A DNA stretch of 64,000 nt, taken from contig NZ_AP019841.1 of assembly GCF_007990445.1 (NCBI RefSeq), forward strand, positions 1 through 64,000, given 5' to 3'. Under the pieces are notes generated by a model. The model ran no database searches, had not been told where the DNA came from, and saw only the letters and a program-made list of their open reading frames with translations. This DNA comes from Leptotrichia wadei. GTDB lineage: Bacteria; Fusobacteriota; Fusobacteriia; Fusobacteriales; Leptotrichiaceae. This document shows positions 1-64,000 of this stretch, in pieces (the first letter of the stretch is position 1; each line of letters opens with the position of its first letter). Both the position numbers and the translations under genes were made by a program.

Positions 1-128
1 CTTTGTGTAAAAGTATATAAGTTTACTGTTTTTAATAGTTAATTTGTTTGAAAATGAAAAGAGTTATTTATATAGAATTTTTATTTTATAGCAGTTTCAT
101 ATTTTAATGTTTTTTAACAGCATTTCAG

Positions 129-464
129 TTTTCCACATTCCTATAATAACTAATATAATATATATTAATATATATATTATTATTATGCACTGTGGAAATG
201 TGGGAATACCGATGAATAAAGGGATTGCCAGCGGATAACCTGTGGAAAACTTTTGCCGATTTTGTGGAAAACTTTTTTCCACAATGTTATCCACATAGTT
301 ATCAACATAGGATGTGGAAAACTAAATCAATTGTGGAAAACCTGTGGAAAGCGCTTAAAAATGGGGATATAAGATTTTGTGGAAAAGTATTTAAAAAAGT
401 GAAATTATTGTGATAAATAAAGGTTTTGTTAGTATTTTTCCTATGTGGAAAAGTATGTGGAAAA
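129..464. other. oriC: oriC, upstream DnaA-box cluster
   Basis: By eye this stretch holds nine exact copies of TTTTCCACA in either orientation (starting near 129, 241, 263, 275, 313, 332, 378, 444 and 456), one classical TTATCCACA box at 287-295, and near-matches such as 343-351. DnaA boxes of the TTATNCACA type packed upstream of dnaA mark bacterial origins. The preferred box here has T at the third position instead of A. Together with the cluster downstream of dnaA it forms a bipartite origin, as in Bacillus or Helicobacter. No protein gene is credible in bases 1-577. Confidence 0.85.
138..187. other. candidate DNA unwinding element
   Basis: Almost pure A/T stretch with alternating TATA runs, lying between an isolated DnaA box at 129-137 and the main box cluster from 241. 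Its position and composition fit a duplex-unwinding element. A second AT-rich candidate lies at about 2266-2334 in the downstream cluster, and sequence alone does not say which one melts. Confidence 0.45.
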
Positions 465-479
465 CTTTTTTTCAAAATC

Positions 480-508
480 TTGATTATTTATTTTATATAT
501 GTTATAGT
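480..508 (+). promoter_or_regulatory. dnaA promoter
   Basis: TTGATT (480-485), a 17-bp spacer and TATAGT (503-508) match a housekeeping sigma promoter about 70 bases before the dnaA start. DnaA boxes end just upstream at 464, so DnaA binding could autoregulate the gene. The autoregulation is inference. Confidence 0.6.
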
Positions 509-577
509 TAAATCAAATTAGAGGTTACACGATAGTAATTTTACTATAAATTAATAATAAAAGAAGGGAAATAGCAG

Positions 578-1927
578 ATGGATGTCGTGAAATTGTGGGA
601 AAAAGTGAAAAAAACTATGAAAAGGAAGATTAGTGAAGGAGAATTTGAGCTTTTTTTTGAGAATGTAAAGGCAGAAAAAATAGAAGATAACATATTTACG
701 CTTACCTGTAATTCTAAACTGATAAAGGAAAGTGTGGAAAAGTATAGAAGCCAGATGGAAGAAATTGTGGAAATTGTGACTGATGAGGAAATTACAATGA
801 AGTTTGAAGTAAAAAAACAGGACGTAATGCTGTATCAGAATGAAGTACATAGACTTCCAAAGGAAACAAGGGAAAAAGCTCCAATTCACACAGGATTAAA
901 TCCTAGACATCGGCTTGATAATTTTGTAGTTGGGGAAAACAGCAGGCTGGCATATAATGCATGTCTTGCAGTTGTGAAAAATCCGACTGTTTACAACCCG
1001 CTTTTCATCTTTGGAAGTTCAGGGCTCGGAAAAACCCATCTTATGCAGGCTGTGGGAAATGCAATCTTGGAAAAGGATCCGACAAAACGGGTTTATTATT
1101 CCACTTCAGAAGAATTTGCAAATGAGTTTTTCAAAGTTTTAAACAGTGGACGGATTCAGCATTTTCGGGACACCTTTCGTGCTTTAGATGTGCTTCTTCT
1201 GGATGACATACAGTTTTTTGAAAAGGTCTTTGGACGTGGAGAAGGAACTGTGGAAGAGGAGTTTTTCCACACTTTTAACAAGCTGCAGGAACTAGGAAAG
1301 CAGATAATAATGATAAGCGACAAGTCGCCAAAGGAGATAAAAAATCTGTCAAAACGTCTGGAATCAAGATTTTTGTCAGGCTTAACTGTGGAAATACAAA
1401 GCCCTGGCTATGAAACTCGCATGATGATTTTAAAAAATATGGCAGAAGCACAGGGAATTGAGATAGATGAGAGCATTTTAGAATATATTTCAGACTCCTT
1501 GAATACAAATGTAAGAGAACTGGAAGGAACACTTACAAACCTTAATGCAAGGGCAAAATTGCTAAATGAGCAGATAACATTGGAATTAGTGCAGGAAATG
1601 CTCATGCACAACGTAAAGCGGAAGCAATCTAAAATGACGGCCCAAAAAGTAATAGAAATGATTTCTGCACATTATAGCATCAGTGTAGCCGATATGAAAT
1701 CTAAAAAACGCCAGAAAAAAATAGTTGAAACAAGACAAATTGCAATGTATCTCTTAAAAAACAACGATGATCTTGATCTAAGCCTAACTGCAATTGGCGG
1801 GCTTTTTGGTGGAAAAGACCACAGCACGGTTATAAGCAGCATTAGAAAAATTGATAAGAAAATAAAAGAAGATATTGTATTTAAGAAGGAGATTGACACA
1901 TTAAACAAGAAAATATTCAAGGTATAA
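578..1927 (+). CDS. dnaA: Chromosomal replication initiator protein DnaA
   Basis: ATP-dependent initiator that binds DnaA boxes and opens the origin. The 449-residue length is typical. Order: N-terminal DnaB/regulator-interaction domain (about 1-80), short linker, AAA+ ATPase with Walker A GSSGLGKT at 146-153 and Walker B LLLDD at 206-210, then a C-terminal helix-turn-helix with the box-recognition signature DHSTV near 414-418. The ATG is preceded by a purine-rich AAGAAGGG site. It lies between two DnaA-box clusters and is probably transcribed from the promoter at 480-508. Recognition is secure. Confidence 0.98.
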   Translation: MDVVKLWEKVKKTMKRKISEGEFELFFENVKAEKIEDNIFTLTCNSKLIKESVEKYRSQMEEIVEIVTDEEITMKFEVKKQDVMLYQNEVHRLPKETREKAPIHTGLNPRHRLDNFVVGENSRLAYNACLAVVKNPTVYNPLFIFGSSGLGKTHLMQAVGNAILEKDPTKRVYYSTSEEFANEFFKVLNSGRIQHFRDTFRALDVLLLDDIQFFEKVFGRGEGTVEEEFFHTFNKLQELGKQIIMISDKSPKEIKNLSKRLESRFLSGLTVEIQSPGYETRMMILKNMAEAQGIEIDESILEYISDSLNTNVRELEGTLTNLNARAKLLNEQITLELVQEMLMHNVKRKQSKMTAQKVIEMISAHYSISVADMKSKKRQKKIVETRQIAMYLLKNNDDLDLSLTAIGGLFGGKDHSTVISSIRKIDKKIKEDIVFKKEIDTLNKKIFKV

Positions 1928-1932
1928 AAGAT

Positions 1933-2486
1933 TGTGGAAAGAATGTGGAAAACTTTGTGGAAAACTCGTATTAAAAAATCTGGAGTTTTCCACTGTGGAA
2001 AAAGTTTTCAACAATCTAAATTTTTATAAATATTTATTATCAATATAATTATATTCTGATTAATTAAAAAAATAAATTTTACCATTGTGGAAAAGTAAAA
2101 ATTAGTTATCCACAGTATGTTGAAAAGTTTTCCACAATTTTTGTGGAAAAAGATTGTTAAAATTTACGATTAATATTGTGATTGTGGAAAAGTAAAATAT
2201 AATTGTGTAAAACTGAAATTTAGTTATCCACATTGTTAAAAAAAGTTTTCCACATTTGTGGATAAATCAGTTTTAGTTAATATTAAATTAAATATAAATT
2301 GATAAAAAATTATATAAATAAAAAATGTAAAAAGTTTTCCACATATATAAAATTTATATCCACAATGCAATGTGGAAAAGTAAATAGTTAGAAAAGTTAG
2401 TAAAAATGGAGATAAACTGTAATTGTGGAAAAGATGTGGAAAAAATTGTGGAAAAAGTTTTCCACAAAAAAAATGAGTTTTCCACA
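1933..2486. other. oriC: oriC, downstream DnaA-box cluster
   Basis: The 626-bp gap after dnaA has no convincing gene. By eye it holds fifteen exact TTTTCCACA copies on both strands (for example 1944, 1956, 1994, 2086, 2128, 2142, 2183, 2246, 2335, 2371, 2424, 2435, 2447, 2458, 2478) and three TTATCCACA boxes (2106, 2224, 2257 on the opposite strand), plus variants. An AT-rich block at 2266-2334 separates two subclusters and is a second unwinding-element candidate. The gap occupies the place where dnaN usually follows dnaA. Confidence 0.85.
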
Positions 2487-2553
2487 GAAAAATTAAGCAT
2501 TAATTTTATTAATGATTGAAAGGGAAATAAAAAAAATATAAGGAGAAGAGAAA

Positions 2554-2787
2554 ATGAGAAAAATAGATAATGAAATTGAAGAAATTGCGATAAATACTGA
2601 GTTTATAAAATTAGATCAGCTGTTAAAGTGGGCAAATCTTACAGGTTCTGGAGTGGAAGCGAAAATATTTATTCAAAATGGTGAAGTGAAAGTAAATGGT
2701 GTTGTGGAAACAAGACGTGGAAAAAAAATTTATGATGGGGATATTGTGGAATTTGCTGGGGAAAAGATAGCAGTGAGAAAAAAATAG
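2554..2787 (+). CDS. S4-domain RNA-binding protein (YaaA/RlbA type)
   Basis: Small 77-residue protein that is essentially one S4 RNA-binding fold: the segment from about 18 to 70 has the S4 pattern with a basic, glycine-containing turn (VNGVVETRRGKKIYDGD). In many Firmicutes an S4 gene sits between dnaN and recF, and here it sits directly before recF, which supports the assignment. The start has a good AAGGAGAAG site at about 2540. The likely role is binding structured RNA or the ribosome. The molecular target in this group is not known to me. Confidence 0.85.
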   Translation: MRKIDNEIEEIAINTEFIKLDQLLKWANLTGSGVEAKIFIQNGEVKVNGVVETRRGKKIYDGDIVEFAGEKIAVRKK

Positions 2788-2834
2788 AAATAATTTTTTG
2801 AGATTTAGTGTAGTGTGAAGGGGAAGAAATATCA

Positions 2835-3923
2835 ATGTATTTGGATCAGATTAGTTTTAATAACTTTCGTTGCCTTGTGGATGGAAAGTTGAAGTTTGAC
2901 AGGTATTTTAATTTAATATATGGGAGAAATGGACAGGGAAAGACATCACTTATTGAGGCTGTCTATTTTTTGGCTACGGGGAAAAGTTTTAGGACTAAGA
3001 AGGTAAAGGAGGTTCGCAAGTATAATTTGAACAGGTTAATTGTATTTGGGAAATATCAGCATAAGGATTTCTCGGAAAATGTTATTGCTATTGATGTGAA
3101 TGAGGATAGAAGGGATTTTTATATTGACAGGGAAAAAAATAAATATATAAATTATGTGGGACTTTTGAATATTATCTCATTTATTCCTGAAGATATTGAG
3201 CTAATTGTGGGAAATCCTGGGGTTAGGAGAAGTTTTTTTAACTATGAAATTTCGCAGGCAAAAAGGGAATATCTGCAGTCGATTGTAAATTTTGAGAAAA
3301 TATTGAAGGTGCGAAATAAACTTATAAAGGAAAAAAAGACTGGAGAGGAAATTTATAAAATTTATAATGAAAAATTTATTGAGGAAGGGCTGAATATTGT
3401 TTTAAATCGGCGGGAATTTATAAAAAAATTATCAATTTTGCTAAATCTAAATTATAGAAAGTTATTTGATGAAAATTCGGAACTTAAATTAAAATACGAC
3501 TGTTTTCTTGGAGATGTGGAAAAGAAAACCAGGGAAGAGTTGAAGGGGAATTTTGAGTTAATGTGCAAAAGAAAAAGTGAAAGGGAAAAATTTTTAGGGT
3601 ATAGTTTGCTTGGACCGCAAAAGGATGATTTTATTTTTGAATTAAATGGGAAAAATGCAAAGGCATATTCTTCTCAGGGAGAAAAAAAATCTATAATTTT
3701 TTCGCTGAAAATATCAGAAATTGATATTTTAATAAAAGAAAAAAATGAGTATCCGATCTTTATTATGGATGACATTGCTTCGTATTTTGATGAAGTGAGA
3801 AAAAAGAGCATTTTAAATTATTTTTTGAATAAAAAAATTCAATGTTTTATAACTTCAACAGAGGATTTGGGGATAGAAGGGAAAAAATTCATTGTGGAAA
3901 GGGGAAAAGTTACAGCAGAATAA
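2835..3923 (+). CDS. recF: DNA replication and repair protein RecF
   Basis: SMC-like ATPase that helps load RecA at gaps and acts in replication restart. The 362-residue length is normal. Walker A GRNGQGKTS is at about 30-38. A signature-like SSQGEKKS motif near residue 280 and a Walker B region IFIMDDIASYFDE near 310 complete the ABC-type ATPase. It follows the S4 gene by 47 bp, an order conserved near many origins. The start is preceded by GAAGGGGAAG. A stem-loop overlaps the stop codon. Confidence 0.96.
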   Translation: MYLDQISFNNFRCLVDGKLKFDRYFNLIYGRNGQGKTSLIEAVYFLATGKSFRTKKVKEVRKYNLNRLIVFGKYQHKDFSENVIAIDVNEDRRDFYIDREKNKYINYVGLLNIISFIPEDIELIVGNPGVRRSFFNYEISQAKREYLQSIVNFEKILKVRNKLIKEKKTGEEIYKIYNEKFIEEGLNIVLNRREFIKKLSILLNLNYRKLFDENSELKLKYDCFLGDVEKKTREELKGNFELMCKRKSEREKFLGYSLLGPQKDDFIFELNGKNAKAYSSQGEKKSIIFSLKISEIDILIKEKNEYPIFIMDDIASYFDEVRKKSILNYFLNKKIQCFITSTEDLGIEGKKFIVERGKVTAE

Positions 3924-3949
3924 TTTTTTTATGGTTCTGCTGTATTTTG
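3911..3949 (+). terminator. stem-loop at recF end
   Basis: TACAGCAGAA at 3911-3920 pairs with TTCTGCTGTA at 3935-3944 across an A/T loop, followed by a short TTTT. The left arm lies inside the last recF codons. It probably ends the S4-recF transcript, though the T-run is short. Confidence 0.55.
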
Positions 3950-4060
3950 GATAGTTTGCTTGACAATTATATAATTTTACGATTGCAGTTAGATAATAAT
4001 ATAAAAAAATTTGGTTTATGAATAGATTTGAAATAAAAAAATAAATAAAAGGGTTGAAAA

Positions 4061-5104
4061 ATGGAAGGAATTAGAGAATTAAAAAGTTTGGCATTAGAGG
4101 CGATTGAGAAAAAAAGTTCACTTTTGAAAAATGAGAAATATATTTTTTTGAAAATTAAAAGAAACTGGAAGCAGATCGTGAATGGTCCGATTGGTGAAAA
4201 AACTAATCCAAAGGGGCTGTTTAATAAAAATTTAGTTGTAGTTATTAATGATAATGTTATTTATCATACGACAATAATGTGTGCAGAAGTCATAAGGGAA
4301 AAAATAAATACTTTCCTGAATGGAGAATTTGTGGAAAGCATAGAGTTTATGAAAGTAAATTATAAGGTAAAACGTGATTTGCTGGATGAACTTATTGAAA
4401 ATGAGGAAAATAGAGGGACAATTCGAGTTGGAGAAATTCCGAGGGGAAATATTGGAAAAAAGAAAATAAATGTTGAATCAGAAAATAAAATTACTGAAAA
4501 AATAAAGGATATTGTACTTTCTCCAGAGGAAATTAAGGAAATTCATAGAAATATTGATAAAATTGATAAAAAGTATGAAGATATTGCTAGAAGTTTGGAA
4601 AAAGTTGCAATAAAATTGAAAAAGAGAGAAAAATATTTGAAAAGTATTGGGTATGTTGAATGCGAGAAATGTAAAATTCTGTTTTTGCAGGAAAGCAATG
4701 AAAAATTGTGTTTTGAGTGCAGAATGAATGAGAAAAATTGGAAATTTCAGAAAATATCAAATTTAATAAAAGATAATCCGTATATATCTGAAAAACAGGC
4801 AGTTAGAATAGCAAATACAGATAAATCCACATACTATAAGGCACGGGATATTTTGGCACAGCAGACTTATAACGATATGCTTTATTATTGTGTGGAAAAA
4901 AATAAGGAAATTTCTGTAAATGGAGATTATGAGTTTGAAATTCGGAGCGAATCACGGGAAGATGTGGAAAAATTTATAAAAAATTATGTGGATTATAAAA
5001 TTGGAAGTGATAATGAGGAGGTCTTTAAAATTGAAAGGAAGGCGGTTTTGAGAAGGTTGAAAAGGGATGTCAGGTTTAGGCTTGAAAATAGCAGGAGGTA
5101 TTGA
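4061..5104 (+). CDS. DUF721/DciA-like protein with C-terminal zinc ribbon
   Basis: 347 residues. The first ~105 resemble the DUF721/DciA family (a W-x-x-I-V-x-x-P-I-x-x-x-T-x-P segment near 36-50 followed by beta-rich sequence), which supplies the DnaB helicase loader in bacteria lacking DnaC/DnaI. A charged linker follows, with a predicted coiled helix at about 155-195. Next comes a four-cysteine ribbon (CEKC at 201-204, CFEC at 217-220) and a segment near 235-265 that looks like a helix-turn-helix (SEKQAVRIANTDKSTYYKA). Ordinary DciA is far shorter, so the C-terminal half is the unusual part. Its place beside recF and oriC suits a replication role. The DciA call is by motif and context only. 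Confidence 0.65.
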   Translation: MEGIRELKSLALEAIEKKSSLLKNEKYIFLKIKRNWKQIVNGPIGEKTNPKGLFNKNLVVVINDNVIYHTTIMCAEVIREKINTFLNGEFVESIEFMKVNYKVKRDLLDELIENEENRGTIRVGEIPRGNIGKKKINVESENKITEKIKDIVLSPEEIKEIHRNIDKIDKKYEDIARSLEKVAIKLKKREKYLKSIGYVECEKCKILFLQESNEKLCFECRMNEKNWKFQKISNLIKDNPYISEKQAVRIANTDKSTYYKARDILAQQTYNDMLYYCVEKNKEISVNGDYEFEIRSESREDVEKFIKNYVDYKIGSDNEEVFKIERKAVLRRLKRDVRFRLENSRRY

Positions 5105-5243
5105 TTTTATTTTGCCATTTTATCGAAAAATTACAATTATTTCAAAAAATATGTTAAAATAATATATCTTATATTATTTTTATTTGATAGGATTTAGTAT
5201 TAACTATTTGATTCAAAAGAAGAAAGAGAGTAAAAAATAAATA

Positions 5244-6032
5244 ATGAAAAAAATATTTTTGATAGTTGGAATAATGTTGGGAATTAATGGATTTTCAAGT
5301 GAAAATATTGATAACAATGCAAAGATGAAGCAGTCTGTAATTGCTGCAACATATACTTATCCAGATGGGAAAAATTTGTTTTGGGATGATATTTTGGCAC
5401 TTGGGAAGGATAAAGTTCCCTATGTGCTGATAAATCCAGATAACGGGGCAGGGAAAAAGATTGAAATGAATTACGTGACTCAAATCAAGAAAAACAAGGA
5501 AGCTGGGATAAAAAACATTGCTTATATTTCTACAAATTATCAGAAAAGAAATATTGAGAAAGTGAAAGATGAAGTTGACAGATATTTGGAGTTTTATGGC
5601 AGGGATAATATAAATGGATTCTTTTTTGATGAAATTGCTTCGGATACTTTGCAGCAGGTAAATTATATGAAGGAAATTTTTGATTATGTAAAAGGGAAGT
5701 CTAAAAGTAATCTTGTAATTGCTAATCCAGGAGCACCGATTACTGATGCAATTTCGACTTATGCGGATATTTTTGTGACAAGTGAAGTAAGTGCAAATGT
5801 TTATATTAATAAGTTTGAGAAGCCAAAATCTGATTTTGAAAAAAATGAGGTTAATGTAAAACATATCTGGCATATTGTACATAGCGCTAACCCTAAGGAA
5901 TATGCAAGAATTATAAGATTATCAAGAGAGAGAAATGCAGGGTGGCTTATGATAACAGATGATGTTATGCCAAATCCTTATGATAGGGAGCCATCTAGAT
6001 TTATGGAAATGGTAAATATGATTAATAAGTAA
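5244..6032 (+). CDS. Secreted spherulation-specific family 4-like protein
   Basis: 262 residues with a clear N-terminal signal peptide (MKK, hydrophobic core to about residue 17, then a Ser-rich cleavage region). The mature part reads as a TIM-barrel-like spherulin-4 domain: TYTYPDGKNLFWDD, VPYVLINPDNGAG, a conserved GFFFDEIASD motif and a late WLMITDD segment. Some relatives are described as polysaccharide hydrolases acting on galactosaminogalactan-type polymers; activity here is inferred only. The two acidic residues in FFFDE are the best catalytic candidates. It is a single gene with its own AT-rich upstream region and no obvious partner. Confidence 0.7.
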   Translation: MKKIFLIVGIMLGINGFSSENIDNNAKMKQSVIAATYTYPDGKNLFWDDILALGKDKVPYVLINPDNGAGKKIEMNYVTQIKKNKEAGIKNIAYISTNYQKRNIEKVKDEVDRYLEFYGRDNINGFFFDEIASDTLQQVNYMKEIFDYVKGKSKSNLVIANPGAPITDAISTYADIFVTSEVSANVYINKFEKPKSDFEKNEVNVKHIWHIVHSANPKEYARIIRLSRERNAGWLMITDDVMPNPYDREPSRFMEMVNMINK

Positions 6033-6053
6033 TTTTATTATTATCATTGGATT

Positions 6054-6136
6054 TGTTAGAAGTAACCTGAAATAAAGGAATTGATCTTGAAAAATACTGT
6101 ATTAACTGGGTTTTATAGATTTTTGTAAATTACAGA
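6054..6136 (+). repeat. dispersed leader-like element, copy 1
   Basis: Degenerate copy of an element also found at 10121-10262, 38511-38622 and 59770-59883. Shared parts are a TTTGTTAGAAGTA-like left arm, a central AAAGG...GATCTTG piece, an ACTGTATTAACTGGG box and a right arm ATTTTTGTAAAT. It ends 27 bases before the TPR gene. Confidence 0.5.
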
Positions 6137-6162
6137 AGAATTTAAATATAAATGGAGAAAAA

Positions 6163-7191
6163 ATGTATATTAAAGAATTATTGAAGGAAGCGGATAAGTC
6201 GATGGAAAATTACAAGTATGACGATGCGCTTGTGTATTTGAAGTCGGTGCTTGAAATTGATGAGAGCAACTATTCGGCGCTTATGACACTTTCCAAAATT
6301 TATACAGATTTTGGGATGTTTGAGGAAGCGAAGGAGTATGCTGAAAAATTGTATAAAAAGTATCCTGAGAGTAAGGATACGCTTTTTACGTTGGGATTTG
6401 TTTATCAGTCGCTGGGAAGACTGAAAAAGGCGATTTCGCTTTATAAAAAATTTTTAGATATAGAAAAAAATTATTTTGTGTATCTTAATATGGGAATGTC
6501 TTATGCTTTGTTGAAGTATTATAGAAAGGCAATTGAAAATATTAATATTGCGATAGAAATGGAGCCTGAAAGTTCGGAAGCGTATGTTGAAAAGGGAGAT
6601 TGCCTTACAATGATGGGGAAATATGATGAGGCGATTTCTGAATATGAAAAATTGTTAAATTCTAAATTTAATGAAGTGGAGGAATTTTCACTTTATGCAC
6701 GAATGGGCGATACAATGGCTTATGCGAATAATATAAAGGAAGTTATAAAATATTATAATATTGCTATAAATTGTGAAAATGTGGAAGATTACGTGTTTGA
6801 AGATTATTTTGAGATATTATTTAGAGCAGAGCAATATGAGGAAATAAGGCTATTGCTTTTAAACTATGAAAATGCGACAAATGAAAATAAGGAACTTTCA
6901 CGAATAAAAATGCTGAATTTGCAGGGAAGATTTTTTGTGAAAATTGCAGATTATGAAAATGCACAGAAAGTTTGTGATAAAATGATAATTTTAGAGCCTG
7001 AAAATTTTAGGCATTATGTGAATTTATCTTATGTTCTGGAATTACAGCATAAATATGACGAGGCGCTTGAATGTGTAGATAAGTTGGGGAAAATTATGGA
7101 AGATAAGGAATTTTCCAAGGAATTGAAAAAAAGAATAAGGAAAAATAAGAGAAAATTTGAAAGGGAAAGCAAGAAAAATTCTGAAAAGTAA
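6163..7191 (+). CDS. Tetratricopeptide repeat protein
   Basis: 342 residues composed almost entirely of TPR helix pairs, with repeated A-x-x-x-Y/F-x-x-x-L and G-x-x-x-x-A-I-x-x-Y patterns (for example LGRLKKAISLYKKFL and MGKYDEAISEYEKLL). There is no signal peptide, so it is probably a cytoplasmic scaffold. A GGAGAAAAA site precedes the ATG. The next gene starts 38 bp downstream and is probably cotranscribed. TPR proteins mediate protein contacts; the partner cannot be told from sequence. Confidence 0.85.
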   Translation: MYIKELLKEADKSMENYKYDDALVYLKSVLEIDESNYSALMTLSKIYTDFGMFEEAKEYAEKLYKKYPESKDTLFTLGFVYQSLGRLKKAISLYKKFLDIEKNYFVYLNMGMSYALLKYYRKAIENINIAIEMEPESSEAYVEKGDCLTMMGKYDEAISEYEKLLNSKFNEVEEFSLYARMGDTMAYANNIKEVIKYYNIAINCENVEDYVFEDYFEILFRAEQYEEIRLLLLNYENATNENKELSRIKMLNLQGRFFVKIADYENAQKVCDKMIILEPENFRHYVNLSYVLELQHKYDEALECVDKLGKIMEDKEFSKELKKRIRKNKRKFERESKKNSEK

Positions 7192-7228
7192 AGAAATTTA
7201 AAAAATAAAAAAATTATGGGGATTTTAA

Positions 7229-8143
7229 ATGGAAGAAAAAAAATATGAAGTTAATAGGAAATATGATGAAAAAACACTGGTAAATGTATTGAAAAATTTT
7301 GATAAAGCTGGGGAATATGTTGTAGAACCCGGGAGAAATGAGATAAAAAGATTTGAAATAGATTTTGAAAATAATTTGGAAAACGTGAATTTAAAAAGAA
7401 AAAAACATAATAAAATTGATGATTTAAAAAATAAAAAAATGATAAATGTAAAAAAATTTAAGAGAAAGGATTTTATTACAAATTTTTTCTATAAATTTAA
7501 AGGTTCAAAGGCAAAACGTTCTTATGAGTATGCAAAAAAATTATTGGAATACAAAATAAAGACGCCAGAGCCGATTGCTTATTTTGACGATTTTGTGAAT
7601 GAAAATAATAAAAAAAATAGTTATTATATAAGTGAAGAGCTGAAATATGATTTTACCTGCAGGGAAGTTTTCTGGCCTGAGGATATTGAGGAGGAAAAGG
7701 CTAAGCAAGGGGAAAATTATAAAATAAGTGAAGAAATGGAAAGAATGTTTGCAAAAGTTGAAAAAAATCGTGAAAAAATAATAAAGCAGTTTGCAAGATT
7801 TTCATTTAATTTGCATGAAAATGGAGTGGAATTTGAGGATTATTCGCCTGGAAATGTGCTAATTAAGGATAAAAGCGGGAATTATGAATTTTATCTTGTG
7901 GATTTGAATAGAATGAAGTTTAATGTGAAACTTAATTTAAATAGAAGAATGAAAAATGTTTCAAGAATGATGGAAAATGAAAAAATAGCAAAAATTTTTG
8001 CTGATGAATATGCGAAGTGTTATAAACAGCGGGAAGAGACAGTTTTTAGATTTTTGAGATATTATATTAGAAAACATAAGAGATATGTTGATTTTATGGA
8101 TATTACACGTCCATTTAGAAATATTTTTAAAAGAAAAAAATAA
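7229..8143 (+). CDS. Kinase-like protein of the LPS/Kdo kinase type
   Basis: 304 residues. A protein-kinase-like core is visible: a basic N-terminal region, SKAKRSYEYAKKLLEYKIKTPEPIAYFD as the N-lobe, then the catalytic-loop-like HENGVEFEDYSPGNVLIKD (about 199-218) and the DFG-equivalent FYLVDLNRMKF. This arrangement is shared by WaaP/KdkA/InaA-type enzymes that phosphorylate lipopolysaccharide core sugars. It lacks membrane segments and would act at the cytoplasmic face. A second gene of the same general type is at 37490-38161 on the other strand. The sugar substrate cannot be assigned. Confidence 0.65.
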   Translation: MEEKKYEVNRKYDEKTLVNVLKNFDKAGEYVVEPGRNEIKRFEIDFENNLENVNLKRKKHNKIDDLKNKKMINVKKFKRKDFITNFFYKFKGSKAKRSYEYAKKLLEYKIKTPEPIAYFDDFVNENNKKNSYYISEELKYDFTCREVFWPEDIEEEKAKQGENYKISEEMERMFAKVEKNREKIIKQFARFSFNLHENGVEFEDYSPGNVLIKDKSGNYEFYLVDLNRMKFNVKLNLNRRMKNVSRMMENEKIAKIFADEYAKCYKQREETVFRFLRYYIRKHKRYVDFMDITRPFRNIFKRKK

Positions 8144-8168
8144 GAGTAAATTGAAAGGAAAATAAAAA

Positions 8169-10061
8169 ATGAAAAATTATGATGTAATTGTTGTTGGAGC
8201 GGGACATGCTGGAGTGGAAGCTGCACTTGCTGCTGCTAGATACGGGCTGAAAACAGCATTGTTTACAATATATCTTGATAATATTGCGATGATGTCGTGC
8301 AATCCGTCGGTTGGAGGGCCTGGAAAAAGCCATCTGGTGTCGGAACTTGGGATGTTAGGCGGAGAAATGGCTAGACATATTGACAATTATAATTTGCAGC
8401 TGAAAAATTTGAATCATACGAAGGGGCTGGCTTCACGAATTACTAGAGCACAAGCTGATAAATACTGGTATAGAATTAAAATGAGGGAAATTATTGAAAA
8501 GCAGGAAAATTTAGAATTAGTTCAAGGGATTGTTGTGGATTTGACTGTGGAAGATAAGAAGGTTATGGGAGTGGAAGATAATCTTGGGATTAAATATGGG
8601 GCAAAGGCTGTTGTCTTGTGCACTGGAACTTTTTTAGGCGGAGAATATGTTATGGGGGATGTAAAGTATTCTTCAGGACGGCAAGGAGAGCCTGCAAGCG
8701 TGGATTTACCAGATAGGCTTGCAGAATATGGATTTGAACTGGACAGGTATCAAACTGCAACCCCTCCAAGAATTGCCAAATCTTCAATTGACTTCTCTAA
8801 AATGCAGGAATTAAAAGGAGAAGACAAACCACGATATTTTTCTTATGAAACAAAAAAAGAATATAACTCAACTTTGCCAACTTGGCTGACATTTACAACA
8901 CCTGAAACTATTCGTGTGGGGCAGGAAATGCTTAAATATTCGCCAATTGTGACAGGAGTTGTAAGTACAAAAGGTCCTCGGCATTGTCCTTCACTTGATA
9001 GAAAGATTATGAACTTTCCAGAAAAAACAAATCATCAGATATTTCTGGAACAGGAATCTGTAGAATCAGATGAAATTTATATAAATGGATTTACAACGGC
9101 AATGCCTCCATTTGCACAGGAAGCGATGCTAAAGACAATTAGCGGGCTGGAAAACGCCAAAATTGTACGTTATGGATATGCGGTGGAATATAATTTTGTA
9201 CCTGCTCATCAGTTGAAATTGACGCTTGAAACAAAGGTTCTGGATGGACTTTACACGGCAGGGACAATTAATGGAACGAGTGGATATGAAGAGGCTGCCT
9301 GCCAAGGATTTATAGCGGGAGTTAATGCTGCGAGAAAAATTTTAGGGAAAAAGGAAATTGTAATTGATAGAAGTGAAGGATACATTGGTGTTTTGATTGA
9401 TGACATAATAAATAAAAAAACGCCAGAACCTTATCGTGTATTGCCTTCGAGAGCTGAATACAGGCTAACTTTGCGACAAGATAATGTTTTTATAAGACTT
9501 TTGGAAAAGTCGAAGGAAATCGGGCTGCTAAATGCTGAAAAATTAGTCGAATTGGAAAATACTTGTTTTGAAATTGAAAATGAAATTGAAAGATTAAAAA
9601 AGATTACTGTTTATCCGACTAAAGAAAATAATGAGAAATTACTAGAAATTGTGGAAAAACAAAGCCAATCAGAAAATGTAGAAATTGAAAAAAATAGTAA
9701 AAATAGTATGAACAGTCCTGTTTCAGCCTTTGAATTTCTTGCAAGAAAAGAAATCAACTATGATAATTTAAGTGAATTTGTGGAAACTGTGGAATTATCT
9801 GATTTGGCGAAGGAGCAAGTGGAAATAAATGCGAAATATAATGTGTTTATTGAAAGGGAAAAGGCGCAGATTGAGAAATTTAAAAAGCTGGAAAAAATGG
9901 TAATCCCAGAGGATTTTGACTATGAAAGTGTAAAGGGGCTTAGCAATATTGCGATTTCTGGACTTGTGTATGGAAAGCCTGAAACGATTGGGCAGGCTAG
10001 CAGAATTAGTGGAGTTACTTATAATGATATTTCACTTTTAATTGCAATTTTGAAGAATTAA
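8169..10061 (+). CDS. mnmG: tRNA uridine 5-carboxymethylaminomethyl modification enzyme MnmG (GidA)
   Basis: FAD-dependent subunit of the MnmEG complex that modifies the wobble uridine of certain tRNAs using methylenetetrahydrofolate. The N-terminal dinucleotide-binding motif VVGAGHAGVEAALAAAR is at about 8-24. Other family blocks are SCNPSVGGPGKSHLV, GTFLGGEY, SGYEEAACQGFIAG and PSRAEYRLTLRQDN. The 630-residue length is normal. The start has AAAGGAAAA upstream. mnmE is not in the window. Confidence 0.97.
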   Translation: MKNYDVIVVGAGHAGVEAALAAARYGLKTALFTIYLDNIAMMSCNPSVGGPGKSHLVSELGMLGGEMARHIDNYNLQLKNLNHTKGLASRITRAQADKYWYRIKMREIIEKQENLELVQGIVVDLTVEDKKVMGVEDNLGIKYGAKAVVLCTGTFLGGEYVMGDVKYSSGRQGEPASVDLPDRLAEYGFELDRYQTATPPRIAKSSIDFSKMQELKGEDKPRYFSYETKKEYNSTLPTWLTFTTPETIRVGQEMLKYSPIVTGVVSTKGPRHCPSLDRKIMNFPEKTNHQIFLEQESVESDEIYINGFTTAMPPFAQEAMLKTISGLENAKIVRYGYAVEYNFVPAHQLKLTLETKVLDGLYTAGTINGTSGYEEAACQGFIAGVNAARKILGKKEIVIDRSEGYIGVLIDDIINKKTPEPYRVLPSRAEYRLTLRQDNVFIRLLEKSKEIGLLNAEKLVELENTCFEIENEIERLKKITVYPTKENNEKLLEIVEKQSQSENVEIEKNSKNSMNSPVSAFEFLARKEINYDNLSEFVETVELSDLAKEQVEINAKYNVFIEREKAQIEKFKKLEKMVIPEDFDYESVKGLSNIAISGLVYGKPETIGQASRISGVTYNDISLLIAILKN

Positions 10062-10120
10062 AAATATTATATTTTGAAATTCATAGATTTTTACAAGTGA
10101 CAAATAAGATAAGAATAGAT

Positions 10121-10262
10121 AACTGCAAAAGTAAAATCTTTAAAAAATTATCAACAATGTATTTATAGTAAGAGGTCAAAACTTCTTGGCATAAAGTGAA
10201 GAAAATAAGAAAATTGAACATAAAAAATATAGTATTTATTGGAGTTTTTAGAGTTTTACAGA
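10121..10262 (+). repeat. dispersed leader-like element, copy 2
   Basis: Left arm CTGCAAAAGTA and right arm GAGTTTTACAG are imperfectly inverted. The centre has GAGGTCAAAACTTCTTGG, and the right part has AGTATTTATTGGAGTTTTTA, which matches the other copies. It ends 35 bases before pth. The 235-bp mnmG-pth gap is otherwise empty. Confidence 0.55.
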
Positions 10263-10296
10263 TAACTAAAAAAAGTAAAAAAGGAGAAATAATTTA

Positions 10297-10863
10297 ATGA
10301 AATTAATAGTGGGACTTGGAAATCCTGGAGAACAGTATAAATTAACAAGGCATAATATTGGATTTATATTTATTGACGAATATTTGAAGGAAAATAATAT
10401 AAGCGATATGAGGGAAAAATTTAAATCTCTGTTTGTTCAGACAAATTATAATGGGGATAAAGTTTTTTATCAAAAGCCGACTACATTTATGAATTTGAGC
10501 GGAGAAGCGATTGGAGAGGCTGTCAGATTTTTTAAGATTGATCCCAAAACTGAGCTTTTTGTAATCTATGATGATATGGATATGCAGTTTGGAAAATTGA
10601 AAATTAAGCAAAATGGAAGTGCGGGCGGACATAATGGGATAAAATCCATTATATCACATGTTGGAAATGAATTTGTGCGAATAAAGTTTGGAATTGGAAA
10701 ACCGAAGACGAAGGAAGAGACGTTGGGATTTGTACTTGGGAAATTTTCGCCAGAAGAAAAGGAAGTCTTAAAAGATTCGAGAGAAAAGATTTTTAATTTG
10801 ATTGATGATATAAAGGACGATATGACAGTACAAAAATTAATGAATAAATATAATACTAAATAA
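10297..10863 (+). CDS. pth: Peptidyl-tRNA hydrolase
   Basis: Releases tRNA from peptidyl-tRNA dropped by ribosomes. The 188-residue length is typical. Signature pieces are GLGNPGEQYKLTRHNIGF with catalytic His at residue 19, KPTTFMNLSGEA, YDDMDMQFGKLKIKQ and GSAGGHNGIKSI. An AAAGGAGAAA site precedes the ATG. A dispersed leader-like element lies just upstream, so expression may be set by it. Confidence 0.96.
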   Translation: MKLIVGLGNPGEQYKLTRHNIGFIFIDEYLKENNISDMREKFKSLFVQTNYNGDKVFYQKPTTFMNLSGEAIGEAVRFFKIDPKTELFVIYDDMDMQFGKLKIKQNGSAGGHNGIKSIISHVGNEFVRIKFGIGKPKTKEETLGFVLGKFSPEEKEVLKDSREKIFNLIDDIKDDMTVQKLMNKYNTK

Positions 10864-10888
10864 GCTGTCTATAATATCAGTAAATTTA

Positions 10889-11104
10889 TTGAAAGTTTTT
10901 TGTTTAAGAATTAGAGTTAAAAATGAGATTTTATGTATTGTCAAAAAACTTGTTTTTGTTCAAATAGTTTTGTCAGCATATAAAAATAATCCATTAGTAA
11001 AATACTTTGGGATTTTAAGTAAAAGAAATGAAATTAATGATACAAATAAACTTGATTTTGGGGAATATAAAGATTTTTTAAACAGTCGAAAAAAGTTTAT
11101 ATAA
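10889..11104 (+). CDS. Unrecognised small ORF or gene remnant
   Basis: 71 codons from a TTG with no ribosome binding site. The C-terminal half (NEINDTNKLDFGEYKDFLNS) looks more protein-like than the first. It may be the stub of a lost gene. Nothing else is visible in the 294-bp pth-ATPase gap. Confidence 0.2.
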   Translation: MKVFCLRIRVKNEILCIVKKLVFVQIVLSAYKNNPLVKYFGILSKRNEINDTNKLDFGEYKDFLNSRKKFI

Positions 11105-11157
11105 TTTTAAATGAGTTTGAGCATAATTTTTAAGAAAATAAAAGAGGGCGTGATTTT

Positions 11158-12813
11158 ATGAGAAAAAAAGCTGTTCCTGTGGGAATTGAAGATTTTAAAG
11201 AGTTGATACAAGATGAATATTATTATGTAGATAAAACTTTATTAATAGACGAAATGTTAATGAATAAATCGAAAGTTACATTATTTACAAGACCACGTAG
11301 ATTTGGAAAAACATTGAATATGTCGATGTTGAAATATTTTTTTGATGTAAAAGATAAAGAAGAAAATAAAAAACTTTTTGAAAATTTGAAAGTATCTGAT
11401 AGTGAATATATGAGTGAACAGGGTAAATATCCTGTAATTTTTGTTTCACTGAAGGATTTGAAAGAAGATACTTGGGAAGAATGTCTTGAAAGCATTAAGG
11501 ATATTATGTATAAAATTTTTAATGAGTACAGTTTTTTAAGAGAAAAATTAAATATTGTTGAAAAAAGACAGTTTGATAAAATTTGGGAAATAACAGGAAA
11601 TGAGAGAAATTTTAAAACATCACTCCTAGATTTATCAAATTATTTAAATAAATATTATGGAGAAAAAGTCATAATTTTAATAGATGAATACGATGCTCCA
11701 ATAATAAATGCTTTTGATAAAGGATATTACAATGAAGCGATAAACTTTTTTCAAACATTTTACAGCTCAGCATTAAAAACTAATAATTCTTTGAAATATG
11801 GTGTTTTAACAGGAATAACTAGAATCATAAAAGAAGGGATATTCTCTGGTTTAAATAATCTTTATGTAAATACGATTTTAAGCAAGGATTATTCAGAATA
11901 TTTTGGACTTCTTGAAAATGAAGTGGTTGAAATGCTTGAGTATTTTGACATGAAATACAAAATTGAAGAAGTTAGAGAATGGTATAACGGATATATTTTT
12001 GGAGAAAGCAAAGTGTACAATCCTTGGTCTATTGTAAATTATGTAAGAGAAAAAGAAATCAAGGCATATTGGGCAAATGTTTCAGGGAATACACTTCTAG
12101 AAAATATGCTTGATCATGCTGGGGAAAGTGTTTATGATGATTTAAAACGATTTACTGATGGAGAAAGTATTGAAAAATATATTTCAGATGGAACAACGAT
12201 AAAAAGTCTTTTAAGTAACGACGATGAGATATGGCAATTACTTTTATACAGTGGATATTTGACAAAAGCTAAAAATCAGGAAAAAGAATCTGATTCAAAT
12301 ATTTATAATTTAAAGATACCAAATAAGGAAATACGAAAATATTTTGGTAATATGTTCTTGAACAGATTTTTTGGAACAGAAGTAAAAACTAACATTTTGA
12401 TAAAAGCGCTTGAAAATGGAGATATTAAGAAATTCGAGAAAACATTGGGAGAAATAATGATAAATATGCTGAGTCATTTTGACTTGGATAAGGAAATGGA
12501 GAAGATTTATCAGGTGTTTATGATAGGGCTTGTTGGATTTTTGATGGGGAAATATGAGATTATTTCAAATGATGAGAGCGGATATGGAAGATATGACCTT
12601 GCAATGATTCCAATAAAAAGCAATGAGAAGGCGTATCTTATGGAATTTAAAATATCGAAGACGAAAAAGGGGATGGAAGAGAGAGCACAAAAAGCTTTGA
12701 AACAGATTGATGAGAAGAAATATGATACGAAATTGAAGGCAAGAGGGATAAAGAATATTTTGAAGATTGGGGTTGCATTTTATGGGAAAGAAGTGAAGGT
12801 TGTTTTTAAATAG
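11158..12813 (+). CDS. AAA-ATPase-like protein with PD-(D/E)XK nuclease-like C-terminus
   Basis: 551 residues of the AAA-ATPase_like/PDDEXK_9 type that is common, often in many copies, in Bacteroidetes and Fusobacteria. The N-terminus has the family opening PVGIEDFKELI followed by YYYVDKTLLIDE. The P-loop is RPRRFGKT at about 45-52, and Walker B is VIILIDEYDAP near 170-180. The C-terminal nuclease-like core has GRYDLAMIPI followed by AYLMEFKISK. Biological role is unsettled in the family; mobile-element or defence links are suggested. A GAGGGCG site precedes the start. It stands at the left edge of the accessory island. Confidence 0.8.
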   Translation: MRKKAVPVGIEDFKELIQDEYYYVDKTLLIDEMLMNKSKVTLFTRPRRFGKTLNMSMLKYFFDVKDKEENKKLFENLKVSDSEYMSEQGKYPVIFVSLKDLKEDTWEECLESIKDIMYKIFNEYSFLREKLNIVEKRQFDKIWEITGNERNFKTSLLDLSNYLNKYYGEKVIILIDEYDAPIINAFDKGYYNEAINFFQTFYSSALKTNNSLKYGVLTGITRIIKEGIFSGLNNLYVNTILSKDYSEYFGLLENEVVEMLEYFDMKYKIEEVREWYNGYIFGESKVYNPWSIVNYVREKEIKAYWANVSGNTLLENMLDHAGESVYDDLKRFTDGESIEKYISDGTTIKSLLSNDDEIWQLLLYSGYLTKAKNQEKESDSNIYNLKIPNKEIRKYFGNMFLNRFFGTEVKTNILIKALENGDIKKFEKTLGEIMINMLSHFDLDKEMEKIYQVFMIGLVGFLMGKYEIISNDESGYGRYDLAMIPIKSNEKAYLMEFKISKTKKGMEERAQKALKQIDEKKYDTKLKARGIKNILKIGVAFYGKEVKVVFK

Positions 12814-12844
12814 AGGTTTAAAGTAAGATAACAGAGAGGTCAAT

Positions 12845-13441
12845 GTGGAACTTGAAATCAAAAGTAAAAAAATAGACTATCATTATAGTGAATTTAGAAT
12901 GTTGCTAATTGCATATATTTGTGTATACTTTATGAGTACTATATTTATTTTTTTTATAAAAAGTGATAAAAAATATTATTATATTTTATTAATTAATGCT
13001 GTTTTTGTCATGATATTTTATATATTTATAGTTATATTACAAATTTTTTTAAGATTATTAATAAAATTAAAAAGAAAGAAAATAATATTTTCAGAAAATT
13101 ATTTAGAAATTTTTTTTGGAACAGAAAGTAAAAAAATAGACTATGATAAAATAGAAATGATTTTTCTGAGAAAAAATTTATTGAATTCAGCAGATATAAT
13201 AATAAATTTTCCAACCAATAATACAAGTTTATTTAATAGGCAAGAAGAATTATTTAAAGACGATAAAAATAGTATAGTGATAAGTAATGTTATTAATTAT
13301 GAAAAAATATTTAAAGAATTAAAACAAAGATTATTTTTCTTTGAAAGTAAAAATGAAAAAATTTTAGAATATAAAAGTTTTATCGAAAATAAAATAGTAA
13401 TAATATTTTTAATATTATTATTTTATTTTTCTATAAAATAA
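12845..13441 (+). CDS. Hypothetical membrane protein, possible immunity-type
   Basis: 198 residues, GTG start after GAGAGG. Two N-terminal hydrophobic helices (about 17-40 and 45-70) are followed by a cytoplasmic beta-rich segment (FSENYLEIFFGTESKKIDYDKIEMIFLRKN) and a final hydrophobic tail. This layout resembles YcxB-like membrane proteins often found as immunity or accessory genes near polymorphic toxins. The leader before it shares about 17 bp (TAGAGGTTTAAAGTAAG) with the leader of the toxin-tail gene at 15588, which supports a shared cassette origin. Function unknown. Confidence 0.5.
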   Translation: MELEIKSKKIDYHYSEFRMLLIAYICVYFMSTIFIFFIKSDKKYYYILLINAVFVMIFYIFIVILQIFLRLLIKLKRKKIIFSENYLEIFFGTESKKIDYDKIEMIFLRKNLLNSADIIINFPTNNTSLFNRQEELFKDDKNSIVISNVINYEKIFKELKQRLFFFESKNEKILEYKSFIENKIVIIFLILLFYFSIK

Positions 13442-13478
13442 AAATATCAATATGTTTAATTATTATGTTATTCGTTAA

Positions 13479-13679
13479 AATAAAAGGTATAATTATAAAA
13501 TCAATTATTTAAATAACGACCAAATAAAAATTTTTAATGCGAATAAAGAAATTTATATAAAAAAAAATAACTATTTTTTTGACAAAGATGACTTAAAATT
13601 AAAAATTAAAAATATTGATAGAATTTTATTGCCGAGTAATTTAGTGTTTTTACCTATGCATTATAAAATAAAGAGATAA
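13479..13679 (+). pseudogene. remnant reading frame, no start
   Basis: A 66-codon open frame ends at TAA 13677-13679 and encodes a plausible C-terminus (IKIFNANKEIYIKKNNYFFDKDD then NIDRILLPSN). There is no start codon or ribosome site, so it reads as the tail of a lost gene, perhaps a relative of the upstream membrane protein, whose middle has a comparable pattern. By-eye assignment only. Confidence 0.4.
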
Positions 13680-13683
13680 AAAA

Positions 13684-14247
13684 ATGAAAAATATAAAAGA
13701 AATTTATAACCAAAAAATGAGAAAAATGTTTACAAAAAATATGAAAAAAATATTTACTAAAGATATGTTAAAAAAATATGATGAAAATATGTTAAATGTA
13801 TTGAAAGAAGTTGGGGTAGATATATTAAATGTAAATTATGAAGAAGCAAATAAAAAAATAGTGAATATTAATAAACAAGAAATATATGAAATAATATGGA
13901 ATATGGCTGATATTACAGAAAGTTTCACTTTTTATGGATTTTCACAGTATATGTATAAAAAAACAGAAAATGTAATTTGGTTAAATTTGTCAGCAAGTTT
14001 GCTATCATTTACATTTTGCTGTGTAGAAGGAGCTTATGCTGTTGGTATTTTTCATGCTAGAGAAGCAGTAAAAATTGAAAAAAATCTTGAAAATTTAGTG
14101 ACTTTATTAAGTTTTTATGGACTTCTAGAACATTTAATGGACGATGAAGAGGCAGAGAAAGTAGCAAAAGAGATTTTAGAGTTAGATAAGAATAATGAAA
14201 GAGCGATTTATGTATTGAATGAAATTTTAAATTCTAAAAAAGAATAA
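13684..14247 (+). CDS. Hypothetical helical protein, possible immunity protein
   Basis: 187 residues, no signal peptide. The first 35 residues are lysine/methionine-rich (repeated M-x-x-x-F-T-K units). The remainder is helical and ends in a TPR-like segment (AEKVAKEILELDKNNERAIYVLNEIL). Similar small TPR-like genes accompany toxin tails in contact-dependent systems, and this one lies in a run of such fragments. I do not recognise a named family. Confidence 0.45.
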   Translation: MKNIKEIYNQKMRKMFTKNMKKIFTKDMLKKYDENMLNVLKEVGVDILNVNYEEANKKIVNINKQEIYEIIWNMADITESFTFYGFSQYMYKKTENVIWLNLSASLLSFTFCCVEGAYAVGIFHAREAVKIEKNLENLVTLLSFYGLLEHLMDDEEAEKVAKEILELDKNNERAIYVLNEILNSKKE

Positions 14248-14294
14248 CTAGAGAAAGAAATTTTATGTATATTGAGTTTAATTATATCAAATTC

Positions 14295-14382
14295 GCCCAT
14301 ATAACTCCTACAATCTAAAATTTTTATTTATGGCATTTATACCAAAAATTGATTTTTTGAACTGCATGAATGTTATGTGAGC
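14295..14382 (+). repeat. MITE-like inverted-repeat element, copy 1 (degenerate)
   Basis: GCCCATATAA (14295-14304) opposes TTATGTGAGC (14373-14382). The interior matches the copy at 20031-20124 (CTACAATC, AAAATTTTTATTTA, ACCAAAA, TTGATTTT). It lies inside the 326-bp gap 14248-14573, which otherwise has only the start of a toxin-tail frame. Confidence 0.5.
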
Positions 14383-14480
14383 TTTTTAGAGAATATTTTT
14401 CAGTTATATGATGATATTTTCTGAACTATTTTTCAAAATTTTTGAAACTGTCAAAAGTAAAGTCTTGAACATAGCTATAA

Positions 14481-14756
14481 AGAGAGAAAACAAAAAATCA
14501 TAGAAAAACTAATCCAGACAGAGTTAAAAGTGCACAAGAAAGATATGAAGAAGCTAAAAAAGAGTACAAAGAATTGAAATCAAAAACTAATAAGACAAAG
14601 GAAGATAAAGAATTGTTAGATAAAGCGGAAGGAAAAATGAAAGATGCCTTAGATGACATGTCAAAATCAGCGGAACATTCTCGTGCAGGAAAAGGACAAT
14701 CTAATAAAGGAGGTGTAAAAGTAAAAGAAGATGATGTTAAAAATTTATATAAATAA
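14481..14756 (+). pseudogene. orphan polymorphic-toxin C-terminal tail
   Basis: An open frame of about 91 codons begins after a TAA at 14478 with no upstream ATG. It reads NHRKTNPDRVKSAQERYEEA, then a highly charged helix, ending SAEHSRAGKGQ plus a short tail. This style is typical of the last segment of filamentous-haemagglutinin or Rhs-type toxins, where HNH-like or helical tails are swapped. A TTG at 14574 would give only 60 codons. It overlaps the start of the next gene, the toxin-tail/immunity order known from displaced cassettes. The toxin assignment is inference from style and context. Confidence 0.45.
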
Positions 14757-15291
14757 AACATACGGAATAAATGGAATAAGTAAAATTTCATTAAAAAAAG
14801 TAATAAAAGAATTTTCTTTTCCAAATGATATAAATATAAATTTAAGCGATGATAGAATTTCAATAAATATTAATTTGATATATAGTAATTTTAGAATTTT
14901 TTATACATTGTATTTTTATGTTGAAAATCTTAATATTCCAGAATTTCAAACTTTAACTTTCGCATTAGAAAGTTTATATTTTGATGATAAAAACAAAATA
15001 AGAATAGGTGATGAAATAAGAAAAACACTTCCAAAAATAAAAAAATATTTAAAAAGAAATAAAAAGAATACAAATTTTGAATACGATGAAGATATGTACA
15101 CAGGGAGATATTTGTTTGATAATGGAAAGATTGATATATTTTTAAAAAAAAATAAAAAAAGAAAAATTATTCATAATATAATGATAAGATTACCTTATGA
15201 AGATATTTTGCCGGAAAATAAAGAAGTTTTAAAAGAAATAAAAGATATTATAGAAATAAAAAATAAAATTGATAATTTCTTTTGGAAATAA
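14734..15291 (+). CDS. Hypothetical protein, probable cognate immunity gene
   Basis: 185 residues from the second of two adjacent ATGs (14731/14734), preceded by AAAGGAGG about 20 bases upstream and AGAAGATG nearer. It overlaps the preceding toxin tail by about 23 bases, which suggests translational coupling. Mixed alpha/beta composition with no signal peptide or membrane helix. Not recognised as a named family; the immunity role is inferred from position. Confidence 0.45.
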   Translation: MLKIYINKTYGINGISKISLKKVIKEFSFPNDININLSDDRISININLIYSNFRIFYTLYFYVENLNIPEFQTLTFALESLYFDDKNKIRIGDEIRKTLPKIKKYLKRNKKNTNFEYDEDMYTGRYLFDNGKIDIFLKKNKKRKIIHNIMIRLPYEDILPENKEVLKEIKDIIEIKNKIDNFFWK

Positions 15292-15406
15292 AGAAATACC
15301 TTTACAAGAAAATACGATTTGTTAAATTTATTTCTTTTTAGAAGAATACTATACTATGAATAATCAATATACTAATTTTTAAAAGTTTTATCTCAAATAA
15401 AACAAA

Positions 15407-15510
15407 GGGTGTGTAAAAATTTTTGTGTAAACCTCTAAATAATATATGGTAAAATAACTGTATAATATTTGGAGGTTTTTGTTATGGCTAAAAAGAAATT
15501 TTTCTGTTAA
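15407..15510 (+). mobile_element. left end of a broken IS (IS256-like)
   Basis: The terminal repeat GTGTGTAAAAATTTTTGTG is inverted relative to 17201-17223. A subterminal AACCTCTAAATA/TATTTGGAGGTT pairing and a TATAAT follow, then the first codons of a transposase-like frame (ATG 15484, M-A-K-K-K) that stops after eight codons where a direct repeat begins at 15505. The pattern fits the left end of an IS256-type element cut by recombination. The 15292-15587 gap holds nothing else. Confidence 0.5.
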
Positions 15511-15570
15511 AATATAGTTATAGAAATATTTAATAATCTGAACAGAAAAAGTGAAAATTGATTATAAATA
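15505..15570 (+). repeat. 66-bp direct repeat, copy 1
   Basis: Matches 16603-16668 at 63 of 66 positions by eye. It starts exactly where the IS transposase stub is cut and lies directly before a toxin-tail gene. Confidence 0.7.
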
Positions 15571-15587
15571 GAGGTTTAAAGTAAGGT

Positions 15588-15896
15588 GTGGAAATGATGT
15601 TAGGAAAATACAATCAAGATGGAATTTCTTATATAGAGGCTGCTGGTAATGAACATACATATTTTAATTTAGGAGATAAAGGATGGAATGAAGCATTAAA
15701 TAAAGTTGGGGAATCGAATATGTGGGAAATAAATAAGAAATTTTTAGAACGACAATTACAGCAAGGAAAAAGTTTTTATCTCTCGCATGATCCTATGAAA
15801 GCAAGTGGATATTTTCAAAAAGAAGTAAATTTTTTAAAAGATAATGGTTTTAAATTTATAAAAGATGGAGAATTCTGGAAAGCGGTGAAACAATAA
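15588..15896 (+). CDS. orphan polymorphic-toxin C-terminal domain
   Basis: 102 codons from GTG (an ATG at 15594 is also possible) after AAGG. The sequence has the pattern of a widespread tail domain of Rhs/haemagglutinin-type toxins: M-L-G-K-Y, G-x-S-Y, T-Y-F near residue 25, then MWEINKKFLERQLQQGKSFY, LSHDP, an E-V-x-F-L segment and a final F-I-K-D-G-x-x-W. The enzyme activity of this tail is not known to me. It lacks any delivery region or signal and is probably a silent cassette unless recombined onto a full toxin. It overlaps the next gene by one base. Confidence 0.6.
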   Translation: MEMMLGKYNQDGISYIEAAGNEHTYFNLGDKGWNEALNKVGESNMWEINKKFLERQLQQGKSFYLSHDPMKASGYFQKEVNFLKDNGFKFIKDGEFWKAVKQ

Positions 15897-16417
15897 TGAT
15901 TATAAAAGACTGTAGTGAAGCAAAAAAAATATTTTTACATTATAATGGAAGTTATTTTCATATGCAAAGAGAGGAGTATCTTGATCAATATATGAAATTT
16001 AATATTTCAAAAAAAGAAGAAAGAAAATGGTTAAAAGAAAAAGTAGAGAAAATACTATCAACAATAAGTGAAGTGAAGAATATAAACTTAAAATATGATA
16101 AATACTGGAATATTCTATATATATTAACTGAAACTTTAGAAGATAATCATCTTTTAGATAAAACAATAAGTGCGTTTGAAAAAGATTTAAAATATCTAGA
16201 TATATTTTCAATTAACATGATATTGGAAATGATTCATGATAATAAAAAAATATGGAAAAATTTTAAAAAGAAATTAAAAAAAATAATACAAAATAATGAT
16301 ATAAGTAAAAATGAAATTATATCGAAAGAACATAATAAATTAAAGGGAACTCAGTTTTTGACAGAAGATAAAGTAATAAAAAAATATAGAGAAATTTTAT
16401 CTAAATTACAAAGTTAA
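15896..16417 (+). CDS. Probable immunity protein to the preceding toxin tail
   Basis: 173 residues, rich in Lys/Glu/Leu, all-helical in appearance with no signal peptide or membrane segment. The ATG overlaps the TAA of the toxin tail (TAATG), so translation is probably coupled, which is the standard order for toxin-immunity pairs. Not recognised as a named Imm family. Confidence 0.55.
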   Translation: MIIKDCSEAKKIFLHYNGSYFHMQREEYLDQYMKFNISKKEERKWLKEKVEKILSTISEVKNINLKYDKYWNILYILTETLEDNHLLDKTISAFEKDLKYLDIFSINMILEMIHDNKKIWKNFKKKLKKIIQNNDISKNEIISKEHNKLKGTQFLTEDKVIKKYREILSKLQS

Positions 16418-16436
16418 ATATTAAAATTTTTTTTAA

Positions 16437-16586
16437 CACATAATAAAAAATAACATAATCGTCGCTACAAGAAAAGGAGCGACAGTTCTTGAAGAGGGAT
16501 CTGATGGAGTATTCCGAGTTCCTAAAAATGTGACAAAACCTTCAAAAAGTGTGGAGTGTACCCAAAACCTTGAACAAATAAATTGA
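16437..16586 (+). pseudogene. remnant toxin-like C-terminus
   Basis: A 49-codon open frame without a start. The core reads IIVATRKGATVLEEGSDGVF, then R-V-P-K-N and a short tail to TGA. Local base composition is less AT-rich than its neighbours (CGTCGCTACAAG), which suggests a different origin. Probably the last piece of another toxin or secreted protein. Confidence 0.4.
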
Positions 16587-16602
16587 AAACTAGTTTTCTA
16601 TT

Positions 16603-16668
16603 TGTTAAAATATAGTTATAGAAATATTTAATAATCTGAACATAAAAAGTGAAAGTTGCTTATAAATA
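16603..16668 (+). repeat. 66-bp direct repeat, copy 2
   Basis: Near-identical to 15505-15570. It precedes the next hypothetical gene by about 20 bp, so both copies form the leader of a cassette. Confidence 0.7.
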
Positions 16669-16688
16669 TACAATGAGGAAGGTCAATA

Positions 16689-17126
16689 ATGAATAAAAGT
16701 TATATAGGAACATGTGGAGTATTAAAAAATAACTCTCCCTCTCCAGACAAGATTATACATTCTGATGATATTTTTAAATATGAAAATTTTAATAAAAATT
16801 TTGATTATCCAATGTCAATTTTATGGGGAACAATATTAGAATGTAAAACTGAAGAAATAGATTATGTAGGTATAAAAATGCTTGGAAGTAAAAATCAAGA
16901 AGTAATTAGAATAAGAAAGGAATTTTATGAAATAATAAAATGTCCACGATTTAATATAGGTGACAAAGTTAAATTAATTAAATATTCTGATAAAAAAGCA
17001 ACTGTTAAAAAAATTTGTTGGCATGATAAGGATAAAAGAATTTACTATTTTCTTAATGTTGAAAATGATAAAAGAAAAAGTACAAGTAGATATTATGAAG
17101 ATGAAAATAAGTTTGAAAAAATATAA
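16689..17126 (+). CDS. Hypothetical protein, possible immunity or accessory
   Basis: 145 residues after a clear GAGGAAGG site. The middle has a small-barrel-like stretch (PRFNIGDKVKLIKYSDKKAT) followed by aromatic-rich beta strands. No signal peptide. It sits directly behind the second 66-bp repeat and before a broken IS end, so it is likely another displaced cassette gene. Function unknown. Confidence 0.45.
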   Translation: MNKSYIGTCGVLKNNSPSPDKIIHSDDIFKYENFNKNFDYPMSILWGTILECKTEEIDYVGIKMLGSKNQEVIRIRKEFYEIIKCPRFNIGDKVKLIKYSDKKATVKKICWHDKDKRIYYFLNVENDKRKSTSRYYEDENKFEKI

Positions 17127-17149
17127 GTAAAATAAGGGATTGTTCAGAA

Positions 17150-17223
17150 TTTTGTGTAAACTAATAGAAAATCTAGTAAATTCAGCACTTCGCTATTCTA
17201 TTTACACAAAAATTTTTATACTC
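17150..17223 (-). mobile_element. right-end remnant of the IS256-like element
   Basis: TTTACACAAAAATTTTTATA at 17201-17220 is the inverse of the left terminal repeat at 15407-15432 (17 bp identical). A second inward GAATTTTGTGTAAAC at 17152-17166 pairs with it, so this may be a collapsed double end. No transposase remains between the two ends. Confidence 0.45.
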
Positions 17224-17526
17224 TCAAATAATGCTGAAAATTATTTTTTTGACAAAAGATTTAATTCGGTTCAAAAAGATACTAATGGAAAAATTGGATC
17301 TCAAGAAGAATACAAAACTGTTGGTATAGGATTTACAAAAGAAGAAGCTGAAAAACAAGAAAAATTTGGCTTAAGAAATGATGATGGAAGTATAAGAGTA
17401 ACAGGGAAATACAATAATTCAGGAGATATTACTGAAAATATGTTAAGATTGGAATTAGGACTACCTTTAAGATTAAATTATTATCGACGTATTTATATAG
17501 AACAAAAATCAAATATAAAAAAATAA
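17224..17526 (+). pseudogene. 3' fragment of a gene fused to the IS end
   Basis: The frame runs out of the IS terminal repeat and continues as NNAENYFFDKRFNSV, EEYKTVGIGFTKEEAEKQEK and GSIRVTGKYNNSGDITE. The downstream part looks like a genuine C-terminal domain, perhaps of a secreted toxin, but its start has been lost at the IS junction. Confidence 0.4.
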
Positions 17527-17550
17527 TGATAAAAAAATAGGAGGTAATTT

Positions 17551-18318
17551 ATGAGGAAAAAATACATAATATTGTTAATTATTTTATTTCAAAGTATTGT
17601 ATATTGTAACTCAAATAAATTAATTAATTTGGGATTACATAGTATGAAAAAAGATGAATCAGCAATTGGTGCTGAAATAATGGGTGGATTTGATTATGTT
17701 TTAAACAATGATAATTTTAATACATATGTTATGTATTTTAAGGTATATGAAAATCCAGAAAATTCGTATGGTGTTGAATATATAAAAAATTATGATAATA
17801 AAGACGAAGTACTCAAATTTTTTTTATCTAAAAAAATAGAGGAATATTATTCTAGAGAGTATATTCCACTAAAAAATGGAGAGAAATTTTTATATGGAAA
17901 ATTAGTTTGGGATAATTTAAAATTTAAAAATTCAACAAAATTAGAATTATATTATATTAATAAAGATAATATTGAAATAAAAAAAGTTTATTTTTTTGAT
18001 AAAATAACTCCTTCAAGTCTATATAATAAATTTGATTATTTTGAAGAAGAAGGGTACTATCCTATATCAACTATTAATGAAGAATTTACAATATTTACTG
18101 AAAATAAGATAATTCATAAAAAAAGTCCTTATTTACTGAGTTATGAAAAGAAATTTGTAGAAAAAATATTTGAATTATTTAAGGATGAAATTCCAAAAGA
18201 ATATTTTGAATATAGAGAAAAAGGAGAATTTGTAACACAATTTGAAAAAGAACAGGATAAAAATAATGAAAAAAGAAAAAAATTAGAAACAAAAATTGAA
18301 AATATACAAATTAATTGA
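17551..18318 (+). CDS. Hypothetical secreted protein
   Basis: 255 residues after a good AGGAGG site. A signal peptide is clear (MRKKYIILLIILFQSIVYC, cleavage near residue 19-21; the Cys could instead mark a lipoprotein). The mature part is mixed alpha/beta and ends in a lysine/glutamate-rich helix. No family recognised. It lies in the toxin island and could be an accessory or periplasmic immunity protein. Confidence 0.5.
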   Translation: MRKKYIILLIILFQSIVYCNSNKLINLGLHSMKKDESAIGAEIMGGFDYVLNNDNFNTYVMYFKVYENPENSYGVEYIKNYDNKDEVLKFFLSKKIEEYYSREYIPLKNGEKFLYGKLVWDNLKFKNSTKLELYYINKDNIEIKKVYFFDKITPSSLYNKFDYFEEEGYYPISTINEEFTIFTENKIIHKKSPYLLSYEKKFVEKIFELFKDEIPKEYFEYREKGEFVTQFEKEQDKNNEKRKKLETKIENIQIN

Positions 18319-18429
18319 AAATAGAATATTTAGGATTCTTTAAATTTAATAACACTGATCTCAACAGAATAAAAAATAAAACAAAAATATGGATTACCTA
18401 GAAGAAGACCTTAATGGAGGATTGAATTA

Positions 18430-19182
18430 ATGAGAAAAATGAAGTTTGTATTATTATTTATTACACAAATTTATTTGTTTGGGACCTCTTTAGATTTTCC
18501 TTGTATGATGAATTTTACTCCCGAATGGGTTTATAAGCCTAAATCTTATGCTGAGAAAAAAATAGAAATAGCTAAAATTAATTCAAAAATTTGTAAAAAT
18601 CCAAAAGATATTAGCTTTTTTGGCAATTTTGAATTAGACTATATTGAACTAAAAAAGGAAACAAAAGTAGAAAAATTTATAGTTTTGCCTTCAAAAATAG
18701 AAAAAGAATATGCGTATATTCCATTATTAGATAGTCAGAAATTGGAAAAAGAACCATTATACATAACTATATTTACTGGGAATCAAAAAAATAGATTATA
18801 TAATCAAATAGAAAAAGAATACCCACTATTAGATATTCAACAAATGAAAAAAGAACCTTTATATACAACTAAATTTATTGAAAATAGAGAAATAAAATAT
18901 GAAGTATATAATCAAATAGAAAAAAAGATAAAAAAAATAAATGATAAATTTAAAACATTAGAAAGTTTCAATAAATTAGAAAATCAAGATGGTTCTTTTG
19001 TTTTACCTTATGTATTAAAACCAAGTTATTCTGATTTTGAATATATTGATTCAGAGTATTTAATAGTTACTATGGGAAAATATTTTTATGTAATTGATTT
19101 AAAAAAAGTTGAAATGGAACATAAGGAAGTAGATGAAGATATTTTAAAACTTTTAGAAATAATGAAGATGTTAAAATTTTAA
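18430..19182 (+). CDS. Hypothetical secreted protein with internal repeat
   Basis: 250 residues with an N-terminal signal-like segment (MRKMKFVLLFITQIYLFGTS). Residues of about 95-170 hold an imperfect duplication: L-L-D-x-Q-x-x-x-K-E-P-L-Y-x-T-x-F occurs twice, each followed by N-R and Y-N-Q-I-E-K. AATGGAGG precedes the start. Unknown function; no homologous family recognised. Confidence 0.45.
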   Translation: MRKMKFVLLFITQIYLFGTSLDFPCMMNFTPEWVYKPKSYAEKKIEIAKINSKICKNPKDISFFGNFELDYIELKKETKVEKFIVLPSKIEKEYAYIPLLDSQKLEKEPLYITIFTGNQKNRLYNQIEKEYPLLDIQQMKKEPLYTTKFIENREIKYEVYNQIEKKIKKINDKFKTLESFNKLENQDGSFVLPYVLKPSYSDFEYIDSEYLIVTMGKYFYVIDLKKVEMEHKEVDEDILKLLEIMKMLKF

Positions 19183-19308
19183 ATAATTGTTACGAACTGC
19201 ATCTATTATTTTGGAAACAAACAAGAAGAATATTAAAATCCAATTTTTTAATATACTTAAAAAAGGTTAGTTTGTTAGAGAAAAAAGGGAAAATAGCAAA
19301 AATTGTAG

Positions 19309-19506
19309 AATGTAATAGTTTTTAAAAAATTTAAAGCAAAATATGCAAAATCGAGTTATCCGAATAATAATTATAAAATAGTTGTTGAAAGATTAAGTAG
19401 ATTTGTCAATTTTTATGATAGTTATTCAAATTTTGATATAAAGGATAGAGTAAATTATTATTTATTGCCAGGAAAATTAAAAAATAGACCTTTTAGTAAT
19501 AAATAA
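19309..19506 (+). pseudogene. remnant C-terminal reading frame
   Basis: A 65-codon open frame without a start codon, ending at TAA 19504-19506. It reads like a real tail (SSYPNNNYKIVVERLSRFVN then DSYSNFDIKDRVNYYLLPGK). It fills most of the 333-bp gap 19183-19515; the rest shows no feature. Confidence 0.4.
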
Positions 19507-19515
19507 GGGAGGATT

Positions 19516-19914
19516 ATGAAATTTTTAGAAAATTTTATGAGATATAATATTTATATGTACTATTTTAATGCTCAAGTAGATACAAGTTTAAACTATAATA
19601 TTATAAAAATGACATTTGTAATAACTATTGTGATTATTATTTTTATTAGTAACTTCATTTTTTATAAGAATAAAAAAATGAAAATTTTCCAAATTCTATT
19701 ATTAATTATTTGGAGTTTTTATATTAAGAAAATTTATATTAAGGAATTAGAATGGAATAAGATATTATTCAGTATTAGATTCTTAATATTGTTAAAAATT
19801 TTAAATAAATATGAAAATAAAATTCTAAAATTAACAGAAAAAAGTAAAATATTGGAAAATTTAATGGTGTATCTATTATTATTGATTTATATATTTATTA
19901 TTTTAAATGTGTAA
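19516..19914 (+). CDS. Hypothetical small membrane protein
   Basis: 132 residues after GGGAGG. About four hydrophobic helices (near 30-50, 55-75, 85-100 and 113-130) separated by lysine-rich loops. Extreme AT codon use, as in the rest of the island. Unknown function. Confidence 0.45.
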   Translation: MKFLENFMRYNIYMYYFNAQVDTSLNYNIIKMTFVITIVIIIFISNFIFYKNKKMKIFQILLLIIWSFYIKKIYIKELEWNKILFSIRFLILLKILNKYENKILKLTEKSKILENLMVYLLLLIYIFIILNV

Positions 19915-20030
19915 ATTAATGAAAAAAGCGAAGCGTATCTAAAACTTTGGACAATCAAATAAAAAATTAGTTTTTTTTAATTAAATTTCAAATATAATAC
20001 TGCATTTTTTATTTTTAAAATATTAAATTC

Positions 20031-20124
20031 GCCCATATAACCCCTACAATCCAAAATTTTTATTTAAGGCATATTTTTATATTACCAAAATTGATTTTGT
20101 GAGCTGTATGGGCATTATATGGGC
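20031..20124 (+). repeat. MITE-like inverted-repeat element, copy 2
   Basis: Perfect 10-bp inverted repeat GCCCATATAA (20031-20040) and TTATATGGGC (20115-20124) with about 74 bp between. The interior matches the copy at 14295-14382 in the same orientation. It marks the right edge of the island. The gap 19915-20193 holds nothing else. Confidence 0.6.
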
Positions 20125-20193
20125 TTTTTAGGTTTAATAAAGATAACCATTATTTGTATTTCTGATTTTTAAATTTAGTGGTTCATATCGAGA

Positions 20194-20712
20194 TTATTTA
20201 GTTAATTCTTTTATTACTTTCAATGCTCTTTCATAATCTGGCTGTTCTCCAATTTCTGGAACATATTCTACATATTGAATAATTCCATTTTTGTCAACAA
20301 TAACGACTCCTCTGGCTAACAATCTTAGTTCTTTTATTACAAATCCATATTTTGTTCCAAAGTCTAAATCTTTGTGATCTGAAGCTGTTAGGGCATTTGC
20401 AATTCCCTTGTCTGCACAATATCTTCCAAGTGCAAATGGCAAGTCAACTGAAATTGTAAGCAGTTGTACATCATCTCCAAAACTTGCGGCTTCTTGATTA
20501 AATCTAGCCAGCTGTAATGCACATACTCCAGTGTCAACTGATGGAAATACTGCAATTACAACAACTTTTCCCTTATAGTCACTTAATTTTATTTCCTTTA
20601 GTTCTGGTGATAAAACTGTAAAATCAGGTGCTGTTTGTCCAGCTTTTACTTCATTTCCTGTAAGAGTTATAGGATTTCCCTTGAATGTTACTTTATTTTT
20701 TATTTCTGTCAT
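20194..20712 (-). CDS. tpx: Thiol peroxidase Tpx
   Basis: Atypical 2-Cys peroxiredoxin that reduces peroxides with thioredoxin. The 172-residue length is typical. Peroxidatic Cys64 lies in PSVDTGVCALQ and resolving Cys99 in GRYCADKGI, the hallmark spacing of Tpx. The family opening TFKGNPITLTG is present. A GGAGC site precedes the start. It stands alone, divergent from the island and upstream of a metal-type regulator on the same strand. Confidence 0.95.
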   Translation of the reverse strand: MTEIKNKVTFKGNPITLTGNEVKAGQTAPDFTVLSPELKEIKLSDYKGKVVVIAVFPSVDTGVCALQLARFNQEAASFGDDVQLLTISVDLPFALGRYCADKGIANALTASDHKDLDFGTKYGFVIKELRLLARGVVIVDKNGIIQYVEYVPEIGEQPDYERALKVIKELTK

Positions 20713-20908
20713 TTTTCTGCTCCTTTATTTTAGTTTTTTTCTTTTGTATTTACAATTGTCTACTTTTTGTAATTATAACATATTTAAAATTATTTGTACA
20801 GAAAAATTATTTGGTTTTCAAATAATAATTATTTTTTTACTTTTTTGTTGCATTTGCCTTGACAATAAACTAATTTTAAAAAACTGATTTTTACATACTA
20901 ATAATTAA

Positions 20909-21283
20909 TTATCTTTTTTCCAGAATATGTGTCATTCCTTGCTCGACAATATGTTTTATATGCTCATCTTCCAGCGAATAATACACTACTTTCCCTTCTT
21001 TTCTATATTTTACAAATCTTCCTTGCTTTAATACTCGCAGTTGATGTGAAATAGCGGATTGCGTCATTTTTAAAAGATATGCAATATCACAAACGCACAT
21101 TTCCTCTTGAAACAAAGCGCTTAAAATTTTCATTCTGGTTGTATCTCCCAATATTTTGAAAAAATCTGACAAATCGTGTACAACTTCTTCTTCTGGCATT
21201 GTCTTTTCCACTTTTTCCACAATATCTTTATGTATAACTTTTATTTCACAATTTTCATTTTCTTCTTCCATTATTTTAGCCAT
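20909..21283 (-). CDS. ArsR/SmtB-family metal-responsive repressor
   Basis: 124 residues from the ATG at 21283, which has GGGAGAG in front; a TTG four codons upstream has none. A winged helix is visible: HDLSDFFKILGDTTRMKILS, then the metal-sensing CVC in EEMCVCDIAYLL, recognition helix TQSAISHQLRVLKQG, and wing KEGKVVYYSLEDEH. The last helix carries DEHIKHI...MTH, the alpha-5 ligand pattern of zinc/cadmium sensors (CadC, ZiaR, SmtB). Such genes usually sit beside a P-type ATPase, but none is here. Likely cytoplasmic repressor released by Zn or Cd; the metal is inference. Confidence 0.85.
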   Translation of the reverse strand: MAKIMEEENENCEIKVIHKDIVEKVEKTMPEEEVVHDLSDFFKILGDTTRMKILSALFQEEMCVCDIAYLLKMTQSAISHQLRVLKQGRFVKYRKEGKVVYYSLEDEHIKHIVEQGMTHILEKR

Positions 21284-21307
21284 TTTCTCTCCCAAGTTTT
21301 AAAATAT

Positions 21308-21340
21308 ACGTTAATATTATATCACATATTGAAATAACGT
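21308..21340. promoter_or_regulatory. possible regulator operator
   Basis: ACGTTA (21308-21313) and TAACGT (21335-21340) form an inverted repeat around a TATAAT on the minus strand, so binding would cover the regulator's own promoter. Autorepression is typical of ArsR proteins. Weak evidence. Confidence 0.3.
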
Positions 21341-21410
21341 GAAAGTAAACAATTCACATAATTTTTCTTTGATACTCTAAGGTAAAAGAAGTGAAAAACT
21401 ACTAAAAGAA

Positions 21411-21425
21411 TGTTATAATATAACA
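21411..21425. promoter_or_regulatory. palindrome over the lon -10 region
   Basis: TGTTATAATATAACA is a perfect 7-bp inverted repeat around one A, and contains a TATAAT (21414-21419) about 75 bp before the lon start. It could be a repressor site on the promoter, or only a symmetric -10 region. Confidence 0.35.
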
Positions 21426-21488
21426 AAGTTTTGTACAATTCATACGTTATGCATAAGTTTGAAAATTTTGAATTTTAGGAGCGAAGCT

Positions 21489-23126
21489 ATGGCTGGAAAA
21501 AGTGATATTAAAAAGCAAATATTAGAAATTGAAGATGTGGAAGAACTGAATACAAGTGAAGAAAACAAGTCTAAAATAAAGGAATACATGGAACATTATG
21601 ATAAAAATGAAGGTTCAATAGATAATTATGTGATAAAAATAAAAAAATGTCTTGATATTGTTAATCAGCTTGACTGGAAGAGAACTTTAAAAGAAAAAAA
21701 AATTGATATTTCTAAAATACGGAATATTTTGAATGAAAGACATTATGGGATGGAAAAAGTAAAGGAAACTATTTTAGAAAGTTTAGCAATGCGTCACTTT
21801 ATGAAAAAAAATGATAATAAAACCCCAATTATACTGTGCTTAGCAGGTTCAGCTGGAACAGGCAAGACTTCAATAGCTGAAGCAATAGCCGAAGCATTAG
21901 GGAAAAAATTTGAAAAAATTTCTATGAGTGGTGTATCTACAACATTTGAATTAACAGGGCTTACAAAAGGATATACTTCAGCTGCTCCTGGAAGAATTAT
22001 AAAAACTTTGGCAAAATTTGGATGTGATGATCCTTTAATTTTATTAGATGAAATAGATAAGGTTAATCAGAAAAAATCGGAGGGAGATATTGAGGGAGTT
22101 TTACTCGAAATTTTGGATCCAGATCAAAATAAAAGATTTAGGGATGAATTTTTAGAGTTGGAGTATGATTTATCAAATGTAATGTTTTTAGCAACAGCTA
22201 ATAATTTAAGCGAAGTTTCGGAGCCATTAAAAAGTAGAATGGAAATTATTTATTTAGAAGATTATAATTTGGAACAAAAAGTTGAAATTGCAAAAAACTA
22301 TATAGTTCCAAGCATAAATAAAAAAATAGGTTCAAAATTATTCTTTAGTGATGATATTTTAAAATATGTGATACAAAATTATACAAATGAAGCTGGAGTT
22401 AGAAAATTAAAGACAATTTTGATGAAAATTTACGGAAGAATTGCTAAAGAATGGCTGGAAAAAAAGAAAAAAGTAAATGTAACTTTGGAAAACATAGATT
22501 CTCTCATTTGTGCAGACAAAAATCCCAGTATTTCGTTGAAAGTGAATACTGAAAAGTCAAAAATAGGAGAAGTGATGGGAATGGGGGTAACTTCGCTGGG
22601 AGGAAGAATTATGCCAATTCAAACGGCTGTTATGCCAGGAGATGGAAAAATTATAATAACTGGAAATCTTTCAGAAGTTATGAAAGAGGGAATAAATGTG
22701 GCAATTACATATTTGAGAACAAAAACTGAAGAATATCATCTAAAAAATCCTAACTTTTACAAGGAAAATGATATTCACGTACATTTTAATGAAAATGCTG
22801 TTCAAAAGGATGGGCCTTCCGCTGGAATCGCTATTACAACGTGCATCCTTTCAGCATTAAATCGGATAGAATTAAGGCAGGATATGGCTTTTACTGGAGA
22901 AATTACGATTTTGGGGGAGATATTGCCTGTTGGAGGAGTGGCAAAAAAAATCGAAGGGGCTTATAAATCTGGAATAAGAAAATTCTTTGTTCCAAAAGAA
23001 AATGAAGATTGTGTAAATTTTATAAGAAAAGATATAATTGATAAAATAAAAATAGAATTTGTGGAAAATTATGAACAAATTTATTCAAAACTTTTTTTGG
23101 CATGTGAAGAAGAAAAAAATTTATAA
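21489..23126 (+). CDS. Short Lon-type ATP-dependent protease
   Basis: The preferred start is the ATG at 21489, with TAGGAG eight bases before it; an ATG ten codons earlier lacks a site. The protein is 545 residues: AAA+ module with Walker A GSAGTGKT (120-127) and Walker B LLDEID (185-190), then an S16 protease domain with catalytic Ser444 in KDGPSAGIA and Lys487 43 residues later, the same spacing as in E. coli Lon. Typical LonA has about 300 residues before the ATPase; here only ~115, so the LON substrate-recognition domain is missing. The active centre is complete, so this is probably a functional variant with narrower substrates. Confidence 0.88.
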   Translation: MAGKSDIKKQILEIEDVEELNTSEENKSKIKEYMEHYDKNEGSIDNYVIKIKKCLDIVNQLDWKRTLKEKKIDISKIRNILNERHYGMEKVKETILESLAMRHFMKKNDNKTPIILCLAGSAGTGKTSIAEAIAEALGKKFEKISMSGVSTTFELTGLTKGYTSAAPGRIIKTLAKFGCDDPLILLDEIDKVNQKKSEGDIEGVLLEILDPDQNKRFRDEFLELEYDLSNVMFLATANNLSEVSEPLKSRMEIIYLEDYNLEQKVEIAKNYIVPSINKKIGSKLFFSDDILKYVIQNYTNEAGVRKLKTILMKIYGRIAKEWLEKKKKVNVTLENIDSLICADKNPSISLKVNTEKSKIGEVMGMGVTSLGGRIMPIQTAVMPGDGKIIITGNLSEVMKEGINVAITYLRTKTEEYHLKNPNFYKENDIHVHFNENAVQKDGPSAGIAITTCILSALNRIELRQDMAFTGEITILGEILPVGGVAKKIEGAYKSGIRKFFVPKENEDCVNFIRKDIIDKIKIEFVENYEQIYSKLFLACEEEKNL

Positions 23127-23142
23127 AAAAGGAGAAAATTTC

Positions 23143-24030
23143 ATGAAAAAAAATAAATGTAAGTTATTAATTTGGGCTAGTATTATGGTAATTTCAGTTG
23201 CGTCTTTTGGAATGTCTGGTAAAAATCCAGATAAATCGCCTTCAAAGCCAGAGGCTGCAGATGTGGATACAGTTAATGACAACGCTAGTGCTATTGGGAA
23301 AAAAGCTGGACTTAAAATTTCAAAGGCTGAATTAAATGCTGTTGCTGACAGGATTTTTAAAAATGAAGCCGGAGGTAAAAAAGAGAATATTGTTTACTGG
23401 AATACCGGAGAGGATTTTCCTTCACTTGGAATTGGACATTTTATATGGTATAGAGCAGGGCAAAGGGGAAAATTTGCTGAAAGTTTTCCACAGCTTGTGG
23501 CTTATTACAGGGCTCATGATATAAAATTACCTAAAATTATTGAGGAAAATGAATATTCTCCTTGGGCAAATAGTGATGAGCTTTTTAGATTGAAAAGAAT
23601 TATGGATAATGATATTACTGAATTGACTAATTTTCTGTATAATACGAAAGATATTCAAGTTGCATTCATTTTTGAAAGATTGGAAAACTCTTTGGAAAAG
23701 ATGATGGCAATTTCAGATAATCCAGAAAATGTAAAAAAACAGTTTTATCGTGTTGCCCAGTCGCCAAACGGACTTTATCCTCTGATTGACTATGTTAATT
23801 TCAAGGGGGAAGGAATAACGAGAACGGAAACCTATAATGGAGAAGGATGGGGTCTTCTTCAAGTTTTGGAAAATATGAAGGGAACAGGAAGTGGAAAAGC
23901 CGCTCTTGAAGAATTTAGCAACTCTGCAAAAGCTGTGCTTGAAAGACGTGTAAAAAATGCTGGTCCCGACAGTAATGAGAAAAAATGGCTGCAAGGCTGG
24001 TTAAATCGTTGTGATACTTATAAAAACTAA
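23143..24030 (+). CDS. Exported protein, lysozyme-like family of unknown role
   Basis: 295 residues from the ATG at 23143, which has AAAGGAG before it; the longer frame inside lon has none. A signal peptide is evident (KKNKCKLLIWASIMVISVAS). The mature domain has KNEAGGKKENIVYWNTGEDF then SLGIGHFIWY. This block resembles an uncharacterised family of exported proteins with a putative lysozyme-like fold, where the Glu of NEAGG would be catalytic. It starts 16 bp after lon and may be cotranscribed. Cell-wall action is inference. Confidence 0.55.
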   Translation: MKKNKCKLLIWASIMVISVASFGMSGKNPDKSPSKPEAADVDTVNDNASAIGKKAGLKISKAELNAVADRIFKNEAGGKKENIVYWNTGEDFPSLGIGHFIWYRAGQRGKFAESFPQLVAYYRAHDIKLPKIIEENEYSPWANSDELFRLKRIMDNDITELTNFLYNTKDIQVAFIFERLENSLEKMMAISDNPENVKKQFYRVAQSPNGLYPLIDYVNFKGEGITRTETYNGEGWGLLQVLENMKGTGSGKAALEEFSNSAKAVLERRVKNAGPDSNEKKWLQGWLNRCDTYKN

Positions 24031-24134
24031 TACTAAATTCCATTTGAAAAATAGAAATTATATTTTATTTATTTTTTTATAATAAATCCATTGCTTTAAT
24101 GGGCAATAGCATAAGTTTATAAAAATTAAATTGG

Positions 24135-24165
24135 GCAGTCTAAATTTTGTTTAGGCTGCTTTTTT
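24135..24165 (+). terminator. rho-independent terminator
   Basis: GCAGTCTAAA (24135-24144) pairs with TTTAGGCTGC (24150-24159), followed by six T. It ends the lon/lysozyme-like transcript. The 306-bp gap 24031-24336 otherwise holds only the next promoter. Confidence 0.85.
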
Positions 24166-24271
24166 GTTTTTTACGAAATTTCAATATTAGTAAATATATT
24201 ATATTTAGGGAATTATTGTTTGTTCATAAATAGAATTAATAGTAAAAAAATATTTTTATAGACAAAATTGC

Positions 24272-24301
24272 TTGCAAATATGACTGAATATAAGATATAA
24301 T
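24272..24301 (+). promoter_or_regulatory. opp/dpp operon promoter
   Basis: TTGCAA (24272-24277), an 18-bp spacer and TATAAT (24296-24301), 35 bp before the first permease start. Confidence 0.6.
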
Positions 24302-24336
24302 ATAGATATATAAAATTTTAGTGAAAGGAAGCGAGT

Positions 24337-25317
24337 ATGAAAAATATTTTAAAATTTTTAGTTAAGAGAATTGCAATGGGACTTGTAACATTGTGGCTAG
24401 TTATTACGATTACATTCTTTCTGATACATATGTTACCTGGTGACCCGTTTCAAAGTGAAAAAGCAATTCCGCCTAAAGTAAAGGAAAACTTGATGGCAAA
24501 ATACCATTTAGACCGTCCGCTTGGGGAACAATATGTTGAATACTTAAAAAATATAGCAAAGGGAGATTTAGGATCATCCATGAAAGTTCGGGGGAGAACT
24601 GTTAACGATGTAATTAACCAGAGTTTTCTTACATCGGCTGATTTAGGAGCCAGATCTATTATATTTGCATTAGTTTTGGGTATTCCGCTTGGAATTATTG
24701 CAGCCCTTAAAAGGGGGAAATATCAGGACAGGCTGGCTATGATTGTGGCGATAATTGGAATATCGGTGCCGAGCTTTGTACTGGCGGGACTTATGCAGAA
24801 GTACTTCGTTGATATACATAATGGATTTTTAATTGACAATGGATTTTTGCCGGAATTTTTTAGAATCCGTTTATCTGGATGGGATAGCCCAGAGAAAAAG
24901 ATACTACCAGTTGTGGCTCTTGGACTTTATACGGTTGCATTAATTGCACGTTTGTTAAGGGATAAGATGATTGAGGTAATGGGACAGGATTATATAAGGC
25001 TGGCTGTTGCAAAAGGTGTAAAACCTAAAAACATTGTATTTAAGCACGCTTTAAGAAATGCGATTTTACCGATTATTACAATAATGGGACCAACAATTGC
25101 GGCAGTTTTGACAGGTTCATTTGTAATTGAAAAGATGTTTTCAATTCCAGGATTAGGAAAATATTTTGTAGACAGTATTAATGACAGGGATTATACAATG
25201 GTGCTTGGAGTTACTGTGTTTTATGCAATATTCCTGATTATAATGATGATACTTGTGGATATTATTTATGTTTTAGTTGATCCTAAAATTAAACTTGGAA
25301 AAGGAGATGAAGTGTAG
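24337..25317 (+). CDS. Peptide ABC transporter permease (OppB/DppB type)
   Basis: 326 residues with the N-terminal DppB layout: a first membrane helix (LVTLWLVITITFFLIHMLPG), the GDPF motif, an external loop, then five more helices. The coupling-loop motif near 220-260 (MGQDYIRLAVAKGVKPKNIV and ALRNAILPIIT) contacts the ATPases. The end VDIIYVLVDPKIKLG is typical. The GTG start of the next gene overlaps its stop by one base. Imports di- or oligopeptides with the genes that follow; the exact substrate is open. Confidence 0.93.
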   Translation: MKNILKFLVKRIAMGLVTLWLVITITFFLIHMLPGDPFQSEKAIPPKVKENLMAKYHLDRPLGEQYVEYLKNIAKGDLGSSMKVRGRTVNDVINQSFLTSADLGARSIIFALVLGIPLGIIAALKRGKYQDRLAMIVAIIGISVPSFVLAGLMQKYFVDIHNGFLIDNGFLPEFFRIRLSGWDSPEKKILPVVALGLYTVALIARLLRDKMIEVMGQDYIRLAVAKGVKPKNIVFKHALRNAILPIITIMGPTIAAVLTGSFVIEKMFSIPGLGKYFVDSINDRDYTMVLGVTVFYAIFLIIMMILVDIIYVLVDPKIKLGKGDEV

Positions 25318-26282
25318 TGGCAGAAAATATAGAAAAAGTTGTAACTGAAAATAATTATATACCAACACCTGAAGATTTTAAAATCGTAGGTCCAGATACC
25401 ACTCAAAGTGAAGAAATCTACAAACCAAGTTTAACATTTTGGCAGGATGGATGGAGAAGATTTAAGAAAAATAAATTGGCTCTGACATTTTTAGGTATAA
25501 CAATTATCTTTTTGTTCTTAGCAATTTTTGGGCAGCATTTAACAAAATATTCCTACAGAGCCCAAGATTTGTCAGAAAAATTTTTAAGCCCTTCAAAGGG
25601 AATTGTAAAAGGTCATTACTTGGGAACAGATAATTTAGGACGTGACTTGTTTGCAAGACTTTCGCAAGGGATAAGAATTTCAATGGAATTATCAATAATA
25701 ACAGCTGCTATTTGCGTTATTTTTGGAACAATTTATGGAGCTGTTTCAGCGTACTTCGGCGGAATTATTGATACGATAATGACTAGAATTGTAGAAATTT
25801 TACTAATTATCCCATCAATGATTTATATAATTTTATTAATGGTTGTTATGGGAAATAGTGTAAAGACAATAATTATCGCAATGTCACTTACAAGATGGCT
25901 GAATTATTCGTTGCTTGTACGTGGAGAAGTTTTAAAGATCAAGGAAAATGAATTTGTATTGGCTTCAAAATCGCTTGGTGGAAATTTCTTGTGGATAACT
26001 TTAAAGCACTTGATTCCAAATACGTTAAGTGTAATAATAATAAGACTTACAACAGATATACCAAATATTATCTTTACAGAAGCATTTTTAAGTTTCATCG
26101 GGCTTGGAGTACCGATTCCACAGGCTTCATTAGGAAATTTGGTATTTGATGGTTTCGTAAATATGACTTCATATCCATATTTATTTGTTATTCCGTCAGT
26201 TGTAATTTCATTAATTACATTGGCATTTAACATCGTTGGAGATGCTTTAAATGATGCATTGAATCCAAAACTAAGAGATTAA
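25317..26282 (+). CDS. Peptide ABC transporter permease (OppC/DppC type)
   Basis: 321 residues, GTG start overlapping the previous stop codon (TAGTG), so translation is coupled. A charged cytoplasmic N-terminus (WQDGWRRFKKNKLALTFLG) leads into the first helix. HYLGTDNLGRDLFARL is the OppC signature, followed by five helices and the coupling loop (VLASKSLGGNFLWITLKHLI). It ends VGDALNDALNPKLRD. Pairs with the preceding permease in the inner membrane. Confidence 0.94.
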   Translation: MAENIEKVVTENNYIPTPEDFKIVGPDTTQSEEIYKPSLTFWQDGWRRFKKNKLALTFLGITIIFLFLAIFGQHLTKYSYRAQDLSEKFLSPSKGIVKGHYLGTDNLGRDLFARLSQGIRISMELSIITAAICVIFGTIYGAVSAYFGGIIDTIMTRIVEILLIIPSMIYIILLMVVMGNSVKTIIIAMSLTRWLNYSLLVRGEVLKIKENEFVLASKSLGGNFLWITLKHLIPNTLSVIIIRLTTDIPNIIFTEAFLSFIGLGVPIPQASLGNLVFDGFVNMTSYPYLFVIPSVVISLITLAFNIVGDALNDALNPKLRD

Positions 26283-26645
26283 AAATTTTATAAAATTTAT
26301 TATTCTATAATTTAATATTATTTTTCTTAATTGTATTTATTTTAGTTTACTTAAGCAAGGGTATCAAACGCCATACCCTTGCATCCCCGCTTTACGCAAA
26401 ACTTTCTTATAAAGAAAAAATAAAACTCGATTTTGAATATAAGTTATTTTAATACGAATAATCGTATATAATTCAAAATATATTTCAAAATCTCAAACAG
26501 TTATTTTTTCTTTAACGAAATTTTGCTTTAATAATTAAATAAAAAAGTTAAATGAATTAAAAATAAATAGAGTTAATAAAGAAAAAGTATTTAGTTATAA
26601 AAGTTATGTAAAAACAATCCATATTAATACAGAGAGGATTAGAGA
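26283..26645 (+). promoter_or_regulatory. intergenic region with two palindromes inside the transporter operon
   Basis: 363 bp without a gene between the permeases and ATPases. GCAAGGGTAT (26355-26364) pairs perfectly with ATACCCTTGC (26373-26382). No T-run follows, so it is a stem-loop or processing site rather than a clear terminator. A second nested palindrome has ATTTTGAAT (26430-26438)/ATTCAAAAT (26471-26479) outside ATACGA (26452-26457)/TCGTAT (26462-26467). These may set different expression of the two operon halves. Confidence 0.5.
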
Positions 26646-27683
26646 ATGGGAAAAAAATTATTAGAAGTGAAGGACTTGAGTGTTTCTTTTAATACGTATG
26701 CTGGGGAAGTGCAGGCTCTTAGAGGAATCAGCTTTTCTGTGGATCGTGGAGAAACACTTGCAATCGTTGGGGAGTCTGGTTCAGGGAAATCAGTTACTGT
26801 GCAGACGATTATGAGATTGATACCGATGCCTCCAGGAGAAATTAAAAATGGAGAAATTCTTTTTGATGGGGAAGATTTGGTAAAAGCTCCTCTTGAGAGA
26901 ATGCGTGAACTTCGTGGAAGAAAAATTGGAATGATATTTCAAGATCCTATGACATCGCTTAATCCGACTATTAAAGTTGGAAAGCAAATTATGGAAGGGA
27001 TTTTGATTCATAAAAAAGTAACAAGGGAAGAGGCAAAGCAAAAAGCAGTTGAAATGCTTAGAAAAGTTGGAATTCCTAAACCTGAAGAAAGATTTCATCA
27101 GTATCCGCATGAATTTTCTGGAGGAATGCGGCAAAGGGCTGTTATTGCGATTGCTCTTTCGTGTGAGCCAGACCTGCTAATTTGTGATGAGCCGACAACA
27201 GCTTTGGATGTTACGATTCAGGCACAGATTCTAGATTTGATAAATGAATTGAAGAAAGAACTGAATATTGCAGTAATACTTATAACGCATGATCTGGGTG
27301 TAGTTGCTGAAACTGCCGATAGAGTAGTTGTTATGTATGCTGGAGAAAAATTGGAGGAAGCTCCTGTAAGGGAACTGTTTAAAAATCCAAAACATCCATA
27401 TACTTGGGGACTTTTAAAATCACTGCCAAGACTGGATATGAAAATTGGAGAAAAATTGGCTTCAATTCCGGGGACACCTCCAGATTTGCTTAATCCACCT
27501 GTGGGAGATCCATTTGCGGCACGTTCTGAATATGCGATGAAAATTGACTATGAAAGAAAACCTCCGTTAATTGATTTGGGAAATGGGCACTTTGTAAAAT
27601 CGTGGCTATATGTAAAGGGTGCTCCAAAAATAAAATCTCCTTTTGAATCGGAAGAAGAAAACAAAGGAACGGAGGGGAAATAA
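26646..27683 (+). CDS. Peptide ABC transporter ATP-binding protein (OppD/DppD type)
   Basis: 345 residues. Walker A GESGSGKS at 42-49, ABC signature FSGGMRQR, Walker B LLICDEPTTALD, H-loop ITHDLG. The C-terminal oligopeptide-transporter extension (KHPYTWGLLKSLPRLD, IPGTPPDLLNPPVGDPFA) is the mark of OppD/DppD. A Cys-rich Fe-S motif seen in some homologues is absent. GAGAGG precedes the start. It overlaps oppF by one base. Confidence 0.95.
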   Translation: MGKKLLEVKDLSVSFNTYAGEVQALRGISFSVDRGETLAIVGESGSGKSVTVQTIMRLIPMPPGEIKNGEILFDGEDLVKAPLERMRELRGRKIGMIFQDPMTSLNPTIKVGKQIMEGILIHKKVTREEAKQKAVEMLRKVGIPKPEERFHQYPHEFSGGMRQRAVIAIALSCEPDLLICDEPTTALDVTIQAQILDLINELKKELNIAVILITHDLGVVAETADRVVVMYAGEKLEEAPVRELFKNPKHPYTWGLLKSLPRLDMKIGEKLASIPGTPPDLLNPPVGDPFAARSEYAMKIDYERKPPLIDLGNGHFVKSWLYVKGAPKIKSPFESEEENKGTEGK

Positions 27684-28633
27684 TGTCATCGAATGAAAAT
27701 AAAAAAGAAAAATTAATAGAAATGAAAAACTTGAAAAAATATTTTCCAATGAAAAAAAGACAAGTTCTAAAGGCTGTGGAAAATGTCACAATGGATATTT
27801 ACAAAGGTGAAATTTTAAGTCTTGTGGGAGAGTCAGGGTCTGGAAAGACAACGCTTGGAAGAACTGTCAGCAGACTTTATGCAAAGACAAATGGAGATAT
27901 TTTGTTTAATGGAAAGCCAGTGGAAGAATATGGAAGAAAAGAATTTACAAAAAAAGTTCAGATGATATTTCAAGATCCGCAGGCTTCGCTTAATCCAAGA
28001 ATGACAGTTGGAGATATTATTGCCGAAGGAATTGATCTTCATAAGCTGGCAAGTTCAAAGCAGGAAAGAATGGAAAAAGTCTATAAATTGTTGGAAATTG
28101 TTGGATTAAACAGGGAACATGCAAGCCGTTTTCCACATGAATTTTCAGGTGGGCAAAGACAGAGAATTGGGATTGCAAGAGCGCTTGCGGTTGATCCTGA
28201 AGTGCTTGTGTGTGATGAGCCGATTTCAGCTCTAGATGTGTCGATTCAGGCTCAAGTTGTAAATTTATTAAAGGATTTGCAAAGGGAAAGAAACTTGACA
28301 TTGTTATTTATTGCCCATGACTTGTCGATGGTAAAATATATTTCAGACAGAGTGGCAGTTATGTATCGTGGAAAAGTGGTTGAACTGGGAACTCCTGAAG
28401 CTGTTTACGGCGATCCTGTTCACAGCTACACAAAATCACTTATTTCAGCTGTGCCAATAGCAGATCCTGATTATAAAAAGACAAAGAAAATTGATATGGA
28501 TGAATCATATTTGAGAAGTCCGATGGGAGATGTGTCTGAAATAGAGGTTATTCCTGAAACGCCTGAATTAACAGAATATAGACCTGGGCATTTTGTAGAA
28601 ACTTCTTTTTTAAAGGAAAAGGGGCTAATTTAG
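27683..28633 (+). CDS. Peptide ABC transporter ATP-binding protein (OppF/DppF type)
   Basis: 316 residues, second ATPase of the importer. Walker A GESGSGKT at 49-56, signature FSGGQRQRIGIARAL, Walker B LVCDEPISALD, then the C-terminal YGDPVHSYTKSLISAVP extension. The ATG overlaps the stop of the previous gene (TAATG). It works as a heterodimer with that protein on the cytoplasmic side. Confidence 0.95.
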   Translation: MSSNENKKEKLIEMKNLKKYFPMKKRQVLKAVENVTMDIYKGEILSLVGESGSGKTTLGRTVSRLYAKTNGDILFNGKPVEEYGRKEFTKKVQMIFQDPQASLNPRMTVGDIIAEGIDLHKLASSKQERMEKVYKLLEIVGLNREHASRFPHEFSGGQRQRIGIARALAVDPEVLVCDEPISALDVSIQAQVVNLLKDLQRERNLTLLFIAHDLSMVKYISDRVAVMYRGKVVELGTPEAVYGDPVHSYTKSLISAVPIADPDYKKTKKIDMDESYLRSPMGDVSEIEVIPETPELTEYRPGHFVETSFLKEKGLI

Positions 28634-28698
28634 TAAAATTTGAATATTTTTAAAATAATTTTTATAAAAATTTATTGATGGAAAGGAATTGTTGAGAT

Positions 28699-30300
28699 AT
28701 GAAAAAAACTTTTTTAATACTTTGCTTAATGTTATCAATGTTTATTATTTCTTGTGGAAAAGGGGGAAAAGGCTCGGGAAATTCAGTATCATTTAATATG
28801 GAAGCTGAGCCGACTTCGTTAGATCCGCAAATTTTGACTGATATGAGCGGACTTTTTGTAACAAGTATGACTTATGAAAGTCTTGTAAGATTGAATGAAA
28901 AAAATGAAATTATTCCTGCCGGAGCTGAAAGCTGGACTAAATCAGACGATGGGAAAGTATGGACATTTAAAATTAGACAAGGGATGAAATGGTCAAATGG
29001 AGATCCAGTTACAGCTAAAGACTATTACAACGGTATAAAAAGAGGAATTGAACCAAAAACAGCCTCTGAATACGCATTTCTTGCCTATTATATTGAAAAT
29101 GCGGAAGATTATAATACTGGAAAATTAAAGGATTTTGGAAAAGTTGGGATAAAGGCAAAGGATGACTACACACTTGAATTTACATTGTCACAACCTGCAC
29201 CATTCTTCTTAAAAACGTTAATTATGCCAATTTATTTTCCAGTTAATGAAAAAGCATTGGCTGCCAACGGAGATGGATATGCAACTGAAGCTAACAAGTC
29301 TATCTATAATGGACCGTTTATAATGGAAAAATGGGTACACAACAACAAAGTTGTCATGAAAAAGAATCCTAATTACTGGAATGCTAAAAATATAAAAATT
29401 GATACACTTACAGGTTTAATTGTAACTGACTTTGAAGCTGCTACAAACCTTTTTGAAAATAGAGAATTGGATTTGACAAAAATTTCTGTGGAAAAAATGG
29501 CAAATTATGAAGGAAAACCTGAATTGCACAAATTCCCTAATGGAAGAGTTTACTATTTAGGATTTAACACTTCAAATCCTGTGTTGAAAAATCAAAAGGT
29601 AAGAGAGGCATTATCTCTTGCAATTGATAGAAAAGAACTTGTAAGCAGTATTTTAAATGGAGCTGGAATTGTAGGTTCTGGAATTGTTTCAAATGGAACA
29701 GCTGGGGAAAAAGGTGACTTTAGGGAAGAAGCTGGAGACTTATTTGCTGGATTTGCAAAAGTTAATGCAAAACAGTTGTTTGATGAAGGGCTGAAGGAAC
29801 TTAAAATGACGCCTGCACAAGTTAAATTGCATCTTTTGGTAGATGAAAATGGAACTGGTAAAAAGGAAGCTGAATTTTACCAATCTCAATGGAAGGATAA
29901 ATTAGGAATTGATGTGGATGTGGAAGTTCTTACTAAAAAAGAAAGAATTGCACGTGCAAAAGCTGGAGACTTTGAAATTGTAAGATATGCTTGGGGACCT
30001 GATTATGCAGACCCTATGACTTATTTGGAAATTTTCCATTCAAAGGCAAAGGATATTAACTTTGCTAAATATTCAAATCCTGAGTATGACAGATTAGTTG
30101 ACTTGGCTAAAGTTAATCAAGATAATAAAACTAGAATGGATGCGATGAAAAAAGCGGAAAAATTATTAGCAGATAACTTTACATATTCAACACTTTATTA
30201 TGAAGTGGGAGTTTATTTGATAAATCCTAAATTAAAGGGAGTTGTAATACGTTCAGTTGGAGATTCTATCGACTTTTATAATGCATCTATAACAAAATAA
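28699..30300 (+). CDS. Peptide-binding lipoprotein, SBP_bac_5 family (paralogue 1)
   Basis: 533 residues. Lipoprotein signal with lipobox-like FIISC at about 15-19. The solute-binding fold opens with MEAEPTSLDPQILTDMSGLF, then the family block AESWTKSDDGKVWTFKIRQG and MKWSNGDPVTAKDY. It binds peptides and passes them to the permeases. It is the most divergent of four tandem paralogues. AAAGGAATTG precedes the ATG. Confidence 0.93.
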   Translation: MKKTFLILCLMLSMFIISCGKGGKGSGNSVSFNMEAEPTSLDPQILTDMSGLFVTSMTYESLVRLNEKNEIIPAGAESWTKSDDGKVWTFKIRQGMKWSNGDPVTAKDYYNGIKRGIEPKTASEYAFLAYYIENAEDYNTGKLKDFGKVGIKAKDDYTLEFTLSQPAPFFLKTLIMPIYFPVNEKALAANGDGYATEANKSIYNGPFIMEKWVHNNKVVMKKNPNYWNAKNIKIDTLTGLIVTDFEAATNLFENRELDLTKISVEKMANYEGKPELHKFPNGRVYYLGFNTSNPVLKNQKVREALSLAIDRKELVSSILNGAGIVGSGIVSNGTAGEKGDFREEAGDLFAGFAKVNAKQLFDEGLKELKMTPAQVKLHLLVDENGTGKKEAEFYQSQWKDKLGIDVDVEVLTKKERIARAKAGDFEIVRYAWGPDYADPMTYLEIFHSKAKDINFAKYSNPEYDRLVDLAKVNQDNKTRMDAMKKAEKLLADNFTYSTLYYEVGVYLINPKLKGVVIRSVGDSIDFYNASITK

Positions 30301-30349
30301 TTTTTAATTTTGTCAAATTTATTTGACAAAAGAAAGGATGGATGTAAAT

Positions 30350-31939
30350 ATGAAAAAAATATTATTGATATTTACAATATTGCTGGCTTTTGTGATTTCA
30401 TGTGGAAAAAGCAGCGATTCTGAAACATTGAAACTTAATTTGAAGGAGGAGGGAAAATCTTATGATCCGCAGCTTGCAAATGATTCTACTGGAGAATTTG
30501 TGGATTCGCTTGTTACTGAAACATTGACAAGACAGTCGGATGATGGAAAATCTCTTCCTGGAGTAGCTGAAAAATGGGAACATAATGCAGATTCAACAGT
30601 CTGGACATTCCATTTGAGAAAAAATGCGAAATGGAGTAACGGGGATCCGATTACAGCAAAGGACTTTAGAGATGGTTGGGTTAGAGCGCTAGATCCTAAG
30701 ACAGCTGGAGAATATGCAGATAAATTGTTTTACATAAAAAATGCTGAACAATTTAATGCTGGAAAAATTAAAGATGAAAATCAATTGGGGATAAAAGTTA
30801 TTGATGATTACACATTGCAAGTAACATTAAACAATCCTCTTACATATTTTGATTCAATTGTAAGAATTCAAACTTATGCTCCGCTAAATAAAAAGTTCTA
30901 TGAAAAAGTGGGAGATAAATATATGACATCTCCTGAAACTTCGATTTCATCTGGTGTTTATGTAATAAAATCTTGGACAAGGGATTCTGAAATTGTATTT
31001 GAAAAAAATGAAAATTACTGGAACAAGGATAATATTAAATTAAAATATGTAAAAATGTTATTTATAAATGATCCATCTGCCAGTGTAAATGCCTTTAAAA
31101 ATAAAGAAATTGATTCTACAAATATTTCAATAGAACAAGCGAAGGAATTTAAAAATGATAAACGTAAAATTCTTACAAAAGATGGTTCAGTATGGTATAT
31201 GACATACAATATGAAAAATAAAGTGCTTGCGAACAAAAAAATTAGACAGGCATTGTCGCTTGCTGTAGATAGGGAAAAATTGATTACAGATGTGCTTGAC
31301 AATACAGGAGAAGCTGCATATACTTATACAACAAAAGGTGTTGGAATAATCGGTGTTTCAAAAGACTTTTCTGAAGAAGCAGGAAAAATTTTCCCGGCTT
31401 ATAATCCGCAAAAGGCAAAACAATTATTGGCTGAAGGATTAAAGGAGCTAGGATTACAAAAATTACCTGAATTGACAATGATTTTTAATGATTCTGGAAA
31501 TAATAAAGTTATTTCTGAATATATTCAAGAAAGTTTGAGAATAAACTTAGGAGTAAATATTAATATTGAAGGAATGACATTCCAATCAAGATTGGATAAA
31601 ATGCAACATAGAGATTATGAAATTGCTCTAGCTGGATATAATGGAGATTATAACGATGCTATAACTTATTTAGACAGATTCTTGACAAAGGATGGAAATA
31701 ACTATTCAGATTATTCAAATCCACGTTATGATGAGCTTGTTAAAAAAGTTAAAAGTTCTGGAAACCAGCAAGAAAGAGTAAAAGACATGATTGAAATGGA
31801 AAAAATAATTGCTGAAGATATGCCTGTGGGATTGCTTTACTATAGAGAAAATACTAAGCTGTTAAATCCAAGAGTTCATAATATTGTGTTTAGCCCAATA
31901 GGAAAAGACTTTGTGCTGGATAATACTTATATAAAATAA
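30350..31939 (+). CDS. Peptide-binding lipoprotein, SBP_bac_5 family (paralogue 2)
   Basis: 529 residues from the ATG at 30350, where the lipoprotein signal begins (KKILLIFTILLAFVISC) after GAAAGG; an upstream start at 30323 would put nine extra residues before the signal. It has the SBP_bac_5 block (AEKWEHNADSTVWTFHLRKN, then KWSNGDPITAKDF). Differences from paralogue 1 in the central lobe suggest another peptide preference; that is inference. Confidence 0.92.
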   Translation: MKKILLIFTILLAFVISCGKSSDSETLKLNLKEEGKSYDPQLANDSTGEFVDSLVTETLTRQSDDGKSLPGVAEKWEHNADSTVWTFHLRKNAKWSNGDPITAKDFRDGWVRALDPKTAGEYADKLFYIKNAEQFNAGKIKDENQLGIKVIDDYTLQVTLNNPLTYFDSIVRIQTYAPLNKKFYEKVGDKYMTSPETSISSGVYVIKSWTRDSEIVFEKNENYWNKDNIKLKYVKMLFINDPSASVNAFKNKEIDSTNISIEQAKEFKNDKRKILTKDGSVWYMTYNMKNKVLANKKIRQALSLAVDREKLITDVLDNTGEAAYTYTTKGVGIIGVSKDFSEEAGKIFPAYNPQKAKQLLAEGLKELGLQKLPELTMIFNDSGNNKVISEYIQESLRINLGVNINIEGMTFQSRLDKMQHRDYEIALAGYNGDYNDAITYLDRFLTKDGNNYSDYSNPRYDELVKKVKSSGNQQERVKDMIEMEKIIAEDMPVGLLYYRENTKLLNPRVHNIVFSPIGKDFVLDNTYIK

Positions 31940-31975
31940 TCAAAAAAAATTTTTTATAGAGGAAGGGAAGTTGTT

Positions 31976-33565
31976 ATGAAAAAGATAATAATTTTATTGG
32001 CAATGTTAATTTTTGCTATTTCCTGTGGAAAGAATGGTGGAAGCGGAAATACGTTTACGTTGAATTTGACGGACGAGCCAAAATCCATTGATCCACAGCT
32101 TTCAACGGATGTTTTAGGAGGAACGGTTGATGACCTGATAACTGAAGGACTTACTAAAAGAGGAAAAGATGGTACGTTTGTGGCAGGACTTGCGAAAAGC
32201 TGGGATAAATCAGCTGACGGGCTAAAATGGACATTTCATCTAAGAGATGGAATAAAATGGAGCAATGGAGATCCAATTACAGCGCAAGACTTTAAAAATG
32301 GATGGTTACGTGCATTAAATCCTCAAACTGCTTCACAGTATTCGTATATGCTTTATCCGATAAAAAATGCTGAAAAGTATAATAAAAAGGCAGTTTCAGC
32401 TGAAAAAGTCGGAATAAAAGTTATTAATGACAAAACTTTGGAAGTGGAATTGGAAGCTCCTGTTCCGTATTTTGACAGTTTAGTTGCATTTAAGACATAT
32501 ATGCCGTTAAATCAGAAATTCTTTGACAAAACAGGTGACAGCTACTTTACAGAAGCTAATAAAACTATGTCTTCTGGAGCGTATACAATGGAAAAATGGA
32601 CACATGGCTCAGAAATAGTGTTTAAGAAAAATCCTAATTACTGGGATGCGGATAATGTAAAAGTTGAAAATATTGTCTATAAAATAATTCCTGATAATAA
32701 TTCTGCATTAAATGCATTTAATAACAAGGAAGTAGATGTAACTTCAATTACATCTGAACAGGCAAAAGGATTTAAGGACAATCCAAAAATGGTTTCAAAA
32801 AATGATGGTTCAGTATGGTATTTGCTATTTAATTTTAACAACAAGACTTTGGCAAACTTAAAAGTAAGAAAAGCGCTTCTTATGGCAATTGACAGAGAAG
32901 GACTGATAAATAATGTATTAAACGGATATGGAACTGCGGCAAAAACATTTGTTCCAAAAGGAATTGGAATAACAGGAAAAGATGGAAAAGACTTTACAGA
33001 ATTTGTTCCTACATCAACACTTGGATATAATCCTCAAGAAGCTAAAAAATTATTAGCTGAAGGATTAAAGGAAGCTGGACAGGCTAGTTTTCCAAAAATG
33101 TCTATGCTGATTAATGAAAGTGGAAATAATAAGGTTATTGCCGAATATATTCAAGAACAATTGAGAAAAAATTTGAATATTCAACTGGATCTGGAAATAA
33201 TGACTGCTCAGGAAAGATTTTCAAGAATGTCTCAAAAGGACTTTGATATGGTATTTGCTGGATGGTCTGGAGATTATCCTGATGCAATTACATATTTAGA
33301 TTTATTTGAATCAACTGGTGGAAATAATAATGGTTCGTATAAAAACCCTGAATATGATGCGCTAGTTAAAACTGTTAGAAGCACAGCCGATCAAAATGTA
33401 AGAATTCCTGCACTTGTAAAAATTGAAGGAATAATTGCGCAAGATTTACCAGTAGGTGTGCTTTTCCACAGAGAAAAACAATATCTTGTTGATAAAAAAG
33501 TAAAAGGGCTTGAATTTACACCAATTGGTGGAGAATATTATTTCGGAAACTTGTCATTGAAATAG
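31976..33565 (+). CDS. Peptide-binding lipoprotein, SBP_bac_5 family (paralogue 3)
   Basis: 529 residues, lipobox FAISC at about 13-17. LTDEPKSIDPQLSTDVLGGT opens the fold and WTFHLRDGIKWSNGDPITAQ is the conserved block. It is closer to paralogues 2 and 4 than to 1 by eye (shared VWYLLFN-type and LINESGNNKVIAEYIQEQL segments). A GGAAGGGAAG site precedes it. A TnpB element follows directly and separates it from paralogue 4. Confidence 0.92.
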   Translation: MKKIIILLAMLIFAISCGKNGGSGNTFTLNLTDEPKSIDPQLSTDVLGGTVDDLITEGLTKRGKDGTFVAGLAKSWDKSADGLKWTFHLRDGIKWSNGDPITAQDFKNGWLRALNPQTASQYSYMLYPIKNAEKYNKKAVSAEKVGIKVINDKTLEVELEAPVPYFDSLVAFKTYMPLNQKFFDKTGDSYFTEANKTMSSGAYTMEKWTHGSEIVFKKNPNYWDADNVKVENIVYKIIPDNNSALNAFNNKEVDVTSITSEQAKGFKDNPKMVSKNDGSVWYLLFNFNNKTLANLKVRKALLMAIDREGLINNVLNGYGTAAKTFVPKGIGITGKDGKDFTEFVPTSTLGYNPQEAKKLLAEGLKEAGQASFPKMSMLINESGNNKVIAEYIQEQLRKNLNIQLDLEIMTAQERFSRMSQKDFDMVFAGWSGDYPDAITYLDLFESTGGNNNGSYKNPEYDALVKTVRSTADQNVRIPALVKIEGIIAQDLPVGVLFHREKQYLVDKKVKGLEFTPIGGEYYFGNLSLK

Positions 33566-33580
33566 TGGCTGGAAAAATTC

Positions 33581-34960
33581 TTTAACAAAAAGATAGCAAG
33601 AAGTCGTAGGCTTTCTATAAGTGGGAGATGAATTGCTTTTTTTGTAAAAAAAATTGAAAAAAGGATATGCCTATGATACAATTTTTGTATAAAATATCGA
33701 AGAGAAATAATTAAAAATAATATTCAAAATCAAAAGGAGGTGTAATTTATGAAATATAATTTAGCATTCAAATACAGAATTTATCCAAATAAAGAGCAGG
33801 AATTATTGATAAATAAGACTTTTGGATGTGTTCGTTTTGTTTACAATACGATTTTGTATATTGCTAATAAAATTTATGAAGAAACTGGAAAAAATAAAAT
33901 AATTACACCTGCCAGTTTGAAAAATGAAAATCAATTTCTAAAAGAAGTAGACAGTTTGGCACTTTCAAATGCTTAATTAAATGTAAGACGATCGTTTACG
34001 AACTTTTTTCAGAAGAGAGCGAAATTTCCAAGGTTCAAATCTAAAAAGAATAATGTTAAAAGTTATACAACAAATTGTGTGAACAATTCGATACGAATTG
34101 AGGAAAAAAAATATTTAGTTTTGCCAAAATTGAAAAGAATAAAATTAAAATATCATAGAGAAATACCAAAGAATTATAGAATAAAGTCGGTAACATTGAC
34201 AAACAGTAATGGAAATTACTATGTTTCTATCTTGACAGAATTTGAAAAAGAAATTCAAAAAAATTCAAGTAATGATAAAGTAATTGGACTTGATTTTTCA
34301 ATGTCTGAATTATTTGTCAGTTCTGAAAACCAAAGGGCTGATTATCCAAGATATTTTAGGATGTTGGAGAAAAAATTGAAGAAATTACAAAAATCATTGT
34401 CAAGAAAAGTGAAATTTTCTAAAAATTGGTATAAACAAAAAGCGAAAATATCAAAATTGCATGAATATATCAAAAATTGTCGAAGAGATTTTTTGCATAA
34501 ATTATCGAAAAAATTATCTAAAGAGTATAATGCTGTAGTTGTTGAGGATTTGAATATGAAAGGGATGAGCCAGGCATTAAATTTTGGGAAAAGTGTAGGA
34601 GATAATGGATGGGGAATGTTTTTGAGGATACTTGAGTATAAACTGATGTTTTTAGGGAAACAATTTTTGAAGATAGATAAGTGGTTTCCATCGTCGAAAA
34701 CTTGCAGTAAATGTGGAAATGTTAAAGAGGAACTGAAATTATCAGAAAGAAGTTATAAATGTGAGTGCTGTGGGATTGAAATTGATAGAGATTACAATGC
34801 GGCATTGAATATAAAAAACATTGGAAAATCAATGTTGGAATATTAAAAAAATAAAAGAAAACAGGGCAGGGACTGCCCGAAGAGCTTGGTAAATATATTT
34901 GGCTAACAAAAGCAGATACTTCCCAAGAAGCTCCCGCTTCTAAAAGCAGGAGTAGTTCAC
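33581..34960 (+). mobile_element. IS200/IS605-type TnpB-only element, copy 1
   Basis: Begins TTTAACAAAAAGATAGC and ends GGAGTAGTTCAC, the same ends as at 43321-44716 and 57361-58766. The left part has a small stem-loop (AAGTCGTAGGCTTTCTATAAG). No TnpA gene. Inserted between paralogues 3 and 4 of the peptide-binding genes; the 3' end lies only about 25 bp before the start of paralogue 4. Confidence 0.85.
33749..34846 (+). pseudogene. tnpB: TnpB with an internal stop codon
   Basis: TnpB is the transposon-encoded RNA-guided nuclease ancestral to Cas12. The frame matches the intact copy at 57555 over its full length, but codon 76 is TAA (33974-33976) where the other two copies have CAA. Downstream the RuvC motifs remain: IGLDFSMSELF, VVVEDLNMKG and the DRDYNAALNI end. 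The four-Cys zinc ribbon (CSKCG, CECCG) is also present. Restart at an ATG near 34079 would lack the N-terminus, so it is probably inactive unless read through. Confidence 0.85.
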
Positions 34961-34980
34961 TTTAAAGTGAGGAGGAAATG
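34858..34980 (+). ncRNA. candidate omega/right-end RNA with guide, copy 1
   Basis: The conserved region after the tnpB stop has a GGCAGGGACTGCC stem and a CTCCCGCTTC...GCAGGAG stem ending GTTCAC. In this family the RNA covers the right end and its last ~16-20 bases come from flanking DNA. Here the guide would begin TTTAAAGTGAGGAGGA. The boundaries are inferred. Confidence 0.45.
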
Positions 34981-34985
34981 TATTA

Positions 34986-36569
34986 ATGAAAAAAATATTT
35001 CTAATATTGACATTGCTGGTATTTGCACTTTCGTGTGGAAAAAAAGGAGGAAACGGGAGTACATTTACTTTAAATATAGTTACAGAGCCATCATCAATTG
35101 ATCCGCAAATAACCACGGATATTCCTGGAGGAACTGTTGATGAATTGATTTTGGAAGGGCTTTTAAGAAAAGACAAAACTGGAAAATCTGTAGCTGGAAT
35201 TGCCGAAAAATGGGAAAAATCAAAAGATGGACTTGTGTGGACATTTCATCTAAGAGATGGAGTTAAATGGAGCAATGGCGACCCTGTAACTGCAAATGAC
35301 TTTAAGGCAGGATGGATTCGTGGATTGAATCCTGATACAGCAGGAAGTAATGCAAGCATGTTATTTGTAATAAAAAATGGAGAAAAATATAATGCTAAAA
35401 AAGTTTCAGAAAATGAAGTTGGAATAAAAGTTATTGATGATAAAACTTTACAAGTAACTTTGGAATCGCCTATTCCGTACTTTGATGATTTAGTTACATT
35501 TAAATCATTCATGCCATTAAATCAAAAGTTCTATAACAAAACAAAGGATAAATACTTTACAGAAGCTGAATATACAATTTCAAATGGTCCTTACACTTTG
35601 GAAAAATGGACTCATGACTCAGAGTTAAAATTTAAGAAAAATCCTAATTACTGGGATGCAGGCAATGTAAAAACTGATAATGTTGAATTAAAAATAATTG
35701 CAACTGATTCAGCTGTTAATGCCTTTAAGAATAAGGAAGTTGATGTAACAGCGGTAACTTTCGAGCAAGCTAAGGAATTTGCAGGAAAACCAGAACTTGT
35801 AAAAGCAAATGATGGTGGAATCTATTATTTATTGTTTAATACAAAAGAAAATGTATTTAAAAATGCAAAAGTAAGACGTGCAATAACTATGGCAATAAAT
35901 AAGGAAGAACTTGTAAATAAAGTGCTGGAAGGATCTGAAAAATTAACTAAGACATTTACTCCATCTGGAATTGGATTAAACGGAGTTTCAAAAGATTTTC
36001 CAACGGAAGTAGCAACTGACCAGCCTAAATTTAACGTAGCAGAAGCTAAAAAATTGCTTGCAGAAGGACTTAAGGAAGAAGGACTTTCAGAACTTCCAAG
36101 ATTTGAAATTTTATTTAACGATACAGGAAGCAGAAAAGCTATTGCAGAATATATTCAAGAAAGTTTGAGAAATAACTTGGGTGCAAATGTTGAATTAGAT
36201 ATGGTAAGCGGTAAGGAACGTATTGAAAGAACTAAGAAGAGAGATTATCAAATTTCATTGCAAAACTGGACTGGAGATTTCTTAGATCCAATTACATATT
36301 TAGATCTATTTGACAGTACAAATGCAAACAACCGTGGAGATTTCAAAAACGTAAAATATGACGAATTGACTAAAACTGTAAAAAGTTCTGCTGATCCAAA
36401 AGTAAGAGTTCCAGCAATGATTGAAATGGAAAAACTTATTTCAGAAGAACAACCAGTTACAATCTTATTCCAAAAACAAAAACTTTATTTAGTAAATCCA
36501 AAAGTTAAAAATTTGGGATTTGTGTCAATTGGTGGAGAATTCTTTATTAGAGATGTTGTAATGAACTAG
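34986..36569 (+). CDS. Peptide-binding lipoprotein, SBP_bac_5 family (paralogue 4)
   Basis: 527 residues, lipobox FALSC at about 13-17. NIVTEPSSIDPQITTDIPGG and LVWTFHLRDGVKWSNGDP are family blocks. The ribosome site GTGAGGAGGAAATG lies in DNA just beyond the TnpB element end, so its promoter region has been separated from the upstream genes. Whether it still reads through is unknown. The last third parallels paralogues 2 and 3. Confidence 0.92.
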   Translation: MKKIFLILTLLVFALSCGKKGGNGSTFTLNIVTEPSSIDPQITTDIPGGTVDELILEGLLRKDKTGKSVAGIAEKWEKSKDGLVWTFHLRDGVKWSNGDPVTANDFKAGWIRGLNPDTAGSNASMLFVIKNGEKYNAKKVSENEVGIKVIDDKTLQVTLESPIPYFDDLVTFKSFMPLNQKFYNKTKDKYFTEAEYTISNGPYTLEKWTHDSELKFKKNPNYWDAGNVKTDNVELKIIATDSAVNAFKNKEVDVTAVTFEQAKEFAGKPELVKANDGGIYYLLFNTKENVFKNAKVRRAITMAINKEELVNKVLEGSEKLTKTFTPSGIGLNGVSKDFPTEVATDQPKFNVAEAKKLLAEGLKEEGLSELPRFEILFNDTGSRKAIAEYIQESLRNNLGANVELDMVSGKERIERTKKRDYQISLQNWTGDFLDPITYLDLFDSTNANNRGDFKNVKYDELTKTVKSSADPKVRVPAMIEMEKLISEEQPVTILFQKQKLYLVNPKVKNLGFVSIGGEFFIRDVVMN

Positions 36570-36609
36570 TTTCAATTAAAACAAAAATTTAAGAAAAATA
36601 TTTTATATT

Positions 36610-36698
36610 CCCCATTTAAATAGCAGATTTTTTTTACAAGGGATCAAGACCTCTTGCCAGTAAATAAACAAAATATAATTTCTGTTTTTTAAATGGGG
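36610..36698 (+). repeat. hairpin element between operons (CAAGGGGTC type)
   Basis: Outer inverted repeat CCCCATTTAAA (36610-36620)/TTTAAATGGGG (36688-36698). Inside is ACAAGGGATCAAGACCTCTTG (a 21-base run at 36634-36655 read loosely: arms CAAGGG and CTCTTG). A close relative is at 54784-54880. It stands between the peptide-binding genes and gmhB. Confidence 0.55.
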
Positions 36699-36743
36699 TT
36701 TAATATTATTAAATTAAAAAAATAAAAAAGGAAATGTAATTTT

Positions 36744-37307
36744 ATGAAAAATAAGTTTGTCCTGCTGGACAGAGATGGTGTTATAAATGTGGAAAAATCG
36801 TATTTGCATAAAATTGAAGATTTTGAATATGAAAAAAATGTGGTGGAAGGACTTTTAAAATTGCGGGATTTGGGATATAAATTTGCGATTATAACGAATC
36901 AGGCAGGAATTGCGAGAGGATATTATACGGAAGAGGATTATTTGAAGTTACAGAGTTTTATTGAAGATGATTTATTTAAAAAAGGAATAAAAATTGAAAA
37001 GTCTTACTTTTGTCCGCATCATCCAAATGTTACTGGAAAATATGGAATAGAATGTAATTGCCGAAAGCCAAATACGGGGAATTTTGAACTGGCAATAGAG
37101 GAGTTTGATATTGATGTTAAAAATTCTTTTATGATTGGGGATAAAATAACTGATTTGATTCCGGCCAAAAAATTGGGGATTATGCCTGTCCTGGTAAAAA
37201 CTGGATATGGTTTGAAGAGTTTGGAAGAACTTGGGGGAACAGGATTAGATCCGATGGTTGTGGACGATATTCTAGATTTTTCAGACAATATCGAAAAATA
37301 TAAATAA
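36744..37307 (+). CDS. gmhB: D-glycero-D-manno-heptose 1,7-bisphosphate 7-phosphatase
   Basis: 187-residue HAD-family phosphatase of the GmhB/HisB-N type. Catalytic Asp9 and Asp11 in LLDRDGVIN, ITNQAGIARG, the zinc loop with CPHHP...CNCRKP (about 92-111), and GDKITDLIPA. Removes the 7-phosphate in ADP-heptose synthesis for lipopolysaccharide, consistent with an outer-membrane organism. The distinction from the histidinol-phosphate phosphatase domain rests on the zinc loop and on absence of his genes nearby. A hairpin element precedes it and terminators follow. Confidence 0.85.
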   Translation: MKNKFVLLDRDGVINVEKSYLHKIEDFEYEKNVVEGLLKLRDLGYKFAIITNQAGIARGYYTEEDYLKLQSFIEDDLFKKGIKIEKSYFCPHHPNVTGKYGIECNCRKPNTGNFELAIEEFDIDVKNSFMIGDKITDLIPAKKLGIMPVLVKTGYGLKSLEELGGTGLDPMVVDDILDFSDNIEKYK

Positions 37308-37426
37308 AAAAAATAATATATACTCGAACCCGTTTAAAATAGAACTGCTAAAAATTATATAAATCTAGGGTTTGAGTAAAATAGTCATAATTTTTGAATT
37401 CAGTTTTAAAGCAGTTTTACTATAAA

Positions 37427-37491
37427 TTCACGTTTGAATAACAGATTTAACGTGAATTTTTTTAGCAAGGGGTCAAAGCCCCTTGTTTTTT
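37427..37491. terminator. tandem hairpin terminators between convergent genes
   Basis: TTCACGTT (37427-37434)/AACGTGAA (37449-37456) followed by seven T, then CAAGGGG (37466-37472)/CCCCTTG (37479-37485) followed by six T. The second is a member of the dispersed hairpin family. They end gmhB transcription; the reverse strand gene ends at 37490. Confidence 0.75.
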
Positions 37492-38161
37492 ATCTATTTA
37501 AAATTTCTTCAGTTTTTCTTATATCTTTTTCCCTTGAAACAACATGATGTATTTTTTTTATTTCTTCTAACTTATCAATAATTCTTTTATTTTCTTCTCT
37601 GGAAAAATTTTTTACTGATAGAAAAAATTTCATAGAGCCTTCAAAACTTCTGATGGACTTTGTTAAATAAAGCCGTTTTCTAAAAAAAGGAGGCTTTCTG
37701 ACAATATCATCAAAGTCAATAAATGCAATCTTCCCGCTATTTTTGTCTATAAAAAAGTTTCCCAAACTAAAGTCCATGTGATAGTATCCTTTTTCAAAAA
37801 AATTTTTTTCAAATTTATACCATAAGTCAATTGTCTTATATGTAAGCTCAAAATTATCCTTTCCCACAAGATAATCATAATAGGATATAAAATTTCCATT
37901 AAATGTTTTATTTATATTTTCCAAGACAGTTTCTATCTTTATATGAAGTGGCATATATTTTATAACTTTATACTTCGTTATTTTCATAAAGTTCAGTTCT
38001 GGAAAATCCCTTTCCAAATATTTTGAAACCTTTAAGGAATTTTTCCCCTTTTCTCTTGTAAATCCAAAAAAAATCTTCAAAGCCTTTTTATTTTTATATT
38101 CATAAGTTTTATAAAAATAATTTTTTTCATTATCTGTATTTAAATTTTTACTTTCCTGCAT
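37490..38161 (-). CDS. Kinase-like protein, LPS-core kinase type
   Basis: 223 residues. The kinase core is visible as GYYHMDFSLGNFFIDKNSGK followed by IAFIDFDDIVRK, giving the catalytic Asp and the DFD metal-binding motif, as in WaaP/RfaY/InaA-type enzymes. The N-lobe is short and basic. It faces gmhB, a lipopolysaccharide heptose gene, so a role in core phosphorylation is plausible. It shares its motif layout with the protein at 7229-8143 but is not a close copy. Confidence 0.6.
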   Translation of the reverse strand: MQESKNLNTDNEKNYFYKTYEYKNKKALKIFFGFTREKGKNSLKVSKYLERDFPELNFMKITKYKVIKYMPLHIKIETVLENINKTFNGNFISYYDYLVGKDNFELTYKTIDLWYKFEKNFFEKGYYHMDFSLGNFFIDKNSGKIAFIDFDDIVRKPPFFRKRLYLTKSIRSFEGSMKFFLSVKNFSREENKRIIDKLEEIKKIHHVVSREKDIRKTEEILNR

Positions 38162-38449
38162 TTTTTTATTTTTCCTTTAATTTTATTTTCTTTATTAATT
38201 CTAGCATATCTTATTTTTTATTTCAATCGTAGCATATCAAATTTTTTTTAGAAATAAATAAAGCAAAATAATTAATTTGAAATTAGGTATTTTTGTTGCA
38301 CTCAAGTGAATTTAGTACGAGGAATAGTATTTTTTTGTAGAATATTTTTTATTTTGGTTTGTAATATAGTTTTATTATTTAATTTTTTTATAATTTTTTA
38401 ACCTCCCCAAAAAAAAACAGATAAATATAAATTTTTTCAAAAATTGATA

Positions 38450-38477
38450 TTGACAATACATTTTATTGAGGTATACT
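38450..38477 (+). promoter_or_regulatory. fructan PTS operon promoter
   Basis: Consensus TTGACA (38450-38455), a 16-bp spacer and TATACT (38472-38477). It gives a leader of about 180 bases that contains the dispersed element. One of the best sigma-70-type matches in the window. Confidence 0.7.
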
Positions 38478-38510
38478 AAAAATATGAAATAAAAAATTTT
38501 AATTTAGGCA

Positions 38511-38622
38511 GTTGTAAAAGTAAATGAATTTATAATAAAGTCTTTTTGTCAGAAAACGGAGGAAACACGAAAAATTGAATTACAGAGATACTATATTTAT
38601 TTAAATTTTTTGATTTTTACAA
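38511..38622 (+). repeat. dispersed leader-like element, copy 3
   Basis: Left arm GTTGTAAAAGTA and right arm TTTTTACAAATG are inverted (TTGTAAAA/TTTTACAA). The right half has ACTATATTTATTTAAATTTT, matching the other copies. It lies within the probable 5' leader of the PTS operon and ends 39 bases before the first gene. Confidence 0.6.
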
Positions 38623-38660
38623 ATGGCTAAAAAATTTTAATTTGGAAGGAGAAAGCAGAA

Positions 38661-39104
38661 ATGATTAATTTAATCGTAGCAACTCATGGAAAAATGTCGG
38701 AGGAAACTGTTAATCTTACAAAAATGGTTTTAGGAGAAAGTGAACAGCTGGATTTTGTCACTTTTGTGCCTGGAGAAGGACCTGAAGATTTGATAAAAAA
38801 ATATCAGGACATTATTGCAAAATATAACAGCGAAGGAACATTATTTTTGGTGGATTTATTTGGTGGAAGTCCATACAATGCAGCGTGCCGTGTAGTTGCC
38901 GAAACAAAAAATACTGATGTAATAACAGGGGTTAATGTGCCTATGTTACTAGAAGTATTAGATGCTAGAGAAGAAACAGACGATGTTGCAGAATTAGTTC
39001 AAATTGCAAAAAATTCTGGAATTAACGGAATTAAAATTTTTAGTGAATTATTCGTTGATAATTCTGATGATGAAGATGAAGATTTGGATGAATTGGATTT
39101 ATAA
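38661..39104 (+). CDS. Mannose-family PTS component IIA (fructose/levan type)
   Basis: 147 residues, cytoplasmic. Phosphoryl-acceptor His9 lies in VATHGKMS; the LFLVDLFGGSPYNAA block is typical of EIIA-Man. The C-terminal tail is extremely acidic (about 15 Asp/Glu). It takes phosphate from HPr and passes it to IIB. First gene of the fructan operon behind a strong promoter; GGAAGGAGAAAG precedes the start. Its similarity to LevD is based on context as well as length. Confidence 0.9.
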   Translation: MINLIVATHGKMSEETVNLTKMVLGESEQLDFVTFVPGEGPEDLIKKYQDIIAKYNSEGTLFLVDLFGGSPYNAACRVVAETKNTDVITGVNVPMLLEVLDAREETDDVAELVQIAKNSGINGIKIFSELFVDNSDDEDEDLDELDL

Positions 39105-39125
39105 TTTTGAAAGGTGGTGGTGTAA

Positions 39126-40583
39126 ATGAAGATAAATAACAAAAAACTTTTAATTGGTGCGTTAGTTTTTTCCTTGTTATTTAGTTCGTATGGTTTTTCT
39201 GCTGGAAATAAAAGAAAAGGTAAAACTGACACTATGGTTACAAATGTAAAAACTCAAAATATTTTAAACAATTTCAAAGTGCATTATCATCCGAAAACTG
39301 GTTGGATGAATGATCCAAATGGACTTAATTTTAACGGAAAAGAATATAATATGTTTTATCAATATTATCCGTCTGATACGGTTTGGGGACCAATGCACTG
39401 GGGACACGCTGTGTCGAAAGATTTGATAAAATGGGAAGAAAAAGATATTGCACTTTATCCTGACCATTTAGGAATGAACTTTTCTGGAAGTGCGGTTATT
39501 GATAAAGATAATACAAGTGGATTTTTTAGCAAAAATACGCCTATTGATAAAAGAGAAGTTCTTATTTATACAAGTCATTATGAAAAAAATGGAAAAAGAG
39601 AAGAAATGCAAAGTGCGGCTTATCTTTTGGATAACGGAAATTATAAAAGATATGAAAATAATCCTGTAATTGCTGGAAATAATAGAAAAGATTTTAGAGA
39701 TCCTAAAGTATTTTATTATGAAAAAGACAAAAAATGGGTAATGATTGTATCTGCTGCGCAAAAAGCAGAACTTTATGAAAGTAAAAATTTGAAAGATTGG
39801 AAACTTTTAAGTGAATTTAACTATGATTTTGGATTTAAACATACTTGGGAATGTCCGGATTTGATACAAGTTGATGGAAAATGGATTTTAGTTGGAAGTA
39901 TTATAAATGAGGATGAAAGAATAAAAAGCGTAGTCGCTTATTTTGTTGGAGAATTTGACGGTAAAAAATTTGTTCCTGATAAAAAAGGCTATGAACTTGT
40001 AGATTACGGAAAAGATTATTATGCTCCACAAAGTATTTCAGGTGCGGCTAAGCCAACTTCAATTGCTTGGTTAAATAACTGGGTTTATGCAACTAAAATT
40101 CCTGCAAAAGAATTTAGAAGTATAATGGGTATTCCAAGAGTTATGAATTTTAGAAATGGAAAACTTTATCAAGAAAAAGTAGATACATTTAAAAATTATT
40201 TAACTAATAAAAAAGATATAAAAAATTCTGATACAATGGGACAAAATGTATATTTTGATTTACAAAATACAGGAAATTTTGATTTAGAATTATTTAAAGA
40301 TGCAAATGGAAGCTTTAATTTAAGTTATAAAGATGGAAAACTCAGAGTTAAAAGAGAAAAATTTGGTTCTTTCTCATTTAATGACAAAGATTTAGACAGA
40401 CAATTTTTGGATGATGTAACAGTTGATATTGATTTGAAAAAAGTTAATATTGTTGTAGATTCAAATGTTATTGAAATTTTTGCTAATGATGGAGAAAAAA
40501 CTTTTTCTTATCTAGTTTATCCTGATAATTATAATTATAAATTTTCTGGAGATGTAAAAGGTTCAATTTATGAAATAAAATAA
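39126..40583 (+). CDS. Exported GH32 fructan hydrolase (levanase/inulinase type)
   Basis: 485 residues with an N-terminal signal peptide (KKLLIGALVFSLLFSSYGFS). GH32 catalytic triad: nucleophile Asp63 in GWMNDPNG, stabiliser Asp191 in FRDPKVF, acid/base Glu241 in ECPDL. The five-blade propeller is followed by a beta-sandwich ending near residue 480. It cleaves terminal or internal fructose from levan, inulin or sucrose outside the cytoplasm. Starting 21 bp after IIA, it is embedded within the PTS operon that would import the released fructose. The exact substrate cannot be read from sequence. Confidence 0.93.
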   Translation: MKINNKKLLIGALVFSLLFSSYGFSAGNKRKGKTDTMVTNVKTQNILNNFKVHYHPKTGWMNDPNGLNFNGKEYNMFYQYYPSDTVWGPMHWGHAVSKDLIKWEEKDIALYPDHLGMNFSGSAVIDKDNTSGFFSKNTPIDKREVLIYTSHYEKNGKREEMQSAAYLLDNGNYKRYENNPVIAGNNRKDFRDPKVFYYEKDKKWVMIVSAAQKAELYESKNLKDWKLLSEFNYDFGFKHTWECPDLIQVDGKWILVGSIINEDERIKSVVAYFVGEFDGKKFVPDKKGYELVDYGKDYYAPQSISGAAKPTSIAWLNNWVYATKIPAKEFRSIMGIPRVMNFRNGKLYQEKVDTFKNYLTNKKDIKNSDTMGQNVYFDLQNTGNFDLELFKDANGSFNLSYKDGKLRVKREKFGSFSFNDKDLDRQFLDDVTVDIDLKKVNIVVDSNVIEIFANDGEKTFSYLVYPDNYNYKFSGDVKGSIYEIK

Positions 40584-40638
40584 AAATAAGAGAAAGGAGC
40601 GTTACTGAAAGTACAAATCAGTAGCGGGAAATAGAATT

Positions 40639-41130
40639 ATGGAATTAGTTTTAACAAGAATAGACTCAAGATTAATACACGGACAAGTTGCGACTTCATG
40701 GGTAAAAGCAACTAAACCTGAAGCAATTTTTGCGGTAAATGACGATGTGGCAGAAGATAAAATTAGAAAATCACTTTTATTACAAGTGGCACCTGAAGGA
40801 GTAAAATCATTTGTAATACCTGTTGAAAAAGCAATCGCAGTTTACAAAAACCCTAAATATGCTAAAACAAAAGTAATGCTGCTTGTTACTTGTCCAGCTG
40901 ATGTAGTTAGATTAATCGAAGGTGGAGTTGACATTAAAACAGTTAATGTTGGAGGAATGACTTTTAAAGAAGGAGACAAATTAATTTCAAAAGCAGTTGC
41001 AATTAATAAAGATGATTTGGAAGCATTCAACAAATTAAGATCTATGGGAGTAGAACTTGATATGAGACAATTAGTAACTTCTGCAAAAGAAGATATTAAT
41101 TCTAAACTAGATTCTATTTCATTTGACTAA
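40639..41130 (+). CDS. Mannose-family PTS component IIB
   Basis: 163 residues. The phosphorylation site is His14 in RIDSRLIHGQV, the signature of the EIIB-Man/Sor/Lev group. The GGVDIKTVNVGGM segment is also conserved. It accepts phosphate from IIA and donates it to sugar during transport. It follows the GH32 gene by 55 bp, which carries GAAAGGAGC and AGCGGGAA sequences. Confidence 0.93.
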   Translation: MELVLTRIDSRLIHGQVATSWVKATKPEAIFAVNDDVAEDKIRKSLLLQVAPEGVKSFVIPVEKAIAVYKNPKYAKTKVMLLVTCPADVVRLIEGGVDIKTVNVGGMTFKEGDKLISKAVAINKDDLEAFNKLRSMGVELDMRQLVTSAKEDINSKLDSISFD

Positions 41131-41138
41131 TAAAAAAT

Positions 41139-41163
41139 ATCAGGGAATATAAAATTTCCTGAT
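41139..41163 (+). terminator. intra-operon stem-loop
   Basis: ATCAGGGAA (41139-41147) pairs with TTTCCTGAT (41155-41163) with one G-U pair; only a short ATTTATTT follows. It probably attenuates transcription or stabilises the upstream mRNA between IIB and IIC. Confidence 0.45.
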
Positions 41164-41227
41164 TTATTTAGTAAAATTAAAAATCATTGTAAAGTATAAA
41201 AACTCAAAATTGTAGGAGGGCTAAAAA

Positions 41228-42046
41228 ATGAATGTTGTTCAGTTAATTTTACTGGTATTGGTAGCAGCAATAACAGGAATGGGAAGCGTACTTGATGAAA
41301 GACAGACTCACCGTCCATTAGTGGCGTGTACTTTAGTCGGTCTTGTACTAGGAGATTTAAAAACAGGAATTATCTTAGGTGGTTCGCTTGAAATGATAGC
41401 ACTTGGATGGATGAATGTCGGAGCAGCAATGGCACCAGATGCAGCGCTAGCAAGTGTAATTTCAGCGATATTAGTAATAGTAGGTAAACAGTCAATTGGA
41501 GAAGGAATCGCAGTTGCAGTACCGATTGCAGCGGCAGGGCAAGTTCTTACAATTTTCGTTAGAACAATAACAGTATTCTTTCAACATAAAGCGGATGATT
41601 TTGCAGAACAAGCTAATTTTAAAGGGATTGAGATGTGTCACCTTGCAGGATTGGCTTTACAAGCGTTAAGAGTTGCGATACCAGCACTTCTAGTTGGTCT
41701 AATTGCGGGAACAAGTGCTGTAGAAGGAGCATTACATGCAATTCCTGAAGTAATTACCAGAGGATTGCAAATTGCAGGAGGATTTATCGTAGTTGTTGGG
41801 TATGCGATGGTTATAAATATGATGGAAGCAAAAGCTTTGATGCCATTTTTCTTCTTAGGATTCGTAATAGCAGCATTTACAGAATTTAACTTAGTTGGTT
41901 TAGGTATTTTGGGATTATGTCTTGCAATCTTGTACATTCAATTAAATCCTAAATATCACGCTTCTATTGCTTTGCCAAGTGGTGGAAATGATGGTGGTGG
42001 AGCTGGGATTACAGAAGAAGCTGACGATGAATTGGAAGGACTATAG
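41228..42046 (+). CDS. Mannose-family PTS component IIC
   Basis: 272 residues, membrane channel subunit. Several long hydrophobic helices; typical EIIC-Man motifs are GSVLDERQTHRPLVACTLVG and IILGGSLEMIALGWMNVGAA. AGGAGGG precedes the start. The tail is Gly/Glu-rich. With IID it forms the sugar path. Confidence 0.94.
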   Translation: MNVVQLILLVLVAAITGMGSVLDERQTHRPLVACTLVGLVLGDLKTGIILGGSLEMIALGWMNVGAAMAPDAALASVISAILVIVGKQSIGEGIAVAVPIAAAGQVLTIFVRTITVFFQHKADDFAEQANFKGIEMCHLAGLALQALRVAIPALLVGLIAGTSAVEGALHAIPEVITRGLQIAGGFIVVVGYAMVINMMEAKALMPFFFLGFVIAAFTEFNLVGLGILGLCLAILYIQLNPKYHASIALPSGGNDGGGAGITEEADDELEGL

Positions 42047-42058
42047 GAGGTAAAAAAA

Positions 42059-42898
42059 ATGGCAGAAAATAATGTAGAAAAAAAATTAACTGATAAAGAT
42101 TTGAAAAGCATGTATTGGAGATCTACTACTTTATTAGGTTCTTTCAACTTTGAAAGAATGCAGTCAATGGGATTTTGTGTAACAATGATTCCTGCAATAA
42201 AAAGACTTTATTCTAAAAAAGAAGATCAAGCAGCTGCATTAAAAAGACATTTGGAATTCTTTAACACTCAACCTTGGATTGGTTCAACTATAATGGGTGT
42301 TACGGCTGCGATGGAACAGGAAAAAGCAAATGGAGTAGACATTGATGACGCAACTATAAGTGGTATTAAAGTAGGGCTTATGGGACCACTTGCTGGAGTT
42401 GGAGATCCAATTTTCTGGGGAACATTAAGACCAGTTTTAGCGGCACTTGGAGCTTCATTAGCTATTGCTGGAGGAAATTTACTAGGTCCATTGATTTTCT
42501 TCATTGGAATAAATATTGCAAGAGTTTTGACTAGATGGTATGGATTAAAATACGGATATGAAAAAGGAACTGAAATCGTTGGGGATATGGAAGGTGGAGT
42601 TATTCAAAAATTAACTCAAGGTGCTTCTATATTAGGGCTTTTCGTAATGGGAGCCTTGGTTTCTAAATGGACTTCAATAAATGTTCCATTGGTATTGTCT
42701 AAATATACTGATTCAACAGGAAAAGAAGTTGTAACTACTGTCCAAAGTATTTTAGATTCATTATTACCTGGATTATTAGCGTTATTATTAACATTTGGAT
42801 GTATGCACTTATTGAAGAGAAAAGTGAATGCTATTTGGATTATCTTTGGATTCTTTGCAATAGGAATAATTGGATTCTGGTTAGGAATTTTGGCATAA
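42059..42898 (+). CDS. Mannose-family PTS component IID
   Basis: 279 residues. The cytoplasmic N-terminal half has SFNFERMQSMGFCVTMIPAI, LKRHLEFFNTQPWIG and GVGDPIFWGTLRPVL, all EIID-Man hallmarks. The C-terminus carries membrane helices. GGAGG lies eight bases before the ATG. It starts 12 bp after IIC. Confidence 0.95.
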   Translation: MAENNVEKKLTDKDLKSMYWRSTTLLGSFNFERMQSMGFCVTMIPAIKRLYSKKEDQAAALKRHLEFFNTQPWIGSTIMGVTAAMEQEKANGVDIDDATISGIKVGLMGPLAGVGDPIFWGTLRPVLAALGASLAIAGGNLLGPLIFFIGINIARVLTRWYGLKYGYEKGTEIVGDMEGGVIQKLTQGASILGLFVMGALVSKWTSINVPLVLSKYTDSTGKEVVTTVQSILDSLLPGLLALLLTFGCMHLLKRKVNAIWIIFGFFAIGIIGFWLGILA

Positions 42899-42899
42899 T

Positions 42900-43289
42900 A
42901 TGTTTAAGAAAATGATTTCAAAAGTGGAAAAATTTGTGAAGGTTCCGCCAAAGGAAGGGTATATTAAAAATAGTTCTATTTTAGTTACAGGACTTATGAT
43001 TATTGGAATGATCTTATATCCATTTACAAAAGGTTATGGAACAATAATAGCTTTAGCAGCGGCTCTAATTGTTATGGTTGGGCAAAAGTTGCTTATAAAA
43101 CAGGCTAAGAATGATTTTCGTGATATGTATTATGCTAAAGATATGTATTTGAAAACTAAAAATACTGAATATTTGGACTTTATTACAGCTCGTTCTAAAC
43201 AAATGATTAATGATGTAAAAGTTTTATCAGATAGGGCGAAAAAAGAAATAGCAGAACTTCAGAAGTTTGTTGAAAAATATAAGAAGTAA
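42900..43289 (+). CDS. Small membrane protein of the PTS operon
   Basis: 129 residues, starting one base after the IID stop codon, so surely cotranslated. Two adjacent membrane helices (about 27-45 and 47-62) precede a long charged helix (roughly 70-129) that looks like a coiled coil. Not a recognised PTS domain. It may stabilise or regulate the IIC/IID complex; that is inference from position. Confidence 0.6.
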   Translation: MFKKMISKVEKFVKVPPKEGYIKNSSILVTGLMIIGMILYPFTKGYGTIIALAAALIVMVGQKLLIKQAKNDFRDMYYAKDMYLKTKNTEYLDFITARSKQMINDVKVLSDRAKKEIAELQKFVEKYKK

Positions 43290-43320
43290 TTTTTGTAATT
43301 ATTGAAAATATAAATTATAA

Positions 43321-44716
43321 TTTAACAAAAAGATAGCAAGAAGTCTCCGACTTCTATAAGTGGGAGATGAATTGCTTTTTTTTATTGAAAAAAGGATATA
43401 TCCATGATACAATTTTTGTATGAAATATCGAAGAGAAGTTATAAATAATAAAATTTCTAAAGAAATAATTAGAAATAATATTCAAAATCAAAAGGAGGTG
43501 TAATTTTATAAAATATAATTTAGCATTCAAATACAGGATTTATCCAAATAAGGAACAAGAATTATTGATAAATAAGACTTTTGGATGTGTTCGTTTTGTT
43601 TACAATACGATTTTGTATACTGCGAATAAATTTTATGAAGAAACTGGGAAAAATAAAATAATTACACCTGCCAGTTTGAAAAGTGAAAACCAATTTTTGA
43701 AAGAAGTGGACAGTCTTGCACTTTCAAATGCTCAATTAAATGTAAGGCGATCGTTTACAAATTTTTTTCAAAAGAGAGCGAAGTTTCCAAAGTTTAAATC
43801 TAAAAAGAATAATGTTAAAAGTTATACGACAAATTGTGTGAATAATTCAATACGAATTGAGGAAAACAAATATTTGGTTTTACCAAAATTGAAAAGAATA
43901 AAATTAAAATATCATAGAGAAATACCGAAGGATTACAAGATAAAATCAGTAACATTGACAAACAGTAATGGAAATTACTATGTTTCTGTTTTGACAGAAT
44001 TTGAAAAAGAAATTCAAAAAATCCCAAATAATGATAAAGTAATTGGACTTGATTTTTCAATGTCTGAATTATTTATCAGTTCTGAAAACCAAAGGGCTGA
44101 TTATCCAAAATATTTTAGGATGTTGGAGAAAAAATTGAAAAAATTACAAAAATCATTATCGAGAAAAGTAAAATTTTCTAAAAATTGGTATAAGCAAAAA
44201 GCGAAAATATCAAAATTGCATGAGTATATCAAAAATTGCCGAAGAGATTTTCTACATAAATTATCGAAAAAATTATCTGAAGCGTATAATGCTGTAGTTG
44301 TTGAGGATTTGAATATGAAAGGGATGAGTCAGGCATTAAATTTTGGAAAAAGTGTAGGAGATAATGGATGGGGAATGTTTTTAAGAATGCTTGAGTATAA
44401 ACTGATGTTTTTAGAGAAACAATTTTTGAAGATAGATAAATGGTTTCCGTCATCGAAAACTTGTAGTAGATGTGGAAATGTTAAAGAGAAACTGGAATTA
44501 TCAGAAAGAAGTTATAAATGTGAGTGCTGTGGAATTGAAATTGATAGAGATTACAATGCGGCACTGAATATAAGAGGTGTTGGAAAAGAAATGTTGAAAT
44601 ATTAGGAAATAAAAAAACAGGGCAGGGACTGTCCGAAGAGCTTGGTAAATATATTTGGCTAGCAAAAGCAGATACTTCCCAAGAAGCTCCCGCTTCTAAA
44701 AGCGGGAGTAGTTCAC
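43321..44716 (+). mobile_element. IS200/IS605-type TnpB-only element, copy 2
   Basis: Same ends as copy 1: TTTAACAAAAAGATAGC at the left and AGCGGGAGTAGTTCAC at the right. The left stem-loop is AAGTCTCCGACTTCTATAAG. It is inserted between the last gene of the fructan PTS operon and that operon's terminator at 44724. Confidence 0.88.
43508..44605 (+). pseudogene. tnpB: TnpB that has lost its ATG start
   Basis: The 366-codon frame (stop included) matches the copy at 57555-58652 from the first codon, but that codon is ATA (43508-43510) where the intact copy has ATG; the AAGGAGGTG site is unchanged. A TTG at 43565 could give a protein 19 residues shorter. RuvC motifs (IGLDFSMSELF, VVVEDLNMKG, DRDYNAALNI) and the zinc ribbon (CSRCG, CECCG) are intact, so weak expression from ATA or TTG might still give active nuclease. 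Called a probable start-codon loss. Confidence 0.7.
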
Positions 44717-44736
44717 ATATTTTAGAATACCTGATT
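44612..44736 (+). ncRNA. candidate omega/right-end RNA with guide, copy 2
   Basis: Same conserved right-end region as copy 1 with a complete CTCCCGCTTC/GCGGGAG stem. The guide would begin ATATTTTAGAATACCTGA, which is the left arm of the PTS-operon terminator. Inferred boundaries. Confidence 0.45.
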
Positions 44737-44754
44737 AAAGGGTATTCTTTTTTT
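44724..44754 (+). terminator. rho-independent terminator
   Basis: AGAATACC (44724-44731) pairs perfectly with GGTATTCT (44741-44748), followed by a T-rich tract. Likely the original fructan-operon terminator, now split from it by TnpB copy 2. Confidence 0.85.
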
Positions 44755-44871
44755 CTTTTTTAGAAATGAAATAAAAAATTTAAACTTTTTTATATATTTA
44801 AAGTATGATATAATTAAAACATAAATTTTTATGGGAAAAATATTGAGATAGTAAAATAAATAGGAGGAAAA

Positions 44872-45891
44872 ATGTTAGAAAAATTAGCACACTTGAGAGA
44901 AGAAGTGTTAGAAAAACTTGATAAAGTTGGAAATCTTGAGGAATTGAATGAATTGAGAGTAAAAATCCTAGGGAAAAAAGGGGAATTTACGGCGATAATG
45001 AAGGAAATGGGAAATATCGCTGCTGAGAAAAGAGCTGAGTTTGGAAAAACTACGAATGAAATAAAAAATGTGTTGTTGGCGAAATTTGATGAAACTACAA
45101 CTGGCTTGAAGGAAATTGCTAAACAGGAAAGATTGAAAAATGAGACAATAGATGTGACTTTGCCGGGAAGAAAAGCTAATGTTGGATCGCTTCATCCACT
45201 TACTAAAACAGTTATGGAAATTAAAGATATTGTTTCTTCTATGGGATTTGACATTGTTGATGGACCTGAAGTTGAGTATGTAAAATATAATTTTGATGCA
45301 TTAAATATTCCAAAAACACATCCATCGAGGGAAATTACTGATACATTTTATATTAAAGAAAATGAAGTTGTATTGAGAACGCAAACTTCTGGAATGCAAA
45401 TTAGATACATGGAAGACAGAAAACCACCATTTAGAATGATTTCGATTGGAAAAGTTTATCGTCCAGACTACGATGTATCGCATACACCAATGTTTCACCA
45501 AATGGAAGGACTTATGGTTGGAGAAAATGTTTCTTTCGCTAATTTTAAAGCGATTTTGGAAAACATTGTAAAGAAAATATTTGGAGAAGACAGAAGAGTA
45601 AGATTTAGACCACACTTTTTCCCATTTACAGAACCTTCTGCAGAAATGGACGTAGAATGTGGAGTTTGTAAAGGTGAAGGATGTAGAGTTTGTAAAGGGA
45701 CAGGATGGCTTGAAATTCTTGGAAGTGGAATGGTAAATCCAAAAGTGCTTTCAGGTGTTGGAATTGACCCACAAAAATATCAAGGATTTGCATTTGGATT
45801 GGGACTTGAAAGAATTACAATGTTAAAATATGGAATTGATGACTTAAGAGCATTTTTTGAAAATGATGAGAGATTTTTGGATCAGTTCTAA
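44872..45891 (+). CDS. pheS: Phenylalanine-tRNA ligase alpha subunit
   Basis: 339 residues, typical length. N-terminal coiled coil for tRNA binding, then the class II catalytic core: GSLHPLTKTVMEI, FDALNIPKTHPSRE, LLRTQTSGMQIRYM-type motif 2, PDYDVSHTPMFHQMEG, and motif 3 FAFGLGLERITMLKYGI. GGAGG precedes the ATG. It charges tRNA-Phe as an alpha2-beta2 enzyme with pheT, from which it is separated by one gene. Confidence 0.97.
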   Translation: MLEKLAHLREEVLEKLDKVGNLEELNELRVKILGKKGEFTAIMKEMGNIAAEKRAEFGKTTNEIKNVLLAKFDETTTGLKEIAKQERLKNETIDVTLPGRKANVGSLHPLTKTVMEIKDIVSSMGFDIVDGPEVEYVKYNFDALNIPKTHPSREITDTFYIKENEVVLRTQTSGMQIRYMEDRKPPFRMISIGKVYRPDYDVSHTPMFHQMEGLMVGENVSFANFKAILENIVKKIFGEDRRVRFRPHFFPFTEPSAEMDVECGVCKGEGCRVCKGTGWLEILGSGMVNPKVLSGVGIDPQKYQGFAFGLGLERITMLKYGIDDLRAFFENDERFLDQF

Positions 45892-45976
45892 TAGTTTATA
45901 ATAGTATTTTTAGATAAAATTTTTGATGGAAAATTTATTTGAATGTAGAATAGAAAAAATCAATTGGAGTGTTAAA

Positions 45977-46840
45977 ATGGATGATAAAGAAATCAAAATG
46001 GATGATGAGTATGTACAAAAATTTTACGAAGAAATTCGTGAGGATTATGAAAAAAATTCACCAACGAAAACTTTTGCAAAAATAAATCTGGTAGAAGATA
46101 AGTTGAAAATAACAGATAGTAAAATTGTGGGATTGCCGTATCTTCCAAAAGGAGCAGAGTTTCCAAAAGCACCTAATGGTGAGGAAATGCTGATGATTGC
46201 ACAGATTAATTGCGAGGATTTGAAGGGACTAAAGGATTTTCCACAAAAGGGAATTTTACAGTTTTTTGTATTTGATGACGACGATGCTATGTTTGGACTT
46301 GACTTTGATAATCCGACGGTTCAAGATACTTTTCGTGTGATTTATTACGATGAGATTAAAGAATTTTACGATGAAAAAGAGCTTGAAAATATTTATAAAC
46401 CGCATAACTATGAGGAAAGTTTTCTTACAAACAATAATGAAAGTTATAAAATAAAATTTGAGTTACGAACAGAGAAGGAAAGATTTGAAGAGGCGATTTA
46501 TAATGTGTTTGATAAACTTTGTAAAGAGAAAAATTTGGAGCAGCATCAAGAAGATTGGCTTTATCGTAAAATATTGAATATTGAAATGGAATATTCAGAA
46601 GAACCACATTCACAATGTGATGGATTTGCATTTTTTACGCAGAGTGATCCGAGAGAATTTGAAGAAAAATATAAAAAATATGATACGGTGCTATTTCAAT
46701 TGGATAGCGAATACGATGAAAATACGAAAAAATGGAAAGTTTGTATCGGAGATGCTGGAGTATTAAACTTTTTTATAAATCGTGAAAAGCTAAAAAACAA
46801 AGATTTTACAGAAATTCTTTACAATTGGGATTGTTATTAA
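45977..46840 (+). CDS. DUF1963 (YwqG-like) protein
   Basis: 287 residues from the ATG at 45977, which has TTGGAG before it; a TTG 18 codons upstream lacks one. YwqG-like features include SKIVGLPYLPKGAEFPKAPN, MLMIAQINCEDLKG, FPQKGILQFFVFDDDDAMFG and late QLDSEYDENTKKWKVCIGDA, then GVLNFFIN. No signal peptide, so it is cytoplasmic. The family has no settled function. It is unusual to find it between pheS and pheT, and it may share their transcript. Confidence 0.85.
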   Translation: MDDKEIKMDDEYVQKFYEEIREDYEKNSPTKTFAKINLVEDKLKITDSKIVGLPYLPKGAEFPKAPNGEEMLMIAQINCEDLKGLKDFPQKGILQFFVFDDDDAMFGLDFDNPTVQDTFRVIYYDEIKEFYDEKELENIYKPHNYEESFLTNNNESYKIKFELRTEKERFEEAIYNVFDKLCKEKNLEQHQEDWLYRKILNIEMEYSEEPHSQCDGFAFFTQSDPREFEEKYKKYDTVLFQLDSEYDENTKKWKVCIGDAGVLNFFINREKLKNKDFTEILYNWDCY

Positions 46841-46852
46841 AAAAAGAAAAAG

Positions 46853-46861
46853 TTATCCACA
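46853..46861 (+). promoter_or_regulatory. isolated DnaA-box-like site
   Basis: A consensus TTATCCACA upstream of pheT, far from oriC. A single box may be chance or a DnaA-titration/regulatory site. Confidence 0.3.
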
Positions 46862-46913
46862 TTATTGTGAAAAAGACATAATTTATAAATTAAAGAAAGG
46901 AGAGTGTGATAAT

Positions 46914-46934
46914 CTATAAATTAAGAATTTATAG
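46914..46934 (+). promoter_or_regulatory. hairpin between ribosome site and pheT start
   Basis: CTATAAATT and AATTTATAG form a perfect 9-bp stem around AAG. The only good ribosome site, AAAGGAG (46897-46902), lies before it, while the conserved ATG of pheT is at 46955. The hairpin could loop out intervening RNA or control translation. Confidence 0.45.
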
Positions 46935-46954
46935 GTTTGTCATACAAAAATAGA

Positions 46955-49354
46955 ATGCTAATTTCGTTAAACTGGTTAAAGCAATATATAGATTTAGATG
47001 GAATAGAAATAAATGAAATGGAAAATGCCTTGACTATGATTGGTCAGGAAGTAGAAAAAATCGAGGTTTTAGGGGAGAATTTAGAAAATGTTGTAACGGC
47101 ACAAATTATTGAAAAAGAAATGCACCCTGATTCTGACCACTTGACAATTTGTAAAGTTGATAATGGAAAAGAAATTTTGCAAATCGTGTGTGGAGCGCCT
47201 AATCATAAGGCTGGAGACAAAGTTGTGTTGGCACAAGTTGGAGCAAAATTAGCTCCAGATTTTGTTATTAAAAAAGGTAAAATTAGAGGTGTAGAATCGA
47301 ACGGAATGTTATGTTCTGAAGAAGAATTAAATATTGGGAAAGATTCGGATGGAATTATGATTTTGCCTGAAGATACGCCTGTTGGAGTGCCTATGAAAGA
47401 GTATTTAGGAATTAACGATACAGTTTTTGAATTGGAAATCACTCCGAATCGTCCTGATTGTTTATCGCATATTGGGATTGCAAGAGAATTAGGAGCCTAT
47501 TACAATAAAGAGGTTAAATATCCAAGTTTTGTGATAAATTCAGAAAGTTCTGAAAAAACGGTTGATAACATTTCGGTTGAAATTGAAGACAGTAATTTAG
47601 CGAAAAGATATGTGGCTAGAATAATTAAAAATGTTACAGTTAAAGAAAGTCCAAAATGGTTAAAAGAAAGAGTGGAATCTATTGGAATTAGAAGTATTAA
47701 CAACATTGTAGATGCTTCAAATTTCATAATGATGGAATTGAATCAACCAAATCATACTTTTGATCTGGATAAAATTGAAGGTGGAAAAATTGTTGTGAGA
47801 GCGGGACATGAAAATGAAAAATTAGTTACGCTTGATGAGCAAGAAAGAGAATTGAATAGCGATGATATCGTGATTTCTGATGGTGTGAAAGCCGTTGCAC
47901 TTGGTGGAGTAATGGGTGGACAAAATTCAGAAATTACTGAAAATACAAAAAATATTTTGTTGGAAGTGGCAAACTTCAATTCACAAAATGTTAGAAAAAC
48001 TTCAAGAAGATTGACATTATTTAGTGAATCTTCATACAGATTTGAAAGAAGAGTCGATGAAGAAAATGCAATTAATGTAATAAATAGACTTGCAAACATC
48101 ATTCAAGAAGTGGCAGGTGGAGAAATTTTAGAAGGAGTAGTTGACAATTATCCTGTTCCATACAAGAAAAAAACAGCTACATTAAACTTTGAGAGATTGA
48201 ACCGTTTTGTTGGGAAAAATATTCCACGTGAAACAGTTATTGGGATATTGACTAGACTTGAAATCGAGGTTGTAGATAATGGGGAAACATTGACATTGAC
48301 TGCACCTACTTACCGTGACGACTTGGAAAATGAGCAAGATTATTTTGAAGAAGTTATTAGAATGTATGGTTTTGATAATATTGAAAATATTTTACCAAAA
48401 TTGGATATTAGTGAAAAACCAGTTATTGATACAACAAAACTTTCTACACAAGTGAAATTGATTGCGGCAAATGCTGGGCTTAAAGAAGTTATTAATTACA
48501 GTTTTGTACCAAAAGATGCAATGGAAAAAATTAAATACACAAGCGTTGAAAGAGAAAATTTAATTGATTTATTGAGACCAATTACAGAAGATTTCGTAAC
48601 ATTACGTCCAACATTGCTTTATAGCTTGTTAAAAAATGCTAAAGAAAATATGAATAGAAATGCTACAAATATTAGATTTTTTGAAGTTAGCAGAACTTTT
48701 GTGAAAGCAGAAGAATTGGCGAAGGAAGAAGTGAAATTGGGAATAATTTTGGCTGGAGAAAATAATAAGACATTGTGGAATCCAAAACCAGTTCCTTATG
48801 ATTTTTATGACTTAAAAGGAATTGTGGAAGAAATTTTCACACAATTAAAATTCAATAATTATATGATAAAACGTTCTGAACAAAGTCAATATCATCCAGG
48901 TCGTTCAGTTGACGTATTTGTTGGTCGTGAATTGATTGGAAGTTTTGGGGAAATTCATCCAGACGTATTGGAAAACTTTGATTTAGGAAAAACATCAGTT
49001 TTAGTTGGAGAATTTAACATTGACTTGATTCAAAAATATATTGGTAAAAAAATTAAATATCAAGGAATCGTAAAATATCCATCTGTTCCAAGAGATTTTG
49101 CGTTCGTTATGAGAGAAGATATTTTGGTAGGAGATGTTTTAAAAACTATTCAAAAAGTTGATAAAAAGATTGAAAAAGTAGAATTGTTTGACATTTATCA
49201 AGGTGCAGGAGTGTTGCCAGGAATGAAGAGTGTGGCAATTAGTGTAATCTTGAGAGATAAAAACAAAACACTTGAAGAAAAGGAAATTGTTGATATTTCA
49301 AATAAAATTGTGGCTAAAGTTGAGAAAGATTATGGAGCGGTTTTGAGAAAGTAG
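46955..49354 (+). CDS. pheT: Phenylalanine-tRNA ligase beta subunit
   Basis: About 799 residues from the ATG at 46955, where the family-typical opening MLISLNWLKQYIDLD begins; a TTG at 46937 would add six residues. Domains in order: EMAP/tRNA-binding domain (about 35-145), B3/B4 editing region (about 200-390), B5, catalytic-like core, and a C-terminal anticodon-binding FDX-ACB domain (about 705-799, KYPSVPRDFAFVM). It partners with pheS. The start lacks a nearby ribosome site, so translation may depend on the hairpin at 46914. Confidence 0.95.
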   Translation: MLISLNWLKQYIDLDGIEINEMENALTMIGQEVEKIEVLGENLENVVTAQIIEKEMHPDSDHLTICKVDNGKEILQIVCGAPNHKAGDKVVLAQVGAKLAPDFVIKKGKIRGVESNGMLCSEEELNIGKDSDGIMILPEDTPVGVPMKEYLGINDTVFELEITPNRPDCLSHIGIARELGAYYNKEVKYPSFVINSESSEKTVDNISVEIEDSNLAKRYVARIIKNVTVKESPKWLKERVESIGIRSINNIVDASNFIMMELNQPNHTFDLDKIEGGKIVVRAGHENEKLVTLDEQERELNSDDIVISDGVKAVALGGVMGGQNSEITENTKNILLEVANFNSQNVRKTSRRLTLFSESSYRFERRVDEENAINVINRLANIIQEVAGGEILEGVVDNYPVPYKKKTATLNFERLNRFVGKNIPRETVIGILTRLEIEVVDNGETLTLTAPTYRDDLENEQDYFEEVIRMYGFDNIENILPKLDISEKPVIDTTKLSTQVKLIAANAGLKEVINYSFVPKDAMEKIKYTSVERENLIDLLRPITEDFVTLRPTLLYSLLKNAKENMNRNATNIRFFEVSRTFVKAEELAKEEVKLGIILAGENNKTLWNPKPVPYDFYDLKGIVEEIFTQLKFNNYMIKRSEQSQYHPGRSVDVFVGRELIGSFGEIHPDVLENFDLGKTSVLVGEFNIDLIQKYIGKKIKYQGIVKYPSVPRDFAFVMREDILVGDVLKTIQKVDKKIEKVELFDIYQGAGVLPGMKSVAISVILRDKNKTLEEKEIVDISNKIVAKVEKDYGAVLRK

Positions 49355-49424
49355 AAGATAGAATTCAATTTTAAGATTGCTGAGTATCGGATTAAAAAAA
49401 TGAAACAAAAAGGGGGAAATTGAG

Positions 49425-49919
49425 GTGTTAAAAATTGTAACTTTGCCATTTAATGAGAGGACAGAAGAATTTGAGCAAGGGAAGCTGGAAAGGATATTAG
49501 GAAATGTCCAGATTGTGAAGTATCAGGCTGAGCTAGTGAAAATTGAGGGGAAATATTACTGGACGGCTTTTGTTGAATATGAAAAGGCGGAGAATGTAGA
49601 TAAAAATTTAGAGAAAAATAATTTTTTGCAAAATGGAAAATATATTAAAGAGGTTAACAAAAATCATGAAGAATATCTTTCAGAAGAAGAAGCCGAGCTA
49701 TATAAGATTTTGAAGGAATGGAGAGCTGGAGAAGCACAAATGCTGGGATATCCACCTTACATCGTTGCTTCAAATCAGCTTTTAGTTGACATAATAAAGG
49801 CAAATCCTAAAACTGTTGAAGAACTTTCGCAAATAAGGGGAATGGGGAAACGGAAAGTTAGAGATTATGGGGAGGAGCTTTTGCTGATTTTGGAGAATTT
49901 TTATGATATGAAAAGTTGA
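49425..49919 (+). CDS. HRDC-domain protein
   Basis: 164 residues, GTG start after AGGGGGAAATTGAG. The N-terminal 80 residues are unassigned mixed alpha/beta. Residues of about 85-160 form an HRDC domain: ELYKILKEWRAGEAQMLGYP, PYIVASNQLLVDII, and VEELSQIRGMGKRKVRDYG. HRDC domains bind nucleic acids in RecQ helicases and RNase D, but no helicase or nuclease is fused here. Possibly an auxiliary DNA-binding protein. Confidence 0.85.
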   Translation: MLKIVTLPFNERTEEFEQGKLERILGNVQIVKYQAELVKIEGKYYWTAFVEYEKAENVDKNLEKNNFLQNGKYIKEVNKNHEEYLSEEEAELYKILKEWRAGEAQMLGYPPYIVASNQLLVDIIKANPKTVEELSQIRGMGKRKVRDYGEELLLILENFYDMKS

Positions 49920-50030
49920 ATGCGGAAAATAAAAAATGTATTTGTACTTATTTGTACTGTATTGAATTTTTATAAAAAAGTAGTATAAGACTAATAAGAA
50001 ACCCAATAAAAAGATTATCAAATATAGCAT

Positions 50031-50070
50031 AAAAGAGACTCTGTTTATTAATTGAACAAAGTCTCTTTTT
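50031..50070. terminator. bidirectional terminator
   Basis: AAAAGAGACT (50031-50040) pairs perfectly with AGTCTCTTTT (50060-50069). A-rich before and T-rich after, so it serves both the HRDC gene and the convergent gene at 50088. Confidence 0.8.
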
Positions 50071-50087
50071 GATTTAATATCAATTTT

Positions 50088-50426
50088 TTATCCTTTTACT
50101 GCATAAACTATAACTGCAAAAGTAACTACAGCTATAATTACCATAAAAAGTCCACTTAATATCATTGAAAAAAAATTCATCAAATTTCGATTTTCACGAT
50201 TTTTGATACATAGAATAGATAGAACAAAAGAGCATAAAATACATAAAATATTTACAATAGCAAATATATGTGACACTGTATAATGCACTTTAAAAAATGC
50301 AATAAATTGGCTTAAAATTGGAATTAAGCTCATAATTAATGCAATTTTACTAACTTTTTGATGTTGTTCCTTGTCTGAAAGAAAAATGTTTTTTTCAGTT
50401 GTTTTTTTGATTACTTCATTGTTCAT
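50088..50426 (-). CDS. Hypothetical small membrane protein
   Basis: 112 residues from the ATG at 50426, where GAGAGG is correctly spaced; an ATG three codons earlier is too close to it. Three hydrophobic helices (about 25-45, 52-72, 83-108). DUF4190-like in layout, but I do not recognise a family firmly. It lies between the HRDC gene and a two-component system, transcribed away from the latter. Confidence 0.6.
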   Translation of the reverse strand: MNNEVIKKTTEKNIFLSDKEQHQKVSKIALIMSLIPILSQFIAFFKVHYTVSHIFAIVNILCILCSFVLSILCIKNRENRNLMNFFSMILSGLFMVIIAVVTFAVIVYAVKG

Positions 50427-50621
50427 AAAAATCATCCTCTCATTATTTTTTTATTAAATTTTGTTACTTTCTTTTCTATATTTATATGTTACCACATCAA
50501 CCTTACGGCAACATTTTTGCTGCTTTACATTTACCTTACTTTTTGGAAATTTGGGAAGTTGGGAGTGATTTTTGTGATATAATGATTTATGAATTTTAGT
50601 GATAATTGGAGGAAGTTTGAA

Positions 50622-51326
50622 ATGGTTGAAAAATATTTGAGAGATAAATGTATTTTAATTGTGGATGATGAGCAGGAAATTTTGAATATGGTTGTGTCGA
50701 TTTTGGCAGATGGAGGTTATGAAAATACAAGGACTGCTAGAAATGTGAAAGAGGCTTTAAAATGTGTTGAAGAAAAGAAACCTGATTTTGTGATATTGGA
50801 TGTGATGCTTCCAGATGGGAATGGTTTTGAGTTGCTTGAAAAGTTGAGAAAGGACAGCGATTATCCGATTTTATTTTTAACAGCACGAGGAGAAGATGAA
50901 GACAAGTTTAAAGGATTTGGATTGGGGGCGGACGATTATATTGTAAAACCTTTTTTGCCAAAAGAACTTTTGTTTAGGATTACGGCAATTTTGCGACGGA
51001 CTTACAAGGAAGAGAATTTTATTGTGAACTTAAATGGCTGTCAGATTGATTTTTCACGAGGAGAAATTGTAAAAGATGGGGGGAAATTTTCCTTAACTGC
51101 AAAGGAATACGAACTACTCAAAACTTTATACAGAAATGCTGGACGAATTGTAACGATTGATTCGCTCTGTGAAGCTATTTGGGGAGAAAATGCTTATGTT
51201 TACTCAAATTCTTTGATGACACATATTAGACGGATTAGGGAAAAAATTGAGAAAGAGCCGTCACATCCAGTTTCTCTTATAACAATGAAAGGATTAGGTT
51301 ATAAATTAATCGTGGAGGGAAAATAG
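50622..51326 (+). CDS. OmpR/PhoB-family response regulator
   Basis: 234 residues from the ATG at 50622, with GGAGGAAG before it; the longer frame from 50589 lacks a site. Receiver domain: acid pocket Asp15-Asp16, phospho-acceptor Asp60 in FVILDVMLPDG, FLTARGEDEDKFKGFGLGAD, and Lys in VKPF. C-terminal winged-helix domain (about 135-232) ends MTHIRRIREKIEKE...LGYKLI. Controls transcription in response to the partner kinase, one base apart downstream. Layout resembles antimicrobial-peptide-sensing pairs, but targets are unknown. Confidence 0.95.
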   Translation: MVEKYLRDKCILIVDDEQEILNMVVSILADGGYENTRTARNVKEALKCVEEKKPDFVILDVMLPDGNGFELLEKLRKDSDYPILFLTARGEDEDKFKGFGLGADDYIVKPFLPKELLFRITAILRRTYKEENFIVNLNGCQIDFSRGEIVKDGGKFSLTAKEYELLKTLYRNAGRIVTIDSLCEAIWGENAYVYSNSLMTHIRRIREKIEKEPSHPVSLITMKGLGYKLIVEGK

Positions 51327-51327
51327 C

Positions 51328-52716
51328 ATGAAAAATATATTAAAACTTATACGCCGTTTTGTAATAACAATAATATTAAGCATATTTTTGCTTCTATTTT
51401 TAAATATTTTTTTGTTTGAATTTATATTTTTCAAATATTCGACAGATGATTCTCCTTCAGATAAAACTTTTGAAATAGCGAAAATGATAAAATTTAAAGA
51501 CAGAAAATATTTTTTGCCAGATAAAGAAATTTCCAATTTGAAAAAGCAAAATATTTGGGCAATTGTGATTGACAATGATTCTAAAAAAGTGATATGGCAA
51601 ACAGAAAACTTGCCAGGCGAGATTCCAAAAGAATATTCGGTATTTGATATAGCTCTATTTTCACATGCTTACATAAAAGGCTATCCAGTTTTTACAACAA
51701 AAATTAGAAATGATTTACTTGTATTAGGATATCCAAAAGACAGTTACTGGAAATATTCCACAGCTACCTGGAACTATCGTTTAATTCAAAATGTTCCTAA
51801 TTTTTTTCTTATATTTTTACTATCCAATATATTTTTTGTATTTTTGATTTACATTTTTTCAAATTCAAAACTTTTAAAATCAGTAAATCCAATAATAAAA
51901 GGTATACAGAATTTGCCAAAAGATAATCCAGTAAACATAGATGAAAAAGGCGTTTTATCCGAACTTGCAAAAAGTATAAATAAAACTTCTGAAATTTTGC
52001 AAAATCAAAGAGAACAACTGCGAAATAAAGATACAGCACGAGCAAACTGGATTGCAGGAGTTTCCCACGACATTCGTACTCCATTGTCAATGATAATGGG
52101 CTATGCAAGTCAATTAAAAACATCTTCAAGTTTATCAGATGAAATGGGAAAAAAACTTTCTGTTATTTTGAAACAAAGTGAGCGTATAAAAAATTTGATA
52201 AATGATTTGAATCTTGCTTCAAAATTAGAATATAATATGCAGCCTTTTGAGAAGAAAAAAGAAAATGCAGTTGCACTTGTTCGACAAGTAATTGTTGATT
52301 TTTTGAATATGGATATTGACGAGAAATTTCCGATAGAATGGAAGACGAAAAGTGAATTTGTATCTTGCTTTGTTAATGTTGATAAAAATCTGATAAAACG
52401 AGCTTTGGCGAATTTAATCCAAAATAGTATTAATCATAATGAAAATGGTTGTACAATTTATGTTTCAGTAAAAGAAGATGAAAAAAATTGTATAATTTGT
52501 GTTGAAGATAATGGAATAGGAGTTTCTGATGAAGAGCTCGAAAAGCTCAATAATACGCCACATTATATGGTTTGTGACAAAAATACGACAGAACAGCAGC
52601 ACGGTTTAGGGCTTCTTATTGTAAAACAAATTATGGATGTCCATAATGGAAAAATTGAGATGAAACATAGTGAATATGGGGGATTTAAGGTTGTTTTACA
52701 GATTCTTGAAATGTGA
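51328..52716 (+). CDS. Sensor histidine kinase
   Basis: 462 residues. Two membrane helices (about 11-35 and 158-178) bracket an extracytoplasmic sensor of ~120 residues with no recognised domain. A HAMP-like linker leads to the dimerisation helix with phospho-acceptor His247 in GVSHDIRTPLSMIMGYA. The ATPase has N-box NLIQNSINHN near 368-377, VEDNGIGVS, and G-box HGLGLLIVKQIMDVHNG. It follows the response regulator's stop by one base and so is cotranslated. Confidence 0.95.
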   Translation: MKNILKLIRRFVITIILSIFLLLFLNIFLFEFIFFKYSTDDSPSDKTFEIAKMIKFKDRKYFLPDKEISNLKKQNIWAIVIDNDSKKVIWQTENLPGEIPKEYSVFDIALFSHAYIKGYPVFTTKIRNDLLVLGYPKDSYWKYSTATWNYRLIQNVPNFFLIFLLSNIFFVFLIYIFSNSKLLKSVNPIIKGIQNLPKDNPVNIDEKGVLSELAKSINKTSEILQNQREQLRNKDTARANWIAGVSHDIRTPLSMIMGYASQLKTSSSLSDEMGKKLSVILKQSERIKNLINDLNLASKLEYNMQPFEKKKENAVALVRQVIVDFLNMDIDEKFPIEWKTKSEFVSCFVNVDKNLIKRALANLIQNSINHNENGCTIYVSVKEDEKNCIICVEDNGIGVSDEELEKLNNTPHYMVCDKNTTEQQHGLGLLIVKQIMDVHNGKIEMKHSEYGGFKVVLQILEM

Positions 52717-52812
52717 AGGGATTTTTGCTTCTTATAATCTTGTAAATATTTGGATAAAACAGTATAATATAAAAATACAAAATAGTTATATTTTTTGATT
52801 TGGAGGGAAAAG

Positions 52813-53469
52813 ATGAGGAAAAAATTTGTGATTTTTTTGAATGGAGAGTATAAATATTCGCAGGAATTTATGGATAGATTGGTTTCGGAAGAGACGATTT
52901 GCTTTTGTGCAGATGGCGGGGCAAATTCTGCATTTAAATATGGGAAAATGCCAGAAGTGATTATTGGGGATCTGGATTCGATTGAGAAAAAAGTTTTGGA
53001 ATATTATAAAAGTAAAAATATTTTGATAAAAAAATTCCCAAAAGACAAGGATTTTACAGATTTTGAGCTGATTTTGAAAGAAATTAATAAAATTTCGGAA
53101 AATAAGAATTTTGTTGAGAAAATATTTATTGTTGGTGGGCTTGGGAAACGAATTGATATGACTTTGAGCAATTTATTCATAATGGAAAAGTATAAAACTC
53201 TTGTTTTTTTGCAGGAAAATGAAGAAATTTTTTATGCAGAAAAATCTTTTGTCCTAAAAAATAAAAAGGAATGTGAATTTTCAATCATTCCAATTAGTGA
53301 AAAAGTTGAAAAATTGACATTAAAAGGCTTTAAGTTTGAAACGGATAAAATTGATGTGAAAAGGGAAAATTCCAGACTTGTGAGCAATGTTATTCTTGAA
53401 AATGAGGCTAGCGTGGAATTTGAAAATGGAAAACTGATAATTATTTTGAAAAATAATAATAAAAAATAA
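52813..53469 (+). CDS. thiN: Thiamine pyrophosphokinase
   Basis: 218 residues from the ATG at 52813 behind GGAGGG. It converts thiamine to thiamine pyrophosphate. Signature blocks: CADGGANSAFKYGKMPEVIIG, DLDSIEKK and FPKDKDFTDFELIL, then VGGLGKRIDMTLSN. The C-terminal beta-sandwich (about 140-215) is typical. An isolated salvage enzyme; no thiamine biosynthesis genes are nearby. The next gene starts 19 bp downstream. Confidence 0.92.
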   Translation: MRKKFVIFLNGEYKYSQEFMDRLVSEETICFCADGGANSAFKYGKMPEVIIGDLDSIEKKVLEYYKSKNILIKKFPKDKDFTDFELILKEINKISENKNFVEKIFIVGGLGKRIDMTLSNLFIMEKYKTLVFLQENEEIFYAEKSFVLKNKKECEFSIIPISEKVEKLTLKGFKFETDKIDVKRENSRLVSNVILENEASVEFENGKLIIILKNNNKK

Positions 53470-53488
53470 AAAAGGATGTGTATAAATA

Positions 53489-54709
53489 TTGAAAAAATTT
53501 AGGATTGAGAAGGAACATCAGAGAATGAAAATTTCCCAGTATTTGCGGGAAGTGCAGAATTATTCGGGGAGAAGTTTGAGAAATGTGGAAGTTTTTTTGA
53601 ATGGGAAGCAGGTTAGGCTTACGAAAAAATTGCCATCGCATGGAAATTTGAAGGTTGTGGAGAAAAAGAAAGGGACTGATATTAAGCCGATTAAATTGCC
53701 ACTTGATATTGTGTTTGAGGATGAAGATATTTTGGTTGTGAATAAGGAGCCGTTTTTGTTAACACATCCGACACAGAAAAAGGTTGATTTTACTTTGGCA
53801 AATGGGATTGTGAATCATTTTTTAGAAAAATATGGTGAAGTAAGAGTGCCACGATTTTACAACAGGCTTGATATGAATACATCTGGGCTGATTATTATTG
53901 TGAAAAACAGTTTTGCACAGGCATTTTTGCAAAATTTTTCGATTTTTGAGAAAAAATATTTGGCGATTGTGGATGGAATTATTGATGATGAGGAAATTTC
54001 TAGAATTAAAGATGAATTGGCAAAAGATGGGGAAAATCATAAAATTCAGGATTTTGAGAAGGAAAATTTGAAAGCTGAAGTTGAAAAAGTTAATTTTGGA
54101 AAAATGAAAAAGTATGATGAAATTGAAAAAATTGAAAATAAAGATAACAAAATTGGAGAAAATATAAATTTTGACAGTAAAAAAGAAAATAATAATTTAA
54201 ATCTGGAAAGTAAAAACAATTTTGAAAATATAAATTTTAAAATAAATAAAAATATAGATTTTGACAGCAAAAATACAAAATATAATTTAAATTTGAAGGA
54301 TAAAAATGATTTTAATAATAAAATTTTGGAAAAAAATGGAACAAATAAAATAATTATTGAAAGACGTATTTTTCGAGATGGCGATAATTTGGAGAGAATT
54401 ATTGACGAGAGAGGTCAGTATGCGAAAACGGCTGTAAAAGTGTTGAAAACTTATCCTGAAAAAAATGTGACGCTTGTGGAATGTGAGCTTTTTACGGGAA
54501 GAACGCACCAAATTCGTGTGCATTTGAAATCAATTGGGCACACAATTGTTGGGGATGAGCTTTATGGAAATGGCTTAAATAAAGAGCTTGGGATAAATAG
54601 ACAATTTTTACATGCTTACAAGGTAAAATTTACACATCCTGTGAGTAAAGAGGAAATTGAATTGGAAATACCTATTTTTACTGATATGAAAGATTTTTTA
54701 GAAAAATAA
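53489..54709 (+). CDS. RluA-family pseudouridine synthase with large low-complexity insert
   Basis: 406 residues, TTG start after AAAGGATG. An S4 RNA-binding domain fills about 1-60. The catalytic core begins at about 70: PLDIVFEDEDILVVNKE, then catalytic Asp128 in FYNRLDMNTSG. The second half resumes near 290-405 with ELFTGRTHQIRVHLKSIGH and GDELYG. Between them, residues of about 170-288 are an Asn/Lys/Glu-rich segment of roughly 100 extra residues absent from usual RluA/RluD proteins. Two imperfect ~33-residue repeats (N-I-x-F-D-S-K...N-L-N-L) lie within it. It modifies rRNA or tRNA uridines; the target is not predictable. Confidence 0.9.
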   Translation: MKKFRIEKEHQRMKISQYLREVQNYSGRSLRNVEVFLNGKQVRLTKKLPSHGNLKVVEKKKGTDIKPIKLPLDIVFEDEDILVVNKEPFLLTHPTQKKVDFTLANGIVNHFLEKYGEVRVPRFYNRLDMNTSGLIIIVKNSFAQAFLQNFSIFEKKYLAIVDGIIDDEEISRIKDELAKDGENHKIQDFEKENLKAEVEKVNFGKMKKYDEIEKIENKDNKIGENINFDSKKENNNLNLESKNNFENINFKINKNIDFDSKNTKYNLNLKDKNDFNNKILEKNGTNKIIIERRIFRDGDNLERIIDERGQYAKTAVKVLKTYPEKNVTLVECELFTGRTHQIRVHLKSIGHTIVGDELYGNGLNKELGINRQFLHAYKVKFTHPVSKEEIELEIPIFTDMKDFLEK

Positions 54710-54783
54710 AAAATGAAAAATTCCATAATTTACAAAAAAATTATTTTACAAACAAGAATAAAAATTTACAATTTGATACTATT

Positions 54784-54880
54784 CCCTATTAAACAATGGA
54801 GTTTTTATAATTCTGTTTAACAAGGGGTCAAGATCCTTTGTCAGAAAGTAAATAGAAAATCATTTCTTTTTTTAATGGGG
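54784..54880 (+). repeat. hairpin element between operons (CAAGGGGTC type)
   Basis: Outer arms CCCTATTAAA (54784-54793)/TTTAATGGGG (54871-54880), and the inner ACAAGGGGTCAAGATCCTTT. From the inner hairpin rightwards it is nearly the same as 36634-36698. It lies just before the MATE gene. Confidence 0.55.
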
Positions 54881-54913
54881 TTTTAGTATGAAAAACAAAA
54901 AGAAAGGAGAAAA

Positions 54914-56287
54914 ATGAAAAAATTTAATTTTTCTGTTGATTTAATAAATGACAGCATTTTAAAATCACTACTGATTTTTTCGATACCGATTTTAGTGTCA
55001 AATATTTTTCAGCAACTTTACAATATGGCGGATATTGCTATTGTCGGACACACTTTAGGAGACAATTCACTTGCAGCAATTGGGGCCTCAGCAGCAATTT
55101 TTGAGCTAATTTTCGGTTTTGCGCTTGGAATTGGGAATGGGCTTAGTATGGTTGCAGCGAGAAGTTATGGAGCGAATAATAAAAATCTTTTGAAAAAATC
55201 GGTTGCAGGTTCGATTGTTATTGGACTTATGGTAACACTTGCTGTAATGATTTTATCAAGATTTATTTTAATGCCGTTGCTAAAAATTTTACACACACCT
55301 GAAAATATCATAAATGAAGCGTTTGAATACATAAATATTATAACAATGTTCATAGGAGTAACTTTTTCCTATAATTTGTCATCAGGACTTTTGAGAGCAA
55401 TCGGAAACAGTTTTATGTCGCTTGTATTTTTAGTAATTGCTTCAATTTTAAATATTTTTCTTGATATTTATTTCATAACTTCCCTAAAAATGGGAATTGG
55501 TGGTGCAGCAGTCGCAACTGTTATCGCACAAGCAATATCTGTAATTTTAAGCGTAATTTATATTTACATAAAAGAACCAATTTTAATCCCTAGAAAAAAA
55601 CATTTCCGATTCGATGCAAAATTATACAGAGAATTGCTCGGACAAGGAATCTCAATGGGCTTAATGATTGCAATTGTATTAACAGGATCACTAATTTTAC
55701 AATACGCAATAAACGGATTTGGCTATTTAATTATCGCTGGACACACTTCGGCAAGGAAATTAATGGGATTTTGCAACATTCCACTAACAACAATGGCACT
55801 TGCACTAGCAACCTTCGTTTCTCAAAATAAAGGAGCCGACAGAGTCGACAGAATACGAAAAGGAGTATTTTACGCAAACCTAATGGACATCTTTTTTGCA
55901 ATCGGAATCACAATTTTCGTTTACCTATTTTCAAAAAATATGATTCACCTAATGTCTGGCTCAAACTCCAAAGTAGTCCTTTACAACGGTTCAACCTACC
56001 TAAAAATAGCCTCACCATTTTTCACAATATTAGGCGTTTTATTCAACTTAAGATACGCTCTACAAGCTCTAGGAGAAAAAGTAATCCCTCTAGTTTCCAG
56101 TATAATCGAATTTTTTGGGAAAATAATTTTCGTAATTTTTATTGTGCCAAAGTTGGGGTATTTCGGTGTAATGATTTGCGAACCACTGATTTGGATTGTG
56201 ATGACTGGGCAGTTGGCTTGGGCGTTTTATGGGAATGAGTATATTAGGAAAAAAAACTGGAATAATAAAAAAACAGGGCATTGTTAA
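54914..56287 (+). CDS. MATE-family multidrug/cation exporter
   Basis: 457 residues, about twelve membrane helices. It opens with KSLLIFSIPILVSNIFQQL, YNMADIAIVG, FGFALGIGNGLSMVAARSYG. The repeated second half has VLTGSLILQYAINGF and ALATFVSQNKGADR. These are NorM/DinF-type MATE features, exporting drugs or metabolites in exchange for Na+ or H+. GAAAGGAGAAA precedes the ATG. The substrate is unknown. Its codon use becomes less A-biased (more C-ending codons) in the region of about 55700-56080, which may hint at local gene conversion or transfer. Confidence 0.93.
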   Translation: MKKFNFSVDLINDSILKSLLIFSIPILVSNIFQQLYNMADIAIVGHTLGDNSLAAIGASAAIFELIFGFALGIGNGLSMVAARSYGANNKNLLKKSVAGSIVIGLMVTLAVMILSRFILMPLLKILHTPENIINEAFEYINIITMFIGVTFSYNLSSGLLRAIGNSFMSLVFLVIASILNIFLDIYFITSLKMGIGGAAVATVIAQAISVILSVIYIYIKEPILIPRKKHFRFDAKLYRELLGQGISMGLMIAIVLTGSLILQYAINGFGYLIIAGHTSARKLMGFCNIPLTTMALALATFVSQNKGADRVDRIRKGVFYANLMDIFFAIGITIFVYLFSKNMIHLMSGSNSKVVLYNGSTYLKIASPFFTILGVLFNLRYALQALGEKVIPLVSSIIEFFGKIIFVIFIVPKLGYFGVMICEPLIWIVMTGQLAWAFYGNEYIRKKNWNNKKTGHC

Positions 56288-56305
56288 AATGATGTCCTGT
56301 ATTTA
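56273..56305 (+). terminator. terminator after MATE gene
   Basis: ACAGGGCA (56273-56280) pairs with TGTCCTGT (56293-56300) with one G-U pair, overlapping the MATE stop codon; A/T-rich on both sides. Confidence 0.6.
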
Positions 56306-56319
56306 TAATTTATAAAAAA

Positions 56320-56733
56320 TTAATTTGTTATAAGACTGCAAAGTTTCTTGTTATCTGAAATACGATATAAATCCATTTTAGGTCTATTTTTTTTATCAAA
56401 TGAATAAGATAATTTGTAATCTGAAAAAACTTGTGTTTTATCATTTAAGTTTGTAAAATAGATAGAATTTTCATTTTCTTTTATTTCGTAATCTAATTGT
56501 GAAAGTTCAAGCGAAACTTTTCCTGTTTTTAATGCTGCACGATTATCCAATATGCTAACTGAAATAGACGGCTTGCCATTTTCATTCAAGAATTTTATAT
56601 AAGTAAGCCCCTTAAAAGTTCTGTCAACAGAATGAGGGCATCTCCAAACCTCTTTGGATATTATGTCAATATCAGAATTAGAAAAACTTAAACTAAAAGT
56701 CAGTAAAAATAACGCAAATATAATTTTTTTCAT
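56320..56733 (-). CDS. Hypothetical secreted protein
   Basis: 137 residues from the ATG at 56733, where TAGGAG is well spaced; a longer frame starts upstream without a site. Signal peptide MKKIIFALFLLTFSLSFSNS, then a small beta-rich domain of about 115 residues with two Cys (near 32 and 132) that might form a disulfide. Periplasmic or secreted. No family recognised. Confidence 0.6.
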   Translation of the reverse strand: MKKIIFALFLLTFSLSFSNSDIDIISKEVWRCPHSVDRTFKGLTYIKFLNENGKPSISVSILDNRAALKTGKVSLELSQLDYEIKENENSIYFTNLNDKTQVFSDYKLSYSFDKKNRPKMDLYRISDNKKLCSLITN

Positions 56734-56810
56734 AAAATCACTCCTAAATAATAAATTTTGCATATATTTTATAATATTTTTTTAGGAAAATCAATAATAA
56801 AAACTAATAG

Positions 56811-57368
56811 TTAAAATTTCATATTATTTTTAGAACTAAACGCATTTTGAAAAAATCCATCGGATAAGTCAAATTCAAAAGTTTCACGATTGATGTAACC
56901 GACAGTTTTGTCGCTTTCGTAAAGTTGAATGAGAAAATCTGCCATTTCTTCGGATGTATGATAGTTTGAATAAGATTTATCATAATCAAAATCAGTCTTA
57001 TCAGTTGCGACATTTCCAAAGTCAGTTTTGGTTGCGGCGGGTGCTAGGACTTTTGCTTTTAATTGTGCGTTGTTTTGCTTTAATTCTAGTGCGAGTCCTT
57101 CTGTGAAGGCATTTACGTAAAATTTTGTGGCACAGTAGATAATTACGTTTGGAACGATTGTGTAACCTCCTGTTGAGGAGATATTGATTAATTGAGAATC
57201 TTTTTCGTTGTGGTAATCTTGGACGTATAAGGAAGATAACAAAGTTAATGCTTCTACATTGAGATGAAGCATATCTGAAATTTTATTTAAAGACTGCTCT
57301 TTTATATCACCATACATTCCAAAACCTGCATTGTTTATTAAAGTTTCAATGTGATAATTTTTTAACAA
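56811..57368 (-). pseudogene. short-chain dehydrogenase truncated at a TnpB element
   Basis: About 183 residues remain of an SDR-family oxidoreductase. Present: LINNAGFGMYG, the catalytic Ser in ISSTGG and Tyr-x-x-x-Lys in YCATKFYVNAF, and C-terminal VLAPAATKTDFG. Missing: roughly the first 70-80 residues with the TGxxxGxG cofactor-binding motif. The break coincides with the left end of TnpB copy 3 at 57361; the lost part is not found on the other side of the element (from 58767), so a deletion accompanied or followed insertion. The TTG at the break would use element sequence as a start. Unlikely to be functional. Confidence 0.85.
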
Positions 57369-58766
57369 AAAGATAGTAAGAAGTCTCCGACTTCTATAAG
57401 TGGGAGATGAATTGCTTTTTTTGTAAAAAAATTGAAAAAAAGATATACTTATGATACAATTTTTGTATAAAATATCGAAGAGAAATCATTAATGATAAAA
57501 TTTCTAAAAAAATAATTACAAATAATATTCAAAATCAAAAGGAGGTGTAATTTTATGAAATATAATTTAGCATTCAAATACAGGATTTATCCAAATAAGG
57601 AACAAGAATTGTTGATAAATAAGACTTTTGGATGTGTTCGTTTTGTTTACAATACTATTTTGTATACTGCAAATAAATTTTATGAAGAAACTGGGAAAAA
57701 TAAAATAATTACACCTGCCAGTTTGAAAAGTGAAAATCAATTTTTAAAAGAAGTGGACAGCTTGGCACTTTCAAATGCTCAATTGAATGTAAAACGATCG
57801 TTTACGAATTTTTTTCAGAAAAGGTCAAAATTTCCAAGGTTCAAATCTAAAAAGAATAGTGTTAAAAGTTACACGACAAATTGTGTGAATAATTCGATAC
57901 GAATTGAGGAAAACAAATATTTAGTTTTGCCAAAATTAAAAAGAATAAAATTAAAATATCATAGAGAAATACCGAAGGATTACAAGATAAAGTCAGTAAC
58001 ATTGACAAACAGTAATGGAAATTACTATGTTTCTGTTTTGACAGAATTTGAAAAAGAAATTCAAAAAAATCCAAGTAATGATAAGGTAATTGGACTTGAT
58101 TTTTCAATGTCTGAATTATTTGTCAGTTCTGAAAACCAAAGAGCTGATTATCCAAAATACTTTAGTATGTTGGAGAAAAAATTGAAAAAATTACAAAAAT
58201 CATTATCAAGAAAAGTGAAATTTTCTAAAAATTGGTATAAACAAAAAATGAAAATATCAAAATTGCATGAATATATCAAAAATTGTCGAAGAAATTTTTT
58301 GCATAAATTATCGAAAAAATTGTCTGAAGAATATGATGCTGTGGTTGTTGAGAATTTGAATATGAAAGGGATGAGTCAGGCATTAAATTTTGGAAAAAGT
58401 GTAGGAGATAATGGATGGGGAATGTTTTTGAGGATGCTTGAGTATAAACTGATGTTTTTAGGGAAACAATTTTTGAAGATAGATAAATGGTTTCCGTCAT
58501 CGAAAACTTGCAGTAAATGTGGAAATATTAAAGAGGAACTTAAATTATCAGAAAGAAATTATAAATGTGAATGCTGTGGGATTGAAATTGATAGAGATTA
58601 CAATGCGGCATTGAATATAAAAAAAATTGGAAAATTGATGTTGGAATATTAGGAAAATAAAAGAAGACAGGGTAGGAACTACCCGAAGAGCTTGGTAAAT
58701 ATATTTGGCTAACAAAAGCGGATACTTCCCAAGAAGCTCCCGCTTCTAAAAGCGGGAGTAGTTCAC
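57361..58766 (+). mobile_element. IS200/IS605-type TnpB-only element, copy 3
   Basis: Same ends as copies 1 and 2 (TTTAACAAAAAGATAG ... AGCGGGAGTAGTTCAC). It carries an intact TnpB gene and no TnpA. Inserted in or at the end of an SDR gene on the opposite strand. Confidence 0.9.
57555..58652 (+). CDS. tnpB: TnpB RNA-guided nuclease, intact copy
   Basis: 365 residues. It opens YNLAFKYRIYPNKEQELLIN with a helix-turn-helix-like region, then the RuvC nuclease: Asp in IGLDFSMSELF, Glu in VVVENLNMKG, and Asp in DRDYNAALNI. A four-Cys zinc ribbon (CSKCG and CECCG) lies between the last two. AAGGAGGTG precedes the ATG at proper distance. TnpB binds an RNA from the element's right end and cuts matching DNA, favouring element retention. 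Compared with the other copies, one Asp after the RuvC-II Glu is Asn (VEN instead of VED), but the catalytic Glu itself is present. Confidence 0.92.
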   Translation: MKYNLAFKYRIYPNKEQELLINKTFGCVRFVYNTILYTANKFYEETGKNKIITPASLKSENQFLKEVDSLALSNAQLNVKRSFTNFFQKRSKFPRFKSKKNSVKSYTTNCVNNSIRIEENKYLVLPKLKRIKLKYHREIPKDYKIKSVTLTNSNGNYYVSVLTEFEKEIQKNPSNDKVIGLDFSMSELFVSSENQRADYPKYFSMLEKKLKKLQKSLSRKVKFSKNWYKQKMKISKLHEYIKNCRRNFLHKLSKKLSEEYDAVVVENLNMKGMSQALNFGKSVGDNGWGMFLRMLEYKLMFLGKQFLKIDKWFPSSKTCSKCGNIKEELKLSERNYKCECCGIEIDRDYNAALNIKKIGKLMLEY

Positions 58767-58786
58767 AAAGTATTTCTGAAAAATAA
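58664..58786 (+). ncRNA. candidate omega/right-end RNA with guide, copy 3
   Basis: Conserved right end after the tnpB stop: a GGTAGGAACTACC stem where the other copies have GGCAGGGACTG(C/T)CC, so the paired bases change together; then CTCCCGCTTC/GCGGGAG, ending GTTCAC. The guide would begin AAAGTATTTCTGAAAA. The compensatory change supports a structured RNA. Confidence 0.5.
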
Positions 58787-58821
58787 AAGAGTTATAAATA
58801 TATAAAAATTAAGGAGTAAAT

Positions 58822-59534
58822 ATGCTTACAGATACAAATATAACTTGGGGATTTGTCTTGTTATCCCCTTTTATAATTCCAATATTAATTTTATTAACTT
58901 TCTGGTTTTTTGTTTCAAAACGAAAGTTTAATTTTCTTATCGCATTTACAATTTTATCATTATTATTTGTTAGATATCTTCGTTTTCCTTATGACACAGT
59001 TAATCGTAACAGTGAACTTAAAATATCAAAAAATTTTTTGATAAAGAGAACTTTAAGTTCGGATTCGGAACATGAAGTTTATAAACTTGTAGATAAGACA
59101 AAACCTGAGGATTTAATTTTGTATTTAGATGGATTATCTAAAATTAATAATAATTGGATTGGCTATATTGAGGAAACAGATTCTTATGAAGGAAAATACG
59201 GTTACCAGAAACATATTTTTTGATTAACGGTAATAAAATTGAGTATAACTTAGATGAGAAAACTTTAGAAAAAAGATTAAATTTAAAAGAAATAAAATTA
59301 CAGGATGCAGAACATTTTGTTGACAAATTTGGAAGTAAAAAAGAAATTATGTATCAATATCAATTAGATAAAACAGGAGATTTAGATGAAAATATTTCTT
59401 TAAATTCGGAATTAAGTAAAAAATTAGAAACAAAGTATAAGAAAGATAGGGTATTTTATTTGGCATTTTGGAGTGGAATGTTATTTTTGGAAATTATTTA
59501 TTTGATTTTGAAAAATAGAAAAAACAGAGTTTAA
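58822..59534 (+). pseudogene. Hypothetical membrane protein split by a frameshift
   Basis: Two frames abut at a six-T run (59216-59221). Frame one (58822-59223, 133 codons) has two N-terminal membrane helices and stops right after the run; frame two (59220-59534) continues with charged sequence and one membrane helix near its end. A one-base insertion in the T run would join them into one protein of about 237 residues. An authentic split or a slippage site is also possible. AAGGAG precedes the start at 58822. Function unknown. Confidence 0.6.
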
Positions 59535-59545
59535 GATAATACAGA

Positions 59546-59602
59546 AAATATGCTTATTTTAGTAGAGCGAACATATTGCTTGCCAGTAAGCATATTTTTT
59601 TA
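59546..59602 (+). terminator. terminator-like hairpin
   Basis: AAATATGCTTA (59546-59556) pairs with TAAGCATATTT (59587-59597) followed by T's. The loop of about 30 bases is long. Confidence 0.55.
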
Positions 59603-59769
59603 TTTGCTATATTCTTTCCATTAAAATAATATAGTTGTTATAATTCCGTTTAATAAATGCTCCTGATCCCTTGTAAAAATAAAAAGAATGAAATTGGCAA
59701 TATATATTTTGAGAAAAATTTCATATAGAAAAAATAAATTTTATGTGATAAAATATGAGTAATTTTAAG

Positions 59770-59883
59770 TTTGTAAAAGTAGTTTTTCTGAAGTAAAGAG
59801 ATCTTGGTTTTTATAAAGATAAAAAGAATTATGTTACTGAATATATCTGCTGTATTTATTGGAATTTTTTAGACTTTTACAAA
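59770..59883 (+). repeat. dispersed leader-like element, copy 4
   Basis: The clearest copy: perfect 11-bp inverted ends TTTGTAAAAGT (59770-59780) and ACTTTTACAAA (59873-59883). Interior GAGATCTTGG and GCTGTATTTATTGGAATTTT match the other copies. It ends 35 bases before the next gene. Confidence 0.65.
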
Positions 59884-59917
59884 TGATTATATAAAAATAA
59901 AAGAAGGAGAAAAAAGG

Positions 59918-60436
59918 ATGGAAAAAAATGAAGATAAAGTTATGTCAAAAGCAAAAGGCTTTTTAGTATTAGTTTTATTTACAGTAATTTACTTTTTCTT
60001 TCAGAAAACAATATATCCGATATTAGCACTTTTGTTCTGGCTGATTTTTGCGATGCCGTTAGCAGGTGTAATTATTAATTCTCTAGAAATTTTAAATCTT
60101 CCAGAAATAGTTATTAATATTATTGGTATTGTAATTTCAGGAATTGCTTTGATAATTGTGCTTATACTTGTATTTTACTTGGGATATTTGTGCAGTAAAT
60201 TTTTGAAAAAAATGAATAAAACTGTATTAGGTGGTGCAATGATAGCAATTTTAATTTATTTTGTGCATAAAATTTTTACAGAAACAGATGAGAGTACAGC
60301 AATGTTTGCACCAACAGCACGGGAAATACATATTTTCTGTACAGCATCACATATTTTTTATACAATCGGGGTATTTTATAGCGACAAAGTTAATAAAATA
60401 TTAGATAGAATAAAATTTAAAAGAAAAAATAAATAA
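59918..60436 (+). CDS. Hypothetical membrane protein (tandem paralogue A)
   Basis: 172 residues, about four membrane helices (near 14-33, 35-52, 62-92 and 105-122) and a basic C-terminal tail (KINKIL...IKFKRKNK-like). AAGAAGGAGAAAA precedes the start. It is clearly related to the next gene: both share Y-P-x-L-A-x-L-F-W, L-G-Y-L-C-x-x-F-L-K-K-M-N-K and K-I-L-x-x-I-K-F-K-R-K. No known family recognised. Confidence 0.65.
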   Translation: MEKNEDKVMSKAKGFLVLVLFTVIYFFFQKTIYPILALLFWLIFAMPLAGVIINSLEILNLPEIVINIIGIVISGIALIIVLILVFYLGYLCSKFLKKMNKTVLGGAMIAILIYFVHKIFTETDESTAMFAPTAREIHIFCTASHIFYTIGVFYSDKVNKILDRIKFKRKNK

Positions 60437-60452
60437 AAGAAGGAGAAGAAAA

Positions 60453-60947
60453 ATGAAAAAAAATACAGATAAACTTGTGACGAAACAGGATAATCCTTTA
60501 GGATTAATTTTATTTTCAATAATTTATTTTTTAGTTCAGGAGGGGATATATCCAGCATTAGCATATTTATTTTGGTTTGCTTCTGCATTATTTTCTACAG
60601 CACTTTTTTTGGCAGCTCCAGAACATATTTTGAAGATTTCTGTAATTGTGTTTTCGGTGATTTGCTTGATAATAATATTGGGAATTATGTATTTTTTAGG
60701 ATATTTGTGCAAAGGATTTTTGAAAAAAATGAATAAAAAGGCATTAATTTGGATAATGATTGCAATATTGGTTTATTTTGTGTTTAGAGCTATTTTTGAA
60801 AATAAAAATAGTTCGATAATGTCTTATTTGACAAATGGGAAAAAATATATATTTTGTATAATGTCACATATTTCATTTGTAATCGGAGCATTTTATAACG
60901 ACAAAGTTAAGAAAATTTTAGGCAGTATAAAATTTAAAAGAAAATAG
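60453..60947 (+). CDS. Hypothetical membrane protein (tandem paralogue B)
   Basis: 164 residues, starting 16 bp after paralogue A and behind AAGAAGGAGAAG, so the two are cotranscribed and probably arose by duplication. Similar helix layout with four membrane segments. A small integral membrane pair, possibly heterodimeric. Confidence 0.65.
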   Translation: MKKNTDKLVTKQDNPLGLILFSIIYFLVQEGIYPALAYLFWFASALFSTALFLAAPEHILKISVIVFSVICLIIILGIMYFLGYLCKGFLKKMNKKALIWIMIAILVYFVFRAIFENKNSSIMSYLTNGKKYIFCIMSHISFVIGAFYNDKVKKILGSIKFKRK

Positions 60948-60981
60948 TAATTATTTTTATAAATCCAATTTGTTTATGGCA

Positions 60982-61006
60982 TTTTTATCTGCTATACTTA
61001 GTAGAA
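60982..61006 (+). promoter_or_regulatory. possible cobQ promoter
   Basis: A TTGTTT, about a 17-bp spacer and TATACT lie in the 124-bp gap before cobQ, near 60970-61001. No cobalamin riboswitch (B12 box) was recognised there. Coordinates approximate. Confidence 0.3.
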
Positions 61007-61071
61007 GCAGGTAATTTGTTTATAAATAAATTGGAAATTTTTTATATAAATTAAAAATAGGAGTATAGTTT

Positions 61072-62577
61072 ATGAAAAGAAAACACAAAAATATAATGTT
61101 GCTTGGGACAGGTTCTAATGTGGGAAAAAGTATAATTAATGCGGGGTTTTGCAGAATATTTTATCAGAACGGGTATAGCGTGGTACCGTTTAAGTCGCAG
61201 AATATGGCTTTGAACTCATTTATTACAAGGGATGGAAAAGAGATGGGAAGAGCTCAGGTGGTGCAGGCTGAAGCCGCTAATATCGAGCCACAGGCATTTA
61301 TGAATCCGATTTTGCTAAAGCCTACGACAGATAGAAAATCGCAAGTTATTGTAAATGGGAAAGTTTACAAAAATATGGATGCGAGGGAATATTTTGCTTA
61401 TAAGCATAATTTGAAAAAGGATATAATGGCGGCATATAATCACATAAGGGATAACTTCGATATTTGCGTGCTGGAAGGGGCAGGAAGCCCTGCAGAGATT
61501 AACTTGAAGAAAGATGACATTGTAAACACAGGGATGGCAGAAATGGCTGATTCGCCTGCTATTCTAGTTGCCGATATTGACAGGGGCGGTGTTTTTGCGG
61601 CAATTTACGGGACGATTATGCTGCTTGAAGAAAGTGAGAGAAAACGGATAAAAGGTGTAATTATAAACAAATTTAGGGGAGATAAGAGCCTTTTGACTCC
61701 TGGAATTGAGATGATTGAAGAACTGACAAATGTGCCTGTTCTGGGAGTAGTGCCGTTTGTTCCGCTTGGAATTGAGGAGGAGGACAGTCTGGGGATTGAC
61801 AAGTATAATGTGAAAAAAGAAGGGAAAATTCAGATTTCGGTTATTAAACTAAAGCATATATCGAATTTTACTGACATTGATCCACTTAGCCATTATAACG
61901 ATGTTTCCTTGAAATATGTTACAAAAAGTTCTGAACTGGGAGATGAGGACATTATTATTATTCCTGGTTCAAAAAATACTGTGGAAGACATGAAGGACTT
62001 AATTGATAAAAATATAAGCAGGGAAATTATAAGGCTTGCAAAAAAAGGAACAATAGTATTTGGAATTTGTGGCGGTTTTCAGATAATGGGACAAAAAATA
62101 ATGGATCCTCAAAATATCGAATCTAATCTAAAAGAAATTTCAGGCTTAGATTTACTTGACATAGAAACTGTTATGGAAACGGCAAAAACAACAACACAGT
62201 ATGAAAATAAAATAAAAAATGCCGATGGAGTGCTAAGCGGAATGGAAGGCATTGAAATAAAAGGCTATGAAATACATCAAGGCTACAGTTATCCTGTAAA
62301 TGAGGAAAAAATTGAAATAAAGTGCATTTTTGACGATGAAAAGTTAAAAGGTGCTGTGAAAGGCAATGTTGTCGGAACGTATATTCACGGAATATTTGAC
62401 AATTCTGAATTTACAAATCATTTTCTGAACAAAGCAAGAAAACTTAAAGGGCTAGACAAAGTCGATGAAGATTTTAGTTTCAAAGAATATAAAAACAGGG
62501 AATATGATAAATTGGCACAAATTTTGAGGGAAAATGTGGATATTGAGAAGGTTTATGAAATAATGGGGATTAAATGA
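61072..62577 (+). CDS. cobQ: Cobyric acid synthase
   Basis: 501 residues. Amidates adenosyl-cobyrinic a,c-diamide at four positions using glutamine and ATP. N-terminal P-loop-like LGTGSNVGKS (11-20), SQNMALNSF, and LEGAGSPAEINL. C-terminal class I glutamine amidotransferase domain has nucleophile Cys333 in GICGGFQIMG and His439 in GTYIHGIFDN. Its pathway partner cobD starts about 1 kb downstream with an unrelated gene between. TAGGAG precedes the ATG at a slightly long spacing. Base composition is less AT-rich than its neighbours. Confidence 0.96.
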   Translation: MKRKHKNIMLLGTGSNVGKSIINAGFCRIFYQNGYSVVPFKSQNMALNSFITRDGKEMGRAQVVQAEAANIEPQAFMNPILLKPTTDRKSQVIVNGKVYKNMDAREYFAYKHNLKKDIMAAYNHIRDNFDICVLEGAGSPAEINLKKDDIVNTGMAEMADSPAILVADIDRGGVFAAIYGTIMLLEESERKRIKGVIINKFRGDKSLLTPGIEMIEELTNVPVLGVVPFVPLGIEEEDSLGIDKYNVKKEGKIQISVIKLKHISNFTDIDPLSHYNDVSLKYVTKSSELGDEDIIIIPGSKNTVEDMKDLIDKNISREIIRLAKKGTIVFGICGGFQIMGQKIMDPQNIESNLKEISGLDLLDIETVMETAKTTTQYENKIKNADGVLSGMEGIEIKGYEIHQGYSYPVNEEKIEIKCIFDDEKLKGAVKGNVVGTYIHGIFDNSEFTNHFLNKARKLKGLDKVDEDFSFKEYKNREYDKLAQILRENVDIEKVYEIMGIK

Positions 62578-62754
62578 ATTGACATTTGTAATAAAAATTT
62601 AGATTGTCCATGTGCTTTATCTTTGGATATGGTGACAAATGAAATCAGAAAATATATAATTTAAATGATTAAAAATTTTCAAAAATGTTTTGCTGAAATT
62701 AAAGACATCGAAATAAAAAAACTATATAATTAATTTTTAGGAGATTTAGAAAAA

Positions 62755-63408
62755 ATGAAGAGTGAATATGATAAAAATGATGATGAATTAGTAGAAAGAT
62801 ATAAAAATGAAAATTTAGAAATTTATAATTATAAAGGAATAACATTAGGGGATAGCGTAGAAAAAATTTATCCTCTTATGAAAATTTATCATACAGAGTA
62901 TCGTAAAAATGATAGAAGCGAAAGATATAACTTAATAATGGAAATGGAAAATTCATATATTCACATAGACATATATTCAAGAAAAGTAGTGGAAATAGAA
63001 ATCTATGATGAAAATTATTTATTAGGCGAATTTAAAGTTGGAAATGAGATGACAACTGAATTATGTGAAAAATACGATCTTTTAGATGTAGATGATGTAG
63101 ATACAGGGAAAATATATTATTATCCTGAAAAAGGGTTTATGCACGCAGAATTTTGTGTAAACCCTGAAGATGTTATATCAAAAATAAATAAAATAACTTT
63201 TTCCATATATGTAGAAACTCCTTCAGAAAATAATGTTAAAGATACTTTAAAAGCCAAAAGAATAGAAGATATTTACCATTCATTATATAATTTTGGAAAA
63301 ATAGAAATAGATATTGAAAATAAAGAAATTATTGGAAGATTAGAAGAAAATATATTTACATTTGATTTATTGAACGGTAATTTAAAAAATATTGAAATTA
63401 AAAAATAA
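62755..63408 (+). CDS. Hypothetical protein
   Basis: 217 residues, no signal peptide or membrane helix, rich in Glu/Lys/Tyr. Alternating charged and aromatic beta segments (GITLGDSVEKIYPLMKIYHT and GKIYYYPEKGFMHAEFCVNP) suggest an alpha/beta fold like that of small immunity or SMI1-type proteins, but I do not recognise a family. TTTTTAGGAGATTTAG precedes the start. Much more AT-rich than cobQ, and it interrupts the cob genes. Its codon use is like the 13-19-kb island. Confidence 0.5.
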   Translation: MKSEYDKNDDELVERYKNENLEIYNYKGITLGDSVEKIYPLMKIYHTEYRKNDRSERYNLIMEMENSYIHIDIYSRKVVEIEIYDENYLLGEFKVGNEMTTELCEKYDLLDVDDVDTGKIYYYPEKGFMHAEFCVNPEDVISKINKITFSIYVETPSENNVKDTLKAKRIEDIYHSLYNFGKIEIDIENKEIIGRLEENIFTFDLLNGNLKNIEIKK

Positions 63409-63483
63409 GAGATTGAAATAAAAATGAATTTGATTTTAAAGAAAATTTAGACAAAACAGTTAATATATTTTATCATTAGACCT

Positions 63484-63581
63484 GTTCGATAACTATACAA
63501 ACTTAGAATTTAATAAAATAAATATCTTGAAGCAAGGGGTCTTGACCCCTTGTATAGATAAAAAAACTTAGGTTATCGAAC
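63484..63581 (+). repeat. hairpin element before cobD (CAAGGGGTC type)
   Basis: Perfect inner palindrome CAAGGGGTC/GACCCCTTG (63533-63552) enclosed by outer arms GTTCGATAAC (63484-63493)/GTTATCGAAC (63572-63581). No T-run follows. It ends 34 bp before the cobD start. Confidence 0.65.
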
Positions 63582-63615
63582 ATATCTATTATAAGTTTTG
63601 TATAAGGAGACAAAA

Positions 63616-64000
63616 ATGGATTTTCATGGTGGAAATATTTATAAAATATTCAGGGAAAAAAATATAAAAGAAATACTGGATTACAGTTCAAATATTAATC
63701 CTTACGGAGTGCCTGAGAGCCTAAAGCAGAAGATTATTGAAAATATTGGGATTCTTGAGAGGTATCCTGACCCTGATTATGTGGAATTACGTGAAAAATT
63801 GGCTCATCTGAATAAAGTTGAGCTGGAAAATATTGTGCTGGGAAATGGTGCAACAGAAGCTATATTTTTGTTCATAAAAGTAATAAAGCCCGAAAAAGTG
63901 CTGATTGTGTCGCCTACTTTTGGTGAATATGAAAGGGCAGTAAGAGCGTGCAAAAATTCTGAAAGTCAGAAAATTGAAATTGAATATTTTGAATTAGAAG
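63616..64000 (+). CDS. cobD: Threonine-phosphate decarboxylase, partial
   Basis: At least 128 residues; the gene continues past the window end. The start ATG has AAGGAG before it. The opening HGGNIYKIFREKNIKEILDY then SSNINPYGVP, RYPDPDYVELRE, LGNGATEAIFL and VSPTFGEYERA matches PLP-dependent CobD/HisC enzymes. CobD makes aminopropanol phosphate for the cobalamin lower arm. The HGG-N-x opening and cobQ nearby favour CobD over histidinol-phosphate aminotransferase. The PLP-lysine lies beyond the window. Confidence 0.85.
   Translation, partial: MDFHGGNIYKIFREKNIKEILDYSSNINPYGVPESLKQKIIENIGILERYPDPDYVELREKLAHLNKVELENIVLGNGATEAIFLFIKVIKPEKVLIVSPTFGEYERAVRACKNSESQKIEIEYFELE

Follow-up and report, generated by a model that had tools for sequence, protein, structure and literature searches.

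Dense DnaA boxes on both sides of dnaA in the predicted chromosomal origin of Leptotrichia, with a downstream array restricted to one lineage

What might an origin of replication do with an array of nearly uniform DnaA boxes behind dnaA, and when was such an array gained? The question is raised by Leptotrichia wadei, in which the window analysed here is the whole 64,000-nt stretch from base 1 onward of the main contig (2,335,974 bp; genome of 2.40 Mb in 4 contigs). Genes at the locus were ordered rpmH (divergent)-dnaA-rlbA-recF, with dnaN not adjoining dnaA:

578 to 1927, plus strand: dnaA, 449 aa (PF00308, PF08299), with two in-gene copies of TTTTCCACA at 733 and 1263
2554 to 2787, plus strand: S4-domain gene (rlbA/yaaA-like), the first gene after dnaA and 626 nt from it
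2835 to 3923: recF
4061 to 5104: dciA

Among the matches listed, DnaA of Leptotrichia hongkongensis was 88% identical to that of the window. rpmH lay across the contig end from the origin, in the opposite direction, and a TnpB-like gene sat between them. This IS200/IS605-type TnpB gene (L038:18627-19724) ended ~250 bp before window base 1; of the genomes examined, no other had it between rpmH and oriC. An earlier note on this DNA had read the region as a bipartite origin, and GC skew, sampled in 20-kb stretches of the genome, agreed: the contig's final 20 kb gave -0.32 and the window's opening 16 kb gave +0.39, so the sign flips at the dnaA region and the origin is not placed elsewhere. The other inversion lay at ~1.14-1.26 Mb. 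Marks of a bacterial oriC found here were the position at the skew inversion and a cluster of TTWTNCACA-type DnaA boxes adjoining dnaA, and we predict that region 129-2486 is the chromosomal origin oriC of Leptotrichia. We found no report on a Leptotrichia origin in the open-access literature.

An exact search of 129-2486 returned 26 copies of TTTTCCACA, 24 outside the dnaA coding sequence and two inside it, together with four copies of TTATCCACA at 287, 2106, 2224 and 2257. The 24 plus four boxes counted by eye in the earlier note were right for the non-coding part, as were the coordinates (first box at 129, last box ending at 2486) and the placing of boxes on both sides of dnaA, with 10 upstream and 18 downstream. 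Apart from a single box at 129, these formed two arrays:

241 to 464: upstream array of 8 TTTTCCACA and 1 TTATCCACA, starting at 241, 263, 275, 287, 313, 332, 378, 444 and 456
1944 to 2486: downstream array of 15 TTTTCCACA and 3 TTATCCACA, restricted to Leptotrichia plus a single sister genus

The whole window held 42 copies of TTTTCCACA, whereas dinucleotide shuffling of the 64 kb predicted 2.4 +/- 1.7, with no more than 7 in any of 100 shuffles. Across the 2.4-Mb genome there were 267, at ~0.1 per kb outside the region versus 11 per kb in 129-2486, a density ~110 times that of the remaining genome; the box is thus not equally dense elsewhere. Copies of TTWTCCACA at 2.5-64 kb lay inside ORFs with one exception, most of them in the frame.T GTG GAA AA. 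(Val-Glu codons). Genome-wide enrichment of TTTTCCACA as a titration system was rejected, as copies reached only 1.2-1.8 times Markov expectation (4th- to 6th-order models, 461 kb outside the origin region) and those elsewhere in the window were nearly all genic. Counted as TTWTNCACA with at most one mismatch, the two intergenic parts held 43 boxes (18 upstream, 25 downstream). The same motif and threshold give 22 in the Clostridioides difficile origin (PMC7561715), and a review of studied origins lists 5-19 boxes each (PMC4285127), which bears out the claim that the number is high.

Across the phylum, 98 Fusobacteriota genomes were searched, the dnaA region was extracted from 35, and TTTTCCACA was counted within 700 bp of dnaA on each side. 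Dense two-sided boxes were confined to a clade of 14 genomes, comprising 13 Leptotrichia and the single genome of a sister genus (G066). All 14 carried 4-17 copies upstream and 4-19 downstream, with exact copy number varying between species from 10 to 38. The other 21 genomes had 0-5 upstream, and none of the 21 had any within 700 bp downstream. The main contig of G094 (C1:1-1400) starts only ~65 bp before dnaA, short of its upstream origin region. The gap between dnaA and rlbA was at least 600 nt in all 14 clade genomes, whereas in the other genera, where rlbA was found, its match started 3-119 nt after dnaA. The best reading of this distribution is that the downstream array was a lineage-specific gain that predates the split between Leptotrichia and one sister genus.

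Box positions were conserved beyond the surrounding DNA. In MAFFT alignments of the 14 genomes, with circular shifts of the box mask as control, downstream box columns were 0.85 conserved versus 0.70 for the rest (0 of 639 shifts as high) and upstream box columns 0.90 versus 0.69 (0 of 599). In the L. hongkongensis group many boxes carried one change yet were in place, mostly with at most one mismatch. Three genomes had genes inserted between the array and rlbA, all falling outside the box block: a 317-aa lipoprotein-like gene in the two species G071 and G072, and a TnpB-like ORF in G078. As to how the block arose, a plasmid source was rejected, with no DNA match in PLSDB, and so was a simple copy of the upstream region, for which the only match was inverted, 57 bp long, 82% identical and box-rich (240-296 vs 2434-2487); this match is suggestive of copying from upstream but no proof of it. 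Terminator-like matches in the array were paired boxes and were not counted as terminators.

The earlier note had proposed two AT-rich unwinding candidates, one on each side of dnaA. Both low-stability stretches are real, yet the downstream one made a poor second unwinding site, with no conserved DnaA-trio run downstream of dnaA in the 14 clade genomes scanned. Features bearing on opening and on dnaA expression were:

129 to 137, plus strand: DnaA box, exact match to TTTTCCACA, beyond the candidate unwinding element; of 14 clade genomes, 11 have it with at most one mismatch and 3 are unaligned there
137 to 186: candidate DNA unwinding element, lowest in stability of all 50-mers in the 64 kb (nearest-neighbour stability, 99.998 percentile)
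175 to 186, plus strand: DnaA-trio run TAT TAT TAT TAT, present in 14 of 14 clade genomes and always 4 nt before TGTGGAAAT
191 to 208, minus strand: pair of imperfect DnaA boxes, TGTGGAAAT and GTGGGAATA, of the basal unwinding system (BUS) type, adjoining the trios
480 to 508, plus strand: TTGATT-17-TATAGT, its -10 preceded by TG, a probable dnaA promoter by consensus match only
2277 to 2326: second low-stability stretch, inside the downstream array (99.99 percentile), without a DnaA-trio run

Within the first 2.6 kb, 2277-2326 was the next least stable stretch after 137-186, so that low-stability stretches number two while the trio module occurs upstream only. Positions 175-208 read TATTATTATTAT-gcac-TGTGGAAAT-gtgggaata, at the right edge of the least stable 50-mer; trios, spacer and first box together occupy 175-199. 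A basal unwinding system comprises a DnaA box, a spacer of 0-16 nt and at least three NAN trios (PMC8287927); here we found a box with one mismatch, a 4-nt spacer and four trios, in a layout kept in 14 of 14 genomes. Shared with the described system are the box pair, the 4-nt spacer and the run of NAN trios adjoining an AT-rich element (PMC8287927), whereas the trios are TAT in Leptotrichia and TAG in relatives of families f3, f4 and f6. TAG trios at the same spacing, and at about the same distance from dnaA, were seen in outgroups from three other families (G063, G064, G097); the scan did not cleanly pick out the module in certain further genera from the same family as Leptotrichia. Strand opening is predicted upstream of dnaA, at 137-186.

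In the bipartite oriC of Bacillus subtilis, Helicobacter pylori and C. difficile, DnaA boxes likewise occupy both dnaA-flanking intergenic regions (PMC4285127, PMC7561715), and there is one AT-rich opening element; the Leptotrichia region resembles them in having two box clusters split by dnaA. C. difficile and H. pylori carry the opening element downstream of dnaA (PMC7561715, PMC4285127). The trio module and predicted opening element of Leptotrichia instead lie upstream (oriC1) and not downstream (oriC2), so its layout would be the reverse; its boxes are also more numerous and more uniform, and dnaN is not next to dnaA. Cyanobacterial origins share the preferred 9-mer, TTTTCCACA being the usual cyanobacterial DnaA box, but 1-12 boxes are listed for them and the lineage is unrelated (PMC4674748). 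In Escherichia coli, the extra boxes of datA can bind surplus DnaA in initiator titration, as the array could (PMC5835720). However, datA lies apart from the origin and has about five boxes (PMC5835720), whereas the Leptotrichia array has 18 boxes beside the origin, no farther than ~2.3 kb from the opening element, a position in which it could nonetheless serve as a sink. The bipartite box layout is already known, and what Leptotrichia appears to add is a conserved block of ~18 boxes behind dnaA, an unusual variant.

We consider it fairly probable that this is an upstream-unwinding origin with a derived downstream DnaA-binding array, acting in the orisome and/or as a DnaA sink. DnaA would bind the imperfect box pair at 191-208, form a filament on the TAT trios at 175-186 and melt the AT-rich element at 137-186, steps that we infer because the DnaA-box/spacer/trio layout of the basal unwinding system is conserved. 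This opening module would precede dnaA, an arrangement shared with the other DnaA-retaining Fusobacteriota. In the common ancestor of Leptotrichia and its sister genus, the dnaA-rlbA gap would have grown to at least 600 bp and been filled with near-uniform, high-affinity boxes, giving a second subregion without an unwinding module that binds many DnaA molecules beside the origin. The array could join the orisome by looping over dnaA and/or act as an origin-linked DnaA sink, and the sink and the boxes adjoining the dnaA promoter could together set initiation timing. DnaA binding, looping and the sink role of the array are all inferred from sequence. Against this model, TAT trios are weaker than the common TAG and are set in AT-rich DNA. 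Helical phasing of the boxes was weak downstream (p about 0.02, uncorrected) and none was seen upstream, so an ordered loop complex is not demonstrated. A more far-reaching version, which we hold only tentatively and consider doubtful, is that oriC became bipartite secondarily with a reversed layout, that an insertion in DnaA domain IV tunes the protein to arrays of one box type, and that normal timing of initiation depends on the array.

Other explanations would give the boxes a narrower role. A purely origin-linked sink without any orisome part, like the titrating role of datA, is possible yet rather unlikely. The near-uniformity of the boxes, nearly all of one strong sequence and not graded (few variants other than TTTTCCACA and TTATCCACA), would suit it, as would the missing unwinding module downstream and the differing box number between species, whereas the conservation of box positions and orientations across species goes beyond what a pure sink needs, and the array remains beside dnaA even where genes have been inserted after it. 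Boxes serving chiefly in transcription, the upstream ones to repress dnaA and the downstream ones rlbA-recF-dciA, would account for boxes 444-464 ending 15 nt before the promoter-like sequence, at which an alike sequence is visible in relatives, and dnaA autorepression through these boxes is plausible. As the main role of the boxes this is improbable: 18 boxes over 540 bp far exceed the needs of repression, and the DNA from the array to rlbA yielded no conserved promoter. We regard it as very unlikely that the true opening site is the AT-rich stretch behind dnaA (2266-2334), matching the arrangement in B. subtilis, H. pylori and C. difficile. Among separated stretches in the origin region this one ranks second in instability, and it has boxes on both flanks, yet no more than 1-3 trios stood beside a box in 13 of 14 genomes, at differing places, whereas the four-trio module occurs upstream in all 14; the downstream region is, moreover, absent from other genera.

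A change in the DnaA recognition helix, which the earlier note had raised as a possible cause of the box preference, could in principle have produced the preference for TTTTCCACA and hence the array. This was not borne out and seems highly improbable: the recognition helix KDHSTVISSIRKI was identical in genomes with 1-5 boxes (G081, G084, G085), and such few-box genera favour T at position 3 to the same degree. T exceeded A at that position by ~4:1 in array genomes, matching the few-box relatives (80% of TTNTCCACA). As the few-box genera share it, the T preference is older than the array, and it is neither new nor tied to it. In favour of a changed protein are an extended flank, AG-TTTTCCACA (among upstream boxes from four divergent clade genomes, 72% have A at -2 and 67% have G at -1; background copies, 30% and 9%), and two extra residues in DnaA domain IV (window 1640-1860), found among the 35 genomes only in Leptotrichia and G066. 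The alignment reads KNND.LDLSL in array genomes versus K--.LDLNL elsewhere. In an AlphaFold model, whose closest solved structures were the DnaA DNA-binding domains 1j1v, 8btg and 3pvp, the insertion falls in the loop between helices 3 and 4, just before helix 4, which carries one box-contacting residue (position 423 of E. coli; PMC5043019). The insertion may alter DNA binding. It coincides with the array in the same 14 genomes, a correlation of what appears to be one event, both having arisen once.

The Leptotrichia locus would thus represent a whole second origin subregion gained in one lineage, with close relatives lacking the array. Array-bearing and array-free relatives make the questions of why origins split and what extra boxes do testable by comparison and deletion. 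Within the phylum the origin appears labile: Leptotrichiaceae multiplied DnaA boxes, and Fusobacteriaceae appear to have lost DnaA.

The latter observation came from the same genome set. DnaA domain IV (PF08299) was detected in 0 of 61 genomes of family f2, which we take to be Fusobacteriaceae from the Fusobacterium vincentii SB055 record and the general taxonomy, versus 36 of 37 others; as a control, the model picked up DnaA in E. coli, in B. subtilis and in 8 other genomes. PF00308 gave weak matches only in f2. A relative of the G016 'Replication initiator protein A' (RPA; PF10134, E = 1e-7 for G016) was present in 59 of the 61, as fragments only in several genomes and with further copies in many. 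Where flanks were read, it was divergent to rpmH and/or adjoined the S4 gene and recF, the place of dnaA:

L109:7057-8934 (G016): RPA-type initiator, from PF10134 and a locus between rpmH and rlbA-recF
L141:5001-6779 (F. vincentii NZ_CP084075.1): RPA-type initiator, from the same gene order

GC skew inverted at the RPA locus of G016, and F. vincentii SB055 NZ_CP084075.1 (2.1 Mb, filed as a plasmid) matched G016 in gene order and skew change; the 11.8 kb read from it lacked TTWTCCACA. Fusobacteriaceae therefore probably lost DnaA, the chromosomal initiator having been replaced at the same locus by a plasmid-type RPA. A 2020 paper names some cyanobacteria as the first free-living bacteria known to lack dnaA (PMC7198777), and we found no report of dnaA absence in Fusobacteriaceae in the open-access literature. 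Haliovirga abyssi and Ilyobacter polytropus also have RPA relatives, located on large additional replicons. The G016 RPA-rpmH intergenic region (L109:8935-10310) is a probable DnaA-free origin: it is without DnaA boxes, is extremely AT-rich (the kilobase at 611 kb has ~10% GC) and consists of a direct duplication of roughly 680 bp.
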